From: Solimonas sp. SE-A11
GTDB lineage: Bacteria > Pseudomonadota > Gammaproteobacteria > Nevskiales > Nevskiaceae
Assembly (NCBI RefSeq): GCF_030345715.1
Contig: NZ_JAUASX010000022.1
Coordinates: 1 to 64,000 of the forward strand
Reading direction: 5' to 3'
DNA: 64,000 nucleotides
Shown here piece by piece: positions 1 through 64,000 of this stretch (position 1 is its first letter; every line of letters begins with the position of its first letter). Both the position numbers and the translations under genes were made by a program. The notes under the pieces are model-generated. The model did no database searches. It saw only the letters and a program-made list of their open reading frames with translations, and was not told the origin of the DNA.

Positions 1-52
1 CCGCTTCCTTCAGAAATCCGATGATCTGCTCTTCCGAATACCGCTTCTTCAC
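1..52 (-). CDS. IS3-family transposase OrfA, N-terminal fragment
   Basis: Reading leftwards from a GTG at 50-52 gives a peptide starting V-K-K-R-Y-S-E-E-Q-I-I-G-F-L-K-E-A. This is the typical opening of the helix-turn-helix OrfA protein of IS3-group elements, which binds the element ends. An AGGAGG ribosome binding site lies seven bases upstream of the GTG, which supports this start. Only the first 17 codons are inside the window, so it is unknown whether OrfA and OrfB are intact. Confidence 0.65.
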   Translation of the reverse strand, partial: MKKRYSEEQIIGFLKEA

Positions 53-118
53 GTCCGACCTCCTGGGGTCTTGGGTCGGACTCTAAACCACGGTGCTACT
101 CAATTTTGGGGTAACGTC
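1..118 (-). mobile_element. End of an IS3-family-like insertion sequence (partial)
   Basis: This is the upstream end of an insertion sequence that continues beyond the left edge. It holds the start of a transposase OrfA read on the minus strand, its ribosome binding site, and about 60 bases of leader running up to a point near 118. There the sequence changes abruptly into an unrelated transposase fragment. The exact terminal inverted repeat cannot be fixed because the other end is outside the window. IS3 family is assigned from the OrfA N-terminus only. Confidence 0.6.
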
Positions 119-120
119 GC

Positions 121-378
121 AGCATCCATGAATCGGCCCGCGACGTGGCACGTCAAATTGCGAAGACGTCAGCGTATCGACGATCACGCCGCGAGCGGAA
201 GAAGGTCGAGATGCTCTTTGCGCACCTCAAGCGAATCCTGAAGCTCGATCGGCTGCGCCTGCGCGGCCTGACTGGCGCAAACGACGAATTCACCCTAGCC
301 GCGACGGTGCAGAACCTTCGCCGCCTGGCCAAGCTGATGCCGCAAGGTCCGCCTCTCAGGATAGGTGTCTGTGCTTGA
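121..378 (+). pseudogene. IS1182-like transposase, C-terminal remnant
   Basis: The frame encodes the end of a DDE transposase: R-D-V-A-R-Q, then R-R-E-R-K-K-V-E-M-L-F-A-H-L-K, then D-E-F-T-L-A-A-T-V-Q-N-L-R-R-L-A-K-L. This is the conserved C-terminal block around the last catalytic glutamate (K-K-V-E) in IS1182/IS5-type elements. The similarity runs back to about 127, upstream of any plausible start, and is cut by the IS3-like end at about 118. It is therefore a 5'-truncated remnant. A sequence containing TTTTTCAACAG near 500-510 resembles the terminal repeat of such elements and may mark the old 3' end at about 513. The fragment is non-functional on its own. Confidence 0.75.
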
Positions 379-549
379 TGCGAAAACCCTGAGAAACGGC
401 CACAAAGGAGGCCAACGAAGCACGCTGAAGAGGGGCTGATCCGCAGGATCGCCAAAAGCGGCGATGCCCGGGGACGGCTACCCATCGCCACCGCCGGAGT
501 TTTTCAACAGAATTTGCCAACTGCCGCCTTTCGAGAGTGACTGCTACCG

Positions 550-615
550 GCAGCGCAGCGGTTCAGGCGCGGCCGAGCGCGGCGAGGCCGTCACCTGGAA
601 CCGCTTGTTAGCTGC
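550..615 (-). other. attC-like imperfect palindrome (candidate integron cassette site)
   Basis: Two arms, AGCGGTTCAGG at 557-567 and CCTGGAACCGCT at 594-605, pair with a single extra base in one arm. This is the hallmark of L-box pairing in attC sites. Outside them GCAGC (551-555 area) pairs with GCTGC (611-615). On the minus strand the site starts with AGCTAAC, close to an R'' box (RYYYAAC), six bases after the TAA of the gene at 620-904, as in a gene cassette. The opposite R' box (GTTRRRY) is not recognisable, so the site would be degenerate or truncated. Confidence 0.35.
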
Positions 616-619
616 GAAC

Positions 620-904
620 TTATGGTCGCTCATATGATGTCCGCGACACCCACGCGGAGAGCCATGCTAAGCCAACAATCGCAGCGGCCGGGACGAGGTA
701 AGAGAAAGCCAGCCGTTCTATGGCCATTTTTCGCTCCCAGCCTCGAATGAACTCTTCAGCGGTTTGAGCTTCATGTGCCGGGAACGAGCTAAGGAGAAAG
801 ATGTTGCTTCGGGCAGGAAAGGCCAACTCAAACAGCACGTGCGCGGTAAGTAACAGCCACCAAGCCATTGCCAGTGCAAAGCCAATCCGAAGTGTGTGGG
901 TCAT
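620..904 (-). CDS. Small two-helix membrane protein, unknown function
   Basis: The predicted protein has 94 residues. A first hydrophobic helix covers roughly residues 6-29 (I-G-F-A-L-A-M-A-W-W-L-L-L), a polar middle segment of about 35 residues follows, and a second helix lies near residues 66-87. The ATG at 904 is chosen because CAGGTG precedes it at a normal distance; a TTG seven codons upstream is possible. No known family is recognised. It is a lone minus-strand gene between insertion-sequence debris and a plus-strand orphan gene. Its stop lies six bases from the attC-like element, the usual layout of integron cassette cargo. Base composition is less GC-rich than the core genes to the right. 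Confidence 0.55.
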   Translation of the reverse strand: MTHTLRIGFALAMAWWLLLTAHVLFELAFPARSNIFLLSSFPAHEAQTAEEFIRGWERKMAIERLAFSYLVPAAAIVGLAWLSAWVSRTSYERP

Positions 905-1140
905 GTTGCGAGCACCTGACAGCAAGTAGGCGGAGAGATGTCCGCGTATGCATTGTTACGGACTATTCGTTGGGCACGCGTATCGATTTGCCTTCTTTCA
1001 CCTGCATTCGAGGGCTGTCCGCATAACAAATTACTAGGCGCCCCCCTTTCCAGTCGTACTACTCCCCGTTTGCCCTGCACTGACAGGGTAATCTAACCTT
1101 AGTTCTCGGGGCGAGTTCTAGCGGCACTTTCGGAGGGGGT

Positions 1141-1542
1141 ATGGAAAAGTGGATTGTGCCTGCCATAGTAGCGGCGCTCTTCTATTTCATTATCCTAGAA
1201 CCAGAATATCTGGAGCCTCGGCGGCGTCAGCAGGAGGAGGCGAAGTGCTTACGAACTCCTTCGTGTCAGGACATGAACGCCCGCATTGAGTCCGACTTTA
1301 GCGAGTCTGGAATCGCACGTTCGACCACTGGCAAGGTGTACTACAAGGGAAACGAATGCTCTGGCGATTGCGTGGAGTTCATCCGCGGATACGAGGCTGC
1401 CTCCTCCCTTGGGATGACGCAGGAAGATGCTTGCCACCGACCAACCCTTAGTCAAAGCAACACGGCAGGCTGCGTCGCTGCGGTAGAAGATCGCATGGCG
1501 GAGATTGAGGCAAATGTCGAAGCCCGATATGAACAAGACTGA
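1141..1542 (+). CDS. Membrane-anchored orphan protein, unknown function
   Basis: The predicted protein has 133 residues with one N-terminal transmembrane helix (about residues 5-19, I-V-P-A-I-V-A-A-L-F-Y-F-I-I-L) and then a hydrophilic domain. That domain holds six cysteines, including C-x4-C near residue 37-42 and C-S-G-D-C near residue 73-77, which would suit disulfide bonds outside the cytoplasm. A strong GGAGGGGG ribosome binding site lies just before the ATG, the best start evidence in this accessory patch. No family is recognised. Neighbours are equally orphan small genes, so this looks like acquired cargo rather than part of a pathway. Confidence 0.6.
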   Translation: MEKWIVPAIVAALFYFIILEPEYLEPRRRQQEEAKCLRTPSCQDMNARIESDFSESGIARSTTGKVYYKGNECSGDCVEFIRGYEAASSLGMTQEDACHRPTLSQSNTAGCVAAVEDRMAEIEANVEARYEQD

Positions 1543-1582
1543 TCTCATGTGAGCGCAGGGGCGCGTCGTAAGCAACGACAGC

Positions 1583-1810
1583 CTAGTCCTCGATGATTAC
1601 ATCGAGGCTGCCACCTTGTACATGCACAAGGGGTAGCGACTTGAGGATTCTTGACCTTGCCTCCTGTCGTTGCGAAGCGTCAGCCATGTCGCGAAGCTCA
1701 CGGAGATCGCCAACGGTAGGCGGAGGTCTGTGAGTGGTCATCAATTGCAGTGCTATCACCCAGACACCCACTGCAATAGCGGCAAGTACTCCCTTCGTAT
1801 AATTGTCCAT
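1583..1810 (-). CDS. Small single-helix membrane protein, unknown function
   Basis: The predicted protein has 75 residues: a short N-terminus, one hydrophobic helix at about residues 7-23 (V-L-A-A-I-A-V-G-V-W-V-I-A-L) and a charged C-terminal tail of about 45 residues that may be helical. The ATG at 1810 is preferred because AGGGAA sits directly upstream; a longer reading from 1909 has no comparable site. It converges on the plus-strand gene at 1141-1542 with only 40 bases between the stops. No family is recognised. Confidence 0.45.
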   Translation of the reverse strand: MDNYTKGVLAAIAVGVWVIALQLMTTHRPPPTVGDLRELRDMADASQRQEARSRILKSLPLVHVQGGSLDVIIED

Positions 1811-2050
1811 GGCTTCCCTAGTGTTGCCCGCTAAAACGTGACAAAAGAATGCCACATCTGGGCCAAGGACAGTTGCAATGCCCGGCAGACTCGCCAATGA
1901 GCGGTTCATCTCGTTTGCACATCTGCGTGTACGAGTCTGTGGTCGTCGACAACATCCTGGCGGACCTGCATCGGCGCCTCGACTCGGCTGCGGATTGGTG
2001 CGGAGCGAGGCGAACGGTCACTGGATATCTACTAGACCGATCCAGCTTCA

Positions 2051-2239
2051 TCAGCCAAAGGACGGCCCGCCGCAACCCTGCCGCCGGGAAGCATCGTATC
2101 GCTCTTCATGCGCCAGCAGCGCCCAGATGGTCTGGGCGTCCTTGTTGGCCAGCGCGACCGCCGCGACGTTGCGGCTGCGCCGCCTCATGACCTGGACAGG
2201 CCAGAGGCGTTCGGCATCCTTGGCGGACGCGCAGTGATG
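2051..2239 (-). pseudogene. IS110-family-like transposase, C-terminal remnant
   Basis: A minus-strand frame without a usable start encodes A-E-R-L-W-P-V-Q-V-M-R-R-R-S-R-N, then V-A-A-V-A-L-A-N-K-D-A-Q-T-I-W-A-L-L-A-H, and stops at 2051. The block N-x-A-A-V-A-L-A-N-K-x-A-x-x-x-W-A-L-L-A is the conserved tail of IS110/IS1111-type transposases. Only about 60 residues remain, so the catalytic DEDD part is missing. It is a third, unrelated insertion-sequence remnant within 2.3 kb and marks the area as a site of repeated insertion and decay. Confidence 0.65.
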
Positions 2240-2399
2240 CAGGACCGAGCGGGCACTCCGTCTCCGACGGCGCCCAACGCCTATTAGCTAGTCTTTGCGC
2301 CCTCATGCATAGATGCCCCATGACGCGTCGAGAATCTCTATCAATTCACCGACATTAATTGTCGCCGACGCATGTGCCATCGAGCCACGGATTAGCCAT

Positions 2400-2714
2400 T
2401 CAAAATCGCAACCTGCCCGTGAGAGCCCAACGAACTGCAAAAAATAGAAGCATTACAAGAACTGGAAAGACGAAAGCCGCTATCCATGAATTGACTACTG
2501 ACCTTGAATAGCGAGCCATTCTTCGATGTGCCTCCGCCAAGGCCGCCGCTTGAGTTGGCGAAAGATGCTGGCTTTGCTTTTCCTCAAACTGAACTAGGGC
2601 GCTACTGAATTCCCGATGATGGTAAGAAGAATAGGCCCCGTATGCCCCGAAGCTTAAGAAACCAATTGCTGCAGCAAGGATGGAAAAGCGGAAGAAGATA
2701 ATCTCGGCTTTCAT
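2400..2714 (-). CDS. Small two-helix membrane protein, unknown function
   Basis: The predicted protein has 104 residues. A hydrophobic helix covers about residues 5-25 (F-S-I-L-A-A-A-I-G-F-L-S-F-G-A-Y), a polar, glutamine-rich loop of about 45 residues follows, and a second helix covers about residues 74-94 (W-I-A-A-F-V-F-P-V-L-V-M-L-L-F-F). The ATG at 2714 has GGGGTG just upstream; a GTG two codons earlier is also possible. The helix-loop-helix plan resembles the protein at 620-904, but no clear sequence similarity is seen. It is relatively AT-rich for this genome. No family is recognised. Confidence 0.55.
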   Translation of the reverse strand: MKAEIIFFRFSILAAAIGFLSFGAYGAYSSYHHREFSSALVQFEEKQSQHLSPTQAAALAEAHRRMARYSRSVVNSWIAAFVFPVLVMLLFFAVRWALTGRLRF

Positions 2715-2815
2715 GATCACCCCGGATTAAACGCTAAGGCCCTGGCGCCTCGAAAAAAACACCCCCTCAGATTCGGACCTGCTTTTGCAATTCCAGACTT
2801 AACCTGCGCTGAGCA

Positions 2816-3013
2816 TCAACTTTCCCCTTCCAAGAAGCCCGCTCTTATCCACCGATATGATTTCAGAAACACATAGGCACTGAGCCAGGAACATATAACC
2901 GGACAGAAAGAGAAAAGAAGGGATTCACCTAGGCGCATTTTCTTACGTACTGGAACTAAGTCGTCGAAAGTCCCCGTTGGAGCAAAAGCATCGAGGAACG
3001 CGTCCGCAGACAT
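2816..3013 (-). CDS. Short hypothetical protein, doubtful
   Basis: The reading frame gives 64 residues from an ATG at 3013. A C-terminal hydrophobic stretch (L-L-F-S-F-C-P-V-I-C-S-W-L-S-A-Y-V-F-L) could span a membrane. There is no convincing ribosome binding site, and an alternative start at 3067 adds 18 unremarkable residues. The lower-GC composition matches the surrounding orphan genes rather than a chance frame in core DNA. It may be real cargo or the remains of a gene. Confidence 0.3.
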   Translation of the reverse strand: MSADAFLDAFAPTGTFDDLVPVRKKMRLGESLLFSFCPVICSWLSAYVFLKSYRWIRAGFLEGES

Positions 3014-3566
3014 GGGGTACTTAAGCTTGCATCTCAATGCCCCATTCCCCTCAGTCGGCCTTGCCACTTCCGCGCAATTGCGGTTTCATCATGCCGCATT
3101 CCGATGCGCCGTTGCTTCAATGAAGGTACGGCACAGATTGTCGCTTTGCTCGCTGGTAGCGGGTTTGATACGCAATCGAATAGAACCTGACGGGTGAATC
3201 AGGTTGCCTGAGGGTGATTCATTCGCATGACCAAGGCCCGTGTCTGGGGTGACCGGTTTGCGGCTGACATTCGAAAACCCGCAACTTCCGCTTCGGGCTG
3301 TTTGCCGACAGTCATATCTGGCGATTCGTCTCCCGCGAACTCATGCGCTAGCGCCGGCACATGACTCGGCCATCAGTTGCCCGTGCTGCGCGTAATGGGC
3401 CGGAGATGGCCGGATTGCCTGCCCGATATCGGCAAGCCTTTGATGCCTCTGAGTACTACGGCATTCGCCTGACGCCCCAGGACACGGAACTCCACCCCCA
3501 TCAACGGTTTCCAAACCCTGGAGATGGCGCAATACTGCGCCTGTGTCCCATCGCCCGGAGACCTGC
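3014..3566. other. Gene-free stretch at the island/core junction
   Basis: No convincing gene is visible here on either strand; short open frames lack start signals and recognisable products. A 7-bp inverted repeat (TGAATCA at 3195-3201 with TGATTCA at 3215-3221) is the only local structure noted. Composition rises from the accessory patch towards the high GC of the usp gene, so the boundary of acquired DNA probably falls here. No tRNA gene or obvious attachment-site duplication was found. Confidence 0.4.
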
Positions 3567-4007
3567 ATGGCCAGCTACCAGCACATCCTCGCCGCGGTTG
3601 ACCTGGACCCGCTCGGAGAGCGGGTCCTGCGGCGCGCGCAGGACATGGCGCGCCTGTTCGGGGCGCGGCTCACCGTCCTGCACGTGGTCGAATTCATTCC
3701 CATGGACAGCGGCGACGCGCTGATGATCGCTACCCCCGACCTCAACCGCCAGCTCGTCGAGCAGGCGCAGCAGCAGGCGGAGGACCTCTGCAGCCGCTGC
3801 GAGGTACCGCGTGAGCAGCTGATGGTGCAGCAGGGCTCGGCGTCGGCGGAGATCAAGCGTCTGGCCAAGGAACGTGCGGTGGACCTGGTGGTGATCGGCC
3901 ACCACCCGCGCCGCGGCCTCGCCACGCTGTTCAGCCATACCGATGAGCACGTGGTGCAGCGCGCACCCTGCGACGTGCTCGCGATCCGCCTGCCCGACGA
4001 AACCTGA
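3567..4007 (+). CDS. Universal stress protein (UspA family)
   Basis: This 146-residue protein has the single-domain UspA fold. It opens with Y-Q-H-I-L-A-A-V-D-L (first strand and the conserved Asp), continues with L-T-V-L-H-V-V-E, and ends with D-L-V-V-I-G-H-H and A-P-C-D-V-L-A-I-R. Such cytoplasmic dimers accumulate under growth arrest or stress. The ATP-binding pattern G-x2-G-x9-G-S/T is imperfect: after I-G-H-H the second glycine is Pro, and the G-S pair is replaced by S-H-T. Nucleotide binding is therefore uncertain. The ATG at 3567 is preceded by CGGAGA. It converges on the GGDEF gene with a gap of seven bases. Confidence 0.85.
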   Translation: MASYQHILAAVDLDPLGERVLRRAQDMARLFGARLTVLHVVEFIPMDSGDALMIATPDLNRQLVEQAQQQAEDLCSRCEVPREQLMVQQGSASAEIKRLAKERAVDLVVIGHHPRRGLATLFSHTDEHVVQRAPCDVLAIRLPDET

Positions 4008-4014
4008 ACAGGCT

Positions 4015-7000
4015 CTAGATCGGCTGTAGGGCTTGCGGCTGGATCAGCTGCAGAAACTCGTCCATCTGCTGCCCCGGCAGCAGGGCCTCGCCGCAGAAGT
4101 GGCCGGCACCAACGCTGGCCAATGCCGCCAGTTGAGCGGCCGAGTCCACGTCGCGCACCAGCAGTTCCAGGCCCATCTGCCGCGCCAGCACCGACAGCGC
4201 GCCCTGCCCCAGGCCCGACAGTCCGGCACCTGCCACCAGCAGGCTCAGCGGCGGCGAGCCGTCGGGGATAGCGGGGATGATGGTGTCGGCATGCAGGGCG
4301 AAACGCAGGCCGCGGCGGACCAGGGCGGGCACCGCATCGTGCAGCGCCAGCGGCTCGTCCACCGACGTCTTCAGCACCAGCACGAGTTGCGCCGGTGCGA
4401 TGCGGAAGCGGTCGATCAGGTCGGCGGCATAGAGACCGAAGTCGGCGGTACGCAGCTGGAAGGCGGAGATCTCGACCAGCAACGGCGGCATCGCGCGCTC
4501 GCGGCGCGCGGCTTCCGCCAGCAGTTCGCAGGCGCGGTAGATGCACCACAGTTCCAGGTCGGCACGCACGCCCGCTTGCTGCGCCGCCAACCCGGCCTCG
4601 TCCTCGCCGATCAGGCCGTGGCGCGAGTGCTGCCAGTCGTAGCGCAGCAAGGCACCGGTGACGGCGCCGCCCTGTGCCGCAATCACCGGCTGCAGGCGCG
4701 CGCGGAACTGGTTGAGGGCGATGGCGGTATGGACCTCGCGCTGCAGTTCCAGTCGGCGCCGGCGCTCCGGCGCCAGGTCGGCCTCGAACAGGTGGTAGCG
4801 CGCGCGGCCGGCCTGCTTGGCCTGGTACATCGCCGAGTCGGCGTAGCGCAGCAGGCCCTCGGTGTCGGTCTCCACCAGCGGATACAGCGCGATGCCGATG
4901 CTGGGCGTGACCGGCAGCGACAGGCCGTCCACAAGCAGCGGCGCGTGGAAGCTGTCGAGGACCTTCTGCGCCAGGCGGCCGGCGTCCTCGCGGGTGCGCA
5001 GGCCCTGGGCCACGATCACGAATTCGTCGCCGCCCAGGCGTGCCACCGTGTCGGCATTGCGCAGCCCCTGCTTGAGTCGCTCCGCCGCGGCGCGCAGCAC
5101 GCGGTCGCCGGTCTCATGGCCATGGCGATCGTTGATCGGCTTGAAGCGATCCAGGTCGATGAAGAAGACGCCCACCATTCGGGCATTGCGCGCGGCCGAC
5201 AGCAGCGCCTGGTCCAGGCGGTCCTTCAGCACGGTCCGGTTCGGCAGGCCGGTGAGCGCATCGAAGTGCGCCAGCTGGTGCAGCCGCTCCTCCGCCGCCT
5301 GGCGCTCGCTGATGTCGGCGACGATCGCCATGAACACCGGCGGCTCCTCCTCGCGCGAGAAGTTGAGGCGCACCTCCACCGGGTAGCTGCTGCCGTCGGC
5401 ACGGCGGTGGCGGCAGCGGTAGCTGAGATGGCCGGTATCGCCACCGCGCAGGCGCGAGAGATAGGACTGGAACATCGCCGCGTCCAGGTCCTCGCTGATC
5501 TGCAGCGGGCTCATCTCGGTCAGCTGCTCCAGGCTGTAGCCGAGATTGCGCTGCGCACCGCGGTTCACTTCCAGGAAATACAGCGTCTGCGCGTCGAAGA
5601 TGTAGATTTCTTCCATCGCGCTGTCGAGCAGTCGCCCAAGGCGCGAGGCCAGGTTCTCGCCACGCAGGCGCTCGGTGATGTCTCGGATGATCACCACCAG
5701 GCCGGAGCTGTCGTCCACGCTCATCGGCTGCACCCACAGCTCCACCGGGAAGGTGGTGGCGTCCTTGCGCCAGCCCACCACCTTGGGCAAGTGGGCCGCG
5801 GGCCGTGCACCGATGTAGTCGCCGATGCGCACGCCCGGAGTATTGAGGAACGGTACCGGCATCAGCTTGGTGACGGTGACGCCGGCCATCTCGTCGCGCG
5901 AGTAGCCAAACATGCGCTGCGCACGCGCGTTGGCGGAGCGCACCACGCCGGCCGGATCGGTGGTCAGCAGGCCTTCATCGAGATGGTCCACCACACTCTG
6001 TGAAAGACGGGCCTCGCGGCGCAGTGCCTCGGTCTGGCGGGTGGCGACGGTCAGGTCGCGGAACAGCATGGCCGCACCGTCGATCACGCCGTCGGCGTCG
6101 CGCAGCAGGCAGGCCATCACCTCCACCGGGCGAACCTCACCGCCGCGGGTGCGCAACGAGCAGGGCTGCGGCGGTAGGTCCTCGCCCTCGCGCAGGCAGC
6201 GCTCCACCGGAGTGACTTCGGGGATGCCGCTCTCGCCCAGGGTGTGGAATACGGTGTAGGCCGGCCGGCCTTGCGCCTCGGCGGCGCTCCAACCGGTCAG
6301 GCGCTCGGCCGCGGCATTGGCATAGCGGATCCGCGCATCGCGCCCCACCAAGAAGATCGCGTACTGCAGGCCGTCCAGGGCACGGCCGACACGCTCGCGA
6401 AGGTTCTCGGTCACCTGCCAGGCCAGTTCGGGCGGCAGACGGCCCACCAGGCTCCGGTGCATGTCCAGCCGGCCGGACCAGTCCACCGAGGGCCGCAGGT
6501 AGCGGCGCAGTGCGTGGCCAAAACCGGCGAGCAGCAGCAGGCCCGCCAGCATCTGCAGGCGAGCGCCGCGGCGCAGCGCCTCGACCGCGGGGTCGGAAAC
6601 GCGATGCGCCCCGCTGAACAGCCGGAAGCGGAAGATGTAGCCGGAGGCCTCGGCTCCGGCGAGCGCGGATAGCCGCTGGCTGTCTTCATGGCTCAGCAGG
6701 GCATACAGCAGGCTGCGGATCTGGCGGCGCAGCACGGCGGGAAACGGCAGGTCCAGGGCGTCGTAGACGCCGCGGCGCAACAGCAGGTTGCCGCGAGCGT
6801 CGGAAACCGCGATCTGCGCAAAGCCGGAGCCGGGGGTCTTGAGCAGCTCGTCGATGCGGCTGCCGAGCCCCCGGTCAGCCGGCCAGGCGGCTGCCAGGGG
6901 CAGGAGTTGCTGCAGGACCGGTCCGGCGGCGCGCAGCTCACGAGCACGCTGCAGTGACTCACCGCGCCATTCCTGCGCCAGGCCGGCCAACAGCAGTAGG

Positions 7001-7068
7001 CCGGCGGCGGCGGCACCGGCCAGCAGCGAGCCGGTGACCCAGGGCTGCCGGGCGTTGCTGGCGTTCAT
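4015..7068 (-). CDS. Membrane PAS-GGDEF protein with degenerate EAL domain
   Basis: This roughly 1017-residue protein has two N-terminal transmembrane helices flanking a periplasmic sensor region (about residues 10-180). Three PAS domains follow to about residue 600, then a GGDEF domain and an EAL-like domain. The diguanylate cyclase signature R-L-G-G-D-E-F is intact near residue 679, and an R-N-A-D inhibitory site lies five residues before it, so c-di-GMP synthesis is expected. In the EAL-like domain the E-A-L motif reads G-A-L, D-D-F-G reads A-D-T-I, and the E-G-V-E-T loop reads R-D-V-D-S, so phosphodiesterase activity is unlikely. It starts 42 bases after the DUF3613 gene and is probably the last gene of the tad operon. 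A GTG at 7086 is an alternative start. Confidence 0.9.
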   Translation of the reverse strand: MNASNARQPWVTGSLLAGAAAAGLLLLAGLAQEWRGESLQRARELRAAGPVLQQLLPLAAAWPADRGLGSRIDELLKTPGSGFAQIAVSDARGNLLLRRGVYDALDLPFPAVLRRQIRSLLYALLSHEDSQRLSALAGAEASGYIFRFRLFSGAHRVSDPAVEALRRGARLQMLAGLLLLAGFGHALRRYLRPSVDWSGRLDMHRSLVGRLPPELAWQVTENLRERVGRALDGLQYAIFLVGRDARIRYANAAAERLTGWSAAEAQGRPAYTVFHTLGESGIPEVTPVERCLREGEDLPPQPCSLRTRGGEVRPVEVMACLLRDADGVIDGAAMLFRDLTVATRQTEALRREARLSQSVVDHLDEGLLTTDPAGVVRSANARAQRMFGYSRDEMAGVTVTKLMPVPFLNTPGVRIGDYIGARPAAHLPKVVGWRKDATTFPVELWVQPMSVDDSSGLVVIIRDITERLRGENLASRLGRLLDSAMEEIYIFDAQTLYFLEVNRGAQRNLGYSLEQLTEMSPLQISEDLDAAMFQSYLSRLRGGDTGHLSYRCRHRRADGSSYPVEVRLNFSREEEPPVFMAIVADISERQAAEERLHQLAHFDALTGLPNRTVLKDRLDQALLSAARNARMVGVFFIDLDRFKPINDRHGHETGDRVLRAAAERLKQGLRNADTVARLGGDEFVIVAQGLRTREDAGRLAQKVLDSFHAPLLVDGLSLPVTPSIGIALYPLVETDTEGLLRYADSAMYQAKQAGRARYHLFEADLAPERRRRLELQREVHTAIALNQFRARLQPVIAAQGGAVTGALLRYDWQHSRHGLIGEDEAGLAAQQAGVRADLELWCIYRACELLAEAARRERAMPPLLVEISAFQLRTADFGLYAADLIDRFRIAPAQLVLVLKTSVDEPLALHDAVPALVRRGLRFALHADTIIPAIPDGSPPLSLLVAGAGLSGLGQGALSVLARQMGLELLVRDVDSAAQLAALASVGAGHFCGEALLPGQQMDEFLQLIQPQALQPI

Positions 7069-7110
7069 CGGCTTCGGGGCGGCCACGCGGACCGGGTCAG
7101 CCAGCCCGGC

Positions 7111-7395
7111 TTACTGGTTGGCGAATTTCTCGCGGTCCAGGTGCTCGGGGATCGGGTATTCGAAGCTCTTCAGGTAGCGCCCGTAGACACGGTCGGCCAC
7201 CTCGCCGGGCAGCGAGGCCGGCGTGGGGCTGGCGGCATTGCCGCCGGCCTGCAGATCCAGCCAGGCACGGCTTTCGTCGCCATGCGCCGGCACGGTGGCC
7301 GCCGGGGCGGCTTCCGCGGCGGGGACTTCCTGTTCCTGGGCCTGCACCTGCAGCGCCGGAACGGCCAGGGCCAATACGATCAGCAGTTTCTTCAT
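7111..7395 (-). CDS. DUF3613 protein of the tad locus
   Basis: The predicted protein has 94 residues with a cleavable signal peptide (M-K-K-L-L-I-V-L-A-L-A-V-P-A-L-Q-V-Q-A). A low-complexity Ala/Pro segment follows, then a C-terminal block with A-W-L-D-L-Q-A-G-G, G-E-V-A-D-R-V-Y-G-R-Y-L and Y-P-I-P-E. That block is characteristic of DUF3613 proteins, which recur at the end of Tad pilus operons in proteobacteria. The function is unknown; a periplasmic accessory role in Flp pilus assembly is inferred from context. Its ATG overlaps the stop of tadD by four bases, which indicates translational coupling. Confidence 0.75.
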   Translation of the reverse strand: MKKLLIVLALAVPALQVQAQEQEVPAAEAAPAATVPAHGDESRAWLDLQAGGNAASPTPASLPGEVADRVYGRYLKSFEYPIPEHLDREKFANQ

Positions 7396-8150
7396 TTCAC
7401 ACCTTGGCTCGTCGCCACGCGGCTGGAAAGGTTTTGCGCCTGCCGGCGCAGGCTGGCCAGGCTCTTGTCATCGACACCGCCGGCCGCGGCCACGCGCTTC
7501 ACGCCGGCCTCGTCGCGCGACAGGATCAACAGCACGATCAGGTTGTTGCGCGCCTTGTTCTGCCCAGGCTCGAGCTCCACCGCCGTAGCGAACTCCGTCA
7601 GGGCCTCGCGGTAACGGCCGCCGGACATCAGGGCATAGCCTAGATCGTTTCGCATCTCGGCGCTGGTCGGCTGCCGCTGGACGGCTTCGCGCAGGTACTG
7701 GACGGAAGCATTGAGATCGCGCGGCGCGTACAGCAGTCCGAGGCCTCGATAGGACTGCGCGGCATAGCGGCTGCGCAGCAGTTGCCGGTAGAGCTTCTCG
7801 GCCTCTGCGGCCTGCCCCAGGCTGCGCCGTGCTTCGGCTTCCAGGAAGCGCAGTTCATCGTTGTTGCCGCCCTCGCGCTGCTGCTGCTGGATATGGGCCA
7901 GCGCGGCGTAGTACTGCTCCTGGGCGATCAGGGCGCGGATCACGTCGGCGTACACCGCGCGGCCGGACTTCTCCTCATCCAGCGAATCGGGCTCCGCAGG
8001 CTTGGATGACGACTGACCGCCCGACGGACGCAAGCCCACGTCACGCCCGGACTGGCCTGAGCCGGACGCGCAGCCGGCCAGCGCGACGAGGCAGAGCCCC
8101 GCCAGGGCGCGGCGCGCGATTGCGGCGGGCATTGACACGTCAGCGGGCAT
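7392..8150 (-). CDS. tadD: Flp pilus assembly lipoprotein TadD (TPR protein)
   Basis: This 252-residue protein has a lipoprotein signal ending in L-A-G-C at residues 24-27, a Ser/Gly/Pro-rich linker, and about four tetratricopeptide-like helix pairs. One of these is Y-R-G-L-G-L-L-Y with A-E-M-R-N-D-L-G-Y-A-L-M and Y-R-E-A-L-T-E-F. TadD proteins are outer-membrane pilotin-like partners of the Tad secretin. The start at 8150 overlaps the end of tadC by 11 bases; an ATG at 8132 is possible but has a poorer upstream signal. The order after tadC is the canonical tad order. Confidence 0.88.
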   Translation of the reverse strand: MPADVSMPAAIARRALAGLCLVALAGCASGSGQSGRDVGLRPSGGQSSSKPAEPDSLDEEKSGRAVYADVIRALIAQEQYYAALAHIQQQQREGGNNDELRFLEAEARRSLGQAAEAEKLYRQLLRSRYAAQSYRGLGLLYAPRDLNASVQYLREAVQRQPTSAEMRNDLGYALMSGGRYREALTEFATAVELEPGQNKARNNLIVLLILSRDEAGVKRVAAAGGVDDKSLASLRRQAQNLSSRVATSQGVK

Positions 8151-9075
8151 TGACGTCGCCCAGCGCCTTGATGATCGAGGAAAAGGCCGGACCCGCGACG
8201 AAGATCATCAGCGCGGGGAAGAAGAACAGCACCATCACCACGGTCATGCGGCCGGAGATCAGGTTGACCTTCTCGCGCGCATCCAGGGTGCGGCGCTCCT
8301 CCAGCACCGACAGCACTTCCATCAGTGGCTGGCGGATTTCACCGCCGTAGCGGTCCACCTGGCGCAGCACGCCCAGGACGCTGACCAGGTCGGACACGCC
8401 CAGCAGGTCGCCGACGTTCTTCAGCGATTCGGACAGGTCGCTGCCCGCCTCGATCTGGCGCAGCAGGATCTCGAACTCGCGGCCCAGCTCAGGCAGCACG
8501 CCGCGGCTGTCGCGCACCAGGCTGGCGAAAGCCTGGCGCGTGGACAGGCCAGCGTCAAACAGCATGGCCAGCAGGTGGATGAACAGCGGCACCTCGCGCT
8601 TGATGCGGTTCTGGCGCGAGCTCGCGGCGCTGCGCAGGACCCAGCGCGGCACCAGGAACGACAGTGCCGCGGCGACGAAGGCGGCGAGCGCGGTGTACAT
8701 CAGCTTCTTTTCCGCCGGACCCAGTAGCCAGAACGCCAGGACCAGGCCGGCCATCACCAACGGCAGGACGGTCTGGAAGGAGTACCAGGCGATGCGAGCG
8801 CTGGCGCTGCGCCAGCCGGCCTGCAGCAGCAGGCGCGCGGACTCGCCCTCTTCGTCCACCATGGACTCGAGGCTCTTGCCGCCGCGCACCATCGCCTGCA
8901 GCAGCGGGCGATCCTTCTGCTCCAGCTCGTCCACCGGCGCCGCCTCGGGCGAGAGACGCCGCTTCAGCACGGCCTCGTTGCGCGAGAACACCGTGACGAA
9001 GATCACCGCCAGGATGGCCAGCACGGCGACCAGGATGCCGCCCGCGACCAGGGCTGCGAAGACTTGCGGGCTCAT
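8140..9075 (-). CDS. tadC: Flp pilus inner-membrane platform protein TadC
   Basis: This 311-residue member of the type II secretion F family opens with an N-terminal transmembrane helix (M-S-P-Q-V-F-A-A-L-V-A-G-G). Further helices lie near residues 100-150 and at the C-terminus, around a cytoplasmic T2SSF domain with G-L-S-T-R-Q-A-F and Y-G-G-E-I-R-Q-P-L. With TadB it forms the inner-membrane platform driven by TadA. The ATG at 9075 overlaps the tadB stop (ATGA), which fixes the start; a longer reading upstream lies wholly within tadB. Confidence 0.92.
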   Translation of the reverse strand: MSPQVFAALVAGGILVAVLAILAVIFVTVFSRNEAVLKRRLSPEAAPVDELEQKDRPLLQAMVRGGKSLESMVDEEGESARLLLQAGWRSASARIAWYSFQTVLPLVMAGLVLAFWLLGPAEKKLMYTALAAFVAAALSFLVPRWVLRSAASSRQNRIKREVPLFIHLLAMLFDAGLSTRQAFASLVRDSRGVLPELGREFEILLRQIEAGSDLSESLKNVGDLLGVSDLVSVLGVLRQVDRYGGEIRQPLMEVLSVLEERRTLDAREKVNLISGRMTVVMVLFFFPALMIFVAGPAFSSIIKALGDVNAR

Positions 9076-10013
9076 GCACCGTCCTCCACCGAGCGCATCA
9101 TCTTGAAGATGACGCCGATACCGATGAGCTGCATGACGATGGAGCCGATCAGCATATTGCGTCCGCCCGGATCGACCCACATCTGGCTGTAGTACCCCGG
9201 ATTGCGCAGCACGATCACCAGCACCAGCACGATGGGCAGGGCGCACAGCACCATCGCCGAGAAGCGGGTTTCCGCCGTCAGCGCGCGCAGCTCGCGCGCC
9301 GCCATGTCACGGGTACGGATCGCCTGGATCAGGCTGCGCAGGATGCTGCGCAGGCTGCCGCCAAACTTGCGGTTCACCGAGGCCGCCAGCGCCAGTACCT
9401 TGAGGTCGGCGATCTTGTGCACCTCGCCGGCCTCGTAGAGCACGGTCTCGATCGGCGCGCCCAGGCGGACCTGGCGCCCCACGGACATGAACAGCGGGCG
9501 GATCGGCTCCGGGCTCTCGCGGGCGGCCGAGGCGAAGGCTTCTTCCAGCGTGTTGCCGGCAGACAGGATGCGGATGGCCGACTCCAGGAAGTCCGGCAAC
9601 TGCTCGACGATCTTGTTGCGCCGCGCGGCGGCGCGACGGGTCAGGAACAGCCAGCCGAACAGCAGCAGCACCGCCACCAGGATGCTGCCGCCGAACCAGC
9701 CGAAGGCGATCAGCGCCGCGGGGACCAGCAGCACCATCACCAGCAGGATGCGTCCCACGGTGGATGGATCGAGTTCCACGCCCGTGCGCCAGATCAGATG
9801 GCAGGCCCAGCGCAGCACCGGATTGGCGATATGGCTGTTGCCCTTCAGGCTCGGCGCCGCCAGAACGGCGTCGTCGACGTCGCCGCTGCCGGAGGCGCGC
9901 AGGCGCAACTGCACCTCTTCCTGGCGCTCGCGCTGGCCGGCGCTGATGAACAACCAGACCGCACCTGCCACCAGCAGCAAGGCCAGCAGGAAGATCGCGA
10001 TGGAGACATTCAC
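9072..10013 (-). CDS. tadB: Flp pilus inner-membrane platform protein TadB
   Basis: This 313-residue type II secretion F-family protein has an N-terminal helix (I-A-I-F-L-L-A-L-L-L-V-A-G-A-V-W-L), two adjacent helices near residues 85-125, and a T2SSF domain with S-A-G-N-T-L-E-E-A-F and F-G-G-S-L-R-S-I-L. A further pair of helices lies at the C-terminus. It pairs with TadC in the pilus platform. It overlaps tadA and tadC by four bases on either side, so tadA-tadB-tadC are translationally coupled. Confidence 0.92.
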   Translation of the reverse strand: MNVSIAIFLLALLLVAGAVWLFISAGQRERQEEVQLRLRASGSGDVDDAVLAAPSLKGNSHIANPVLRWACHLIWRTGVELDPSTVGRILLVMVLLVPAALIAFGWFGGSILVAVLLLFGWLFLTRRAAARRNKIVEQLPDFLESAIRILSAGNTLEEAFASAARESPEPIRPLFMSVGRQVRLGAPIETVLYEAGEVHKIADLKVLALAASVNRKFGGSLRSILRSLIQAIRTRDMAARELRALTAETRFSAMVLCALPIVLVLVIVLRNPGYYSQMWVDPGGRNMLIGSIVMQLIGIGVIFKMMRSVEDGA

Positions 10014-11230
10014 AGTGTCGCCCCCCGGAGATCGCGATGCAGGCCGCTTTCTACGTCGTAGCGGAACACATCGCGGAGAATGAGATCCTGGCCCTTGGCG
10101 CCGACCACCTCGGTCACCGACATCAGGCGGCGGTGTCCGCTGGGCAGGCGCGCGACATGGACCAGCAGCTGGATCGCGGAAGCAACCTGCGCGCGGAAGG
10201 CCACTTCCGAGCCGTTGTAGCCGGCAAAGCCGGCCAGCAGTTCCAGTCGGTGCACGGCATCGTAGGTGCTGTTGGCGTGGATCGTGGTCATGGAGCCGTC
10301 ATGGCCGGTGTTCATGGCCTGCAGCATGTCCAGCACCTCGTCGCCGCGGACTTCGCCGACGATGATGCGATCGGGGCGCATGCGCAAGGCATTGCGTACC
10401 AGGTCGCGCGCGGTCACGGCACGCTCGCCTTCGAGATTCGGGGGGCGCGTTTCCAGGCGCACCACGTGCTCGTGCTCCAGCCTCAGCTCGGCGGCGTCCT
10501 CGACCGTGAGGATGCGCTCGCCCGGCGGGATCCACTGCGACAGCAGGTTGAGGAAGGTGGTCTTGCCCGAGCCGGTGCCGCCGACCACGATCAGGTTGGT
10601 GCGGTTGGTGACGCGCTGCCTGAGATAGTCCAGCGCCTCGCGCGAGACCGAGCCCGAGCGGATCAGGTCCTCGGCCGTCAGCGCGGACTTGCGGAACTTG
10701 CGGATCGAGATGCAGGGACCGTCCAGCGCGATCGGCGGGATGATGGCGTTGACGCGCGAGCCGTCCGGCAGCCGCGCGTCCACCATCGGGTTGGACTCGT
10801 CGATGCGGCGTCCGATCGGCGCCAGGATGCGCTGGATCACACGCACCACGTGCGCATTGTTGAAGAAGCGCACCGGCGCGATGCCCAGCCGCCCCTCGCG
10901 CTCCACGAAGATGCGGTCCGGACCGTTGACCACGATATCGTTGACGGTGTCGTCGTCCACCAGGCCCTGGATGGGCCCGAAACCCATCAGCTCGTCCTTG
11001 GCGTCCTTGGCCAGCGCCTCGGACTCGCGCTGGTTGATCGGCAGACGCTGCTCCACCACGTAACGCTTCAGGGCGTCGGTGACAAAGCGCTCGATGCGCG
11101 GCGCATCCCAGTCGTCGAAGTCGAGGTTGCGTTCCTCGATCTGCTGGATCAGGTGGCGGTGGAAGTTGTTCTTGACCTGCTGGTACTGGTCCGACAGGCG
11201 GAACCGGAACAATGCGGGATCGGCGCTCAT
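10010..11230 (-). CDS. tadA: Flp pilus assembly ATPase TadA/CpaF
   Basis: This 406-residue secretion ATPase has the Walker A motif G-G-T-G-S-G-K-T at about residues 216-223, followed by V-E-D-A-A-E-L (Asp box). Walker B lies in [10 protein letters not shown], and the His box in G-S-M-T-T-I-H-A-N. The N-terminal part (Y-G/F-G-P-I-Q-G-L and I-V-V-N-G-P-D) matches the CpaF family rather than PilB. It powers extension, and in some species retraction, of Flp pili at the cytoplasmic face. All catalytic motifs are present. Confidence 0.95.
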
Positions 11231-11318
11231 GCCACCTCTCCTGCGAAGCCGTTGCCGGCAGCGTCTGCGGCGATGAGTGTCAAGTGCAGGAGCGTCATGC
11301 CGTCACCGGAGCGCCGCG

Positions 11319-12521
11319 CTAGCTGAACAGCTTGCCGAGCAGCCCGCCGGCACGGACGGGCGCTGCCGCGGCGCCGCCGCTGAGCAGGGCCTGTGCCAGC
11401 AGGCGCACGTCTTCGCAGAAGGCATCCTTCGGCGCCACCGTGAACAGGGGCTCGCCGGCATTCATCGCCTGGATGCGGGCGTTGCCGCTGCTGGCCAGCG
11501 TGCCGGCCAGCGGGATATCCAGCAGCTCGGCGAGATTCTCGGGCTCCAAGCCCAGGCGCTTCTGGTACTGATCCACCACCAGCGCGGTGCGATCCAGCGG
11601 CGTGTCCTCCAGGCGCAGCGCGCGCAGCAGGTACTTGTTGTGGCGCGACATGATGATGGACTGGTTCGACAGCAGCAGCGTGCGGTCGGACTGCGACACC
11701 ACGGCGCGCAGCCCGTCCAGGGGCTGCAGGCCGTCCAGCGCCACCACCACGCAGCCGAACAGGCCGCGCATCACCTGCAGCAGCTTGCTGAACTCGTCGA
11801 TGTTGATCTGCGGCCGGCCCACCAGGTCCTCCGGCAGGCTCAGCACGTAGATGCCGCTGGCATGGCGCGAGAAGGCCGTCTCCACCAGCGTCTGGTCGGC
11901 GCGGTAGACGTCGTTGATCGCGTCCAGGACGCTGTACGACTGGTTGATGTTGAGGAAGATGGTGCCGGCGCCGGCGGGCATCGCCACGTCGACCAGCAGC
12001 ACCCGCTCGTTGGCTGGAATCTGCTTGGCCAGGGCCAGCGCAAGGTGGCCGGCGACAAAAGCCGTCTCCGGCAGGGAATTGGAGGACAGCACCGAGAACA
12101 GCTTGCCCTGCTTCTGCTGGGTCTTGGCCACCGTGGTGGTCCGGCGCAGCAGCTTGGCCATCAGCGCGGCGACGTTGGCCTCGTCACGGCGCAGCACGAA
12201 GAAGTCGCGGGCGCCGGCACGCATGGCGGCCAGCACGATGTCGGGGCTGTTCTCGGCGGCACCCAGGCCCGCGGCCGGCACTTCCGGCATGCGGTCCATC
12301 AGGCGCTCCACCATGGCGACGCGGGTCTCCACGTTGGCCGCGTCGAACTGGAAGAACACGATGTCGACGCGCCCCAGCATCTGGATGCGCTCGATCAGGT
12401 CGTCGGCGTCCAGCGGACGCAACAGGGAGAAATCGGTGCTCTGGCCGGCCGCATTCTGCAGCCAGCTCACATACACCGGATCATCGGCAACGACCACAGC
12501 CTGGGTTTTCATCAAAGACAT
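11319..12521 (-). CDS. tadZ: Pilus localisation protein TadZ/CpaE with degenerate P-loop
   Basis: This 400-residue protein has an N-terminal receiver-like domain (residues about 1-130) and a MinD/ParA-like domain (about 140-380). In the latter the expected Walker A (K-G-G-x-G-x-T-T) is replaced by S-S-N-S-L-P-E-T-A-F, with no lysine or glycine. The following strand keeps V-L-L-V-D-V-A-M. TadZ proteins localise the Tad machine, often at a pole, and several are atypical ATPases; this one should not bind ATP in the usual way. It lies between rcpA and tadA with 88-97 base gaps. Confidence 0.88.
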   Translation of the reverse strand: MSLMKTQAVVVADDPVYVSWLQNAAGQSTDFSLLRPLDADDLIERIQMLGRVDIVFFQFDAANVETRVAMVERLMDRMPEVPAAGLGAAENSPDIVLAAMRAGARDFFVLRRDEANVAALMAKLLRRTTTVAKTQQKQGKLFSVLSSNSLPETAFVAGHLALALAKQIPANERVLLVDVAMPAGAGTIFLNINQSYSVLDAINDVYRADQTLVETAFSRHASGIYVLSLPEDLVGRPQINIDEFSKLLQVMRGLFGCVVVALDGLQPLDGLRAVVSQSDRTLLLSNQSIIMSRHNKYLLRALRLEDTPLDRTALVVDQYQKRLGLEPENLAELLDIPLAGTLASSGNARIQAMNAGEPLFTVAPKDAFCEDVRLLAQALLSGGAAAAPVRAGGLLGKLFS

Positions 12522-12618
12522 CCGCCCACTGATAACTCCTTGATTCTAGTGCAAAGCCCGCAGGCCCGGCCGTCAGGACGGCCTGCGGTCACACCATCCA
12601 CCGACTCGACCCTGGGGC

Positions 12619-13950
12619 CTAGCGGCTGAATCCCGTTTCCGTGCTCGCGTCCTCGAAGAACAGCTGCCCGGAGCGCGGCTGGTAGCCGTCATACTTCGAG
12701 CCCGGCAGCGGCGGCAGCTGCACTTCGCGTGCCAGCGGCCGCACCAGCCGCGGCGTCACCACCATGACCAGTTCCTTTTCCTCGCGGGTCATCTCGGTCG
12801 CGCGGAAGAAGGCACCCAGGATCGGCAGCTGTCCCAGCCAGGGCACCTTGTCGACATTGCGGCGCAGGTTGCTGCTGATCAGGCCTGAGATGACAAAACT
12901 CTCGCCGTCGCCCAGCTCGATCATGGTCTCCGTGCGACGCACCAGCAGCGCCGGCACCGTCACGCCGCCGCTGGTCACGCCGGCGTTGAAATCCAGGTCG
13001 CTGACTTCCGGCGCCACCTTCAGGGCGATACGGTTGCGCGCCAGGACCGTCGGCGTCAGCGCCAGGCGGACGCCGAATTCCTTGTACTCGATGGTGATGC
13101 TGCTGCTGCCGCCACCGCTGCTGCCGCCGCCCTGCACCACCGGGATCGGGAACTCGCCGCCGACCAGGTAGGTGGCGGTCTGGCCGGACATCGCCACCAG
13201 GGTCGGCTCCGCCAGGGTGCGGGCCAGGCCCTTGCCCTCGAGCATGCTCAGGGCGCCCAGCAGCTTCGAACTGGCGCTGTCGATGACCAGGTTGAAGGCC
13301 TCGTTGAAGGGATTCAGCACCGAGGTCTCGGTCTGGTTCAGCGTCGGGCTGGAGCCGGGGTTGCCGAACACCGCGCGGGTCTTGCCGCCGGTATAGATCG
13401 CGTTGAAGCCGAAGCGCTGCGCGGTGGAACGGCTGATCTCAGCGATCTTGACCTGGGTCTGCACCTGCGTTTCCAGGGCCACGTCGCTGCCGTCGGTGAT
13501 CTCGCCATCCTTGGGCACGGACGCCGCCAGCTTGGCGCGGCGATGGGCCGTCAGGTTGGGCAGCCGGCCGGTGACGCCCTGGCCAGGGTTGACCTGCGCC
13601 TGAGCCAGGTCCGGGTCGCTCTGGACCGCGGCCGAGGTCGGCTGCCGGGGCGGCACCACCTGCACGCGGAACTCGCGCGGGTACTTCGCGCCGCGATTCC
13701 ACACCGTCAGGCTGGTTACGCCGATCTTCTTGCCGTTGACCAGCACGTCGTGCAGGCCACCGACGGTGACATCGGCGATGGCCGGATCGCCGGTCGCCAC
13801 GCGGCTGACCGCCTGGGTGTCGCGGATGATCTTGTGCAGTCCCAGTTCAACGGTGATCCAGGTCGCGTTGCCCTGCGCCGGAGCCTGCAGCGGCAGCGCC
13901 AGCAGCAGGGTGGAGAACAGCGCCATGACCATCTTCTTGTAAGTCTTCAT
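12619..13950 (-). CDS. rcpA: Flp pilus secretin RcpA/CpaC
   Basis: This 443-residue protein has a signal peptide (cleavage after about residue 25, A-P-A-Q). A pilus-type N-domain follows, with V-A-T-G-D-P-A-I-A-D-V and N-G-K-K-I-G-V-T-S-L, and then a secretin homology region. The secretin region carries L-A-E-P-T-L-V-A, a Gly/Ser-rich gate loop (G-G-G-S-S-G-G-G-S-S), V-P-W-L-G-Q-L-P-I-L-G and L-V-M-V-V-T-P-R-L-V. It forms the outer-membrane channel for the Flp pilus. rcpC ends 12 bases upstream of its start. Confidence 0.93.
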   Translation of the reverse strand: MKTYKKMVMALFSTLLLALPLQAPAQGNATWITVELGLHKIIRDTQAVSRVATGDPAIADVTVGGLHDVLVNGKKIGVTSLTVWNRGAKYPREFRVQVVPPRQPTSAAVQSDPDLAQAQVNPGQGVTGRLPNLTAHRRAKLAASVPKDGEITDGSDVALETQVQTQVKIAEISRSTAQRFGFNAIYTGGKTRAVFGNPGSSPTLNQTETSVLNPFNEAFNLVIDSASSKLLGALSMLEGKGLARTLAEPTLVAMSGQTATYLVGGEFPIPVVQGGGSSGGGSSSITIEYKEFGVRLALTPTVLARNRIALKVAPEVSDLDFNAGVTSGGVTVPALLVRRTETMIELGDGESFVISGLISSNLRRNVDKVPWLGQLPILGAFFRATEMTREEKELVMVVTPRLVRPLAREVQLPPLPGSKYDGYQPRSGQLFFEDASTETGFSR

Positions 13951-13962
13951 CGGTCCGGTCCC

Positions 13963-14868
13963 TTATTGCACGATCACAGTCTGCGTGTTGGAGCCGCGAA
14001 TCACCTGGACCTCCGGCCCCTTGGGCTGGTCCTGCCGGCGCATGGTGGTACCTGGCTTGGCCAGCTGGCCCAGCGCCCAGGTGGGCACGTCCTCGGGCTT
14101 GGGGTCGGCCGCGGGCAGCTCGGCGGTTTCCGCCTGCTCCTTGGCCAGGCCGTGCAGCGCCAGCCTCAGGTCGCCGGCGCTGTCGCCGAGCAGCAGCTTG
14201 GTCACGTCCTTGTTGGGCACGGCGAGCACCGCGGTGCGACGGCCGTCGCGGCGCTGCTTCTCCTGCTGCTTTTCGCCGTCCTGCGCCTCGCCCCCCTCGG
14301 GGCGGTCGATGATCAGGTCCTGGTAGGCCAGCACGCGCACGTTCTGCAGCAGCACGCGGCTCTGCGGCTGGTCGATGTTGCCGCCGCCGCCCAGGTACAG
14401 CAGTACATCGACCATGTCGCCGGGCTGCACGAAGCCACCCACCGCGATCACGTCGGAAATCTCCACCGACACGGCCTTGTGGCCCTCGGGGATCGAACGG
14501 GCCAGGATGCTGCCCTCGGTGAAGTAGCGCTGCGTGACCGGCGCACCGGTGTCGATGTCGACCAGCGGCGTCTTGCCCACCACGTCATCGAGCGTGGAGA
14601 ACGGCTTGACCGGCGCCACCGAGACCGGGACCAGGGCGATGGCGTCGCGCTGGATCGGCTCGTAGGCCAGCAGCGGCTTGGTGGCGACCACCACGAGCGT
14701 CTGCTTGGCCTTGGCCTCGTCGGCCGCTTGCTGGCGATCCTGTTCCGCCTTCTCCGCCTGCTCGGCCTTCTCGGCGAAGCTGCGGCTGTATTGGTAACCC
14801 GCGGCGGCGAGTATGACCGCCAGAAGAACAGCGACGACCGCAACGATCTTGAGCGTAGTGCTGCTCAT
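13963..14868 (-). CDS. rcpC: Flp pilus assembly protein RcpC/CpaB
   Basis: This 301-residue protein has an N-terminal transmembrane helix (I-V-A-V-V-A-V-L-L-A-V-I-L-A-A-A), a charged coiled segment rich in A-E-K-A-E-Q, and an SAF domain (V-V-V-A-T-K-P-L to G-A-P-V-T). After it comes the conserved V-Q-P-G-D-M-V-D-V-L block typical of CpaB. It is thought to act in the periplasm with the secretin. The ATG at 14868 has a GGGGGG ribosome binding site six bases upstream and is preferred over 14892. An Arg/Glu-rich insert (K-Q-Q-E-K-Q-R-R-D-G-R-R) lies mid-protein. Confidence 0.9.
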   Translation of the reverse strand: MSSTTLKIVAVVAVLLAVILAAAGYQYSRSFAEKAEQAEKAEQDRQQAADEAKAKQTLVVVATKPLLAYEPIQRDAIALVPVSVAPVKPFSTLDDVVGKTPLVDIDTGAPVTQRYFTEGSILARSIPEGHKAVSVEISDVIAVGGFVQPGDMVDVLLYLGGGGNIDQPQSRVLLQNVRVLAYQDLIIDRPEGGEAQDGEKQQEKQRRDGRRTAVLAVPNKDVTKLLLGDSAGDLRLALHGLAKEQAETAELPAADPKPEDVPTWALGQLAKPGTTMRRQDQPKGPEVQVIRGSNTQTVIVQ

Positions 14869-14983
14869 GAGCCCCCCTACGATGAACGACATGGAAACAA
14901 CTGCAGCTTACATCGGCAACCGCTCCCGCGCGAAGGCCGGGAGGCAACGGTCGAATCCAGCCGATCTCCGGCGGATCCGCCCT

Positions 14984-15436
14984 TCAGAACCAGTCTGTTA
15001 TGGGCAACAGCAGCGGGCCAGCCGCGAGCTCCGCGCAGAACGCCAGCGCGAAGGCGCCAGCGGCCGGAAAACGCGCCTTGCGATCCCCGGCGAACAGGCG
15101 CAGCCAGGCCAGCGCCAGCAGGCCGAGTGCCAGGCCCGTCAGCAACAGCATGTCTAGCGTGCGTCCCAGCCCCAGCAACAGCGCCAGGCAGGCCGCGAAC
15201 TTGACGTCTCCGGCGCCCATGCGCCCCAGCGCATAGCCCGGCAACAGCAAAAGGAAGACCACCGCCAGCCCGGCCAGGGAGGACAGCACACCGGCCCCCA
15301 GCAGTCCGCGGCCGTTCACCAGCAGCGCCAGCAAGGCGACGACCAGCAGCGGCAACAGCGCCAGATTGGGCACGCGACGCGTGTAGACATCGTAGGCCCC
15401 GATCAGCAGGGCCCACACGCCAACCGTGATGGCCAA
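14984..15436 (-). CDS. tadV: Flp prepilin peptidase TadV (A24 family)
   Basis: This 150-residue polytopic membrane protein has the two catalytic aspartates of type IV-like prepilin peptidases, in A-Y-D-V-Y-T-R-R-V-P-N (residue about 15) and G-A-G-D-V-K-F (residue about 77). It lacks the N-terminal methylase domain of PilD, as expected for the Tad-specific enzyme. It would cleave the Flp pilin at G|A-S-A-V-E-Y and process TadE/TadF. No ATG fits; the start is a TTG at 15436 with AGGGA eight bases upstream. It lies between the pilin gene and rcpC. Confidence 0.85.
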   Translation of the reverse strand: MAITVGVWALLIGAYDVYTRRVPNLALLPLLVVALLALLVNGRGLLGAGVLSSLAGLAVVFLLLLPGYALGRMGAGDVKFAACLALLLGLGRTLDMLLLTGLALGLLALAWLRLFAGDRKARFPAAGAFALAFCAELAAGPLLLPITDWF

Positions 15437-15529
15437 GGCAAGAATCCCTAGAACAGATGGCGACCCCGTGAAACCTCAAGCCCGCGGGACATCGCGGAGC
15501 GGCGGGGTTGGCTGTATTGCTAACTAAAG

Positions 15530-15555
15530 ACGGGCTGCACCGGAGTGCAGCCCGT
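15530..15555 (-). terminator. Hairpin between flp and tadV (attenuator-like)
   Basis: A perfect 11-bp stem (ACGGGCTGCAC at 15530-15540, loop CGGA, GTGCAGCCCGT at 15545-15555) lies 19 bases downstream of the pilin stop. The sequence after it on the minus strand (CTTTAGTTAGC) is only a weak T-run. Partial termination would leave pilin mRNA far more abundant than the assembly-gene mRNA, as the stoichiometry needs; the stem would also protect the pilin transcript end. Confidence 0.65.
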
Positions 15556-15574
15556 CCGTGTAACGCCCCCGCGA

Positions 15575-15748
15575 TTACTTCTGCGCGTTGGTCAGGCCAT
15601 CGTTGGCCTTGTTGAACAGGTTTTCCAGGCCGTTGCCGAGGAAGCCCAGCACGACGATGATCGCCACGGCGATCAGACCGATGATCAGGCCGTACTCGAC
15701 CGCGCTCGCGCCTTCTTCATCACGGAGAAACTTCATCATCTGATTCAT
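15575..15748 (-). CDS. flp: Flp-type major pilin
   Basis: This 57-residue prepilin has the short leader M-N-Q-M-M-K-F-L-R-D-E-E-G, the cleavage motif G|A-S-A-V-E-Y with the conserved Glu and Tyr, and a single hydrophobic helix (G-L-I-I-G-L-I-A-V-A-I-I-V-V-L-G-F-L). A short polar tail ending N-A-Q-K follows. Length and layout match the Flp/Fap pilin family. It is the first gene of the tad locus, with its own promoter upstream and a hairpin downstream. TadV is the expected leader peptidase. Easily overlooked because of its size. Confidence 0.95.
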   Translation of the reverse strand: MNQMMKFLRDEEGASAVEYGLIIGLIAVAIIVVLGFLGNGLENLFNKANDGLTNAQK

Positions 15749-15802
15749 TGCAAACGCTCCAAGAGGGTGTGGTCAAGCGGCCATCTCGCGAGCCGCAGAG
15801 GT

Positions 15803-15831
15803 ACTATGCAAGGATCGTAAGTGCCCGTCAA
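15803..15831 (-). promoter_or_regulatory. Sigma70-like promoter for flp and the tad operon
   Basis: On the minus strand, TTGACG (complement of 15826-15831, five of six matches to the -35 box) is followed after 17 bases by CATAGT (complement of 15803-15808, four of six matches to the -10 box). A start of transcription near 15796 gives a leader of about 48 bases before the flp ATG at 15748. No other promoter-like pair was found in this intergenic region. Confidence 0.55.
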
Positions 15832-16050
15832 AGAAGCTGATTGACGCTTTCACTACCGCTCATCGGCCACTCCGAACAAGCGGCACCTGCCGGCAGACGA
15901 CCGGGCCCTGGCATTGCTGTTCGCAGACGTGATCCAGGTCACATGGATTGCCTGCGATGCGCAGGGCGGCCCATCCCTACCGGACAGGGCTCGCGCGTGT
16001 GCGCGGCGTGCGGGCACCGATACAGTGCGCAGACCCGTTCCGGAGTTCCG

Positions 16051-18234
16051 ATGCCGACATTGCTCTTCGCCTGCACGCTGTTCCTCAGCTCCGCGCTGCT
16101 GTTCGCGGTGCAGCCGATGATCTCCAAGATGGTGCTGCCGCTGCTGGGCGGCTCGCCCGGTGTCTGGAATGCCTGCATGTGCTTCTTCCAGGCCGGGCTG
16201 CTGGCGGGCTATGCCTACGCCCACCTGCTGGCGAAACGGCTGGCCTGGACCACGCAGGCAGCGCTGCACGCCTCGCTGCTGCTGCTGGCCTTCCTGTTCC
16301 TGCCGCCGGCACTGGGCCATGCGGCGCCGCCAGCCGATGGCTCGCCGGTCTGGTGGCTGCTGGGCCTGCTGGCGTTCAGCGTCGGCCTGCCGTTCTTCGT
16401 GCTGTCGGCCACGGCGCCGCTGGTGCAGCACTGGTTCTCGCGCACCCGCCATCCCGATGCCCGCAATCCCTACTTTCTCTACGCCGCGAGCAACGCCGGC
16501 AGCCTGCTGGCCCTGCTGGGCTATCCCCTGGTGATCGAACCCCAGTGGGACCTGGGGCAGCAGGGCCTGGCCTGGTCTGCCGGATTCATGCTGCTGGGCC
16601 TGGCGCTGGCCGCCTGCTTTGCCGCGGCGTACCGGCAGCGCAGCGACGACAACGGGGCGCCGGCGACCGAGGCCGAGGCCCCCGCCGTGTCCGGCCGGCT
16701 GCGCCTGCAATGGCTGGCGCTGTCCTTCCTGCCGTCCAGCCTGCTGCTGGGGGTGACGACCTTCATCACCACCGACCTGGCCTCCACCCCACTGCTGTGG
16801 GTGATCCCGCTGGCCCTGTACCTGACCACCTTCATCCTGGTGTTCGCACGGCGCCCGCCGCTGCCGCATGAATGGACGCGCCGCGCGCTGCCGCACTTGC
16901 TGATCCTGATCGCCCTGCTATCGCTGCTGCACATTGCCTCGGTGTGGCTGCTGGCGCTGCACCTGGCTGGGTTCTTCGTGATCACCATGGTCAGCCACGG
17001 CGAACTGGCGGCGCGGCGCCCGCCCCCCGCCCACCTGACCGAGTTCTACCTCTATATGTCGCTGGGTGGCGTGCTGGGCGGCATCTTCAACGCGCTCCTG
17101 GCGCCGGCGATCTTCTCCGGCGTCTACGAGTATCCGCTGATGCTGGCCGCCAGTTGCCTGCTGGCGGGCCAGGCCACGGCCGGCCGCCGCGCCCTGGCGC
17201 TGGACGGCCTGCTGCCGGCGCTGCTGCTGGGCGCGCTGGTACTGCTGGCCCTGGGCAGCGACGCGCTGCGCAGCCTGCTGGCCAAGGGCGGCCAGGCCGG
17301 TATCGTGCTCGCGGTGCTGGCCTTCGCCGGACTGGCGGCGCTGCTGCTGTCCTTCAGCAGCCGGCCGCTACGCTTTGCACTCGGCATCGCCGCCTGCCTG
17401 GGCTTCGCCATGGTGCGCCAGGTGCAGGGCGCACTGGAGATGGAACGGAGCTTCTTCGGCATCTACAAGGTGATCCCGGTGGAAGAAGGCCGCCGGACGG
17501 CCCTGCTGCACGGCACCACCGTGCACGGCGTCGCCAGCCGCGATCCCGCCCACTACCGCCTGCCGATGAGCTACTACGCGCCGCAGGGCCCCTTCGGCCA
17601 GCTACTGTCCGCCGATGCGGCGGGAGGTCTCGCACGCATCGGCGTGGTGGGGCTGGGCGTGGGGGCCCTCAGCTGCTACGCCAGGCCCGGACAGGCCTGG
17701 ACCTTCCACGAGATCGACCCGCTGGTGGAACGCCTGGCTCGTGACACGCGCCACTTCCGCTACCTGGAAGCCTGCGGGCAGAACACTTCCGTCGTGATCG
17801 GCGACGCCCGCCTGACGCTGGAGCAGGTACCGGACGGCGGCTACGACCTGCTGGTGCTGGACGCCTACAGCTCCGACAGCATCCCGCTGCACCTGATGAG
17901 TCGCGAGGCGCTGGCGCTGTACTTGCGCAAGCTGTCGCCGCAGGGCCTGCTGGCCTTCCACGTGACCAACCGCCATCTCGACCTGATGCCGGTGCTGGCG
18001 CGCCTGGCCGGCGATGCCGGACTGGCCGGGCTGCAGCAACGCTTCAGGCCCGCGGATGAACTGCGCCGGCAGGGCGATGCTTCGGCCACCGACGTGGTGT
18101 TGCTGTCACGCGACCCGGCGAACCTGGCCCTCCTGCTGCCCGGCGGTGCCTGGCAACCCCTGGAAGGCGTGCCAGGCACGCCGCTATGGACCGACAGCTA
18201 CTCCAACATCCTGGGCGTGATTCGCTGGCGCTGA
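16051..18234 (+). CDS. Fused polytopic membrane / spermidine-synthase-like protein
   Basis: The predicted protein has 727 residues. The first about 470 contain some ten to twelve transmembrane helices with conserved blocks V-Q-P-M-I-S-K-M-V-L-P-L-L-G-G and F-F-V-L-S-A-T-A-P-L-V-Q-H-W-F. The C-terminal third is a Rossmann methyltransferase-like domain of the spermidine synthase type (I-G-V-V-G-L-G-V-G-A-L, F-H-E-I-D-P-L-V, Y-D-L-L-V-L-D-A-Y-S-S-D). The family is widespread, but substrate and reaction are not established. GGAG precedes the ATG at 16051. An in-frame upstream ATG at 15943 would add a C-x2-C/C-x2-C zinc-ribbon-like segment. It is transcribed divergently from the flp operon. Confidence 0.8.
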   Translation: MPTLLFACTLFLSSALLFAVQPMISKMVLPLLGGSPGVWNACMCFFQAGLLAGYAYAHLLAKRLAWTTQAALHASLLLLAFLFLPPALGHAAPPADGSPVWWLLGLLAFSVGLPFFVLSATAPLVQHWFSRTRHPDARNPYFLYAASNAGSLLALLGYPLVIEPQWDLGQQGLAWSAGFMLLGLALAACFAAAYRQRSDDNGAPATEAEAPAVSGRLRLQWLALSFLPSSLLLGVTTFITTDLASTPLLWVIPLALYLTTFILVFARRPPLPHEWTRRALPHLLILIALLSLLHIASVWLLALHLAGFFVITMVSHGELAARRPPPAHLTEFYLYMSLGGVLGGIFNALLAPAIFSGVYEYPLMLAASCLLAGQATAGRRALALDGLLPALLLGALVLLALGSDALRSLLAKGGQAGIVLAVLAFAGLAALLLSFSSRPLRFALGIAACLGFAMVRQVQGALEMERSFFGIYKVIPVEEGRRTALLHGTTVHGVASRDPAHYRLPMSYYAPQGPFGQLLSADAAGGLARIGVVGLGVGALSCYARPGQAWTFHEIDPLVERLARDTRHFRYLEACGQNTSVVIGDARLTLEQVPDGGYDLLVLDAYSSDSIPLHLMSREALALYLRKLSPQGLLAFHVTNRHLDLMPVLARLAGDAGLAGLQQRFRPADELRRQGDASATDVVLLSRDPANLALLLPGGAWQPLEGVPGTPLWTDSYSNILGVIRWR

Positions 18235-18255
18235 GACGCCGCAGCCACCCTGCCC

Positions 18256-19176
18256 TCAGTGCTGCAGGTACAGCAGGCGCTTGATCTCGCGCTGGCCGCG
18301 GGTCACCGCATGCAGGATCACGCCGCAGGTGAAGGCCATCAGTGCCGACAGCATGATGCCGGTGCACAGCACCGCGGTAGGCAGGCGCGGCACCAGCCCG
18401 GTGCGGGCGTATTCCAGGAATAGCGGCAACGACAGCCCCAGCGAGGTCAACGCCAGCAGCGCCGCCACCACGCTGAAGAACAGCAGGGGCCGCTCGCTGC
18501 GGAACAGGCGCGAGATGGTCCACAGGATGCGCCAGCCGTCGGGCAGTGCGCGCAGCTTGCTGGTGGAGCCTTCCGGACGCTCCACGTAGGGACCTTCGAT
18601 CTCCGCCATCGGCACCCGCAGCGACAGCGCGTGCACCGCCAGTTCCACCTCGATCTCGAAACCGGTGGCGAGCGCCGGGAAGGACTTGGCGAAGCGCCGC
18701 GAGAACACCTTGTAGCCGGACAGCACGTCGTCCATCTGGTGGCCGAACAGGTAGCCGATCAGCGAGGTGAACAGGCGGTTGCCGAACTGATGCCCGCGCC
18801 GGTAGGCCTCCGCGCCCTGCGCCAGCCGCCGGCCGTTGACCAGGTCGAGCTGCTGCGCCAGCAACGCCTCGATCATGCGCGGCGCCGATGCGGCATCGTA
18901 GGTGGCGTCACCGTCGACCAGCACGTAGCAGTCCGCCTCGACGTCGGCCAGCATGCGCCGCACGACATGGCCCTTGCCCTGGCGCCGCTCGGTGCGCACC
19001 ACCGCGCCGGCGGCGGTGGCCAGGGCCACGGTGTCGTCGGTGGAGTTGTTGTCGTAGACGTAGACGACGGCGCCCGGCAGCGCCGCCAGGAAGTCGCCCA
19101 CGACGCGCGCAATGGTCTCCGCCTCGTTGCGACACGGCACGAGGACGGCGATGCGGGGGCTGGAGATCATGTTCAC
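18256..19176 (-). CDS. Family 2 glycosyltransferase, membrane anchored
   Basis: This 306-residue protein has an N-terminal GT-A domain: I-A-V-L-V-P-C-R-N-E-A-E-T-I, D-N-N-S-T-D-D-T, G-K-G-H-V-V, and D-G-D-A-T-Y as the metal-binding DxD. Two transmembrane helices follow at about residues 230-255 and 265-290. This resembles polyprenyl-phosphate sugar transferases (DPM1/GtrB-like), which load a sugar onto a lipid carrier at the inner membrane. It overlaps the GtrA gene upstream by four bases, as expected for a GtrA/GtrB-type pair in which GtrA flips the lipid-linked sugar. The acceptor and sugar are unknown. Confidence 0.85.
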   Translation of the reverse strand: MNMISSPRIAVLVPCRNEAETIARVVGDFLAALPGAVVYVYDNNSTDDTVALATAAGAVVRTERRQGKGHVVRRMLADVEADCYVLVDGDATYDAASAPRMIEALLAQQLDLVNGRRLAQGAEAYRRGHQFGNRLFTSLIGYLFGHQMDDVLSGYKVFSRRFAKSFPALATGFEIEVELAVHALSLRVPMAEIEGPYVERPEGSTSKLRALPDGWRILWTISRLFRSERPLLFFSVVAALLALTSLGLSLPLFLEYARTGLVPRLPTAVLCTGIMLSALMAFTCGVILHAVTRGQREIKRLLYLQH

Positions 19177-19553
19177 GCGCTAGGATTCCGGAAAACGTAA
19201 TGCCGGGACAGCAAGTAGTTGGACACCAGCGCCGCCGCCGTGCCCGCCAGGTAGGGCAGCAGCAGCCCCTGTTCGACGCCAGCGGCCGTGATCCAGGCCA
19301 GGAACACGGCATAGTTCACGCCGCAGCCCAGGCTCTGCACGCCCAGGTAGCGCAGACCCTCCGGCCCCGGCCGCGCGCTGGAACCGAAGGTGAACCAGCG
19401 GTTGCCGGCCCAGGTGACGCCGACCGCCGCCAGGAAGGCCAGCAGTCGCGCCAGCCACCAGGCCTTGCCGACGCCTTGTGCCAGCAGGAAGAATACCGCG
19501 GCATCGACGATGAATCCGGCACCGCCCACCAGAAAGAATCTCAGGAATGCCAT
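19173..19553 (-). CDS. GtrA-like flippase
   Basis: This 126-residue protein has four transmembrane helices and the GtrA family signature: F-L-V-G-G-A-G-F-I-V-D near the start, N-R-W-F-T-F-G-S mid-protein and N-Y-L-L-S-R-H-Y-V-F near the end. GtrA proteins are thought to translocate undecaprenyl-phosphate-linked sugars. The start at 19553 was chosen by family length; upstream sequence in frame is not protein-like. It is coupled to the GT2 gene through an ATGA overlap. The large membrane protein at 19656 is divergent and may share the pathway. Confidence 0.85.
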   Translation of the reverse strand: MAFLRFFLVGGAGFIVDAAVFFLLAQGVGKAWWLARLLAFLAAVGVTWAGNRWFTFGSSARPGPEGLRYLGVQSLGCGVNYAVFLAWITAAGVEQGLLLPYLAGTAAALVSNYLLSRHYVFRNPSA

Positions 19554-19655
19554 TGACGGACCGATCGAAGACGCAGCGCACAGTATCGCCCGCCCTGGCG
19601 TGACGGAATACCCGTCCGGACACACGGCGCCATCCGCCGGAAGACCCTTGCTCCC

Positions 19656-21440
19656 ATGACATCCTCCGCCCCCGGCCGCACCCTGGCCCTGCTGGTCGCC
19701 ATGCTGATGATGGCCGTCGCCCTGGCCCGTTCGGCACCGAGCTCCTTCGAGCGCCTGTCGCAAGCCGACCTGTCCAACCCCGACAGCTACTACAACCTCG
19801 TGGTGCTGCAGGACCGTACGCCGGAGCACGGCCACCGCTTCGTCGCGCGCGACAATGCGCCCTACGGCAGCTGGGTCCACTGGACCGAGCCCTACACCTG
19901 GACGCTGTGGCAGTTGCACCGGCCGCTGCGGGCCGCCGGCCTGGCCGAGGAGCTGGCGTTGCGCTATGCCGGCGCCGCACTGAGCCTGCTCGGCATGCTG
20001 GCACTGGCACTGTTCACCGCGCTGGCGGTGTCGTCCACCGGCACGCGCCGCACCGCCATGATCAGCGGCCTGGCACTGGCGGCCTGCATCCCGCTGCATG
20101 CCTACGGCAACATGCTGCAGATCACCCATCACATCTTCATGCTGGCGCCGCTGGCCGCGGCGGCGGCCTGCCTGCTGCGCCGCTCGTCCCTGCCGCGGCC
20201 GGGGCTGGACCTGCTGGGCGGCGCCTTGCTGGCACTGGGCTGGTGGATCTCGCCAGAGGCGATGCCCTTCGTGGTGGGGCTGGTGTACCTGCGCATCGCC
20301 GCGCGCCTGCAGGGAACCGCGCCGGCACTGTGGTGGCTGGCGCCCGGCTTGTTCGGACTGACGCTGCTGGCATGGTGGCTGGACCCGCCGCCGCCCACCT
20401 TCCCGGCCTGGACGCTGGACCGCATGAGCCTGGCCTGGCTGCTGCTGGCCGGCCTGCTGGCGGCGATGCCCCTGGCGGCGGAAGCCTGCCTGCGGCGCGG
20501 CCTGTCGCTGGGCCGCAGCTTCGCGCTGATGATCGCCGTGTCGCTGGGGGCCCTGCTGGCCTGGGTGCTGGCGGTCCCCGAGGTGCGCGCGGGGCCGGCC
20601 GGCCTGATCCCGGCGGAACTGCGGACGCTGTGGTGGAACCAGATCATCGAACTGCAGACCGCGCATCGGCCGCACCAGTGGATGGCCTACCTGGGCCTGC
20701 CGCTGGCCGGTGCCCTGGCCGCCGGTTATCGCGCCTGGCGCGAGCGCAGCCTGTGGATCGCGGCGCTGGCCTGCATGTCCCTGGCCTATGGCCTGCTGGG
20801 CGTGTGGCACCTGCGCATGGGCGCGGCCGCGGGCGTGGCCGGCGCACTGGCCTACGGCATCGGGCTGGCCGGGCTGCGCGGCTTCGGCGACGTGGACGAG
20901 ACACTGCCGCGGCGCAGCCAGCTGCGCGTCTTCCTGCTAACGCTGTTCCCCGCGCTGCAACTCACCGCGACCGTGGGCCTGGCCTCGCTGTGGCCACCTC
21001 CGGCGCAGGAGAAGCACTGCAGCCTCGCCAGCGTCGCCCCGACACTGCAGCAGATTCCGCAGGCAACCTTCCTGGCGCCGGTATTCAGCGGCTCGGAGCT
21101 GCTCTACCGCACGCATCACCGCATCATCACCGGCCCCTACCACCACAACGTGGAGGGCCTGCTCGACAATTACCGCGCCTGGCTCTACACCGGCACCGAC
21201 CAGCCGCCGGAGATATTCGCCCGGCGCAGTGTCGGCTACGTGCTGGGCTGCACCTACTATCAGAATGAACTGCGGGGCAGCGAGGGCCATCGCACGCTGA
21301 TGGAGCGCGTGGCCGATGGCGACACCCCGCCCTGGCTGCAGGCCCAGCCCTGGCCGGCCGGCACCGAAACCGAGTGGCGCCTGTACCGCGTCCAGCCGCC
21401 TGCCTCCTCGTCCTCCGCCGCCGGGGAGCCTCGGCCATGA
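19656..21440 (+). CDS. Large polytopic membrane protein, GT-C-like
   Basis: This 594-residue protein has an N-terminal signal-anchor and about ten further hydrophobic helices between residues 100 and 440, then a soluble C-terminal region of about 130 residues. A loop after the first helix contains D-S-Y-Y-N-L-V-V-L and W-V-H-W-T-E-P-Y. Acidic/aromatic residues in the first periplasmic loop and the overall plan resemble GT-C glycosyltransferases that use lipid-phosphate sugars. No clear family motif confirms it. It is divergent from a GT2-GtrA pair that could supply such a donor, and its stop overlaps apaH by four bases. The function is inferred only. Confidence 0.6.
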   Translation: MTSSAPGRTLALLVAMLMMAVALARSAPSSFERLSQADLSNPDSYYNLVVLQDRTPEHGHRFVARDNAPYGSWVHWTEPYTWTLWQLHRPLRAAGLAEELALRYAGAALSLLGMLALALFTALAVSSTGTRRTAMISGLALAACIPLHAYGNMLQITHHIFMLAPLAAAAACLLRRSSLPRPGLDLLGGALLALGWWISPEAMPFVVGLVYLRIAARLQGTAPALWWLAPGLFGLTLLAWWLDPPPPTFPAWTLDRMSLAWLLLAGLLAAMPLAAEACLRRGLSLGRSFALMIAVSLGALLAWVLAVPEVRAGPAGLIPAELRTLWWNQIIELQTAHRPHQWMAYLGLPLAGALAAGYRAWRERSLWIAALACMSLAYGLLGVWHLRMGAAAGVAGALAYGIGLAGLRGFGDVDETLPRRSQLRVFLLTLFPALQLTATVGLASLWPPPAQEKHCSLASVAPTLQQIPQATFLAPVFSGSELLYRTHHRIITGPYHHNVEGLLDNYRAWLYTGTDQPPEIFARRSVGYVLGCTYYQNELRGSEGHRTLMERVADGDTPPWLQAQPWPAGTETEWRLYRVQPPASSSSAAGEPRP

Positions 21441-22276
21441 CCACGTACGCGATCGGCGACGTACAGGGCTGCTATGACCCGCTGCGCCGGCTGCTGGAGC
21501 GCCTGCGCTTCGACCCGGCACAGGACCGCCTGATCTTCCTCGGTGACCTGGTCAATCGCGGGCCGCAGTCGCTGGAAGTGCTGCGCCTGGTGCGCTCGCT
21601 GGGCGACCGCGCCATCAGCGTGCTGGGCAACCACGACCTGCACCTGTTGGCGGTGGCCGCGCGCGGAGAAAAAGCCAGCCGCAAGGACACGTTCCAGGAC
21701 GTGCTGGAAGCGCCCGACCGCGAGGAGTTGCTGGCCTGGCTCAGCCGCTGCCCGCTGGCCTACGACGATCCGCAGACCGGCGTGCTGGCCGTGCATGCCG
21801 GTGTCGCCCCGCAATGGACCCGCCTCGAGGCGCTGGCGCTGGCGGCAGAAGGCTCGGCCTGCATCGCCGGCCCCGATGCCGGCGGGTTCTACGCCCACAT
21901 GTACGGCGACGATCCCGACCAGTGGCGCGACAGCCTCAAGGGCTGGAAGCGCCTGCGCTTCATCGTCAACTGCTTCACGCGCATCCGCTACTGCGACGCC
22001 GAAGGGCGGATCGACACCCGGCACAAGGGCGCGCCCGGCAGCCAGCCGGCACAGCTGCATCCCTGGTTCGAGGTGCCGGGACGCCGAACGGCGACAGACC
22101 GCATCGTCTTCGGCCACTGGTCCACGCTGGGCAAGCTGAGCTGGAGCGACGGCAAGGCCCTGGGCCTGGACACCGGCTGCGTCTGGGGCGGCCGGCTGAC
22201 GGCGATGGACCTGCAGACCGGCGAGCCAAGCGGCTGCGAGTGCCCGGCGGCGCAGAAGCCCGGGGCCGGCAGCTAG
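21437..22276 (+). CDS. apaH: Symmetrical bis(5'-nucleosyl)-tetraphosphatase
   Basis: This 279-residue metallophosphoesterase has the ApaH signature: G-D-V-Q-G-C at residues 7-12, G-D-L-V-N-R-G-P near 34, G-N-H-D near 62 and F-G-H-W near 222. It hydrolyses Ap4A to two ADP; in enterobacteria it also removes Np4 caps from RNA. Length is normal. The ATG at 21437 overlaps the preceding stop. In many gammaproteobacteria apaH sits near ksgA/apaG; here it instead follows a putative glycan-related membrane protein. Confidence 0.93.
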   Translation: MTTYAIGDVQGCYDPLRRLLERLRFDPAQDRLIFLGDLVNRGPQSLEVLRLVRSLGDRAISVLGNHDLHLLAVAARGEKASRKDTFQDVLEAPDREELLAWLSRCPLAYDDPQTGVLAVHAGVAPQWTRLEALALAAEGSACIAGPDAGGFYAHMYGDDPDQWRDSLKGWKRLRFIVNCFTRIRYCDAEGRIDTRHKGAPGSQPAQLHPWFEVPGRRTATDRIVFGHWSTLGKLSWSDGKALGLDTGCVWGGRLTAMDLQTGEPSGCECPAAQKPGAGS

Positions 22277-22477
22277 AGTCGATGCAAACCCTGTTCCCGC
22301 CGGCCGGCGGGCTACCGCTTTGCCGCTGCTTTCTCTACTCTGGCCACGAACGCCGCCCCGTCCTTCCATCAGCCAATCCGGCCCGCTGGAAGGGCATGCA
22401 GTGCAAAGCGGTCCAGGGCCATGCATGCTCACTGGGCGGCCCTGTATCCGCGGGCGTGACCACTACGCACGGTACGG

Positions 22478-23029
22478 ATGAGCACTATGTTCAAGATGGA
22501 CAGACAACGCGGAGCGACAGCGGTCGAGTATGCGCTCGTGTTCCCGGTGTTCTTCCTGCTGTTCTACGGCATGCTGAGCTACGGCCTGATCTTCCTGATG
22601 CGCCTGAATCTTCAGCATTCGGCCGAGGAAGGCGCGCGCGCCGCCCTGCGCCACCAGCGCCTGCCCAGCGGCAACACCGAAAGCCCGGCCCCCTCGCAGC
22701 TCGAACTGCGACGCCGCCAGGCCGAGGTGGTCGCCACCCGGCACAGCAGCTGGATCAATACCTGGAAACCCGGGCTGCTGCAGATCCAGGCCAAGATCTG
22801 CCCGGCCGACGCCGCCATCGACAACGCCGCCCAATGCCCGCCAGGCTCCAATGCCTCGAACTGTGACGTATTGCCCGGTTGCCAGGTCGTGGTGACGATG
22901 AGCTACCCCTATGCCGCCCACGTCAACGGCCCGGCGCTGCCGCCGCTGCCAGGCTTTGGCCTGCTGATCCCCAACTACCTGACCGCCCAGGCCCGCAGCC
23001 TGCTGGACGGCAAGGCGCTGGACCTGTGA
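22478..23029 (+). CDS. tadE: TadE-family pseudopilin
   Basis: This 183-residue protein opens with R-Q-R-G-A-T-A-V-E-Y-A-L-V-F-P-V, the TadE motif, which combines a type IV-like cleavage G|A-T-A-V-E-Y with a hydrophobic helix. A periplasmic domain of about 140 residues follows, with two likely disulfide pairs. TadV would process it. Several in-frame ATGs (22478, 22487, 22496) exist; the first is used. It starts a three-gene plus-strand unit with tadF and tadG, separate from the minus-strand tad operon. Confidence 0.88.
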   Translation: MSTMFKMDRQRGATAVEYALVFPVFFLLFYGMLSYGLIFLMRLNLQHSAEEGARAALRHQRLPSGNTESPAPSQLELRRRQAEVVATRHSSWINTWKPGLLQIQAKICPADAAIDNAAQCPPGSNASNCDVLPGCQVVVTMSYPYAAHVNGPALPPLPGFGLLIPNYLTAQARSLLDGKALDL

Positions 23030-23523
23030 AGCGCCCCGCCGACCGTTCCCGGCAGCAGGGCGCCGCGGCGATGGAATTCGCCCTGGTGCTGCCGGTGTTC
23101 CTGCTGATCCTCTACGGACTGATCACCTTTGGCGCCGCGTTCTACACGCAGCTGGCCATCTCGCGCGCGGCGGAAGACGGCGCGCGCGCGGCGATCCAGC
23201 CCGGCATCACCGACGCCATGATCAAGAGCGAGGTGATCAATTCGCTGGCCACCTCGTCGATCGCGCCGCGGGCCCACAACGCCAACTTCACCTCGCGCCG
23301 CGACTGGCTGAATACCCAAGTCAAGCCCTCGCGCGTGATCGTCGTGCGCAACACCGCCTGCAATGGCGCCGGCAGCTCCGGCTCCGTCAGCATCACGGTC
23401 GACTTCCCTTACGACAACGCTGCCGGTACCCGCATCCTTCCTTCCATCACGATACCGGCGGTAGGCGATATCGACGGGTGGATGCCCAAGAAGCTCGTGA
23501 GCTGCGCCACGGCCCAGATCTGA
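23026..23523 (+). CDS. tadF: TadF-type pseudopilin (TadE/TadF family)
   Basis: This 165-residue protein carries Q-Q-G-A-A-A-M-E-F-A-L-V-L-P-V-F-L-L-I-L-Y-G. It is the second TadE-like N-terminus here, with the cleavage-site Glu retained and Tyr replaced by Phe. A periplasmic domain ends with C near residue 160. The start is a GTG at 23026 overlapping the TGA of tadE (GTGA), so translation is coupled. Together TadE and TadF are minor pilins needed for Flp fibre assembly in other species. Assignment as TadF rather than a second TadE is by position. Confidence 0.8.
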   Translation: MKRPADRSRQQGAAAMEFALVLPVFLLILYGLITFGAAFYTQLAISRAAEDGARAAIQPGITDAMIKSEVINSLATSSIAPRAHNANFTSRRDWLNTQVKPSRVIVVRNTACNGAGSSGSVSITVDFPYDNAAGTRILPSITIPAVGDIDGWMPKKLVSCATAQI

Positions 23524-23540
23524 TACGAGAGAGGTCCATC

Positions 23541-25580
23541 GTGCCACGCCCATCCATCACCGCCCTTTCGCCCTCGGCCCGCCAGCAACGCGGCTCCATC
23601 GCCATCTTCGCGGCGCTGGGCCTGAGCCTGGCGGTGATCCTGCTGTCGATCGCCGACATGGGCTTCCTGTACTTCTACAAGCGCGAATACCAGAAGGCCG
23701 CGGACCTCGCCGCCATGGCTGGCGCCCGCAGCCTGCACTTGAGCTGCAACACCGCGCGCACCACCGGCTCCACCAATGCCCTGCAGAACCTGGGCAACAA
23801 GCGCCACAACGCCCCGGTGATCGAGTGCGGCCACTGGGACGGCCGCCGTGACCAGGCCTTCGACCCGACCGCCGCGACGGAAGACCTGAACGCGGTCCGC
23901 GCCACCATCTCCGGCGTGCCGCCGCGCTTCCTGCCCTTCATCCAGAGCCACACGCTGACCGCCAGCGCCATCGCCATCGCCAACCAGCCGCTGGCGCAGC
24001 TGCGCATCCGCAGCACGCTGGCCACGGTCAATCCCGGCCAGGGCACGGTGTTGAACGCCGTGGTCGGCGGCCTGCTGGGCGGCAGCCTCAACCTCAGCGC
24101 CGGCGCCTGGGACGGACTGGTCCATACCGATCTCAACCTGCTGAACTATCTCGACGCGCTGGCCATCAACCTGGGCCTGAGCGCGGGCGACTACGACAGC
24201 GTGCTCAACACCCAGGTATCGGTGGGCACCCTGCTGGGCGTAGCCGCCACGGCGCTACAACAGGGCGGCGGCAGCGGCGGCACCGCCAACGTCAATGCCG
24301 CCCTGCTCGGCCTGCAGAACCTGGTCGGCGCCAACCTGCCGGGCCTGCAACCGCTGGTGCGCCTGGGCGACCTGCTCAACGTCCAGACCGGCACGCCGGA
24401 GTCCGGCCTCGACGTGGGCCTGAACCTGTTCCAGCTGGTCCAGGGCAGCGTGCAGCTGGCCAACAAGAACTGCGTGGCCTGCGCCAACCTGCCGATCAAC
24501 CTGCCCGGCGTCGCCGGCGCCAACGTGCGCGTGCGGGTCATCGAATCGCCGCAACTGTCCGCCATCGGCAACCCGGAGCGCGCCCGCCTCGCCCCGCTGG
24601 GCGCCGACCGCATCTACGTGCGCACCGCCCAGGTGCGCACGCTGATCTCGGTGGATTTGCCAGCGAGTTTGGGCACTACCCTCAATGGTCTGCTGAACAA
24701 CAGCTTGGTCTCGGCCCTGACCAATACAGTCAATGACCTGCTTTCGCTGAACCTAGCTCAGGTGCTGTCCTGTCTGTTAGCTTGCGACGACACACGAGAA
24801 ATCATCGATATCCAGGTGCTGCCGACGCCCAGGCTGGATATCAATATCGACGCCGGCGGTGGACGCGCGTACGTCAACGACTACTCCTGCGCTAACGAGC
24901 CGGACAAGTCGCTGTCTGTTCCTACCACAACCGCTGCCGCAGAAATCCGCATCGGCAAGATGGGCACCACGGCCTCCGATGCCGCAACCAAGGTCTTTTC
25001 TTCCAGCAGCGCCCCGAGTGTCGAACCCGTTCCGATCCTCGACATCGGAACCAAGACAGCCCACATCAAGTGCACTTTGTTGCTTCTGTGCACAACGACC
25101 TACCAGACCGCCACCGGCACATGGACCAGCAATATCGCCCTCGCCAAGCGCAATGCCTTTGCCGGCGGAGGCATCGGTCTCAAGGCCGACCTGCCGGTGG
25201 CCAGCACCAGTACCACCCAGGTCTACACCCAGCCCCCGGCGGGTGGCCTACCGAAGATCGGTGAGGCCCCCGCTTACAAAAGCGTCACATCCACCAACAT
25301 CGTTAGCAGCCTGCGCAACACTCTGCTGGGTCTGCAACTGCAGTTCTATCGGCCCACCAGCTCTGGCCTGGGCAATGGCCTGGGCAATGTCGTGTTCCTG
25401 GTCGGCAGCGTGATCAACGGCTTGGTGTCCGCGGTCATGACCGTGGTCAACGGCCTGCTGGGCCCGCTGCTGGACCCGCTGGTCAACCTGCTGCTGGAAC
25501 AGCTGGGCGTGGACCTCAACAAGGTCGAGGTCGGCGCCAACCTGAGTTGCAGCGGTGGCGGGGCGTCGCTGGTCGATTGA
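23541..25580 (+). CDS. tadG: TadG-like pilus-associated protein
   Basis: This 679-residue protein has an N-terminal R-Q-Q-R-G-S-I-A-I-F-A-A-L-G-L-S-L and a transmembrane helix followed by the Y-Q-K-A-A-D-L-A-A-M-A-G-A-R block shared by TadG-like proteins. Its large extracytoplasmic region is rich in L-G-N/L-L-x repeats, with three cysteine-rich patches. It probably works at the cell surface with the Flp pilus. The start is a GTG at 23541 after GAGAGAGG. The segment from about 24,640 to 25,120 is clearly lower in GC than the flanks, suggesting a recombined, possibly variable surface region. Confidence 0.78.
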   Translation: MPRPSITALSPSARQQRGSIAIFAALGLSLAVILLSIADMGFLYFYKREYQKAADLAAMAGARSLHLSCNTARTTGSTNALQNLGNKRHNAPVIECGHWDGRRDQAFDPTAATEDLNAVRATISGVPPRFLPFIQSHTLTASAIAIANQPLAQLRIRSTLATVNPGQGTVLNAVVGGLLGGSLNLSAGAWDGLVHTDLNLLNYLDALAINLGLSAGDYDSVLNTQVSVGTLLGVAATALQQGGGSGGTANVNAALLGLQNLVGANLPGLQPLVRLGDLLNVQTGTPESGLDVGLNLFQLVQGSVQLANKNCVACANLPINLPGVAGANVRVRVIESPQLSAIGNPERARLAPLGADRIYVRTAQVRTLISVDLPASLGTTLNGLLNNSLVSALTNTVNDLLSLNLAQVLSCLLACDDTREIIDIQVLPTPRLDINIDAGGGRAYVNDYSCANEPDKSLSVPTTTAAAEIRIGKMGTTASDAATKVFSSSSAPSVEPVPILDIGTKTAHIKCTLLLLCTTTYQTATGTWTSNIALAKRNAFAGGGIGLKADLPVASTSTTQVYTQPPAGGLPKIGEAPAYKSVTSTNIVSSLRNTLLGLQLQFYRPTSSGLGNGLGNVVFLVGSVINGLVSAVMTVVNGLLGPLLDPLVNLLLEQLGVDLNKVEVGANLSCSGGGASLVD

Positions 25581-25614
25581 TGGCGCGGGGCTGGCGAGCG
25601 CCGTCACCCGAATG

Positions 25615-25645
25615 CGTTCGCCCTTCGACAGGCTCAGGGCGAACG
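25615..25645. repeat. Dispersed GTTCGCCCT-type palindromic repeat
   Basis: A perfect 10-bp stem (CGTTCGCCCT at 25615-25624, AGGGCGAACG at 25636-25645) encloses the 11-base loop TCGACAGGCTC. This is the well-known short repeat scattered through many proteobacterial genomes. When it is read through it yields peptides such as P-F-D-R-L-R-A-N-G or R-P-E-P-V-E-G. It can add transcript ends or attract insertion sequences. Confidence 0.75.
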
Positions 25646-26106
25646 GTTGGTCGGGCCTCTGCACACGCTGCCCCGGTCCTCGGCAACTGCTCCATGCGTT
25701 GCCCTACCTGCGGGCGTCCTGCCCTTGTCGGCAACTGCTCCGGCATTGCCCTCGCTCGGGCATCCCGCCCTCCCGCGAGGGGAGAGGGAGGAAGCTGCTT
25801 TGCCTTGATGGCTTGTGAGCTTGAATGAGCGCAGCGAATGCTTTTGATGTGCCGGGTTCCCTTCCAGTAGCGCCTGCCTGCGGATCGAGTCCAGGGTCGA
25901 GCCGGGCAGGAGCACGGCCGAGGGGCCTCAGGCCAGGGATGGCCTGTGGGCCCGACCCGTCGCACTCGATCACCAGGCCGCCGACGTAGCCGCCGGCATC
26001 CCCTCTTCGGCTCTCAACCGAAAGTCCGCCGCCCCTACCCTCGCCCCGCCTGCGGGCAGAGGCGGAACCCGCAACGGGTCAGCCATACATGGGTGACCCA
26101 CAACAA

Positions 26107-26133
26107 AAAAGCCCCCGACTAGCGGGGGCTTTT
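26107..26133. terminator. Bidirectional rho-independent terminator
   Basis: An 11-bp stem (AAAAGCCCCCG at 26107-26117, CGGGGGCTTTT at 26123-26133) encloses the loop ACTAG and is flanked by A and T runs on both sides. It lies 17 bases after the stop of the minus-strand RND gene and can also stop plus-strand transcripts coming from tadG. Confidence 0.9.
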
Positions 26134-26149
26134 CCTTGCAACCGTTACA

Positions 26150-28987
26150 TCAGTGGCGCGGCTTGAACACCGGCTCTTCACCCGGCGCCAGTTCCTTCGG
26201 CTTGAGGATGAAGGACGCGATGGCCGGCAGCAGCACGATGGCGCCGATCATGTTCGTGGTGAACATGAAGACCAGCAGCTTGCCCATGTCGCGCTGGAAC
26301 TGCAGGCCCGACCACAGCCAGGTCAGCACGCCCAGGCTCAGCGTGATGCCGGTGAAGATCACCGCCTTGCCGGTCAGCTTCAGCGTCTTGAGGTAGGCCT
26401 CGCGACTCTTGAAGCCGGCCGCCAGTGCGTCGGCATATGTGGCGTATACGTATATTCCGTAGTCCACGCCGACCCCGGCCGCCAATGCCACCACCGGCAG
26501 GATCGCCACCTTCATGCCGATGCCCAGGATCGTCATCACCGCGTAGGCCATCCACGACACCAGCGAGAGCGGCAGCATGATCGCCACCAGGCTCTGCCAC
26601 TCGAAGAAGGACAGGAACACGCAGATGATGATGCCGGCGTAGACGACGTAGAGGATCGGCTTCTCAAGGCGGTGCACTTCCTCGTTGGTCGCCGCCATGA
26701 CGCCTACGTTGCCGGAGGCCAGCGCGAAGTTGACCGGGCAGGCCTTGTCCATCGCCTTGTGCGCCTCGGCAGCGGCATCGGCCGCCTTGGTCAGCTCGAT
26801 GACCTTCGGATTGGTGTCGATCTTCTCGTCGGTGAGCGTCTTGTCCTTCTTGCGCATCGCCTCGATGTGCTTCTCGCGGGCGATGCGGGTGCGGCCCGCG
26901 TCACGACGCTTCTCGAGTTTCTCGGCGCAGTAGCCCTCGTTGACGTCCTTGTTGACCTCGTAGAACTCGGCGGCATTTTCCTTGTTGAAGGTGCCGACCT
27001 CGTGAACGATGCGCTCCAGCGTGGAAGCACGATGGTTCTGGGTGAACACGAAGATCGCCAGGGCCGAGCAGTTGGAGTTCAACAGGCCGGACGAGGTCGG
27101 GATCGGGGTGATCGCCTGCACCATGGTGTACTGGTTGCGCGGCAGCACTTTGAACTTCGGGGTGGCTTCCGAGAACGCGGCGTTGACCTGGCGAGCCGCC
27201 CAGGGCAGCGACAGGATCGACTGCACGCCCTCGGTGTTCTCCATGCGCCAGCCGAAGCGATCCACCTGGTCCATCATGTCATGGCGGACGCAGGCCTCCG
27301 CGTCCATCTCGGCGATCACCTTCATGATGTCGGTGCCGATCGCGAAGTTGCGGCCGATGGCATTGGTGTCCTGGTTGTAGCGCGAATCCGGCAGCAGCTC
27401 CGGCACGCCGTCCTGGCTGTCGCCGACCTGCAGGCCTTCACCCTTCCAGAAGCTCCAGCCGTACAGCGCGGCCGCGGCCAGGATGGCGATGATCGCCGGG
27501 GTCGGGCGCACGACATTGGAGATGAACTCCCAGATCGGGTCCAGCACGCTGTCGCGCTGCTCCTGCTTCTGGCGGAAGGCTTCCGGATCGCCGATGTCGA
27601 TCCAGGTCAGCCAGATCGGCATCATGATCTTGTTGGTGACCAGGATCGCGAACATGCCCAGCGAGGCATTGAGCGCCATCTCGCGGATGATGTCGATGGG
27701 AATCACCGCGATCAGCGCGAAGCCCACGAAGCCGGTCATGATCGCCATGGTTCCGTACACCGCCAGGCGACGCCAGGTGTAGAGCGAGGCGTCGAAGCTG
27801 TTGCGCTTGAACAGCGTGATCTCGCCGACCCAGGCGTTGACGTACTGCACGCCATGCGACACCGAGATCGCGATGATCAGGAACGGCACCAGGATCGCGA
27901 AGGGATCCAGGCCCTTGCCGGCCATCTGCAGCAGGCCGAACTCCCAGATCACGGCGGTGACGGCGCACACCAGTGGCAGGACGGCCAGCTTCATCGAGCC
28001 GGTGTAGAGCCACAGCAGCAGGAAGGTCATGAACAGCGTCAGGATCAGGAACAGCACCACCTGCATGGTGGCGTCGATCACGTCGCCCACGACCTTGGCG
28101 AAGCCGATGACGTGGACGTTGATGTCCGGGTTGTACTGTGGGTTGTCGATGAACTCGACGGCCACGTCGCTGCCCTTGACCTTGATCCTGTCGGGTGCCG
28201 AGCCGTCATCCTTGGCCGGACCGTTGACCTCGAAGGTCTCCAGGCGCAGCTTCCAGCCCAGGTCGACGAAGCCTTCGCCCACCACGGCACCGGCCGCCAG
28301 GCCGTCCTGCGCCGCCTTGAGCTTGTAGACGTACTTCTTCGGGTTGGTGAAGCGGCCGCGAATCTTGTCTTCCAGCAGCTTGGAGACCACGGCGTAGTCC
28401 AGCTTCTCGCCGGTGACCGGATCCACCTCGAGCAACTCGGAGTAGATCATCGCGCCGTTCTGGCTCTTGGTGGTGTAGCGGCCGACATGGCCGCCCTTGC
28501 CGACGTTGGCGCGCACCAGGGCGAACATCTCGGGGTTGGGCGCGTACTCGGCGGGGATCACGTTGCCGCCGGCGAAGCCGCCCTCCACCACCTCGATGTA
28601 GCGCACGTCCGGCGTGAACAGCGAGGACACGCGCGAGCGGTCGATGCCGGGCAGGAAGAACACTTCGTCGGTGGCGGTCTTCAGCGAGGTCAGGAAGGCC
28701 TCGTTGTACATGTCGCCCTTGCCGTCCTTCTGGATCAGCGCCACCAGCACGGTGTTGGCGCCGCCGAACTCGGCCATGTACTGCTTGAGCACCTGCATGT
28801 ACTGGTGCTCGAGCGGGATCGACTTGTCGAAGCCGGCGTCGCGGCGGATGTGGCCGGCTTCCCAGGCGAACCATACGGTCAGCACCAGCAGGATGCCCAT
28901 GGTGAGCTTGCGGCGCGCGTAGATCAGCGGCTCGATGGCCGCGAGGATCTTCTGCGTCGTCGTCGGCTTGTGGTTTTCTTCGGTCAT
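26150..28987 (-). CDS. MMPL/RND-superfamily exporter
   Basis: This 945-residue inner-membrane protein has the duplicated RND layout. One helix near residues 28-46 precedes a periplasmic domain to about 290, then five helices (to about 470), a second periplasmic domain and a final helix bundle (about 780-940). The block P-F-L-I-I-A-I-S-V-S-H-G-V-Q-Y and its second-half counterpart A-A-G-V-G-V-D-Y-G-I-Y-V are typical of MMPL/hydrophobe transporters. The genes upstream encode a Ycf48-like protein and a DUF1302 protein. This trio recurs in bacteria that use alkanes, steroids or other hydrophobic substrates. The actual substrate is unknown. Confidence 0.85.
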   Translation of the reverse strand: MTEENHKPTTTQKILAAIEPLIYARRKLTMGILLVLTVWFAWEAGHIRRDAGFDKSIPLEHQYMQVLKQYMAEFGGANTVLVALIQKDGKGDMYNEAFLTSLKTATDEVFFLPGIDRSRVSSLFTPDVRYIEVVEGGFAGGNVIPAEYAPNPEMFALVRANVGKGGHVGRYTTKSQNGAMIYSELLEVDPVTGEKLDYAVVSKLLEDKIRGRFTNPKKYVYKLKAAQDGLAAGAVVGEGFVDLGWKLRLETFEVNGPAKDDGSAPDRIKVKGSDVAVEFIDNPQYNPDINVHVIGFAKVVGDVIDATMQVVLFLILTLFMTFLLLWLYTGSMKLAVLPLVCAVTAVIWEFGLLQMAGKGLDPFAILVPFLIIAISVSHGVQYVNAWVGEITLFKRNSFDASLYTWRRLAVYGTMAIMTGFVGFALIAVIPIDIIREMALNASLGMFAILVTNKIMMPIWLTWIDIGDPEAFRQKQEQRDSVLDPIWEFISNVVRPTPAIIAILAAAALYGWSFWKGEGLQVGDSQDGVPELLPDSRYNQDTNAIGRNFAIGTDIMKVIAEMDAEACVRHDMMDQVDRFGWRMENTEGVQSILSLPWAARQVNAAFSEATPKFKVLPRNQYTMVQAITPIPTSSGLLNSNCSALAIFVFTQNHRASTLERIVHEVGTFNKENAAEFYEVNKDVNEGYCAEKLEKRRDAGRTRIAREKHIEAMRKKDKTLTDEKIDTNPKVIELTKAADAAAEAHKAMDKACPVNFALASGNVGVMAATNEEVHRLEKPILYVVYAGIIICVFLSFFEWQSLVAIMLPLSLVSWMAYAVMTILGIGMKVAILPVVALAAGVGVDYGIYVYATYADALAAGFKSREAYLKTLKLTGKAVIFTGITLSLGVLTWLWSGLQFQRDMGKLLVFMFTTNMIGAIVLLPAIASFILKPKELAPGEEPVFKPRH

Positions 28988-29016
28988 TTTAAGAATTCCT
29001 GGTCGGGACGCGACGC

Positions 29017-30093
29017 TTACTGGAGCTTCACGCGCTGCACACCCGACTCGCCGACGGCGAGCAGGCTGGCGTCGCTGGCGACGATGACGCCGGACAGCGG
29101 GGTGCCGGCGTCGGTACGCAGGCTGCGCACGTTGCCGCCGTTGGCATCAATCAGCAGTACCGCGCCGTTGAGGCCCACCATGGCCACGCCGCCGCCCGGC
29201 AGGGCAGCGCCGCCGAACATGGAGGCCACCGTGCCGGTGTCGACCTTGGTCCAGTTGCCGGCCGCCGGATCGGCGGAGACGTAGACGTTGCCGCGCAGGC
29301 CGAACAGCACCGCGCCCTTGTCGCCGACCGGCACCGCGCCGAACAGCGAGCTCTCGTAGGGAGCCGTCAGCTTGTTCCAGGTGGCGCCACCGTCGCTGGA
29401 CAGCGCGAGGGTGCCCTGCTCGCCGGAGATCAGCAGGTTGCCATTGTTGAGGCGGGTGATGGCATTGAAGTGCAGCTCGTCCTCGCGGATCGGGGACTGC
29501 ACCTCGGCCCAGTTCTGGCCGCCGTCGGAGGTTTCGTAGAACAGGCCGTAGGCGCCCACCGCGAAGCCGCGGCTGGCGTCGAGGAACAGCACGTCGAGCA
29601 GCGGCTTCTCCAGCTGCGGCTGGAAGTTTTGCAGGGTCCAGGTCTTGCCGCCGTCCTTGGTGTGCAGGATCACGGCGTCATGGCCCACGGCCCAGCCGTT
29701 CTCGGGGTCGGTGAAGGTCACGGCGGTGAGCGCGGAGCGCACCGGCACCTGGACCTGCGCCCAGTCCTTGCCGTTGGTGGACACCAGCACGTGGCCGCGG
29801 TCGCCGACCGCCACCAGGCGCTTGCCGGTGTTGGCCACGTCCAGCAGCATGGAGCGGCTTGCCAGCGGCATCAGCTCCGAGGGACGAGGCTTTACCGTAG
29901 GTGCGGCGGCCTCCTCGGCGGCTGGCGCCTCAGCGGCGTCGGCCGGGGCAGCGTCGGCGGCATCCTCTGCAGGAGCCTCCGCGGCGGTCTCGGCCGGTGC
30001 AGCGCCCTCGTCCTGGGCAATCGCGCTGATGGCCAGCGCGGCGAGCGTGGAACCGGCCAGCAGTCCCAGCAATTTCTTCTTATCGTGCTTCAT
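29017..30093 (-). CDS. Ycf48-like beta-propeller protein, periplasmic
   Basis: This 358-residue protein has a signal peptide (to about residue 26, I-A-Q-D). An Ala/Glu/Pro-rich linker to about residue 65 leads to a BNR/Ycf48-like propeller with repeats such as A-V-G-D-R-G-H-V-L-V-S-T-N-G-K-D-W, H-T-K-D-G-G-K-T-W and L-S-S-D-G-G-A-T-W-N. Ycf48 helps photosystem II assembly in phototrophs. In heterotrophs, relatives sit beside RND exporters and DUF1302 proteins and may be assembly or adaptor factors. It lies 29 bases before the RND gene, so it is co-transcribed with it. Confidence 0.82.
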   Translation of the reverse strand: MKHDKKKLLGLLAGSTLAALAISAIAQDEGAAPAETAAEAPAEDAADAAPADAAEAPAAEEAAAPTVKPRPSELMPLASRSMLLDVANTGKRLVAVGDRGHVLVSTNGKDWAQVQVPVRSALTAVTFTDPENGWAVGHDAVILHTKDGGKTWTLQNFQPQLEKPLLDVLFLDASRGFAVGAYGLFYETSDGGQNWAEVQSPIREDELHFNAITRLNNGNLLISGEQGTLALSSDGGATWNKLTAPYESSLFGAVPVGDKGAVLFGLRGNVYVSADPAAGNWTKVDTGTVASMFGGAALPGGGVAMVGLNGAVLLIDANGGNVRSLRTDAGTPLSGVIVASDASLLAVGESGVQRVKLQ

Positions 30094-30302
30094 GCTTCCC
30101 CTCGAATGGTGTCGCGCAGGGGAAAACTGCGCGCTATGGGTATTGGCCGCGCAAGTTTTTCACGTCGCCGCCAGCTTGGCCAGCTTTTTCAGCCGCCCGC
30201 ACTGCAACAATTGCGCTTGACAGGAGCGGCCCTGCGCCCCCCGAAACGAAGCGGGCGGGGCTCGCGCAACGCGGCCCCGCCCGGTGGACATCGAAACCGC
30301 CC

Positions 30303-32531
30303 TCAGAACTGGTAGCCGAGGGACAGCATCAGGTTGTCGCGGTCACGCAGGGCGTCACGGTCGGCGCCGCCGGTGAACCAGGTGTAGCGGACCTCGCCGT
30401 TCCAGGTCGCCAGGTAGTCGAAGCGCACGCCCGAGATGATTTGCATGCGGCCATCGACGAAGTTCTGGCCCAGGCCCGGGGCGGTGCCTTCAACGTCGTG
30501 GAAGAAGGCATTCAGGAACTCCAGGTTGACGTTGGCAAACGCATCATCGAAGCGGGTGAGCGTGACGAGACGGTAGCCGTAGGAATACTCGGTGCCGAAG
30601 TTACCCTTCTTCTGGGCCGTGGGGTTCTGGCGCAGGCTGGCGGTGGTGGTGCTCGAGCTGGGGTCGTTGGGATCGCTGCGGACGTCGATCGGGTTGATGC
30701 CGAGGCTGCCGTCGGCGCCGCCGCTGATATGGGTGTCCACGCCGCCGCCCTGGAACTGCAGCTCGGACAGCTTGGGCATGTCCAGCACATGGGTCATGCC
30801 CATTTCCAGCAGCAGCGTGACCTGCGAGGCGCGTATCCAGTTGTCGCCGCCGATGGTCTTCAGGAAGGTAGTGCCGAGCTGGCCCACCTTCATGCGCTCG
30901 TAGCCGCGGATGTAATCGCCCGGATTGACGCTGACGCCGCGGTACTGCGAGATGAAATCCGGAACGGCGGTGCGGCGGCCCGGCAGGCGCAGGCCGCTGG
31001 TGATCACGAAATCCTCGGCCGGGAAGGCGGGCTGCAGTGCCGAGAAAATCAGGTCCGTGGTGTGGATCTGGATCGGCAGGTTCTCGCGGAAGGCATATTC
31101 GCCCGACCAGGCCACGTCACCCAGCGTGGTGTTGAAGGAGACGCCCCACAGACGGATGTTCTCGGGGTATTCCACCATCAGCCGCATCGAGTCCAGCGGC
31201 AGCGCTTCGCCACTGGCGGGGAAGAACGGACCCGCGCCGGCCAGCCCCGAGACGATGTTGATCGGGTTGATGCCGCAGGCCGCCGCCGTCTGCAGGAAGC
31301 CGGGGATGCCGCTGGCACCCGCCGGGATACAGGTGGCGTTCGCCGCGAAGGCCGACACGCTGGGCACGCGGCTGTGGTAGTTGGAGTAGTAGAGGCCGAC
31401 CTCGGTGCCGTTGTTGAGGCCATCGAAGAAAAAGCGCAGGGCGGCGCCGTACTGCCCGCCATCATCCGGACGGCGTCGCTTCTCTTCGGCGAAGTCGCGC
31501 AGGACGGTGCGGCTGGAGGTGGAGCCCAGGATCGCCGCCGGATCGTCCGCGTTGCGCCAGGGTTCGTACAGCTGGTCCGGATCCTCCGGCGCCTTGCCGA
31601 AGGACAGCATGGCGTAGGTGCCGCCGTCGCCCAGGATGTCGGAGCTGGAGAAGAAGCTGCCGACCGGGTCGATGCGGATCGGCTTCCACTCGTACTGGTA
31701 GAAAGTCTCGAGGTTGACGCCCTCGAGCAGCTCCAGGTTCAGCACCGCCATGCCGGTGGGCTGGAACAGTTCCTTGACGTCGAAGCCCGGCAGGCGCAGC
31801 AGCGCCTGGTTGGGCGGATTGATGCTGTTGAGGCTGTTCAGCGCCAGGAAGCCACTCTCGCCCCAGTTGATGACCTGGTTGCCGACCTTGATCGCGGCCT
31901 GGCGATCGCCGATCTCGAAGGTACGGCTGACGAAGTAGTCCAGCATCTGGAACTTGTTGCCGATGCGCTTCTCTCCAGCCTCGGAGAACGGCGTCTTGCC
32001 CAGCTGCGCGGTGGTGTCCGGATGCTCGACGTCGTAATCGGAATAGTTCGCGTCGTAGAAGTACAGGCTGCGGGCGAAGACGTTGAAGTCGAACAGGTTG
32101 AAGCTCAGGTCCGTCGTCAGCTTGGCGGTGGCGTGGACCCAGTCGCCCTTGTCGAAATTCAGGTTGCCGTTGTCGCCGTTGGGGCTGGAGGCGCCCGGCT
32201 GCGTCAGGTAAAAGTTGTTGCGGTTGCCGAACTGCGCGTCCTCGACCGTGCCGGAGCAGGTATCGCCGGAGTAGCGACGATTGGCGCTGTCGTACGGGTC
32301 CGCGGTGGTGCGGCCGACGCAAAGGCCCGGGTTCAGGTTGCTGCGGCCGACCAGGCTGTTGTCGCGATCCTGCATGCGAAGGACGCCGCCGATCGAGATC
32401 AGGTTGTCGAGCTTGATGGCGGTGTCGCCGATGTCGAACTCGAAAGCCATTGCCGGTTCCGCGGCCAGCAGGCCGGCGGCAATGGCAATGGGCTGCAGCA
32501 GGAACGGCTTGCGCTGATGTACCGCTTTCAT
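30303..32531 (-). CDS. DUF1302 outer-membrane-type protein
   Basis: This 742-residue protein has a signal peptide (cleavage near residue 29, A-M-A-F). The mature region shows DUF1302 features: D-R-D-N-S-L-V-G and N-P-G-L-C near the start, D-D-G-G-Q-Y-G-A-A-L-R-F-F in the middle, and a C-terminal strand ending L-S-L-G-Y-Q-F. A terminal aromatic residue is the usual signal for insertion by the BAM complex, so an outer-membrane barrel is likely. GGGGA precedes the ATG at 32531. It heads the operon with the Ycf48-like and RND genes. A longer paralogue lies at 56694-59333. Transport or binding of hydrophobic molecules is inferred. Confidence 0.82.
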   Translation of the reverse strand: MKAVHQRKPFLLQPIAIAAGLLAAEPAMAFEFDIGDTAIKLDNLISIGGVLRMQDRDNSLVGRSNLNPGLCVGRTTADPYDSANRRYSGDTCSGTVEDAQFGNRNNFYLTQPGASSPNGDNGNLNFDKGDWVHATAKLTTDLSFNLFDFNVFARSLYFYDANYSDYDVEHPDTTAQLGKTPFSEAGEKRIGNKFQMLDYFVSRTFEIGDRQAAIKVGNQVINWGESGFLALNSLNSINPPNQALLRLPGFDVKELFQPTGMAVLNLELLEGVNLETFYQYEWKPIRIDPVGSFFSSSDILGDGGTYAMLSFGKAPEDPDQLYEPWRNADDPAAILGSTSSRTVLRDFAEEKRRRPDDGGQYGAALRFFFDGLNNGTEVGLYYSNYHSRVPSVSAFAANATCIPAGASGIPGFLQTAAACGINPINIVSGLAGAGPFFPASGEALPLDSMRLMVEYPENIRLWGVSFNTTLGDVAWSGEYAFRENLPIQIHTTDLIFSALQPAFPAEDFVITSGLRLPGRRTAVPDFISQYRGVSVNPGDYIRGYERMKVGQLGTTFLKTIGGDNWIRASQVTLLLEMGMTHVLDMPKLSELQFQGGGVDTHISGGADGSLGINPIDVRSDPNDPSSSTTTASLRQNPTAQKKGNFGTEYSYGYRLVTLTRFDDAFANVNLEFLNAFFHDVEGTAPGLGQNFVDGRMQIISGVRFDYLATWNGEVRYTWFTGGADRDALRDRDNLMLSLGYQF

Positions 32532-32760
32532 GGTGTCTCCCCGTATCGCACCGATGGCCCGCAGGACTGCGGACCGGACTTCTGTTCGTCTCAAGTGGCG
32601 TCGCACCTGCGATCCTGTCCGGCAGCGACGCTCAAGCGCCTTGTAAGCCGGCCGCGCACCGCAAGAGGGCACGCGAGATCGTTGGTTTCTTTGCGGTTAT
32701 TTAACCTTGCCCTCCTCGGCGGCGCAATCCGGGGAGGCCAGAAATATGACCTAAGGGGAC

Positions 32761-33501
32761 TCAGCCGATCCAGATCAGGCTGGCCATGCGCCCGCAGACC
32801 GGCTCGCGGCGGAAGGAAAAGAAGCGCTCGGCGTCGGAGACGGTGCAGAGCCCGCCACCGTAGATCCGCTCCAGCCCGGCCCGGCGCAGGCGCAGGCGCG
32901 CCAGCGCGTAGAGGTCGGCCTGCAGCCGGCCCGGCAGCCCCGGGGTGAAACAGGTGGCGGCATCCGGATCCTGGGTCATGAAGGCCTCGCGCACTTCCGC
33001 CCCCACCTCGAAAGCCGCCGGGCCGATCGCCGCGCCCATCCAGGCCAGCAATCGCGACGGCGGGCGGCCCAGGGCGGCCAGGGTCTGCTCAAGCACGCCG
33101 CCGGCCAGGCCACGCCAGCCGGCATGGGCGGCCGCCACGGCACTGCCGTCCTCGGCGCAGAACAGCACCGGCAGGCAATCCGCCGTCAGCACCACGCAGA
33201 CCTGGCCATGGCCCTCGGCGACGCTGGCATCGGCCGCCGGCAGTCCGGGGACCGGCGCCCGCGCCACGGCGCAGCCGTGCACCTGGTTGAGCCAGGCCGG
33301 CTCCGCCGGCAGTGCCAGCGACTCGCGCAGCAGGGCCCGGTTGCGCGTCACGGCGGCCGGATCGTCGCCACAGTGGGCGGCCAGGTTGAAGCTGGCATGG
33401 GGACCCTGGCTGGCCCCGCCCACGCGGGTGGTCTGGAGCGCCCGGACCCCGGGCGGCGCCGGCCAATCCGCCCGCAGGAAGGACTCCGGCGCCAGGCTCA
33501 C
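32761..33501 (-). CDS. pgeF: PgeF/YfiH multicopper-type protein
   Basis: This 246-residue protein of the YfiH family has the metal-site residues: His in L-N-Q-V-H-G (residue about 75), Cys in T-A-D-C-L-P (about 108) and His in A-H-A-G-W-R-G (about 125). In E. coli PgeF (YfiH) is a peptidoglycan amidase-like editing factor that removes misplaced L-serine from precursors; older names are polyphenol oxidase or laccase. It overlaps rluD by four bases, the common rluD-yfiH pairing. Confidence 0.9.
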   Translation of the reverse strand: MSLAPESFLRADWPAPPGVRALQTTRVGGASQGPHASFNLAAHCGDDPAAVTRNRALLRESLALPAEPAWLNQVHGCAVARAPVPGLPAADASVAEGHGQVCVVLTADCLPVLFCAEDGSAVAAAHAGWRGLAGGVLEQTLAALGRPPSRLLAWMGAAIGPAAFEVGAEVREAFMTQDPDAATCFTPGLPGRLQADLYALARLRLRRAGLERIYGGGLCTVSDAERFFSFRREPVCGRMASLIWIG

Positions 33502-34475
33502 TGCGCGGCCCGCAGGGCTTCGAGCAGGGCCTGCATGTCGGCCGGCGGCTCGCAGGTCCAGCCGATGCGCTTGCCGGTCTTGGGATGCTCCAGCTCCAGC
33601 TCACGGGCATGCAGGGCCTGGCGCGGAAACGCCTTGAGTGTCTCGCGCAGCTGCGGGTCCATGCCGGCGCCGCGCACCACGTCGCCGCCGTAGATCGTGT
33701 CGCCGACGATGGGGTGGCGCAGGTGGGACAGGTGCACGCGGATCTGGTGGGTGCGGCCGGTCTCCAGCTTCAGGCGCAGGTGGGTGTGGCCGTGGAAGCG
33801 CTCCTGTACCCGGTAGTGCGTCACCGCCTCGCGGCCGCGCATGCCCTCCACCACCGCCATCTTGATCCGCTCACGCGGGTGGCGGCCGATCGGCAGGTCG
33901 ATGGTGGCGCCGGCGATCAGGGTGCCGTGGACCACGGCGTCGTACTCGCGGCGGAAGTCGCGGCGGCCGATGTCGGCCACCAGCTTGGCATGGGCCGCCA
34001 GGTCCAGGGCCACCACCAGCAGGCCGGAGGTGTCCTTGTCCAGGCGGTGCACGATACCGGCGCGCGGCACGCCGGCGGTCTGGGGAAAATGGTGCAGCAG
34101 CGCGTTCTGCAGCGTGCCGTCGCGCTGGCCGGCGCCGGGGTGGACGGTCAGGCCGGCCGGCTTGCGGATCACCGCGATGTACTTGTCGGCATGGGCCACG
34201 TCCAGGGGGATGTCCTGGGGCTGCACCGTCGTATCCTGGGGCGGCATGGCGTCCAGCTCCAGGATGTCGCCCGTCACCGCCGGCTGGCGCCCCCGGGTCA
34301 CGGTCTCGCCGTTGACCCGCAGCCGCCCCTCCTCGATCCAGCCCTGCAGGCGGGAGCGGGAGAACTGCTCGAACAGGCGGGCGCAGGCCGCGTCCAGTCG
34401 GCTGCCGGCCAGGTCGGGGGGAACCGTGGCGGTCAGCAGGAGGTCTTCTTCATCGGCCAGATCGGACGCGGTCAT
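33498..34475 (-). CDS. rluD: 23S rRNA pseudouridine synthase RluD
   Basis: This 325-residue protein has an N-terminal S4 RNA-binding domain (A-G-S-R-L-D to G-R-L-R-V-N-G) and a pseudouridine synthase domain with the catalytic motif H-R-L-D-K-D-T-S-G at residues 143-151 (Asp146). R-T-H-Q-I-R-V-H and the tail A-L-H-A-R-E-L-E follow. RluD modifies helix 69 of 23S rRNA (positions 1911, 1915 and 1917 in E. coli). It is divergent from bamD and upstream of pgeF, the usual gammaproteobacterial order. Confidence 0.93.
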   Translation of the reverse strand: MTASDLADEEDLLLTATVPPDLAGSRLDAACARLFEQFSRSRLQGWIEEGRLRVNGETVTRGRQPAVTGDILELDAMPPQDTTVQPQDIPLDVAHADKYIAVIRKPAGLTVHPGAGQRDGTLQNALLHHFPQTAGVPRAGIVHRLDKDTSGLLVVALDLAAHAKLVADIGRRDFRREYDAVVHGTLIAGATIDLPIGRHPRERIKMAVVEGMRGREAVTHYRVQERFHGHTHLRLKLETGRTHQIRVHLSHLRHPIVGDTIYGGDVVRGAGMDPQLRETLKAFPRQALHARELELEHPKTGKRIGWTCEPPADMQALLEALRAAQ

Positions 34476-34511
34476 CGGCTATACTCGGGAAATCACAGGA
34501 TTCACTCTTCC

Positions 34512-35375
34512 ATGAAGCTCAAAATCACGCTCGTGGCGGCCTTGCTGGTCGCCGGTTGCAGTTCCGATCCCAACCGGCTGCCGCCCACCAATCCGTTCAA
34601 GCCCGAGCAGCGCAGCGCGCGGGAAATGCGCCTGGAAGCCGGCCAATTGTACAAGGCCGCGCGCGATTCCCTGGATACCAGCGACTACAGCACCGCGATC
34701 GAGCGCTATGACCGCCTGATCCAGCGCTTCCCGTTCTCCGAGTACGCCACCCAGGCCCAGCTCGAGAAAATCTACGCGCAGTACCGCAACTACGACCACG
34801 ACTCCGCCCTGGCCGGTGCCGAGCGCTTCCTGCGCGAGCACCCCCGCCACAGCGGTGCCGCCTACGTGCAGTACATCAAGGGCCTGGCCAACTTCGATCG
34901 AGAAGAAGGCCTGAGCGACATGCTCGGCCTGGATGCTACGCAGAAGGACATGGGCTATTCGCGCCGCTCGTTCGACGATCTCGGCCTGCTGGTGCAGAAG
35001 TACCCCAACAGCCCCTACGCCGCCGACGCGCGCCAGCGCATGATCTTCCTGCGCAACCGCATCGCGGAAAGCGAGATCCACGCGGTGCGCTTCTACATGA
35101 AGCGCGGCGCCTGGATCGCCGCCGCCAAGCGCAGCGAGCAGATCATCGCCCAGTACCCTGGTGCCCCTGCGGCGCTGGAAGCCCTGCAGACCATGGAGCA
35201 GAGCTACCGCGCCCTGGACCTGAAGCCGCAAGCCGACGAGGCTGCCGCCATCCTGGCCGCCAACCGCGATCGCCCGGCTCCGGTCACCCCGCTGCCGGCC
35301 AAGGTCATCCCGGCTGCCGTCGTGCCGGCGGCGGAGCCGGCGGAAGCGCCGGCACCGGCTCCTCGGCAGCCCTGA
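34512..35375 (+). CDS. bamD: Outer membrane assembly lipoprotein BamD
   Basis: This 287-residue lipoprotein has the lipobox V-A-G-C at Cys16, followed by tandem TPR motifs: A-R-D-S-L-D-T-S-D-Y-S-T-A-I-E-R-Y, F-P-F-S-E-Y-A-T-Q-A-Q, and A-A-Y-V-Q-Y-I-K-G-L-A. It is the essential BAM subunit that helps BamA fold outer-membrane proteins. A Pro/Ala-rich tail of about 40 residues extends beyond the usual TPR region. A TATACT -10-like box at 34480-34485 lies 27 bases upstream of the ATG. The gene is divergent from rluD. Confidence 0.95.
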   Translation: MKLKITLVAALLVAGCSSDPNRLPPTNPFKPEQRSAREMRLEAGQLYKAARDSLDTSDYSTAIERYDRLIQRFPFSEYATQAQLEKIYAQYRNYDHDSALAGAERFLREHPRHSGAAYVQYIKGLANFDREEGLSDMLGLDATQKDMGYSRRSFDDLGLLVQKYPNSPYAADARQRMIFLRNRIAESEIHAVRFYMKRGAWIAAAKRSEQIIAQYPGAPAALEALQTMEQSYRALDLKPQADEAAAILAANRDRPAPVTPLPAKVIPAAVVPAAEPAEAPAPAPRQP

Positions 35376-35394
35376 AGGAAAGCCGGGCGGCGGT

Positions 35395-37011
35395 TCAGAT
35401 ATCGCCGTAGACGGCGGTCAGCGGATAGCGCCTCTCGCGCCCGAAGGCGCAGCGCGTCACCTTAGGCCCCGGCGGCGCCTGGCGGCGCTTGTACTCCGAG
35501 CGCCGCACCAGCGACGCCACGCGCTTGACCGTGGCCTCCTCGAAGCCTAGCGCGACGATCTCCGGGATCGACAGCTGCCGCTCGACGTAGGCCTCCAGGA
35601 TCGGGTCCAGCACCTCGTAGGGCGGCAGGGAGTCCGAATCCTTCTGGTCCGGGCGCAGTTCCGCCGAGGGCGGACGCGTGATCACGCGCTCCGGGATCAC
35701 CGGCGAGCGCGTGTTGCGCCAGGTGGCAAGGCGGAACACCAGGGTCTTGTAGACGTCCTTGATCGGCGCGAAGCCGCCGCACATGTCGCCGTAGAGCGTG
35801 GCGTAGCCCACCGCCATCTCGCTCTTGTTGCCGGTGGTCAGCACCACGTTGCCGAACTTGTTCGACAGCGCCATCAGCAGGATGCCGCGCGAGCGCGACT
35901 GCAGGTTTTCCTCGGTCAGGTCCACCGGCTTGCCGGCGAAAGTCTCGGCCAGGGTCTCGTTGAAGGCCTTGAAGGCCGGCTCGATCGGCAGCACCGAGTA
36001 GCGGATGCCCATGGTCTGGGCCTGGATGCGCGCGTCGTCGTTGGACATGTCCATGGTGTAGCGCGACGGCATTGACACGCCCCAGACCCGCTCGGGGCCC
36101 AACGCATCGACCGCGATCGCGGCGACCAGGGCGGAGTCGATGCCGCCCGACAGCCCGATCAGCGCGCCTGGGAAGCCGTTGCGGTTGACGTAGTCGCGCA
36201 CCGACTGCACCAGCGCCTCGTACACCACCTCTTCCAGCGGCAGGTCCGGCCGGCGCGGGGCCTGCTCGAAGCGTCCGCCGTCCAGCGTCACGGCGTAGAT
36301 GCCCTCCTCGAACAGCGGCGCCTCGAAGGCCAGCGAGCCGTCGGCACGCAGCACCATGGAATCACCGTCGAAGACCACGTCGTCCTGGCCTCCCACGCAG
36401 TTCACGTAGAGGATCGGCAGGCCGGTCTCGGCCACGCGCTGGTCCAGCACGCGGCGGCGCTCCCCGGTCTTGCCGGCGTGGTAGGGCGAGGCGTTGATGT
36501 TGATCAGCAGCTCGGCGCCGGCATCGCGCGCCTGCGCCGCCGGCTGCGTCAGCCAGATGTCCTCGCAGATGGTCAGGCCGATGCGGCGCCCGCCCAGTTC
36601 GAACACGCAGGGCGCATGGCCCGGGCGGAAATGGCGGCGCTCGTCGAACACACCGTAGTTCGGCAGCTGCTGCTTGCGGTAGCGCTGCTGGATCACGCCG
36701 TCGCGGATCACATAGGCGGCGTTGTAGATCACGCCGTCGGCGTATTCCGGCAGGCCCACCACCAGGGTGATGCCGCGCACTTCCGCCAGCAGGCGGTTGA
36801 CGCCCTCCTCGATCACCCGCGGCATCGCCGAGCGCAGCAGCAGGTCGTCGGGCGGGTAGCCCAGCAGGGAGAGTTCCGGACAGGCCACCAGGTCGGCACC
36901 GAGCTCGTCCCTCGCCCGCGCGCTGGCGGCGATGATCTTCTCGACGTTGCCCTCGACATCGCCGACCCAGAGGTTCAACTGGGCGAGCGCGAATTTCAGT
37001 TGTTGCGGCAT
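35395..37011 (-). CDS. nadE: Glutamine-dependent NAD+ synthetase
   Basis: This 538-residue two-domain enzyme has an N-terminal nitrilase-type glutaminase with catalytic Glu (C-P-E-L-S-L-L-G), Lys (R-K-Q-Q-L-P-N-Y) and Cys (T-I-C-E-D-I-W). The C-terminal synthetase has the P-loop L-S-G-G-I-D-S-A-L, T-T-G-N-K-S-E and P-S-A-E-L-R. It amidates deamido-NAD+ using ammonia channelled from glutamine. The ATG at 37011 is preferred; a TTG at 37026 would add five residues. It converges with bamD, 19 bases apart. Confidence 0.95.
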   Translation of the reverse strand: MPQQLKFALAQLNLWVGDVEGNVEKIIAASARARDELGADLVACPELSLLGYPPDDLLLRSAMPRVIEEGVNRLLAEVRGITLVVGLPEYADGVIYNAAYVIRDGVIQQRYRKQQLPNYGVFDERRHFRPGHAPCVFELGGRRIGLTICEDIWLTQPAAQARDAGAELLININASPYHAGKTGERRRVLDQRVAETGLPILYVNCVGGQDDVVFDGDSMVLRADGSLAFEAPLFEEGIYAVTLDGGRFEQAPRRPDLPLEEVVYEALVQSVRDYVNRNGFPGALIGLSGGIDSALVAAIAVDALGPERVWGVSMPSRYTMDMSNDDARIQAQTMGIRYSVLPIEPAFKAFNETLAETFAGKPVDLTEENLQSRSRGILLMALSNKFGNVVLTTGNKSEMAVGYATLYGDMCGGFAPIKDVYKTLVFRLATWRNTRSPVIPERVITRPPSAELRPDQKDSDSLPPYEVLDPILEAYVERQLSIPEIVALGFEEATVKRVASLVRRSEYKRRQAPPGPKVTRCAFGRERRYPLTAVYGDI

Positions 37012-37066
37012 CGGATGATTATCCAAGAAAAAAGGCGCGGCGACAGGCTTGCCCTAATATGAGGCA

Positions 37067-37879
37067 ATGAACACCCCCATCCGTCAGCCCGCCCTGTTCC
37101 TTCCTCATGGAGGCGGCCCCTGCTTCTTCATGGACTGGGACCCGCCGGACTTCTGGGACCACCTGGGCGGCTGGCTGGAGTCCCTGCCCGGCCTGCTGCC
37201 GGCCGAGCCGCGGGCGCTGCTGGTGGTCTCCGCGCACTGGGAGGCCGCGGTGCCGACCGTCACCGCCGGGACGCAGCCGCCGCTGCTCTACGACTACGGC
37301 GGTTTCCCACCGCACGCCTATCAGCTCCAGTGGCCCGCCCCGGGAGACCCGGCACTGGCCGGGCGCATCCAGGGCCTCCTGTCCCGCGCCGGCATCGCCA
37401 GCGCCGCCGACCCGCAGCGCGGCTACGACCACGGCGTGTTCGTACCGCTGCTGCTGGCCTGGCCACAGGCGCGGATTCCCACGGTGCAGCTGTCGCTGCG
37501 CCACGACCTCGACGCCGCCGCGCACCTGGCCATCGGCCGCGCGCTGGCGCCGCTGCGCGACGAGGGCGTGCTGATCCTGGGCAGCGGCTTCAGCTACCAC
37601 AACCTGCGCGCGATGATCGGCGGCGCGGTACCGGACGTGGCCGGCAGCTCGCAGCGCTTCGACGGCTGGCTGACGGCGGCGGTGCAGGCCGCGCCCCCGG
37701 AGCGCGATCGCCTGCTGGCGGGCTGGGCACAGGCGCCGGATGCACGTGCCTGCCACCCGCGGCCGGAGCATCTGATTCCGCTGATGGTGGTGGCGGGAGC
37801 GGCGGGTGAGGACGCCGGGGCCCGGTGCTATCACCATCTGCTCGGTGAGGTGACGCATTCGGGATACCGGTTCGGCTAG
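37067..37879 (+). CDS. DODA/YgiD-type extradiol ring-cleavage dioxygenase
   Basis: This 270-residue LigB-superfamily protein has probable metal ligands His14 (F-L-P-H-G-G-G), His57 (V-S-A-H-W-E) and His178 (S-Y-H-N-L). His122 in Y-D-H-G-V-F-V-P and the C-terminal T-H-S-G-Y-R are also typical of the family. Relatives include E. coli YgiD, which opens the ring of L-DOPA, and plant DODA. The physiological substrate in most bacteria is not known. It is divergent from nadE, whose start is 55 bases away, and is followed by a strong terminator. Confidence 0.85.
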   Translation: MNTPIRQPALFLPHGGGPCFFMDWDPPDFWDHLGGWLESLPGLLPAEPRALLVVSAHWEAAVPTVTAGTQPPLLYDYGGFPPHAYQLQWPAPGDPALAGRIQGLLSRAGIASAADPQRGYDHGVFVPLLLAWPQARIPTVQLSLRHDLDAAAHLAIGRALAPLRDEGVLILGSGFSYHNLRAMIGGAVPDVAGSSQRFDGWLTAAVQAAPPERDRLLAGWAQAPDARACHPRPEHLIPLMVVAGAAGEDAGARCYHHLLGEVTHSGYRFG

Positions 37880-37888
37880 AAACCCGTC

Positions 37889-37908
37889 ATGCCGGCGAAA
37901 GCCGGCAT
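37889..37908. repeat. REP-like hairpin with GAAA loop
   Basis: ATGCCGGC and GCCGGCAT form an 8-bp stem closed by a GAAA tetraloop, ten bases after the dioxygenase stop. The sequence GTCATGCCGGCGAAAGCC belongs to a class of short dispersed palindromes seen in high-GC gammaproteobacteria. A GC-rich imperfect copy-like stretch (GGCATGAC) occurs near 37,960. Confidence 0.6.
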
Positions 37909-37972
37909 CCTGTCCCAGGCCGGAGTGTCGCCGTCATGATGGAGTCCCGGCTTTCAACGGCATGACGATACA

Positions 37973-38010
37973 AACGAAAAAGGCCCGCTCGAGAGCGGGC
38001 CTTTTTCGTT
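37973..38010. terminator. Strong bidirectional terminator
   Basis: A perfect 17-bp stem (37973-37989 with 37994-38010) closed by a CGAG loop has its GC core (GGCCCGCT) flanked by five As and five Ts. It sits 13 bases after the sucD stop on the minus strand and about 94 bases after the dioxygenase stop on the plus strand, so it serves both converging units. Confidence 0.95.
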
Positions 38011-38023
38011 ACCGCGTGACGGC

Positions 38024-38899
38024 TTACTTCAGCAGCGACAGCATCGCCGCGCCGAGGTCGGCAGGGGAGCGCACGGTCTTCACGCCCGCGGCTTCCAGCA
38101 CCTTGAACTTCTCGTCGGCCGTGCCCTTGCCGCCCGAGATGATGGCGCCCGCGTGGCCCATGCGCTTGCCCGGAGGCGCGGTGACGCCCGCGATGTAGGC
38201 CACCACCGGCTTCTTCACGTGACCCTTGATGTACTCGGCCGCCTCTTCCTCGGAGGAACCGCCGATCTCGCCGACCATGATGATGCCTTCGGTCGCCGGA
38301 TCCTTCTCGAACAGCTCGATGACCTCGATGAAGCCGAGGCCGCGCACCGGGTCGCCGCCGATGCCGACGCAGGTCGACTGGCCAAGACCGTTCTGCGTGG
38401 TCTGGTGGACGGTTTCGTAGGTCAGCGTGCCGGAGCGCGACACGATGCCGATCTTGCCGGGCTTGTGGATGTGGCCCGGCATGATGCCGATCTTGCATTC
38501 GCCCGGGGTGATGACGCCGGGGCAGTTGGGGCCGATCAGCACGCTGCCCGGGTACTGCGAACGCAGCGTGGCCTTGACCTTGACCATGTCGTTCACCGGG
38601 ATGCCTTCGGTGATGCAGATGATGACCTTGATGCCGGCATCGGCCGCTTCCAGGATCGCATCGGCGGCAAACGGCGCCGGCACGTAGATCATGGTGGCAT
38701 CGGCGCCAGTACCGGCGACGGCGTCATGGCAGGTGTTGAACACCGGCAGGTTCAGGTGCTGGCTGCCGCCACGGCCCGGCGTCACGCCGCCGACCAGCTT
38801 GGTGCCGTAGGCGATCGCCTGTTCGGAGTGGAAGGTGCCCTGCTTGCCGGTGAAGCCCTGGCAGATGACCTTGGTCGCTTTGTTGATCAGGATGCTCAT
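38024..38899 (-). CDS. sucD: Succinyl-CoA synthetase alpha subunit
   Basis: This 291-residue protein has the CoA-binding Rossmann domain ([14 protein letters not shown]) and the phosphohistidine loop [13 protein letters not shown] near residue 246. The motif [12 protein letters not shown] is also conserved. It interconverts succinyl-CoA and succinate with ATP or GTP formation in the TCA cycle. It follows sucC by 18 bases on the same transcript. All catalytic features are present. Confidence 0.97.
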
Positions 38900-38917
38900 G
38901 AGGGGGATTCCGGCGGA

Positions 38918-40084
<1,167 letters not shown>

Positions 40085-40203
40085 GCAGATCCCCGTAGAG
40101 AAGGAGGTGGGCGGTCAAATCAAGGGCCGCGCATTCTGGCGCAGCGACTACGCGAAGGCAAAACACCGTTCGGACGAGGCGGAAATCTCCAGCCACTACA
40201 GGA

Positions 40204-40250
40204 TGTGATTAAAAATACATATATATTATTTTTATTAAATTCTAAATCTC
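40204..40250. promoter_or_regulatory. AT-rich divergent promoter region
   Basis: Between the sucC start and the PP0621-like gene, about 45 bases are nearly all A and T (runs such as AAAAATACATATATATT and TTTTTATTAAATT) in a genome that is otherwise very GC-rich. Such a stretch is likely to contain -10 boxes or UP elements for sucC and perhaps for the pilSR unit. No single -35/-10 pair stands out. Confidence 0.45.
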
Positions 40251-40277
40251 GCTTTCTATCGCGATGGCGCCCTGCCC

Positions 40278-40283
40278 TACAAT
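40278..40283 (+). promoter_or_regulatory. Possible -10 box for the PP0621-pilS-pilR unit
   Basis: TACAAT matches five of six bases of the sigma70 -10 box and lies 29 bases before the ATG at 40313. The -35 position upstream (around 40253-40258, TTTCTA) is a poor match, so an activator or the adjacent AT-rich stretch would be needed. Confidence 0.35.
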
Positions 40284-40312
40284 GCGGGCTCGCCCCCCTT
40301 CGCCGAACCCCG

Positions 40313-40513
40313 ATGATCTTCCGCCTGCTTCTGCTCGCCGCCCTGGCCTGGATCGCCTGGCGCCTGTTCCAGCACTTCACGCGCGCGCAGCCGTTGCAGC
40401 CCCCGCCGCCGCAGGATCAGTTCGAGCCGATGGAGCGCTGCCAGAAGTGCGGCACCCACCTGCCGGCCAGGGCCTTGTCGCGCGACGGACGCTGCGGCCG
40501 CTGCAGCGAATGA
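40313..40513 (+). CDS. PP0621-family small protein
   Basis: This 66-residue protein has an N-terminal hydrophobic helix (F-R-L-L-L-L-A-A-L-A-W-I-A-W-R-L-F), a Pro/Gln-rich linker, and a C-terminal zinc-ribbon-like pair C-Q-K-C and C-G-R-C separated by about 16 residues. Such proteins regularly precede pilS and are grouped as PP0621-like. The role is unknown; a membrane-tethered metal-binding partner of the PilS/PilR system is possible. It overlaps pilS by four bases. Confidence 0.75.
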   Translation: MIFRLLLLAALAWIAWRLFQHFTRAQPLQPPPPQDQFEPMERCQKCGTHLPARALSRDGRCGRCSE

Positions 40514-42102
40514 AGGCGGAGGCCTCCGCCACCCGTCCCGAAGACTGGCGCGTCCTCTCCGCGCTGGGCCTGTATCGCCTGTCGCTGGTCAGCCTGCTGC
40601 TGGTGCTGCACCAGAGCGGCTTCGGCGCCAATTTCTTCCAGCAGTTCCACGACGACAGCTTCCGGCTGGCCTGCTACAGCTACGCCATCCTGGCCCTGTT
40701 GCTGCTGCTGCTGGTGGTCTACCGCTCGCCGCGCCTGCCCGTACAGGCTCACGTGCACTTCGCCGGCGATCTGGGCATGGTCACCTGGCTGGTCTATGCC
40801 ACGGGCGGCGTGCCCGAAGGCCTGGGCGTGCTGCTGCTGACGCCGATCATCGGCTGCAGCCTGATCCTGTCGCCGCGCATGGCGGTGCTGCAGGCCGCCC
40901 TGGCCACGCTGACCATGTTCGGCGAAGAAACCCTGCGCCAGTTGCAGCAGCTGCGCTTCGACGCCTCGGACTATACCCAGACCGGCGTGCTCGGCCTGAT
41001 GCTGTTCGCCGCCAACATCGCGGCCAACACCGTGGCCCAGCGCGCACGCCGCAGCGAGGCCATCGCCGAGCGCGTCGGCAGCGAATTCGCCAACCTCTCG
41101 CGCCTCAACGAAAGCATCGTCGAAGCCATGCAGACCGGTGTGCTGGTGGTGGATGCCGAGCGGCGCATCCGCACGGTCAACGCCGCCGCGCGGCGGCTGC
41201 TGGGCCGTAGCGCCGGCATCGGCCGCCCGCTGTCCGAGGAGCTGCCGCGCCTGGAGCAGCAGCTGCAGCTGTGGCAGGACAACGATCCCGGCGCACTGCA
41301 GCCCTTCAGCGAGAATCCGCATGGCCAGGAGCTGCTGCTGCGCTTCTCCCGCCTGGGCTGGGGCACCCAGGCACCGCTGCTGATCCTGCTGGACAGCGCC
41401 GGGCAGCTGCGCGAGCAGGCCCAGCAGATGAAGCTGGCGGCCCTGGGCCGCCTGTCGGCCAGCATCGCCCACGAGATCCGCAATCCGCTGGCGGCCATCA
41501 CCCATGCCGGCCAGCTGCTGGCCGAGTCCAGCGAGATCCGCGGCGAAGACCAGCGACTCCTGGGCATGATCCAGCGCCACTCCGGGCGCATCGACAAGAT
41601 CGTGCGCGACGTGCTGGAACTGTCACGCCGCGACGATGCCCGCCTGGAGACCCTGGTATTGCGCGACTGGCTGCAGCGGACCATCGCGATCTACAAGGAA
41701 GGGCACCCGCAGTCCTCGCGCGCGCTGGACCTGCTCGACGTGCCGGGGAGCCTGCAGGTGCGCTTCGATCCGGGACACCTGCAGCAGGTGCTGTTCAACC
41801 TCTGGGACAACAGCTTCGAGCACGGCGCCGCCGGCGGCGGAGCGCCGCGGGTGCTGATGCACGCCGAGCGCCTGGACAACGGCCGCATCTACCTGGAGAT
41901 CGCCGACAACGGCCCAGGCATCTCGCAGGACCTGTCCGACAAGGTGTTCGAGCCGTTCTTCACCACCCACAGCGCGGGCACCGGCCTCGGCCTGTACCTC
42001 GCCAGGGAAATCTGCGAATACAATCACTCGCGGCTACAGCTCGTGCCGCAGACCCGGGGTGCCTGTTTCCGCATCCTGTTTTCGATGGAACCGCGAGAAT
42101 GA
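40510..42102 (+). CDS. pilS: Sensor histidine kinase PilS
   Basis: This 530-residue kinase has six transmembrane helices in the first about 180 residues, a PAS domain (about 205-300), and a dimerisation domain with the phospho-accepting His321 in A-S-I-A-H-E-I-R-N-P-L. An HATPase domain follows, with N-box L-W-D-N-S, D-N-G-P-G-I and G-T-G-L-G-L-Y-L. Six helices plus PAS is the PilS layout that monitors PilA in the inner membrane. Its stop overlaps pilR by four bases. No type IV pilA is in the window. Confidence 0.9.
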   Translation: MKAEASATRPEDWRVLSALGLYRLSLVSLLLVLHQSGFGANFFQQFHDDSFRLACYSYAILALLLLLLVVYRSPRLPVQAHVHFAGDLGMVTWLVYATGGVPEGLGVLLLTPIIGCSLILSPRMAVLQAALATLTMFGEETLRQLQQLRFDASDYTQTGVLGLMLFAANIAANTVAQRARRSEAIAERVGSEFANLSRLNESIVEAMQTGVLVVDAERRIRTVNAAARRLLGRSAGIGRPLSEELPRLEQQLQLWQDNDPGALQPFSENPHGQELLLRFSRLGWGTQAPLLILLDSAGQLREQAQQMKLAALGRLSASIAHEIRNPLAAITHAGQLLAESSEIRGEDQRLLGMIQRHSGRIDKIVRDVLELSRRDDARLETLVLRDWLQRTIAIYKEGHPQSSRALDLLDVPGSLQVRFDPGHLQQVLFNLWDNSFEHGAAGGGAPRVLMHAERLDNGRIYLEIADNGPGISQDLSDKVFEPFFTTHSAGTGLGLYLAREICEYNHSRLQLVPQTRGACFRILFSMEPRE

Positions 42103-43424
42103 AAGGCGCAGCCGCACTGATCGTCGACGACGAAGCCGATATCCGGGAGCTGGTGGAGATCACGCTGTCCCGCATGGGGCTGAAGACGAGATCCGCCGCC
42201 AACCTGCAGGACGCCCGCCGCCTGCTGGGCGAGCAGGCCTTCGATTTCTGTATCACCGACATGCGCCTGCCCGATGGCAACGGCATCAGCCTGGTGCAGC
42301 ACATCCAGAAGCACCACCCGCAGACGCCGGTGGCGGTGATCACCGCCTATGGCAGTTCGCAGGCGGCAGTGGAAAGCCTCAAGGCCGGCGCCTTCGACTT
42401 CGTCTCCAAGCCGGTGGACCTGCAGTCACTGCGCAAGCTGGTGGACGCGGCACTGAAGCTCCGTAGCCGCGACGACAAGAACGGCGGCGATGACGGCGGC
42501 CTGCTGGGCGAGCACGACAGCGTGCGCCAGCTGCGCGGCATGATCGACCGCCTGGCCCGCAGCCAGGCCCCGGTGCATATCGCCGGCGAATCCGGCACCG
42601 GCAAGGAACTGGTGGCGCGCCTGATCCACAGCCGCGGCCCGCGCGCCGGCGGCCCGTTCGTGCCGGTCAACTGCGGCGCCATCCCTTCCGAACTGATGGA
42701 GAGCGAGTTCTTCGGCCACCTCAAGGGCAGCTTCACCGGCGCCCTCAAGGACAAGCCGGGCCTGTTCCAGGCCGCCGAGGGCGGCACCCTGTTCCTCGAC
42801 GAAGTCGCGGATCTGCCGCTGCACATGCAGGTCAAGCTGCTGCGCGCCCTGCAGGAACGCGCCGTGCGCCCGGTGGGCAGTGAGGCCGAGGTGTCGGTCA
42901 ACGTGCGCATCACTTCCGCCACCCACAAGAACCTGGGCGAGCTGGTGGCCCGCGGGGCCTTCCGCCAGGATCTGTTCTACCGCCTCAATGTGATCGAGGT
43001 GCGTACGCCGCCGCTGCGCGAGCGTGCCCAGGACATCCCCCTGCTAGCCGACCACATCCTGGCGCGGCTGGCCCGCGAGATCGCTCTGCCCGGCTGCCCG
43101 ACGCTGGATGCCGAGGCCCGCAAGGCGCTGCAGGCCTATGGCTTCCCCGGCAACGTGCGCGAGCTGGAGAACATCCTGGAGCGCGCCATCACGCTCTGCG
43201 ACGGCGAGCAGATCACCGCTGCCGACCTGCAGCTGCGCCACATGCCCGGCGCGGAAGCCGGCCCGGCCGGCGGCGCGCTGGAAGACCAGATGGAAGACAT
43301 CGAGCGCAAGGCCATCCAGGAGGCCCTGGAGAAGGCGCGCTTCAACAAGACCAAGGCGGCCGAGCTGCTGGGAATGAGCTTCCGCTCGCTGCGCTATCGC
43401 ATTAAGAAGCTGGGCATTGAATAG
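42099..43424 (+). CDS. pilR: Sigma54-dependent response regulator PilR
   Basis: This 441-residue NtrC-type regulator has a receiver domain with phospho-acceptor Asp54 (C-I-T-D-M-R-L-P-D-G). Its AAA+ domain has Walker A G-E-S-G-T-G-K-E at residues 163-170, the sigma54 contact loop G-S-F-T-G-A at 210-215, and Walker B L-F-L-D-E-V. A Fis-type helix-turn-helix lies at the end (N-K-T-K-A-A-E-L-L-G-M-S). With PilS it activates sigma54 promoters such as pilA. It could also be relevant to surface behaviour alongside the Tad system, but no sigma54 site was found before flp. Confidence 0.92.
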   Translation: MKGAAALIVDDEADIRELVEITLSRMGLKTRSAANLQDARRLLGEQAFDFCITDMRLPDGNGISLVQHIQKHHPQTPVAVITAYGSSQAAVESLKAGAFDFVSKPVDLQSLRKLVDAALKLRSRDDKNGGDDGGLLGEHDSVRQLRGMIDRLARSQAPVHIAGESGTGKELVARLIHSRGPRAGGPFVPVNCGAIPSELMESEFFGHLKGSFTGALKDKPGLFQAAEGGTLFLDEVADLPLHMQVKLLRALQERAVRPVGSEAEVSVNVRITSATHKNLGELVARGAFRQDLFYRLNVIEVRTPPLRERAQDIPLLADHILARLAREIALPGCPTLDAEARKALQAYGFPGNVRELENILERAITLCDGEQITAADLQLRHMPGAEAGPAGGALEDQMEDIERKAIQEALEKARFNKTKAAELLGMSFRSLRYRIKKLGIE

Positions 43425-43572
43425 CCCCGCGAAGTGAGTCGCGGAGAAATCGTAGCGAGCCAAGGCAGGTCGCGATCCGCCGGAGCAGAGGAACCGGAGC
43501 GTAGATCAGTACGTGAGGATTCCGAGCACCGCCGGAGCGTGAGATGCACGGCGTACTAGATTTATCCGCGGC

Positions 43573-44193
43573 TCACGCGGTCTGCAACCCGCACTCGCGC
43601 TTGTCGTCGCCCTTGGTCGGGTCGTAGTAGTCGAGGTTGTCCGGCAGTCCGTGCTGCTTGAGGTACTGCCACAGGTCCTTCGAGGTCCAGTGCAGGATCG
43701 GCGCCACCTTGATCACGCCGCGGCCATCCAGCGACACCGGGTCCATGCCGGCACGGTGGGCGGTGTCTCCCGAGCGTACGCCGGTGATCCAGATCTTCGG
43801 CTGCAGCTCGCGCAGGGCGCGGCGGAAGGGCTCTAGCTTCACCTCTTCGGTGAAGCGCTCATGCTCCGGGGTATCCAGCGCCGGGATGTCCACGCCATCC
43901 ACGGCCTCGCGATGCGCTCGCGAGCGCAGCGGCTGGTAGATCAGGCGGCGCAGCTTCAGTTGCCCGGTTACCTGGTCGGCGAACTGGTAGGTGGCCGGCG
44001 TGTTGTAGCCGTTGTCCATCCACACCACCGGGATGTCGGCGCGCTGGCGCGTCACCAGATGCAGGATCGCGGCGGAGAACGGGCGGAAGTTGCTGGTGAT
44101 GATGGCACCCGGATCCTGGGCCAGCGCCCAGGCGATCAGCCCTTCGGGGTCTCGCCCCAGGTCGCGATTGACGGCTTGCAGGTCCAGGCTCAT
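43573..44193 (-). CDS. cysH: Phosphoadenylyl-sulfate reductase-like protein
   Basis: This 206-residue PAPS-reductase-family protein has P-V-V-W-M-D-N-G-Y-N-T-P, R-A-H-R-E-A, I-T-G-V-R-S-G-D-T-A-H-R and P-I-L-H-W-T, and ends with R-E-C-G-L. That final Cys is the only one, as in thioredoxin-dependent PAPS reductases without an iron-sulfur cluster. The usual N-terminal S-S-S-F-G loop reads T-S-N-F-R-P, and the histidine after E-C-G-L is Gln, so this is a divergent member. GGAG precedes the ATG at 44193. On the minus strand TATAAT (complement of 44231-44236) gives a good -10 box. Confidence 0.75.
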   Translation of the reverse strand: MSLDLQAVNRDLGRDPEGLIAWALAQDPGAIITSNFRPFSAAILHLVTRQRADIPVVWMDNGYNTPATYQFADQVTGQLKLRRLIYQPLRSRAHREAVDGVDIPALDTPEHERFTEEVKLEPFRRALRELQPKIWITGVRSGDTAHRAGMDPVSLDGRGVIKVAPILHWTSKDLWQYLKQHGLPDNLDYYDPTKGDDKRECGLQTA

Positions 44194-44278
44194 GTGCAGC
44201 TCCAGCGGAATGTGACGATACAGACCGTAAATTATAAGCCGCCGTGCCAGAATCAAGGGCAACTGCATAAAGACCACT

Positions 44279-45175
44279 ATGAATATCACTTCCGCTGCTA
44301 AGAGCTACGGGGACCTGGCGCTGACCGAGGACCGTCGTCCGGGCCAGCCCACCTGGCGCGGGCGCCGCGCGACCGGCGGTGAACCCGCCCTGCATTTCCT
44401 GCACGGCAACGGCTTTTGCGGCGGGGTCTATTGGCCCTTCCTGCAGCCCTTCCTGCCCCGCTACGGCTTGTTCTGCAGCGATATCGAGGGCCATGGCGCC
44501 AGCGAGGCGCCGGCGCGCTTCTCGGGCGTGGGGGCCATCCTGGAGCGCGCCCGCGCGGTGATCGCTGCCCAGGGGCTGGACCAGGGCTCCCTGGTCGGCA
44601 TCGGGCACAGCTTCGGCGGGGCGCTGACCCTGCGCCTGGCGGCCGAGCACCCCGGGTTGTTCCGGGCGGTAGTGCTGCTGGACCCGATCGTGATGCCAGG
44701 GCCGATGTGGGCCGCCGTGCGCTTGGGCAGCTACATCGGCCGCCACCCCATGGCCCAGGGCGCGCGCCGCCGCCGCGAGCGCTGGGCCAGCCGCAGCGAG
44801 GCGTTGGCCCGCCTGCAGGGCCGCGGCATCTATGCCGGCTGGACGGCGGAGGCCATGCAGTGCTTCGTGGACCACGCCCTGCGCGATACCGGCAACGGCG
44901 AGGAAGTGACGCTGGCCTGCCCGCGCGAGCTGGAGGCGGAGATCTTCGAGCAGCCGGTCTGGCCCTGGCGGGCCTTCCGCCGGCTGCAGTGCCCCACCCT
45001 GTTCGTCAGCGGCCAGTCCAGCTACGGCTTCTTCCCCTGGGCCACGCGGGTGGCACGGCGCATGGCGCCCCAGGTGGAGTTCCTGACCCTGCCTGGCGGC
45101 CACTGCTTCATGCAGGAAGACCCGGCGGCCACGCAGGCCGTGGTGGCGGACTTCCTGCGCCGCCAGGGGCTCTGA
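44279..45175 (+). CDS. Alpha/beta hydrolase
   Basis: This 298-residue single-domain hydrolase has the oxyanion region F-L-H-G-N-G-F near residue 40, the nucleophile elbow G-H-S-F-G-G (Ser about 110), a lid region rich in Arg (A-R-R-R-R-E-R-W), and the final G-G-H-C-F-M with the catalytic His. No signal peptide is seen, so it should be cytoplasmic. The substrate cannot be read from the sequence. It is divergent from cysH and ends 59 bases before the PlcP-like gene, whose putative regulatory repeats start just after this gene's stop. Confidence 0.8.
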   Translation: MNITSAAKSYGDLALTEDRRPGQPTWRGRRATGGEPALHFLHGNGFCGGVYWPFLQPFLPRYGLFCSDIEGHGASEAPARFSGVGAILERARAVIAAQGLDQGSLVGIGHSFGGALTLRLAAEHPGLFRAVVLLDPIVMPGPMWAAVRLGSYIGRHPMAQGARRRRERWASRSEALARLQGRGIYAGWTAEAMQCFVDHALRDTGNGEEVTLACPRELEAEIFEQPVWPWRAFRRLQCPTLFVSGQSSYGFFPWATRVARRMAPQVEFLTLPGGHCFMQEDPAATQAVVADFLRRQGL

Positions 45176-45183
45176 CACAAAAA

Positions 45184-45212
45184 CTTCACGGAACCTTCAT
45201 CTTCGCTTCACT
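45184..45212 (+). promoter_or_regulatory. Three 11-bp-spaced CTTCA repeats (Pho-box-like)
   Basis: CTTCA occurs at 45184, 45195 and 45206, that is, at exact 11-bp intervals (CTTCACG, CTTCATC, CTTCACT), 51 to 25 bases before the start of the PlcP-like gene. PhoB boxes are direct repeats of a 7-base element plus 4 bases with this same 11-bp period (consensus CTGTCAT). The match to the base consensus is partial; the spacing and the gene downstream make it notable. Confidence 0.5.
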
Positions 45213-45234
45213 GCGCCGGCGCAAGCTGAGACGC

Positions 45235-46068
45235 ATGAAAAAGGAAGATGCGAGCAACGAGGCGAAGACACACTACCGCACGATCTGGATCTCCGACGTG
45301 CACCTGGGCACGGCCGGCTGCAAGGCCGATCACCTGGTGGACTTCCTCAAGGCCCACACCTGCGACACGCTCTACCTGGTCGGCGACATCGTCGACGGCT
45401 GGAAGCTCACCGGCGGCTGGTTCTGGCCACAGGAGCACACCAACGTGGTCCGCAAGATTCTGACCAAGGCCAAGCGCGACACGAAGGTGGTCTACATCAC
45501 CGGCAACCACGACGAGTTCCTGCGCAAGTTCGTGGACTATCGCCTGGAGATCGGCAACATGCGGCTGGCCAACGAGGCCATCCACATCACCGCCGACGGC
45601 CGCCGTCTGCTGGTGACCCATGGCGACTTCTTCGACGTCATCACGCGCTACCACAAGTGGATCGCGATGGCGGGCGACGCCCTGTACGAAAACACCATGC
45701 GGTTCAACTACTGGTTCAACCGCGGCCGCTCGCTACTGGGCATGCGCTACTGGTCGCTGTCGGCCTTCGCCAAGCAGCACGTCAAGACCGCAGTGAACGT
45801 GGTGTCCACCTTTGAGGAATCGCTGGCCCGCGAATGCCGCCGCCGTCAACTCGACGGCGTGGTCTGCGGCCACATCCACCATGCCGAGGCCCGCAACATT
45901 GACGGCGTGGACTACTACAACTGCGGCGACTGGGTGGAAAGCTGCACCGCCCTGGCCGAGGACCAGAACGGCAGGATCCAGGTGATCCGCTGGGTGCAGT
46001 TGGACCACCTGAACCAGTCTTCGCCCAAGGTCACTCCTTTGCGCAAGCCGGTGCCGGCCGCCGCCTGA
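45235..46068 (+). CDS. PlcP-like metallophosphoesterase (membrane lipid remodelling)
   Basis: This 277-residue calcineurin-type phosphoesterase has all metal-site motifs: S-D-V-H-L-G (about 20-25), G-D-I-V-D-G (about 50), G-N-H-D-E (about 93), T-H-G-D (about 128) and C-G-H-I-H-H (about 207). The blocks W-I-S-D-V-H-L-G-T-A-G-C-K-A-D, Y-W-S-L-S-A-F-A-K, and Y-N-C-G-D-W-V-E-S-C-T-A match PlcP-type phospholipases. These are often mislabelled UDP-2,3-diacylglucosamine hydrolase. PlcP of Sinorhizobium removes the head group from phospholipids during phosphate starvation. No glycolipid synthase is adjacent. Confidence 0.8.
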   Translation: MKKEDASNEAKTHYRTIWISDVHLGTAGCKADHLVDFLKAHTCDTLYLVGDIVDGWKLTGGWFWPQEHTNVVRKILTKAKRDTKVVYITGNHDEFLRKFVDYRLEIGNMRLANEAIHITADGRRLLVTHGDFFDVITRYHKWIAMAGDALYENTMRFNYWFNRGRSLLGMRYWSLSAFAKQHVKTAVNVVSTFEESLARECRRRQLDGVVCGHIHHAEARNIDGVDYYNCGDWVESCTALAEDQNGRIQVIRWVQLDHLNQSSPKVTPLRKPVPAAA

Positions 46069-46156
46069 GCAATAAAAGCCAGCAATAACCGGGGTTTCCA
46101 ACCGGGTCCGAAGGGGTCGGCTAGAATGTCGTGAAAGACCGACACGGAACCGGCCC

Positions 46157-47944
46157 ATGCCCAAGAACATCCGGCTCAAGAATTTCCGGGGGACTGCTGT
46201 CGCCGCCGTCCTGTCGGCGCTGGCCGCCTGCCACTCCAGCGATCCCAGCCCCGCAACGCCGGGCGGCGGCAGCCGCAGCAATGCCCCGGCGCGTTGCAGC
46301 AACTTCGCCCCGGACGATTTCGTCACCCGCAACGACCTGGCGCCGGGCAACCGCCGCAGCGACGCCCAGCTGATGCTGCGCTTCCTGCAGTTCACCGACG
46401 ACCACATCATCGACGACGAGGGGCAGGCCATCAACGGCGCCGGCTTCCTCGATCCGCTGCTGCCGACCTTCGAGTCCGCCATGCGCCTGCAGCAGGAGTA
46501 CTCGGACGAAGTGCTCAACGACATGATCCGCGGAGTCAACGACTGCCATGCGCAGTACCCGGCGGAATTCATGATCGTCACCGGCGACAGTGCCGACCTG
46601 ACCACGCTGGCCGAGACGCGCCGCTTCATCGACAACCTCGACGGCACCTATGACCGCCTCAGCGCCTTCGAGAAGCGCTGCAGCCAGGGCCTGCCGGAGG
46701 GTCTGGTCGCCGCCACCTGCACCCGCTTCACCGGCCGCGGCGTGGCCGACACCCAGAGCGTGGACCCGAACCCGGACGATCCCACCTACCAGCTGCTGGC
46801 CACGCGCACCGTGCGCCAGATCCTCGACGCCACCACCGCCTCGCTGACCGGGCGCGCGGCCGACGGCTCGGTGGACCCCGTGCGCCAGACCACCACGCGC
46901 GCGCCGGGCATGCCCGAGGCACTGCGCTGCCATGCCGGCGACCCCGGCTGCATCAACGACAAGCTCGCCATGCCCTGGATGGTGGCCTTCGGCAACCACG
47001 ACGGCTACGTGCGCGGCACCCTGGCCCTGCCGCAGGACGTGCTCAACGCCGCCCTGTTCGTCGCCGGCCGCCGCTACCTTGCCAACCAGCACGAGTTCAT
47101 CGACGAGTTCTTCGAGACCGACGCCCTGCCCGGTCCGGTAGGCCACGGCTTCCAGCACGCCGACATGGCGCGGCGCCTGGATGACGACCTGCGCAACGAC
47201 GGCTACTACGCCTTCGACGCCGCCGGCGGCCGCTTCCGCATGATCGTGATGAACACCATCATCGACGGGCACGATTCGCGCATCCCCGGCAACCTGCTGC
47301 TGAATCCCTTCGCGCTGTCCGACGGCAGCATCGATGCCGCGCAGTTCGCGTGGATCCAGGCCGAGCTGGCCACCGCCACGGCACGCCGCCAGCTGGTGAT
47401 GGTGTTCAGCCACCATCCTGACCTGACCTTCGCCGAGTTCGGCATGTTCGCCCCGCTGGTGCCGATCGAGGTCACCGCCGCGCAGCTGGACGCCGAACTG
47501 GCCAGCCACCCCAACGTCATCGCCTGGGTCGCCGGCCATACCCACGTGCACCGCATCCGCCCGTTCAAGGTCGAAAACGGCATCGGCTCCAATGGCAGCA
47601 TCGAGGTGCCGGTGGACTGTAAGGGGCCGGGCGCCTGCACCGGCTTCTGGCAGATCGAGAGCGCCTCGCTGATCGACTTCCCCCAAGAGCAACGCCTGAT
47701 CGAGGTCTTCGACAATGGCAACGGCAGCGGTACCATCCGTGCACCGGTGTTGACCCATCGCCTGGAGGGTCCGCGCCGGCTCGCCGAGAGCGACGACCGC
47801 TGCGCCTTCTACCTGACCGACCCCGCCGCCGTGGCGGCCGCGATCACGGAAGCCAACCTCGGCGCGCTCTGCGCCCAGGGCGGCGTGCGCGTCGGCACCG
47901 CCGCCGACCGCAACGTCGACCTGATGTTCAACATGCCCGACTGA
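46157..47944 (+). CDS. Secreted metallophosphoesterase lipoprotein
   Basis: This 595-residue protein has a lipobox L-A-A-C near residue 25 and a Ser/Pro/Gly linker. Its phosphoesterase core is spread by long insertions: F-T-D-D-H-I (about 78), V-T-G-D-S-A-D (about 138), F-G-N-H-D-G (about 278), F-S-H-H-P-D (about 418) and G-H-T-H-V-H (about 460). The first motif has Asp-Asp-His instead of Asp-x-His, still a plausible metal site. Several cysteines suit an oxidising periplasm. It follows the PlcP-like gene by 88 bases, so a role in scavenging phosphate outside the cytoplasm is inferred. Confidence 0.78.
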   Translation: MPKNIRLKNFRGTAVAAVLSALAACHSSDPSPATPGGGSRSNAPARCSNFAPDDFVTRNDLAPGNRRSDAQLMLRFLQFTDDHIIDDEGQAINGAGFLDPLLPTFESAMRLQQEYSDEVLNDMIRGVNDCHAQYPAEFMIVTGDSADLTTLAETRRFIDNLDGTYDRLSAFEKRCSQGLPEGLVAATCTRFTGRGVADTQSVDPNPDDPTYQLLATRTVRQILDATTASLTGRAADGSVDPVRQTTTRAPGMPEALRCHAGDPGCINDKLAMPWMVAFGNHDGYVRGTLALPQDVLNAALFVAGRRYLANQHEFIDEFFETDALPGPVGHGFQHADMARRLDDDLRNDGYYAFDAAGGRFRMIVMNTIIDGHDSRIPGNLLLNPFALSDGSIDAAQFAWIQAELATATARRQLVMVFSHHPDLTFAEFGMFAPLVPIEVTAAQLDAELASHPNVIAWVAGHTHVHRIRPFKVENGIGSNGSIEVPVDCKGPGACTGFWQIESASLIDFPQEQRLIEVFDNGNGSGTIRAPVLTHRLEGPRRLAESDDRCAFYLTDPAAVAAAITEANLGALCAQGGVRVGTAADRNVDLMFNMPD

Positions 47945-47955
47945 CGGAACCCGCC

Positions 47956-49134
47956 ATGCTTTTTTCGTTCTTCCTGTCCCTCCGTGCCGCCGGGGTCAAG
48001 GCCAGCCTCAGCGAGTTCCTGGTGCTGCTGGAAGCGCTGTCCAAGAACGTCGCGATCTTCTCCCTGGACGACTTCTACTTCCTGGCGCGCACCTCGCTGG
48101 TCAAGGACGAGACGCAGTTTGATCGCTTCGACCGCGCCTTCGCCGCCTACTTCAAGGGCATCGAGGCCCTCACCGGCGAACTGTTCGCCAGCATCCCAGA
48201 GGAGTGGCTGCGCCTGCAGGCGCAGAAGCTGCTGACCGACGAGGAGAAGGCCAAGATCGAGGCGCTGGGCGGCCTGGACAAGCTCATGGAAGTGCTCAAG
48301 CAGCGCCTCGAGGAGCAGAAGGAGCGCCACGAGGGCGGCAATAAGTGGATCGGCACCGGCGGCACGTCGCCGTTCGGCAATGGCGGCTACAACCCCGAGG
48401 GCGTGCGTATCGGTGGCCAGGGTGGCGGCAAGACCGCGGTCAAGGTCTGGGAGAAGCGCGAGTTCCGCAATCTCGACGACACGATCGAACTGGGCACCCG
48501 CAACATCAAGGTGGCGCTGCGCCGGCTGCGCCGCTTCGCCCGCGAGGGCTCGCCGGACGTGCTGGACCTGGACGACACCATCGCCTCCACCGCGCGCAAC
48601 GCCGGCTACCTGGATATCAAGATGGTGCCGGAGCGCCGCAATGCGGTGAAGGTACTGCTGTTCCTCGACGTGGGGGGCTCGATGGACCCGCACGTACGCG
48701 TCTGCGAGGAGCTGTTCTCGGCCGCCAAGACCGAGTTCAAGCATCTGGAGTATTTCTACTTCCACAACTTCATCTACGAGACGGTGTGGAAGGACAACCA
48801 CCGCCGCCACGGCGAGCGCATCCCGCTCTACGACATCCTTCACAAGTACACGCCCGACTACAAGGTGATCTTCGTCGGCGACGCCACCATGAGCCCGTAT
48901 GAGATCGTTCAGCCCGGCGGCAGCGTCGAGCACTGGAACGAGGAAGCCGGCGCCCTGTGGTTCAAGCGCGTGATGGATATCTTCCCGCACCTGATCTGGC
49001 TGAATCCCGAGAATCCGCAGTACTGGGAGCACACCCAGTCGGTGCAGATCACCCAGGAGCTGCTCGGCCGGGAACGCATGTTCCCCATGACCCTGTCAGG
49101 CCTGGAGCAGGGCATGAAGAAGCTGGCCCACTGA
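47956..49134 (+). CDS. VWA-domain protein (CoxE-like)
   Basis: The predicted protein has 392 residues. An N-terminal helical region resembles the vWA partner of MoxR ATPases. A Gly-rich linker (G-T-G-G-T-S-P-F-G-N-G-G-Y) follows, and then a von Willebrand A domain starts near residue 230 with a MIDAS-like F-L-D-V-G-G-S-M. The usual D-x-S-x-S is changed to D-V-G-G-S, as in the cytoplasmic CoxE-like subgroup. No signal peptide is present. Such proteins normally act with an AAA+ MoxR ATPase as a metal-insertion or remodelling pair, but no such gene is nearby. Confidence 0.75.
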   Translation: MLFSFFLSLRAAGVKASLSEFLVLLEALSKNVAIFSLDDFYFLARTSLVKDETQFDRFDRAFAAYFKGIEALTGELFASIPEEWLRLQAQKLLTDEEKAKIEALGGLDKLMEVLKQRLEEQKERHEGGNKWIGTGGTSPFGNGGYNPEGVRIGGQGGGKTAVKVWEKREFRNLDDTIELGTRNIKVALRRLRRFAREGSPDVLDLDDTIASTARNAGYLDIKMVPERRNAVKVLLFLDVGGSMDPHVRVCEELFSAAKTEFKHLEYFYFHNFIYETVWKDNHRRHGERIPLYDILHKYTPDYKVIFVGDATMSPYEIVQPGGSVEHWNEEAGALWFKRVMDIFPHLIWLNPENPQYWEHTQSVQITQELLGRERMFPMTLSGLEQGMKKLAH

Positions 49135-49183
49135 AGCACGCCTTACCGTCGTCCATCATCACCAACAACAAGAGGGGAACACC

Positions 49184-49585
49184 ATGTCTGCACTCGTCGC
49201 ACTGATCGGCTTCACCGCCTGGACCCTGCTGCTCGTCTTCCTCGCCGTCAACTGGCGCGGCATCGAGATCCTGCGTGGCGTCAAGGCCGACTCCTGGACT
49301 CGCGGCGCGGAACGCGAGCGCCCGAGCATGGTCAAACGTATCGAACATGCGCACTTCAACTGCCTGGAAAACCTGCCGATCTTCGCCGCCATCGTCCTGG
49401 TGGCGTATGCCATGGGCAAGCAGCCGGTGGTCGACGCCCTGGCCTGCGCCGTGCTCGCCGCTCGTATCGCCCAGAGCGTGGTGCATATCCTCGGCGTCTC
49501 GCACTGGATGGTCATGCTGCGCGCCACCTTCTACCTGGCGCAGATCCTGATGTTCTTCTACATGATGTGGGGCCTGGTCGCTTGA
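49184..49585 (+). CDS. MAPEG-family membrane protein
   Basis: This 133-residue protein has four transmembrane helices. A polar segment after the first contains R-G-A-E-R-E-R-P and E-H-A-H-F-N-C-L-E-N-L-P-I-F, the MAPEG signature. Eukaryotic members act on glutathione or lipid mediators; bacterial members are mostly uncharacterised and may conjugate glutathione. An A-rich leader with AGAGGGG sits before the ATG. Its stop overlaps the putative TTG start of the next gene. Confidence 0.85.
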   Translation: MSALVALIGFTAWTLLLVFLAVNWRGIEILRGVKADSWTRGAERERPSMVKRIEHAHFNCLENLPIFAAIVLVAYAMGKQPVVDALACAVLAARIAQSVVHILGVSHWMVMLRATFYLAQILMFFYMMWGLVA

Positions 49586-50259
49586 AACCTTCCACCCGAC
49601 GCCGCGTCCGCCGCTGGTCCCTGATCTCGATCGGGGTCCTGGCGCTGGTGATCCTGCTGGGCAACCGCTGGGTCATCAACTCCAGCGACGGCTACATCAC
49701 CGACAAGTGGGCGCTGCTGCCGGACAACGACGTGGGGCTGGTGCTCGGCACCAGCCCCTTCCTCACCTCGGGCAAGACCAGCCCGGCCTTCCAGGGCCGC
49801 ATCGACGCGGCCGCGGAGCTGTACCGCGTCGGCAAGGTCAAGCACTTGATCGTCAGCGGCGCGAACCCGGACGAGACCTACAACGAGCCCCGCGCCATGC
49901 GCAAGGCACTGATGCAGGCCGGTGTACCGGAAAGCGCCATCACGATGGATTTCGCGGGTTTCCGCACTTTCGACTCCGTGGTGCGCGCCAAGCAGGTCTT
50001 CAAGCTGTCGCGCATGACCATCATCACGCAGAAGTATCACAGCTACCGCGCGGTGTTCATCGCCCGCAAGTTCGACATCCCCGCCTACGGCTTCATCGCG
50101 CCCGCCAACGCTGATGGCCGGCCGGGCAACCGGCACCCCGTGCGCGAGGTCTTTGCCCGTGTCAGCGCGATCCTCGACATTTTCGTGCTGAACACCAAGC
50201 CCAAGTTCCTGGGCGCGCCGGAGGCGGTACCGCTGGCGCCTGAGGCCGAAGGCGCCTGA
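49582..50259 (+). CDS. SanA/YdcF-type DUF218 protein
   Basis: This 225-residue protein has one N-terminal transmembrane helix (L-I-S-I-G-V-L-A-L-V-I-L-L-G) and a DUF218 domain with V-G-L-V-L-G-T-S-P, H-L-I-V-S-G-A-N-P-D, T-F-D-S-V-V-R-A and T-Q-K-Y-H-S-Y-R-A. SanA in E. coli affects envelope barrier function (vancomycin resistance at high temperature), so an envelope-maintenance role is likely. The TTG at 49582 overlaps the MAPEG stop and has TGGGG upstream; a GTG at 49567 is an alternative. Confidence 0.85.
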   Translation: MKPSTRRRVRRWSLISIGVLALVILLGNRWVINSSDGYITDKWALLPDNDVGLVLGTSPFLTSGKTSPAFQGRIDAAAELYRVGKVKHLIVSGANPDETYNEPRAMRKALMQAGVPESAITMDFAGFRTFDSVVRAKQVFKLSRMTIITQKYHSYRAVFIARKFDIPAYGFIAPANADGRPGNRHPVREVFARVSAILDIFVLNTKPKFLGAPEAVPLAPEAEGA

Positions 50260-50290
50260 GCCCGACCTGAGCCTAGGGCCCGGATCGCCC

Positions 50291-50677
50291 TCAGCCTTCG
50301 TTGCTCCGCAGGAGCGCGACCAGGGCGACCAGCCCGACCAGGATCGCCGCAGACAGCAGCTTGCCGTAGCGATCGAGCCGGGCCGCGTCGCGCGAAGCCA
50401 CCGGTATGGGCTCGGCCCAGCGGACGATCATGCGGGTGGCCATGAAGTAACCCGCCAGGATCAGCAGCGAGTCCAGCAACAGGTGCCGGCCCAGGTGCAG
50501 CTTCAGGGCGAGATACAGCGGCGCCACCATCAGTACCAGCGCTGCCAGCCGCCAGTAGTGACGCACGAAGAAACCCCGCCCACAACGCGAACAGCGCGCC
50601 GCGCCGTAGCGGCTGGAGATCGCCAGCGAAAAGGGCGCCAGGCCACGTTCGCGGCAGGCCGGGCAATGTGCTCTCAT
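50291..50677 (-). CDS. Small membrane protein with zinc-ribbon head
   Basis: This 128-residue protein starts with a zinc-ribbon-like head, C-P-A-C (residues 5-8) and C-S-R-C (about 29-32). Three hydrophobic helices follow (about 45-60, 66-82 and 108-124). It resembles prokaryotic DUF983-like cysteine-rich membrane proteins in layout, but no firm family match is visible. It is transcribed in the same direction as the KimA-like permease, whose stop lies 28 bases upstream, so co-transcription is likely. Confidence 0.65.
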   Translation of the reverse strand: MRAHCPACRERGLAPFSLAISSRYGAARCSRCGRGFFVRHYWRLAALVLMVAPLYLALKLHLGRHLLLDSLLILAGYFMATRMIVRWAEPIPVASRDAARLDRYGKLLSAAILVGLVALVALLRSNEG

Positions 50678-50704
50678 CGGCGTCCCCGCCCGCTCAGGGT
50701 CATC

Positions 50705-52720
50705 TCAGCGCGAGGTGCTGAAGCGCTCGCGCTTGTCCTCCGGAATCTCCGGCACGCGCAGCGGCACGATCACCAGCTCCTTGCCGCGCAGGCTCAACTG
50801 GCGCTGCATGGCGAGCGGCATCTGGTTGTGCAGGAAGCGGGTCATGGCATGGTCGTGCTCGAACATCAGCTGGCTGGCGAAACAGAGGCTGTCGGGATAC
50901 TCGGCCAGCACCTGCTCCAGCAGCGATGACAACTCCTGCAGCGGGTCGTTGCCGTAGGCCTGGTAACTGGCGGCACGCAGCCCGCGGCTGGCGCAGTAGC
51001 TGGTGAGGTAGCGCAGAGAGTTGTCGATGCGCACCTGCAGCGACTTGATCGCGCCGCTGCCGTCGAAGCTCTGCTTGTCCACCTCGCCGACCGAGACGAA
51101 CAGGTAGTTACGGAAGCGCTCCGGGAACTGCTTGCGCGCCCATTCCAGCATCACCATCGCCGCACCACGATTGCTGCCTACCAGGAACACGGCCGTGGGC
51201 GCTGCCTTGTCCTCGGGTCGGTTCTCGGCGTCGATGTCCCAGGTCGGGCGCGGCGCGAAATGGTTCTCGATCAGCGCCATCTGCTTCGCCACGCCCTCGT
51301 AGTGGCGGTGGATCATCAGGCCCAGGCCGGCCACGCTGCCGGTGATCAGCAGCGTCACCCAGCCACCGTGCGCGAACTTCTCCACCAGCGTTACCAGCAG
51401 GATGAAGGCGCAGACGACGAAGCCCAGTGCCGACAGCAGGAAGGAGCGCCGCCAGGGCTGCATGAAGCGGCGCTGGTCCAGCCAGTGGCGGCACAGCCCG
51501 GCCATGGCCAGGGTGAAGGTGATGAAGACGTTGATCGAGTACAGCACCACCAGCAGGTGCACGCTGCCGCGGCTCCACAGCAGCACGGCCAGCGCGGCGG
51601 CACCCATCAGCAGCACGCCGTTCTGGGTCACCAGGCGGCTCGACAGCTGGCGGAACTGGCGTGGCACCCAGCGATCGGCCGCCATGTTGGCCAGCACGGC
51701 GGGGCCGCCGAGGAAGCCGGTGTTGGCGCCCACGAACAGCAGGCAGGCCTCTAGCACCAGCACGCCCACCAGCAGTCCATGCGACAGGCCCGGGTCCTCG
51801 AAGCCGAAGCTGTCGATGATCATGCCGAAGGTCACGGCATTGAGCGTCTGGCCGTGCACCGGCTTGGCATCCCACAGCAGGTACAGCAGCAGGATGCCGG
51901 AGGCGACGAAGGCCAGCGACAGCGCCATGTAGAGCATCGTCAGGTGGCCGGTACGCACGCGCGGCTCGGCCAGCATGTTGACGTTGTTCGACACGGCCTC
52001 CAGGCCCGTATAGGTGCCACCGCCCAGGGAGTAGGCCTTGAGCAGCAGCGCGATGGTGAACATCCAGCCGGCGGTGCCGGCCAGTTCATGGGTCTCCTGC
52101 ACGGTCTGGGTGAACAGGGTGTCCAACACCTCCACGTGGTGGTAGATGCCGTAGACGATCAGGAACAGGTGCGACACGAAGAAGCCGAGGAACAGCGGCA
52201 GCAGCACGCGGATCGACTCTTTCATGCCGCGCAGGTTGAGCCCCAGCAGCAGCAGCAGGGCCAGGACCTGGGCCGGGAGCTTCCAGGACAGCCAGTCCCG
52301 CGGTAGGAAGCTGAAGATAGCATCCACGCCGGCGGCCACCGAGATGGTGATGGTCAGCACGTAGTCGATGATCAGAGCGGAACCGGAGACCAGGCCCGCG
52401 TAGGGGCCGATCAGCTTGGTGGCGGCCTTGTAGCCGCCGCCGCCGGAGGGGAACAGTTCGATCACTTGGTTGTAGGCCAGTGCGATCACGAACACCGTGA
52501 CCGCCGTGGCGATCACCAGCCACAGCCCGAGATGGGAGTGCTCGCCCAGCGCGCGGAAAGCTTCTTCCGGCCCATAGGCACTGGACGACAGGCCGTCGGC
52601 GCCCAGGCCGACCCAGGCCAGGAAGGCCACCAGGGCCAGGCTGTGACGCGTGCGGGGATCGAGCGGGTCGAGCGGACGCCCGACCAGGATGCGTCCCATG
52701 CCCTGGAAGAAGTGCTTCAT
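50705..52720 (-). CDS. APC-superfamily permease, KimA-like
   Basis: This 671-residue protein has about twelve helices in the first 480 residues. Conserved blocks are L-S-S-S-A-Y-G-P-E-E, F-P-S-G-G-G-G-Y-K-A-A and S-G-S-A-L-I-I-D-Y-V-L-T-I. A soluble C-terminal domain of about 170 residues (T-A-V-F-L-V-G-S-N-R-G-A-A onward) resembles a universal-stress-like regulatory domain. This plan fits the KimA potassium importers, whose soluble domain binds c-di-AMP in Bacillus. Gammaproteobacteria usually lack c-di-AMP, so the ligand here may differ. Substrate as potassium is inferred. Confidence 0.7.
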   Translation of the reverse strand: MKHFFQGMGRILVGRPLDPLDPRTRHSLALVAFLAWVGLGADGLSSSAYGPEEAFRALGEHSHLGLWLVIATAVTVFVIALAYNQVIELFPSGGGGYKAATKLIGPYAGLVSGSALIIDYVLTITISVAAGVDAIFSFLPRDWLSWKLPAQVLALLLLLGLNLRGMKESIRVLLPLFLGFFVSHLFLIVYGIYHHVEVLDTLFTQTVQETHELAGTAGWMFTIALLLKAYSLGGGTYTGLEAVSNNVNMLAEPRVRTGHLTMLYMALSLAFVASGILLLYLLWDAKPVHGQTLNAVTFGMIIDSFGFEDPGLSHGLLVGVLVLEACLLFVGANTGFLGGPAVLANMAADRWVPRQFRQLSSRLVTQNGVLLMGAAALAVLLWSRGSVHLLVVLYSINVFITFTLAMAGLCRHWLDQRRFMQPWRRSFLLSALGFVVCAFILLVTLVEKFAHGGWVTLLITGSVAGLGLMIHRHYEGVAKQMALIENHFAPRPTWDIDAENRPEDKAAPTAVFLVGSNRGAAMVMLEWARKQFPERFRNYLFVSVGEVDKQSFDGSGAIKSLQVRIDNSLRYLTSYCASRGLRAASYQAYGNDPLQELSSLLEQVLAEYPDSLCFASQLMFEHDHAMTRFLHNQMPLAMQRQLSLRGKELVIVPLRVPEIPEDKRERFSTSR

Positions 52721-52841
52721 ACCGGTTCCGGCGCGGCGGCAGGCCCGGGAGCGGGCACGTTCACGGCCGAAAACCGCGCGAGATTACTCCTACGGCAACC
52801 CGGCGTCAGCTTTGACAGGCAACGCGATTTGGGACAAGAAA

Positions 52842-52871
52842 AGGCGCGGGCCGGAGAGCCGACCCGCGCCT
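52842..52871 (-). terminator. Rho-independent terminator after the 52897 gene
   Basis: A 9-bp stem (AGGCGCGGG at 52842-52850 with CCCGCGCCT at 52863-52871) is followed on the minus strand by TTTTCTTG. It ends transcripts of the lipoprotein gene, whose stop is 26 bases upstream, and isolates it from the KimA-like gene. Confidence 0.8.
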
Positions 52872-52896
52872 GGATACCCGGAGGCAGGCTCCAGAC

Positions 52897-54333
52897 CTAG
52901 GGCTGGGGCTTTTCCAACACCAGCTCGGAGGAGTTGCTGGTGCCGTTGCCGTTGTCGCGGTTGCGCCGTAACTGGAATCCGGTCACGTTGCCCTCGCTGA
53001 TGTAGATTTCCAGGTTAAGGCCATCGCCATCGGTGTGCTTGCCCAGCACCAGGTATCGCGGAGGGTTCTGGCCCAGCTGCTTTTCGAAGTAGAAGCCCTG
53101 CGCCGCGGGGTCGATCTTGAACCTGCTGCCGTCGATGTCGATCACGCCGGTGGTCGAATCGATCAGCACCGTCACACTGCCACCCACCGTGTTGGTGTTG
53201 GTGAAGCCGCCGGTGCGGCTCTTGACCGTGTACGCGTACGTGCCCCCGATCGCCTTGAGCTCCTGCGGCACGTTGGCGACCGGAACCTTCTTCTTCAGCT
53301 GCCCGAGGTAGCGCGGGTTGCCCTGCGCATCACGCTGCGAGGAATCGCCGACATTGATCTCCTTGAGGTCACCATCGACATTGTCGATCAGGGCGTACTC
53401 CAGCTTCTTGGCCGTGTCGGCCCAGATGATCTCGGCCAGATTGCCGTTGCGGGTGTAGGGATTGCTGAGCGTCTTGCCGTCGATCACCAGGGTGTTGTTG
53501 ACGCCCACCACCACCGGCACCTCGGCCTTGTCGGCAAAGGGCGCGCCAGCGGCCTGCTGCGTGTACACCAGCGTATAGCTGCCCGGGAGCGCGTCGTTGA
53601 TCGTGGCGGGCGACGTGTTGCCACCGGGCCCGGGCTCCTCCTCGTCCTCGGCCGGAGGTGGCTCGAAGTCGTCGCCCTCCTCCACGACCTGCACGAGCAG
53701 TTCGGCATAGCTGGTCTCCGCGCTGCGAAGGCGCGCGGCGAGCGCCTCCAGCAGATCGTCATACAGATTGCCGGCGGCCGGAGTGAACGCCGTGGTCACG
53801 GGGTTGAGGTTGGCGGGTACGTTGTAGCCGGCACCACGCAACTTCTGCAGGAGCGTGCTGATCGAGGGAGCCAGTTCGTCCAGGTCCGGCGGATTGGCCG
53901 CGCTGACGGCGTTGAACCAGGTCAGCGGGTTGGAGCCGCTGGCCAGCGCCACCGCCAGATCGGTCAGCGGCGTGAGATTCACCGTGCCGCTGCGGGTGGC
54001 GAAGCTGTGGAAGGACTGCGTGTTGGCGGCACCGCCTACGGTGCCACCGCTGACCTGCAGTGCGCAGGGCAAGGCAGAGGATGGCAGCGCGATGCTGTAG
54101 CCACCGGTGGCGTTGCTGGTGGCCGCGAAGGTCTGGCCGCCGCTGCACTTGGCGGTGATCGCGCCCCCGACGATCGGCGCACCCACGGCGGCGGTACCGG
54201 CCAGGGTGGCCGTGCCGGCGGTGCCCTCGGGGCCGCCGTCATCCGTATCCGAACAGCCCACTGCCGCCAGTGCCAGCACACCCGCCATCGCGGCGCGCCA
54301 GATGCGCGCCGACCAAGATCCCTGCAACTGCAT
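52897..54333 (-). CDS. Predicted lipoprotein, unknown function
   Basis: This 478-residue protein has a lipobox A-V-G-C near residue 24. A carboxypeptidase-regulatory-like beta domain follows (A-V-G-A-P-I-V-G-G-A-I-T-A-K-C to T-G-G-Y-S-I-A-L), then a helical segment to about residue 215, an acidic Pro-rich linker (E-P-P-P-A-E-D-E-E-E), and a beta-rich C-terminal half. Homologues are not recognised by motif. GGGGA precedes the ATG at 54333. It lies beside the GMC oxidoreductase but has its own terminator, so shared function is uncertain. Confidence 0.7.
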   Translation of the reverse strand: MQLQGSWSARIWRAAMAGVLALAAVGCSDTDDGGPEGTAGTATLAGTAAVGAPIVGGAITAKCSGGQTFAATSNATGGYSIALPSSALPCALQVSGGTVGGAANTQSFHSFATRSGTVNLTPLTDLAVALASGSNPLTWFNAVSAANPPDLDELAPSISTLLQKLRGAGYNVPANLNPVTTAFTPAAGNLYDDLLEALAARLRSAETSYAELLVQVVEEGDDFEPPPAEDEEEPGPGGNTSPATINDALPGSYTLVYTQQAAGAPFADKAEVPVVVGVNNTLVIDGKTLSNPYTRNGNLAEIIWADTAKKLEYALIDNVDGDLKEINVGDSSQRDAQGNPRYLGQLKKKVPVANVPQELKAIGGTYAYTVKSRTGGFTNTNTVGGSVTVLIDSTTGVIDIDGSRFKIDPAAQGFYFEKQLGQNPPRYLVLGKHTDGDGLNLEIYISEGNVTGFQLRRNRDNGNGTSNSSELVLEKPQP

Positions 54334-54450
54334 GTCCGTCCCCTGTTTCGGTGTGGAGACCAACATGCCGGGGAACCCACCCCCGCCTCACCCCCCGGAT
54401 GAGGTGTACCCCCCATTTCGGGGGCGTGCGGGATGCACGTGATGCAGGCC

Positions 54451-56049
54451 TCAGACCTTGGCCAGCTCTCCCGCCAGGCGAGTCGCATGCTTGGCCACCA
54501 GGCCGTAGATCGACAGCTGCGGATTGGCGCCGATGCTGGTGGGAAACAGCGAGCCGTCGAGCACGTGCAGGTTCTCCAGCTGGTGGTGCCGGCCGTGGCT
54601 GTCGGTGACGCTGGTCTTCGGGTCGCCGCCCATGGCGCAGCCACCCATCAGGTGGGCGCTGAACAGTCCGGTGCGGAACTTGACCATGCGCAGCTTCTCG
54701 ACGTGGCGCAGGGCGTCGCTGGGGTTGTCGGTCCAGCGCGCATCCAGGTGCACTTGGCGCACCCGCTTGGCCCCGGCCGCGAACTGCAGCTCGGCCATGC
54801 GCCGGTAGGCCTCGCGCATGCCCTTCCACAGGTACTCGCTGATGTCGTAGTCCAGCAGCGCCTCGCCGGCATCGTCGACGCGCACACGGCCACCCGGCGA
54901 GTCGTCGACGAAGCCATCGCGCAGCAATGCCAGCGCGGCATTCAGATGCGGCAGATGCCCGACTTCCTCTTTCAGCTCCGCGCCGAAGCGACCGAACATG
55001 GTGGAGATCAGCGCCGGCATCATCGGCGGCACCTCCAGCTTGAAGCCGGCGGCGCCGGTGGCGCCGTCCGTCCACTGGAAGTGGTCGCTGGCGATGGACT
55101 GGGGCGCACCGTAGTAGCCGTCCACCTTGCCCGGCATCTCGGCGATGCTGAGCACCACCGGATGCACGCAGGTATGCAGGCCGGTCTGTCCATGCGGATC
55201 GGGCGCCTCGCTGCGCAGCAGCAGCGCCGGCGTGTTGATGGCGCCGCCGGAGAGCACGTAGTGCCGGGCGCGCACGCTGACGCGGATGCCGCTGGGCGAC
55301 AGTGCATCGGGCTTGAGCGCCAGCGCCTCCAGGCCGGCGACACGCCCACCCTCGAAGCGCAGCCGCTGCACGCGCAGGTGATGCACCAGCTGGGCACCCT
55401 GCTTCAGCGACTGCGGGATGGTGGTGACCAGCATCGACTGCTTGGCATTGGTGGGGCAGCCGGTGCCGCAGTAGCCCAGGTTCCAGCAGCCGCGCACGTT
55501 GCGCGGGATCACGTGCCACTCCCAACCCAGCTTGGCCGCGCCATCGCGCAGCACGCCGTTGTTGGCGTTGGGCGGCATGCCCCAGGGCGCTACGCCAAGC
55601 TGCTCTTCCATGCGCTGGAACCACGGCGCCATGTCCTGCTCGGAGGCTTCGCGCACACCGTGCTGCGTGGCCCAGTGCTTCAGGGTTTCCGGCGGCGTGC
55701 GGAAGCTGGAGGTCCAGTTGACGGTGGTGGTGCCGCCCACCGCGCGGCCCTGCAGGATCTGCAGCGCACCATCGGAGCTGGTGCGCCCGGCACCCTCCTG
55801 GTAGAGCGTGGCGTAGGCGCGCGCCTCGCTCATGTCGCGGAAGTCGCGTGCGGTCTGCAGTGGGCCCTCCTCCAGGATCAGCACGCGCAGGCCGGCCGCG
55901 CTGAGGATCTGCGCCGCGGTGCCGCCACCGGCGCCGCTGCCGACGATCGCCACGTCGGCCTCCAGGACCTGGTCCTGGGTGAAGGTGGAGGCGTCGCGCA
56001 CGTTCCAGCCGCCCGCGATGCCGTCGGTGTAGAGATCGTTGATCGCCAT
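54451..56049 (-). CDS. GMC-family FAD oxidoreductase
   Basis: This 532-residue flavoprotein has the FAD-binding G-S-G-A-G-G-G near residues 37-43, G-R-A-V-G-G-T-T (about 110), and the C-terminal M-G-G-C-A-M-G with V-L-D-G-S-L-F-P-T-S and the catalytic-region H-L-M-G-G. A cysteine cluster C-W-N-L-G-Y-C-G-T-G-C-P lies mid-protein. There is no signal peptide. Eleven bases upstream on the same strand is a small Tat-signal subunit, the arrangement of membrane-bound sugar or alcohol dehydrogenases in which the large subunit is exported by riding on the small one. The substrate is probably an alcohol, possibly hydrophobic. Confidence 0.88.
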   Translation of the reverse strand: MAINDLYTDGIAGGWNVRDASTFTQDQVLEADVAIVGSGAGGGTAAQILSAAGLRVLILEEGPLQTARDFRDMSEARAYATLYQEGAGRTSSDGALQILQGRAVGGTTTVNWTSSFRTPPETLKHWATQHGVREASEQDMAPWFQRMEEQLGVAPWGMPPNANNGVLRDGAAKLGWEWHVIPRNVRGCWNLGYCGTGCPTNAKQSMLVTTIPQSLKQGAQLVHHLRVQRLRFEGGRVAGLEALALKPDALSPSGIRVSVRARHYVLSGGAINTPALLLRSEAPDPHGQTGLHTCVHPVVLSIAEMPGKVDGYYGAPQSIASDHFQWTDGATGAAGFKLEVPPMMPALISTMFGRFGAELKEEVGHLPHLNAALALLRDGFVDDSPGGRVRVDDAGEALLDYDISEYLWKGMREAYRRMAELQFAAGAKRVRQVHLDARWTDNPSDALRHVEKLRMVKFRTGLFSAHLMGGCAMGGDPKTSVTDSHGRHHQLENLHVLDGSLFPTSIGANPQLSIYGLVAKHATRLAGELAKV

Positions 56050-56060
56050 GTCGCGCGCCC

Positions 56061-56627
56061 TCAGCGGTTCAACGATTCGTAGGCCCAGGCCAGCGGCCCG
56101 GGATAGCCCATCTGCGCCCAGCCCTCCGGCTGGCTGTAGTGGGTGATGCAGCAGAACTTGTTCAGCGCCAGGTAGCCGGCGTTGAGCAGGCCCACGCGGC
56201 TGTCACGCCAGCGCTGCAGGAAGGCCGTGACCTGCTGCGGCGTCGCCTCGCGCCAGGGTTCGGCGATGCCAGTGGTGAGCCAGCGCGTAGGCCGCAGGTG
56301 CAGCAGGTCGAACAGCTTGAACAGCTCGTGCCGCGCCGGCGCACCGAGGCGCAGCGCGGCGTCGTCGATGCGCGCCAGCAGGCCGTCGAGTGGCGCCCCG
56401 TCCGCCAGGCTGCCGGCCAGCATCACCGGCAGCAGCGCGCGGAACAGCTCCACGTCGGCGTCGCGCAGGCAGCGCAGCCCTGCCGCGGCCGCCACTTCCC
56501 GGCGCGAGCAACCGGCCAGGCCGGCGCCCAGGCTGGAGACGGTCAGCACGGCACCGGCCGCCACGCCCAGCTTCAGGACGGAGCGCCGGCTCAGCGGCAG
56601 GGAGTTATCGGGCATGGGGGTCTGCAT
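56061..56627 (-). CDS. Tat-signal small subunit of GMC dehydrogenase
   Basis: This 188-residue protein has a twin-arginine signal S-R-R-S-V-L-K-L-G followed by a hydrophobic region and a lipobox-like L-A-G-C, so it may be a Tat-exported lipoprotein. The mature part (about residues 43-188) contains D-V-E-L-F-R-A-L-L-P-V-M-L and the C-terminal G-Y-P-G-P, resembling gluconate 2-dehydrogenase subunit 3. It would carry the GMC subunit across the membrane. The start at 56627 or 56615 is undecided; neither has a good ribosome binding site. Confidence 0.8.
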   Translation of the reverse strand: MQTPMPDNSLPLSRRSVLKLGVAAGAVLTVSSLGAGLAGCSRREVAAAAGLRCLRDADVELFRALLPVMLAGSLADGAPLDGLLARIDDAALRLGAPARHELFKLFDLLHLRPTRWLTTGIAEPWREATPQQVTAFLQRWRDSRVGLLNAGYLALNKFCCITHYSQPEGWAQMGYPGPLAWAYESLNR

Positions 56628-56661
56628 AATTGAACGATCGGATTATTTTAGCCAAAAAGAA

Positions 56662-56688
56662 ACGGGGCGGCCTTTCGACGCGCCCCGT
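56662..56688 (-). terminator. Rho-independent terminator after the second DUF1302 gene
   Basis: An 8-bp stem (ACGGGGCG at 56662-56669 with CGCCCCGT at 56681-56688) is followed on the minus strand by TTTCTTTTTGG. It lies six bases after the DUF1302 stop and separates that gene from the Tat small subunit, so the two are not one simple operon. Confidence 0.85.
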
Positions 56689-56693
56689 CGGGA

Positions 56694-59333
56694 TCAGAAC
56701 TGGAATTTCACGAAGGCCTGCGCGGTATCGCGGTCCTTGTTGAGGTTGTAGACGCCGCCGCCGAAGTTCCAGGTATAGCCCAGGTTGAACGAGAACGAGG
56801 ACTTGTAGCGGGTCTCGACGGTGATGTTGGCCTGCTTGCGGCCTTCCACGAAATTGCCGGCCAGGCCCGGCGCGGTGCCCTTCACGTCGTGCTTCCAGAC
56901 GATCTGCGGAGCCAGGCTGATACCGGGCAGCACCGATTCGTAGCGGATCAGGCTGATGATCACGTAGCCATAGGACAACTTGTCGGGGAAGCCACGGCGG
57001 TCCTGCTGGTGCGGGTTGAAGCGCAGGCCGTCGGGGCCCATCACGCAGGCGGGGTTGCTGGAGCAGGCCTGGGCCGAGCCGTCGGCACCCGAGCCGTCGG
57101 CACCGGCGCTGGCGTGCAGGTAGGTGCCGGGGGCCTCGAGCTGCAGCACGTCCAGGCTGGGCAGGTCCGGCACCCAGGTGGCGCCGGTCTCGAACAGCAT
57201 CAGCACCTGGTCGGCGCCGATAGGGTTGTCGGTGGCGCCGGCCACGTAGGTACCGCCCAGGTTGAACTGGTAGGTGTCGAACTCTTCCCAGCCACGGATG
57301 TAGCCCGGGTTGCTGCGGTTGAGCGGCGCGTTGCGGTCGCTGCCCGGGTTGGTGCCGATGATGGTGCCGCGGTACGGAATCAGGAACGACGGGAACGAGC
57401 GGCCCGAGCCGGTCATGTGGCCCACCAGCAGGTCATAGGTGTCGCAGTTGCCGGCGACGCGGCAGTTCGGGTTGGCGTCGCTGCCCGGGTAGAGGCCAAT
57501 GGTGCCGTCCGGGAAGGTGCCGACGCCGCCGAGCTGGTTGATGTTGACGCCGGCGTTCTGCAGTTGGCCCAGCAGCAGGTTGAGGGATTGCGCCAGCTGG
57601 CTGCCCACCGGAATCTGGCCCAGCAGGTCGGTGACCTCGCCCAGGAACCCGCCGGTGCCGGCACAGACCTCCGTGGTGCCACAGTTGGACAGCGTCGGGC
57701 CGAAGGCCGAGAACACGACGTCTTCCAGGTCTACCTGCAGCGGTTCGTTCGGGCGGTAGGCCACTTCGCCCTGGATCGAGAATTCGCCCAGGGTCGTGTT
57801 GAAGCTGATGCCATACATCTTCAGGTTTTCCGGGTACTCCAGCTGGATGCGCAGCGAATCGAAGTTGACCGCGCTGCCGATGTTGCGTCGGCCGTCGTCA
57901 CCGTTCTGGATGCTGTCCGGGCCGCCGTAGCCCGGCAAGGGTGAGGCCAGCAGCGGGATGCCGGAGCAGGACAGCAGGAATTCCACGGTGTTGGTGGTCT
58001 TCTTGCTGCAAGCCTCGGTCACCGAATAGGCGCTGACGATCGGCAGGCGGGAGTGGTAGTTGGCGAAGTACAGGCCGATCTCGGTGCCGGCGTTGAGCCA
58101 CTCGGCGAAGTACTTGAACGAGGCGCCGTACTGGCCACCGTCGTCGGGATTCTTGTCGCGCAGGCGGTAGCCGGTGGTGGAGGTGTTGGTCAGGCCCGAC
58201 AGCGGGTTGTCGAGCAGGCGCGCCAGCTGGTTGGGGTCGTCCGAGGCCTGGCCGAAGCTGATGTTGAAGTAGTCGACGGCGTTGTAGCTGCCCAGATCGA
58301 CGAAGGAATAGAACGAGCCTGGCGCCGGAATCTCCACCGGCACCCATTCGTACTGGTAGAAGGCCTCGAGCGTGGAGTTCTCGAACAGTTCCATCGACAC
58401 GTAGGCCATGCCCACCGGCTGGAACACTTCCTCCACCTGGAAGCCGGTGCGGTAGAAGTTGTTGGCGTTGATCGGGTTGATGGTGTTGAGGGAACTGAAC
58501 ACCAGCAGGGTGGACTCACCCCAGTTGAGGTTCTGGCGGCCCAGCTTGAAGGTCAGCTGCTTGTCGTCCCACAGCGGCAACTGGCCGTAGATGTAGGCGT
58601 CCAGCAGTTGCAGGTCGGTGCCGATCTGGCGCAGCGTCTCGCCGTCGCTGCGCTTCTGGTGCACCTGTCCACCGGGTCCGTAGAGGATGTAGCAGGGCCC
58701 GATGCCGCCCATGGACTGCCGGCCCGGCGGGCAGGGCCTGGAATCATTGCGCGGCAGCAGCAGCGGATCAGTGCCGGCGCCCACGGCGTTGCCCACCTGC
58801 AGGTAGTTGTCGCGGGTGATGGCGTTGGGCTTGTTCTCGGTGAAATCGTTGTTGACGAAATCGTAGAAGTACAGGCCCTTCACGAACACGCCGAAGTCAC
58901 CCAGCGATAGCGTGAAGTCCTGGGTGATCTTCAGCGGCGCCTGCACCAGGTCGCCCTTGTCGTAGTTGAGGTTGCCGTCGTCGTTGTTGATCGAGTACTG
59001 GCCAGGGAACTGTGCCAGCCGCTCGGCAGCGAAGGTCTGGTCCTTGAACAGGCCCTGGCAGGACTGGTACAGGGTCCGGCCGGTGTTGGGGTCACGGCCG
59101 CAGAGGCCGGGATTCATGCTGGACTTGCCGACCAGGTCCGGGCTGCGGTCCTCGGTGCGCCAGGAGGCGCCAGCCGTGATCGTGGTGTTGAGCACGCCCT
59201 CGATGAGTTCCCCATCCTCGCCCCAGGGCAGGGAAAAGCTGAGGGCATTGGCGGCACCGGACCAGGCCAGTACCGCAAAGGCAGCAAACGCCGTCAGGCT
59301 GCGTTCGCCACGGCGCGCAATCGTCATTCCCAT
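56694..59333 (-). CDS. DUF1302 outer-membrane-type protein (second copy)
   Basis: This 879-residue protein has a signal peptide (to about residue 31, A-N-A-L-S-F) and the same landmarks as the copy at 30303-32531: N-P-G-L-C-G near the start, N-L-N-W-G-E-S-T-L-L-V-F-S-S-L-N mid-protein, D-D-G-G-Q-Y-G-A-S-F-K-Y-F, and a final F-V-K-F-Q-F. A region of about 130 residues (about 570-700), including a Gln/Asn-rich part, is extra relative to the first copy. GGGGGAG precedes the ATG at 59333. Flanked by the GMC genes and opp. Confidence 0.82.
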   Translation of the reverse strand: MGMTIARRGERSLTAFAAFAVLAWSGAANALSFSLPWGEDGELIEGVLNTTITAGASWRTEDRSPDLVGKSSMNPGLCGRDPNTGRTLYQSCQGLFKDQTFAAERLAQFPGQYSINNDDGNLNYDKGDLVQAPLKITQDFTLSLGDFGVFVKGLYFYDFVNNDFTENKPNAITRDNYLQVGNAVGAGTDPLLLPRNDSRPCPPGRQSMGGIGPCYILYGPGGQVHQKRSDGETLRQIGTDLQLLDAYIYGQLPLWDDKQLTFKLGRQNLNWGESTLLVFSSLNTINPINANNFYRTGFQVEEVFQPVGMAYVSMELFENSTLEAFYQYEWVPVEIPAPGSFYSFVDLGSYNAVDYFNISFGQASDDPNQLARLLDNPLSGLTNTSTTGYRLRDKNPDDGGQYGASFKYFAEWLNAGTEIGLYFANYHSRLPIVSAYSVTEACSKKTTNTVEFLLSCSGIPLLASPLPGYGGPDSIQNGDDGRRNIGSAVNFDSLRIQLEYPENLKMYGISFNTTLGEFSIQGEVAYRPNEPLQVDLEDVVFSAFGPTLSNCGTTEVCAGTGGFLGEVTDLLGQIPVGSQLAQSLNLLLGQLQNAGVNINQLGGVGTFPDGTIGLYPGSDANPNCRVAGNCDTYDLLVGHMTGSGRSFPSFLIPYRGTIIGTNPGSDRNAPLNRSNPGYIRGWEEFDTYQFNLGGTYVAGATDNPIGADQVLMLFETGATWVPDLPSLDVLQLEAPGTYLHASAGADGSGADGSAQACSSNPACVMGPDGLRFNPHQQDRRGFPDKLSYGYVIISLIRYESVLPGISLAPQIVWKHDVKGTAPGLAGNFVEGRKQANITVETRYKSSFSFNLGYTWNFGGGVYNLNKDRDTAQAFVKFQF

Positions 59334-59521
59334 TGTTCTCCCCCGTCGCTTGGGTGTGGCCGGCATGGGGCCGGCCTTGGCTAAAGCGTTCGCGGTGGCC
59401 GGCCTTCAAGGCCCGTCACCCCACGATTGATGTTTGTGCCCCGAATCTATCGGGAATCGTGCTGCGGAATCAACCTGAGGTCCACCGCGCAAGCGGCCGA
59501 GAGCCTTGGGCTTCGGCCGTT

Positions 59522-60475
<954 letters not shown>

Positions 60476-60485
60476 CGGTAGGCCC

Positions 60486-61361
60486 TTACCTGTCCTTCGG
60501 ATCCAGCGCGTCGCGCAGTCCATCACCCAGGAAGTTGAAGCACAGCAAGGTCACCGCCAGGAAGCTGGCCGGGAACAGCAGCGGCCAGATCGTGGCCTCC
60601 ATCTCGCGCGCGCCGTCGTTCACCAGCGCGCCCCAACTGGTCATCGGCTCCTGCACGCCAAGGCCGAGGAAGCTCAGGAAGGATTCCACCAGGATCACCT
60701 GGGGAATCGTCAGCGTGGCGTAGACCACCACCACACCCATCAGGTTGGGCACGATGTGGCGGCGGATGATCTGCCCCGGTGGCGTGCCGGAGACGATGGC
60801 CGCGTCGATGAACTCGCGGCGGCGCAGCGACAGGGTCTGGCCGCGCACGATGCGCGCCATGTCCAGCCAGTTGACCGCGCCGATCGCCACGAAGATCAGC
60901 AACAGGTGGCGCCCGAACAGCACCATCAGCAGGATCACGAAGAACATGAACGGCAGCGCATAGAGCACATCCACGATACGCATCATCACTTGGTCCAGCC
61001 GCCCGCCGTAGTAGCCAGCGATGGCGCCATAGGCCACGCCGATCAGCAGCGACACCAGAGTGGAGACGATGCCCACCATCAGCGAGATGCGCCCGCCGAC
61101 CAGGGTGCGGGAGAACAGGTCGCGACCGACGCTGTCGGTGCCGAAGACGTGGCCGTCGTGCAGCGTCGGCGCGGCACCCCACTCACCGTCGAAGTCGATC
61201 TCGTCGTAGGCATGCGGACTGAACAGCGGCCCGACCAGGATCGCCAGGAGCAGCACGGCCAGCACGCCGCCGGCCACCAGTGCGGCACGGTTGTGGCGCA
61301 GGCGCCGCCAGGCGTCCTGCCAGAGGCTGCGGCCAGCCACGGGTTGGGGGAGCTGGCTCAT
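60486..61361 (-). CDS. oppC: Oligopeptide ABC transporter permease OppC
   Basis: This 291-residue permease has an N-terminal cytoplasmic segment, one helix (V-A-G-G-V-L-A-V-L-L-L-A-I-L), a periplasmic part containing H-V-F-G-T-D-S-V-G-R-D, and a five-helix binding-protein-dependent transport domain. The EAA loop is E-F-I-D-A-A-I-V-S-G. It ends ten bases before oppD. Permease pairs OppB/OppC form the channel for peptides or related compounds. Confidence 0.92.
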   Translation of the reverse strand: MSQLPQPVAGRSLWQDAWRRLRHNRAALVAGGVLAVLLLAILVGPLFSPHAYDEIDFDGEWGAAPTLHDGHVFGTDSVGRDLFSRTLVGGRISLMVGIVSTLVSLLIGVAYGAIAGYYGGRLDQVMMRIVDVLYALPFMFFVILLMVLFGRHLLLIFVAIGAVNWLDMARIVRGQTLSLRRREFIDAAIVSGTPPGQIIRRHIVPNLMGVVVVYATLTIPQVILVESFLSFLGLGVQEPMTSWGALVNDGAREMEATIWPLLFPASFLAVTLLCFNFLGDGLRDALDPKDR

Positions 61362-61402
61362 GGCGCCGCGAACAGCGTGGAGGGGGTGATGGCAATGCTA
61401 AG

Positions 61403-61421
61403 GGCTGACTCAATGTCAGCC
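61403..61421 (-). other. Hairpin in the oppB-oppC spacer
   Basis: The 160-base gap between oppB and oppC, unusual for this otherwise compact operon, holds GGCTGAC/GTCAGCC (7-bp stem, 5-base loop). There is no T-run, so it is more likely an mRNA processing or stability structure than a terminator. No gene is visible in the spacer. Confidence 0.4.
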
Positions 61422-61521
61422 TGAAGCAGGCCATCGCCTGCGAAGCATGGGGATCCTGGCGTCGTGAGTCGGCGCAGGAATGAGCGCCCCCTGCGCGTGC
61501 CAATAGTGAGTAGGGTTGAGC

Positions 61522-62445
61522 TCATTCCACCCTCACCCGCGGATCGAGCGCGCCATAGAGCAGGTCGACCAGGAAGTTGAACAGCACGATCAGCAGGCCG
61601 TAGAAGATCACCACGCCCAGCACCAGGGTGTAGTCGCGGTTGATCGCGGCCTGCACGAAGTAGCGGCCGAGCCCGGGGATGCCGAAGATCTGCTCGATCA
61701 CCACCGAGCCGGTGATGACGCCCGCGGCCGTGGGGCCCAGGAAGGACAGGATCGGCATCATCGCCGGCTTGAGGGCGTGGCGCAGGATCACGCGACGCTC
61801 CGGCAGGCCCTTGGCGCGGGCGGTGCGGATGAAGTTGGAGCGCAGCACCTCGATCATGGAGCCGCGCATCAGGCGCGCGATGTAGGCGATCTGCGGCAGC
61901 GCCAGCGCCAGAACCGGCATCAGCATGTCCAGGTAGCGCCCCTGCTCCCAACCGCCGGCCGGCAGCCAGTGCAGGGTCACTGCGAACAGCAGGATCATCA
62001 GCGGGGCGATGACGTAGCTCGGCAGCGAGATGCCGGCCATCGACAGCGTCATGACCGACCAGTCGCCGAGGCGGTTCTGCCGCATGGCCGCCCAGATGCC
62101 CGCGGCGCCGCCGACCAGCAGTGCCAGCACCATGCTCGACAGGCCGATGGCCAGCGACACCGGGAAGCCCTGGGCGATCAGCTCGCTGACGGAGAAGCCG
62201 GCGTACTGGAACGAAGGCCCGAGGTCGCCCTGCAGCAGGCCGCCCATGTAGCGCAGGTATTGCTGCCACAGCGGCTCGTCGAGGTGATAGGCCGAATTGA
62301 TCGCTGCCTCGATCTCCGGCAGCAGCGACCGCTCCTTGTCGAAGGGGCCGCCCGGCGCCAGGCGCATCATGAAGAAGGCCAGCGTGATCAGCACCAGCAA
62401 GGTGGGGATCGAGGCCAGCAGGCGACGCATGGCGAATCGCAGCAT
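61522..62445 (-). CDS. oppB: Oligopeptide ABC transporter permease OppB
   Basis: This 307-residue six-helix permease opens M-L-R-F-A-M-R-R-L-L-A-S-I-P-T-L-L-V, has A-P-G-G-P-F after the first helix, the EAA loop N-F-I-R-T-A-R-A-K-G-L, and a C-terminal L-Y-G-A-L-D-P-R-V-R. All are typical of OppB/DppB. It is spaced one base from oppA (stop at 62447), so translation is coupled. It pairs with OppC. Confidence 0.93.
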   Translation of the reverse strand: MLRFAMRRLLASIPTLLVLITLAFFMMRLAPGGPFDKERSLLPEIEAAINSAYHLDEPLWQQYLRYMGGLLQGDLGPSFQYAGFSVSELIAQGFPVSLAIGLSSMVLALLVGGAAGIWAAMRQNRLGDWSVMTLSMAGISLPSYVIAPLMILLFAVTLHWLPAGGWEQGRYLDMLMPVLALALPQIAYIARLMRGSMIEVLRSNFIRTARAKGLPERRVILRHALKPAMMPILSFLGPTAAGVITGSVVIEQIFGIPGLGRYFVQAAINRDYTLVLGVVIFYGLLIVLFNFLVDLLYGALDPRVRVE

Positions 62446-62446
62446 C

Positions 62447-64000
62447 TCAGTGGCCCTCGATCCGCATGTCCTTGGAGTAGTGGTAGTCCAGGATGTTGTC
62501 CTGCCACTGCTTGACCCAGGGTTTCACCAGGTTCTTGGAGACGTAGAAGGTCAGCGGGATGTACGGCAGCTCCGACAGCAGGATCCGCTCGGCCTCCTCC
62601 AGCATCGCGCGGCGGCGGCCCGCGTCGGTCTCGGCCGAGGCCTGTGCCAGCAGCGCGTCGTAGCGCGGGTTGCCCCAGCCGGTATCGTTCTGGCCGTGGG
62701 TGCTGTGCATGATGTCCAGGAAGGTGGTGGCATCGTTGTAGTCGCCGATCCAGGCCGAGCGGAACACCTGGGTCTTCTTCTTGAGCTTGCGGGTGTTGAG
62801 GAAGACCTTCCATTCCTCGTTGGCCAGCGTGCTCTTAACGCCGAGCCACTGCTTCCACATCGCCGCCACGACCACGGCCATGCGCTTGTTGTTCTCGCTG
62901 GTGTTGTAGCGGATTTCCACTTCGGCCGGGTTGTCCTCGGAGTAGCCGGCCTCGGCATAGAGCTTGCGTGCCAGCGCCAGGCGCTGCGCCTGGGGCCACT
63001 TCGCCCATTCCGGCGTCTGCGGCGTGACACCCTCGGTACCTGGCGGAATCCAGCCGTAGGCCGGGATCGACAGGGTGTAGAGCACCTTGTCCACGATCAC
63101 GTCGCGGTCTATGGCCAGGCTCAGGGCCTGGCGCAGCTTGATGTTGTCCCTGAACGGCGGCCGGGTGACGTTGTAGCCGAAGTAGGAGATGCCGAGGTAC
63201 GGCGCCATCTTCAGCTCGCCCTTCAGGTTCTGGCGGATCCAGGGGGTCAGCACCGCCGGATAGCCCGTTGCCCAGTCCAGGTCGCCGGCGCGGTAGGCCT
63301 TCAGCTCCGAGTTCACATCCTCGGTGGAGTAGAACACCACCGTGTCGATCGAGGTCCTGGCGTTGTTCCAGTAGTAACGGTTGCGCTTGATCCGTACGTG
63401 CGACTGCACCACCCACTGGTCCAGCAGGTAGGCGCCGTTGCAGACCATGTTGCCGGGCCGCGCGAACTGATCGCCGAACTTCTTCAGGCTGGGACGGTGG
63501 ATCGGGAAAGTGGTGGTGTGCGACAGCATGCCCAGCAGGTAGGGCGTGGGCCCGCGCAGGCGCAGCAGCAGGGTGTGGTCGTCCACCGCCTCCACCCCGA
63601 GGGCGTCCGGCGGCTTCTTGCCGGTGACCACCTCCGGTCCGTTGATCAGCGGCTCCAGCATCTGCGCATAGGAAGAGCCGGTCTTCGGATCCGCAGCGCG
63701 GCGCAGGCCGGCGACGAAGTCCTCCGCCACCACCGGGTCGCCATTGGACCAGCGCGCGGTCGGACGCAGGAAGAAGATGTACTCCAGGCCGTCCGGGCTG
63801 ATCTCCCAGCGCTCCGCCGCGCCGGGCACGGTCTGTCCGGTGGGGGACACGGTGGTCAGGCCCTCGCAGAGATCGCGCACGATGCGCGAGCCGTCCACGG
63901 TCTCGGTCTTGTGCGGATCCAGGGTCTGCGGCTCCGCACCGTTGCCGATGCGCAGCACGTTGCCTGCCGGCCCCGCCGCCTGCAACGGCCCGGCCAGCAG
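62447..64000 (-). CDS. oppA: Oligopeptide-binding protein OppA (5' end outside window)
   Basis: The C-terminal 517 or so codons of a periplasmic peptide-binding protein are visible. The first in-window residues (L-L-A-G-P-L-Q-A-A-G) look like the end of a signal peptide, so only a short N-terminus is missing. Motifs include P-Q-T-L-D-P-H-K-T-E, Y-I-F-F-L-R-P-T-A-R-W-S-N-G-D-P-V, N-G-A-Y and A-W-I-G-D-Y-N-D-A-T-T-F. This is the solute-binding component (family 5), closest to OppA/MppA. It captures peptides for OppBCD. Confidence 0.92.
   Translation of the reverse strand: MLAGPLQAAGPAGNVLRIGNGAEPQTLDPHKTETVDGSRIVRDLCEGLTTVSPTGQTVPGAAERWEISPDGLEYIFFLRPTARWSNGDPVVAEDFVAGLRRAADPKTGSSYAQMLEPLINGPEVVTGKKPPDALGVEAVDDHTLLLRLRGPTPYLLGMLSHTTTFPIHRPSLKKFGDQFARPGNMVCNGAYLLDQWVVQSHVRIKRNRYYWNNARTSIDTVVFYSTEDVNSELKAYRAGDLDWATGYPAVLTPWIRQNLKGELKMAPYLGISYFGYNVTRPPFRDNIKLRQALSLAIDRDVIVDKVLYTLSIPAYGWIPPGTEGVTPQTPEWAKWPQAQRLALARKLYAEAGYSEDNPAEVEIRYNTSENNKRMAVVVAAMWKQWLGVKSTLANEEWKVFLNTRKLKKKTQVFRSAWIGDYNDATTFLDIMHSTHGQNDTGWGNPRYDALLAQASAETDAGRRRAMLEEAERILLSELPYIPLTFYVSKNLVKPWVKQWQDNILDYHYSKDMRIEGH

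Follow-up and report, generated by a model that had tools for sequence, protein, structure and literature searches.

A predicted Pho-regulated PlcP phospholipase in Solimonas and a candidate PF13528 glycosyltransferase partner

The plcP locus and its upstream repeat array

The window, by which we mean the whole stretch of 64 kb of Solimonas sp. SE-A11 DNA that was analysed, codes at 45235..46068 (+ strand) for a calcineurin-like metallophosphoesterase of 277 residues (P0001), assigned as a PlcP orthologue by sequence identities and a phylogenetic tree. The likely start codon of the gene is the ATG at 45235 and not a start at 45184; the gene ends at 46068. It is preceded on the same strand by a gene for an alpha/beta hydrolase of 298 residues (44279..45175). 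The downstream gene (46157-47944) encodes a second metallophosphoesterase-like protein, 595 residues long and with a lipoprotein-like start, which comes nearest to the TIGR03767 model at a score below the cut-off (163.5 of 330.75 bits).

The original prediction reported three CTTCA elements at an exact 11-bp spacing ahead of the gene. Both direct reading and a pattern search found them on the + strand at 45184, 45195 and 45206 (45184..45210). The array is longer than was claimed, as one more heptamer, CTGACAC, lies one period upstream of the three CTTCA units. The complete predicted PhoB-binding array (CTGACAC aaaa ACTTCAC ggaa CCTTCAT cttc GCTTCAC) thus spans 45172..45211 on the + strand, with heptamers of 11-bp period starting at 45172, 45183, 45194 and 45205, and ends 23 bp before the ATG. 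Its first heptamer holds the TGA stop codon (45173-45175) of the hydrolase gene. The pattern CTTCA-N6-CTTCA-N6-CTTCA has a single match on both strands of the window and occurs in none of 100 shuffles. With two mismatches allowed there is still one site in the window, and four shuffles have one each (mean 0.04), which rules out a chance repeat. In the four genomes of the genus that we examined (SE-A11, G001, G002 and G003) the position of the array aligns without gaps, and the stop codon and the first heptamer are identical.

Placement of the protein between PlcP and LpxH

P0001 is 58.7% identical to the PlcP of Pseudomonas aeruginosa, 44.7% identical to that of Sinorhizobium meliloti (275 aligned residues) and 22.1% identical to the LpxH of its own genome (C2:67093-67773). 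The P. aeruginosa locus was taken as the published one by the glycosyltransferase gene next downstream, as in PA3219-PA3218, and the S. meliloti locus by the adjoining genes for an acyl-homoserine-lactone synthase and a LuxR-type protein; we take SMc00171, a neighbour of sinRI, to be the S. meliloti PlcP. Among named genomes, the closest relatives of P0001 come from a Solimonas MAG (97%) and from S. fluminis (95%). The tree comprised 88 rows (86 different sequences) gathered by similarity to either query. It separates 67 PlcP-like rows, including the window protein, from 21 LpxH rows, including the LpxH of SE-A11, with a branch support of 100/100 and with a long-branch warning on both sides; the two published PlcPs were compared pairwise and are not among the rows. 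The original prediction described the product as PlcP-like and named a closer placement with LpxH as an outcome that would speak against it. The identities to both PlcPs and the tree bear out the former and reject the latter, and the genome carries an LpxH of its own.

Against the LpxH model, with its cut-off of 190.35 bits, P0001 scores 41.6-41.7 bits and the LpxH of SE-A11 251.9 bits. Since the P. aeruginosa and S. meliloti PlcPs score 44.5 and 38.9 bits, a sub-threshold LpxH score is what a PlcP looks like. Nine residues (D21, H23, D51, N91, H92, D93, H129, H213 and H215), presumably those that form the metal site of the fold, do not vary across an alignment of 24 homologues. P0001 and S. 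meliloti PlcP have the same active-site residues, and the active-site motif reads GNHD in PlcPs versus GNRD in the LpxH of SE-A11. The AlphaFold model of P0001 has a mean pLDDT of 74.1 and is weak around residues 131-190. Of the 61 genomes searched, 58 (SE-A11 among them) have an orthologue of P0001 at E<1e-70, a weak LpxH-like match in G054 not being counted.

Several additional PlcP-like genes came up in these searches. A second PlcP-like protein of SE-A11 (L092, C38:57011-57742) is 46.5% identical to P0001 and has counterparts in the three other genomes of the genus searched; its active-site residues are intact, its branch is long and the SE-A11 copy has no Pho box, and it is perhaps a constitutive or retargeted paralogue. 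A fragment at C4:146675-147028 of the same genome (L003; 36% identical, with an internal stop) is apparently a pseudogene. Two genomes, G013 (L270) and G024 (L271), carry a tandem pair of plcP genes on one strand. Two MAG contigs labelled Verrucomicrobia (L137 and L144) code for PlcPs of the Nevskiales type (78% and 70% identical), one of them (L137) having a zero-length end branch beside L011 in the tree; both contigs are probably misbinned. Finally, plcP is present on three P. aeruginosa plasmid records (NZ_CP137508, CP075839 and NZ_CP042268), and in the one of these examined it is followed by a glycosyltransferase gene.

Pho boxes and candidate partner genes

To score Pho boxes, a heptamer matrix was trained on 19 pstS or phoU upstream regions from 17 genomes of the same family. 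Training was seeded with CTGTCAT-like heptamers and excluded plcP. For eight training regions (L102-L109) the starts were chosen manually, with boxes already known to be there, and L101 was left out, its region having no match to the PstS query. Scoring with a PhoB matrix had been proposed along with the original prediction, and the family-trained matrix recovers the window site with p values of 0.041 (two units), 0.009 (three) and 0.004 (four), all per locus, uncorrected and relative to the rest of the same loci as background. The heptamers of the window are degenerate, the individual units scoring 3.4, 3.6, 5.7 and 2.6 bits against CTGTCAY. At the same position, the three-unit score is 19.8 in S. 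fluminis (G001), 16.6 in G003, 12.7 in the window and 11.9 in G002. The window value is reached by 2.3% of 263 other upstream regions, and GCTTCAT units resembling those of the window are seen in the pstS promoters of two relatives (L106 and L107). Having at least two heptamers at 11-bp spacing that score on the matrix, the array is, judged at the sequence level, a predicted PhoB-binding site.

With three units at 11-bp spacing and p<0.05, boxes were found at 35 of the 52 distinct plcP loci (17 fail), at 28 of the 30 loci examined (of 51 found) for a glycosyltransferase of the PF13528 family, at all 27 olsB loci and at none of 20 lpxH loci; with four units, one of the 20 lpxH loci passes. The same three-unit test at spacings of 9, 10, 12 and 13 bp gave 3, 5, 4 and 9 of 52 for plcP, 1, 3, 3 and 1 of 30 for the glycosyltransferase, 1, 5, 2 and 0 of 27 for olsB and 1, 0, 6 and 0 of 20 for lpxH. 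This off-spacing control is imperfectly flat (lpxH, 6/20 at 12 bp), and two units at 10 bp are found at 11 of the 27 olsB loci. When starts were anchored by conservation and the 95th percentile of the 263 other upstream regions was used as the threshold, 34/52 plcP, 27/30 glycosyltransferase, 27/27 olsB and 0/20 lpxH loci passed. At the same threshold, the starts of the longest frames gave 13/40, 19/29, 18/20 and 0/19, respectively, with 0/5 for phoU and 5/9 and 5/8 for two pstS groups. The control set itself is not free of real Pho genes, since its top scorers include a UDP-glucose dehydrogenase gene, an SqdB-like gene, two genes for Agt and porin-like genes from pst loci. In the SE-A11 genome, a simple search for two consensus units showed no excess (37 matches versus 34 for the reversed pattern).

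According to the original prediction, the usual partner genes are not adjacent to plcP, and a search for btaAB, olsB and agt was suggested. The former is true at the locus itself, yet incomplete for the genome, as olsBA and a Pho-boxed glycosyltransferase gene reside on other contigs; the search recovered olsB, whereas neither Agt nor BtaA was found. S. meliloti PlcP, which shares its active-site residues with P0001, has a betaine lipid as its partner. In SE-A11, by contrast, BtaA was not found, and a betaine lipid is ruled out as the sink, the BtaA family being over its cut-off in 0 of 41 genomes. Agt is likewise ruled out as the sink in SE-A11, where nothing at 1e-5 matched an Agt query taken from a plcP-agt locus of the Pseudomonas type; strong Agt matches (E<1e-80) are found in 5 of the 41 genomes, all belonging to family f6.

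What SE-A11 does have is an OlsB-type protein with an Acetyltransf_5 domain (C8:116047-116352), followed by an OlsA-like acyltransferase of the PlsC type. The best NCBIfam matches of the two, OlsB at 148.2 of 350 bits and OlsA at 145.2 of 300, are below the cut-offs. A second unlinked locus (C14:23520-24608) codes for an MJ1255-like glycosyltransferase, the sole Pfam match of which is PF13528. The enzyme did not show homology to the GT4 Agt that stands beside Pseudomonas-type plcP and scores below the cut-off of TIGR00661 (102.2 of 195.9 bits); in the Protein Data Bank, no relatives were found at E 0.01 with the G012 sequence as query. Upstream of the glycosyltransferase gene lies the box CTGTCAC-GCTTCGC-CCGTCAC (p=0.006 for three units, 0.068 for two) and upstream of olsB the box GCGTCAC-CTGACAT-CCGTAAT (p=0.002). 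The phoX gene (PF05787) of the same genome has CTGTCAT-ACGTCAT-CTGACAT, and contig C37 carries the genes pst, phoU, phoB and phoR. After the glycosyltransferase gene on C14, on the same strand, comes a gene for a patatin-like phospholipase (L258:7783-9027), and look-alikes occupy the equivalent position in S. fluminis (L259) and in G003 (L260).

The PF13528 glycosyltransferase occurs in 51 of the 61 genomes. Wider searches recovered it from 3 of 199 genomes of the phylum (threshold 1e-10) and from 6 of 369 of the class (threshold 1e-30), SE-A11 being included in each count. From this difference we consider the enzyme to be largely a trait of the order. Its gene adjoins plcP in G012, G019, G037, G040 and G363, each from a different genus; the first four are among 50 genomes of the order in which both genes are present, and G363 lies outside the order. 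The two genes are divergent in three of the five, whereas in G037 and G363 they share a strand, with plcP coming shortly after the glycosyltransferase gene. In G012 and G019, plcP stands beside olsB, olsA and the glycosyltransferase gene; in G363 some 40 bp separate the glycosyltransferase and plcP matches, which share a strand, and olsB is divergent. The arrangement in G037 is the most extended: a box of 26.1 bits is followed on one strand by a nucleotide-sugar dehydrogenase gene and, after 25 bp, by the glycosyltransferase gene and plcP, with a PhoX gene adjoining. The dehydrogenase is a probable UDP-glucose dehydrogenase (ugd), its best equivalog being UDP-glucose 6-dehydrogenase at a score below the cut-off (491 of 700 bits). 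The G037 glycosyltransferase gene (L247) fails the box test, which would fit transcription of the gene from the promoter of ugd. Because ugd supplies UDP-glucuronate, glucuronosyl-diacylglycerol may be guessed as the product, a guess that rests on this one genome.

Two genomes that have no PF13528 enzyme, G044 and G047, have Agt adjoining plcP. In three loci of family f6 (L265, L268 and L269), Agt shares the locus with an SqdB-like gene, the best match of which is UDP-sulfoquinovose synthase, below the cut-off. High box scores at the SqdB-like gene of L265 and at Agt in L267 and in L269 suggest a Pho-controlled sulfolipid in this family.

Membrane lipid remodelling as the preferred reading

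Taken as a whole, the data are best explained by a PhoB-controlled plcP, the product of which would release diacylglycerol, with replacement lipids made through the PF13528 glycosyltransferase and OlsBA; we give this reading a probability of about 0.78. Low phosphate would bring PhoB to the four-heptamer array and switch on plcP. As a phospholipase C belonging to the metallophosphoesterase superfamily, PlcP would then cleave membrane phospholipids into diacylglycerol and a phosphorylated head group, presumably in a Mn-dependent reaction. The glycosyltransferase would stand in for Agt and convert diacylglycerol, its predicted acceptor, into a glycolipid, possibly glucuronosyl-diacylglycerol, using a UDP-sugar as the likely donor, and OlsBA would add ornithine lipid. 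The replacement lipids would thus come from two unlinked loci, olsBA and that of the glycosyltransferase, each with Pho boxes of its own. PhoB binding and induction by phosphate limitation are likewise predictions. The grounds, all of them at the level of sequence, are the family placement, the conserved active-site residues, the boxes at three loci, the adjacency in relatives and the lack of a canonical Agt or BtaA among the genes found. Weighing against the reading are the weak heptamers of the window, the two-unit consensus search that showed no excess, the 17 plcP loci that fail the three-unit test, the uneven off-spacing controls, the lower counts obtained with longest-frame starts, and the adjacency of glycosyltransferase gene and plcP in just four of the 50 genomes of the order. 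A more specific version, in which Nevskiales and some relatives combine PlcP remodelling with a Pho-controlled PF13528 (MJ1255-like) enzyme, from a Pfam family different from that of Agt, making glucuronosyl-diacylglycerol, UDP-glucuronate coming from a Pho-controlled UDP-glucose dehydrogenase, has in our estimate even odds.

An enzyme of lipid A synthesis would be one alternative, as the solved structures closest to P0001, both by sequence and by fold, are those of LpxH, and an LpxH label stands under the match in 20 of the 25 listed plasmid records. The same label is found at the PlcP loci of P. aeruginosa and S. meliloti, however, and PlcP homologues are commonly labelled LpxH in public records. 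Since P0001 falls far short of the LpxH cut-off (41.6 versus 190.35 bits), a separate LpxH is encoded elsewhere in the genome (251.9 bits) and P0001 lies on the other side of the tree, we rejected its identity as an LpxH-type UDP-2,3-diacylglucosamine diphosphatase. The GNHD motif in place of GNRD and the presence of Pho boxes at plcP, with none at the 20 lpxH loci in the three-unit test, also speak against this identity, which we regard as extremely improbable. One could also accept the enzyme as a PlcP and see in the CTTCA array a decayed remnant that no longer works as a Pho box. The low unit scores would fit this, as would the stronger boxes in two of the three sister genomes (G001 and G003). 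Decay is nevertheless quite unlikely, given that the phasing of all four units is kept (p=0.004), that so few of the other upstream regions reach the three-unit score and that GCTTCAT units also occur in the two pstS promoters.

The most serious competitor concerns the partner and not plcP. PlcP and the glycosyltransferase may be co-regulated and yet belong to separate pathways, the latter decorating surface polysaccharide or LPS and the diacylglycerol being recycled or else consumed by some enzyme that escaped recognition. UDP-glucuronate also feeds polysaccharides, and the glycosyltransferase has no characterised homologue in hand, given the Protein Data Bank result and the TIGR00661 score. 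On the other hand, its gene adjoins plcP in five genera, twice on the same strand just upstream, and no canonical Agt or BtaA was found that could use the diacylglycerol. We consider separate pathways rather unlikely, and retain diacylglycerol glycosylation as the preferred reading.

Much of this scheme has parallels. The P. aeruginosa PlcP-Agt1 pair (PA3219-PA3218) has a Pho box upstream, and mutants show that PlcP feeds glycolipid synthesis (PMC8528852). A neutral loss of 193 marks a hexuronic-acid head group both there and in the methanotroph report PMC9239053. That PlcP resembles the window's in identity (58.7%) and in the upstream Pho box, but there the glycosyltransferase gene directly follows plcP, whereas in SE-A11 the Agt search gave nothing at 1e-5. 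In reports on marine bacteria (PMC4796936) and type Ia methanotrophs (PMC9239053), plcP is described without an adjacent agt, with partners elsewhere or with another putative glycosyltransferase nearby. The enzymes named in the passages concerned are Agt (GT4), those of Devers et al. and the DAG glycosyltransferase known from Bacillus subtilis; a PF13528 enzyme, to which the Solimonas candidate belongs, is not among them. Known glycoglycerolipid synthases belong to families GT4, GT21 and GT28, according to an excerpt of PMC8231724. Acinetobacter baumannii olsB has a Pho box and provides ornithine lipid under phosphate limitation; olsA is unlinked there (PMC11828411), whereas in SE-A11 an OlsA-like acyltransferase gene follows olsB.

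PlcP remodelling, its Pho control, Pho-controlled olsB and plcP lacking a nearby agt are therefore already in print, and the window plcP itself is another member of the known PlcP family. The new part is the Pho-linked PF13528 glycosyltransferase as a PlcP partner. In the open-licence literature, among the matches listed, we found neither such a partner nor any link of PF13528, MJ1255 or VC2487 to glycolipids, and neither Solimonas nor Nevskia was named. Earlier reports of plcP without agt, in the parts seen, left the lipid sink open (PMC4796936, PMC9239053); here, regulation taken with gene order points to one particular candidate, the PF13528 glycosyltransferase. The enzyme encoded in the window probably allows Solimonas to recover phosphate from its membrane lipids during phosphate shortage, and predicted Pho-type control sites are common to plcP and a separate, little-studied glycosyltransferase that may rebuild the membrane with sugar lipids.
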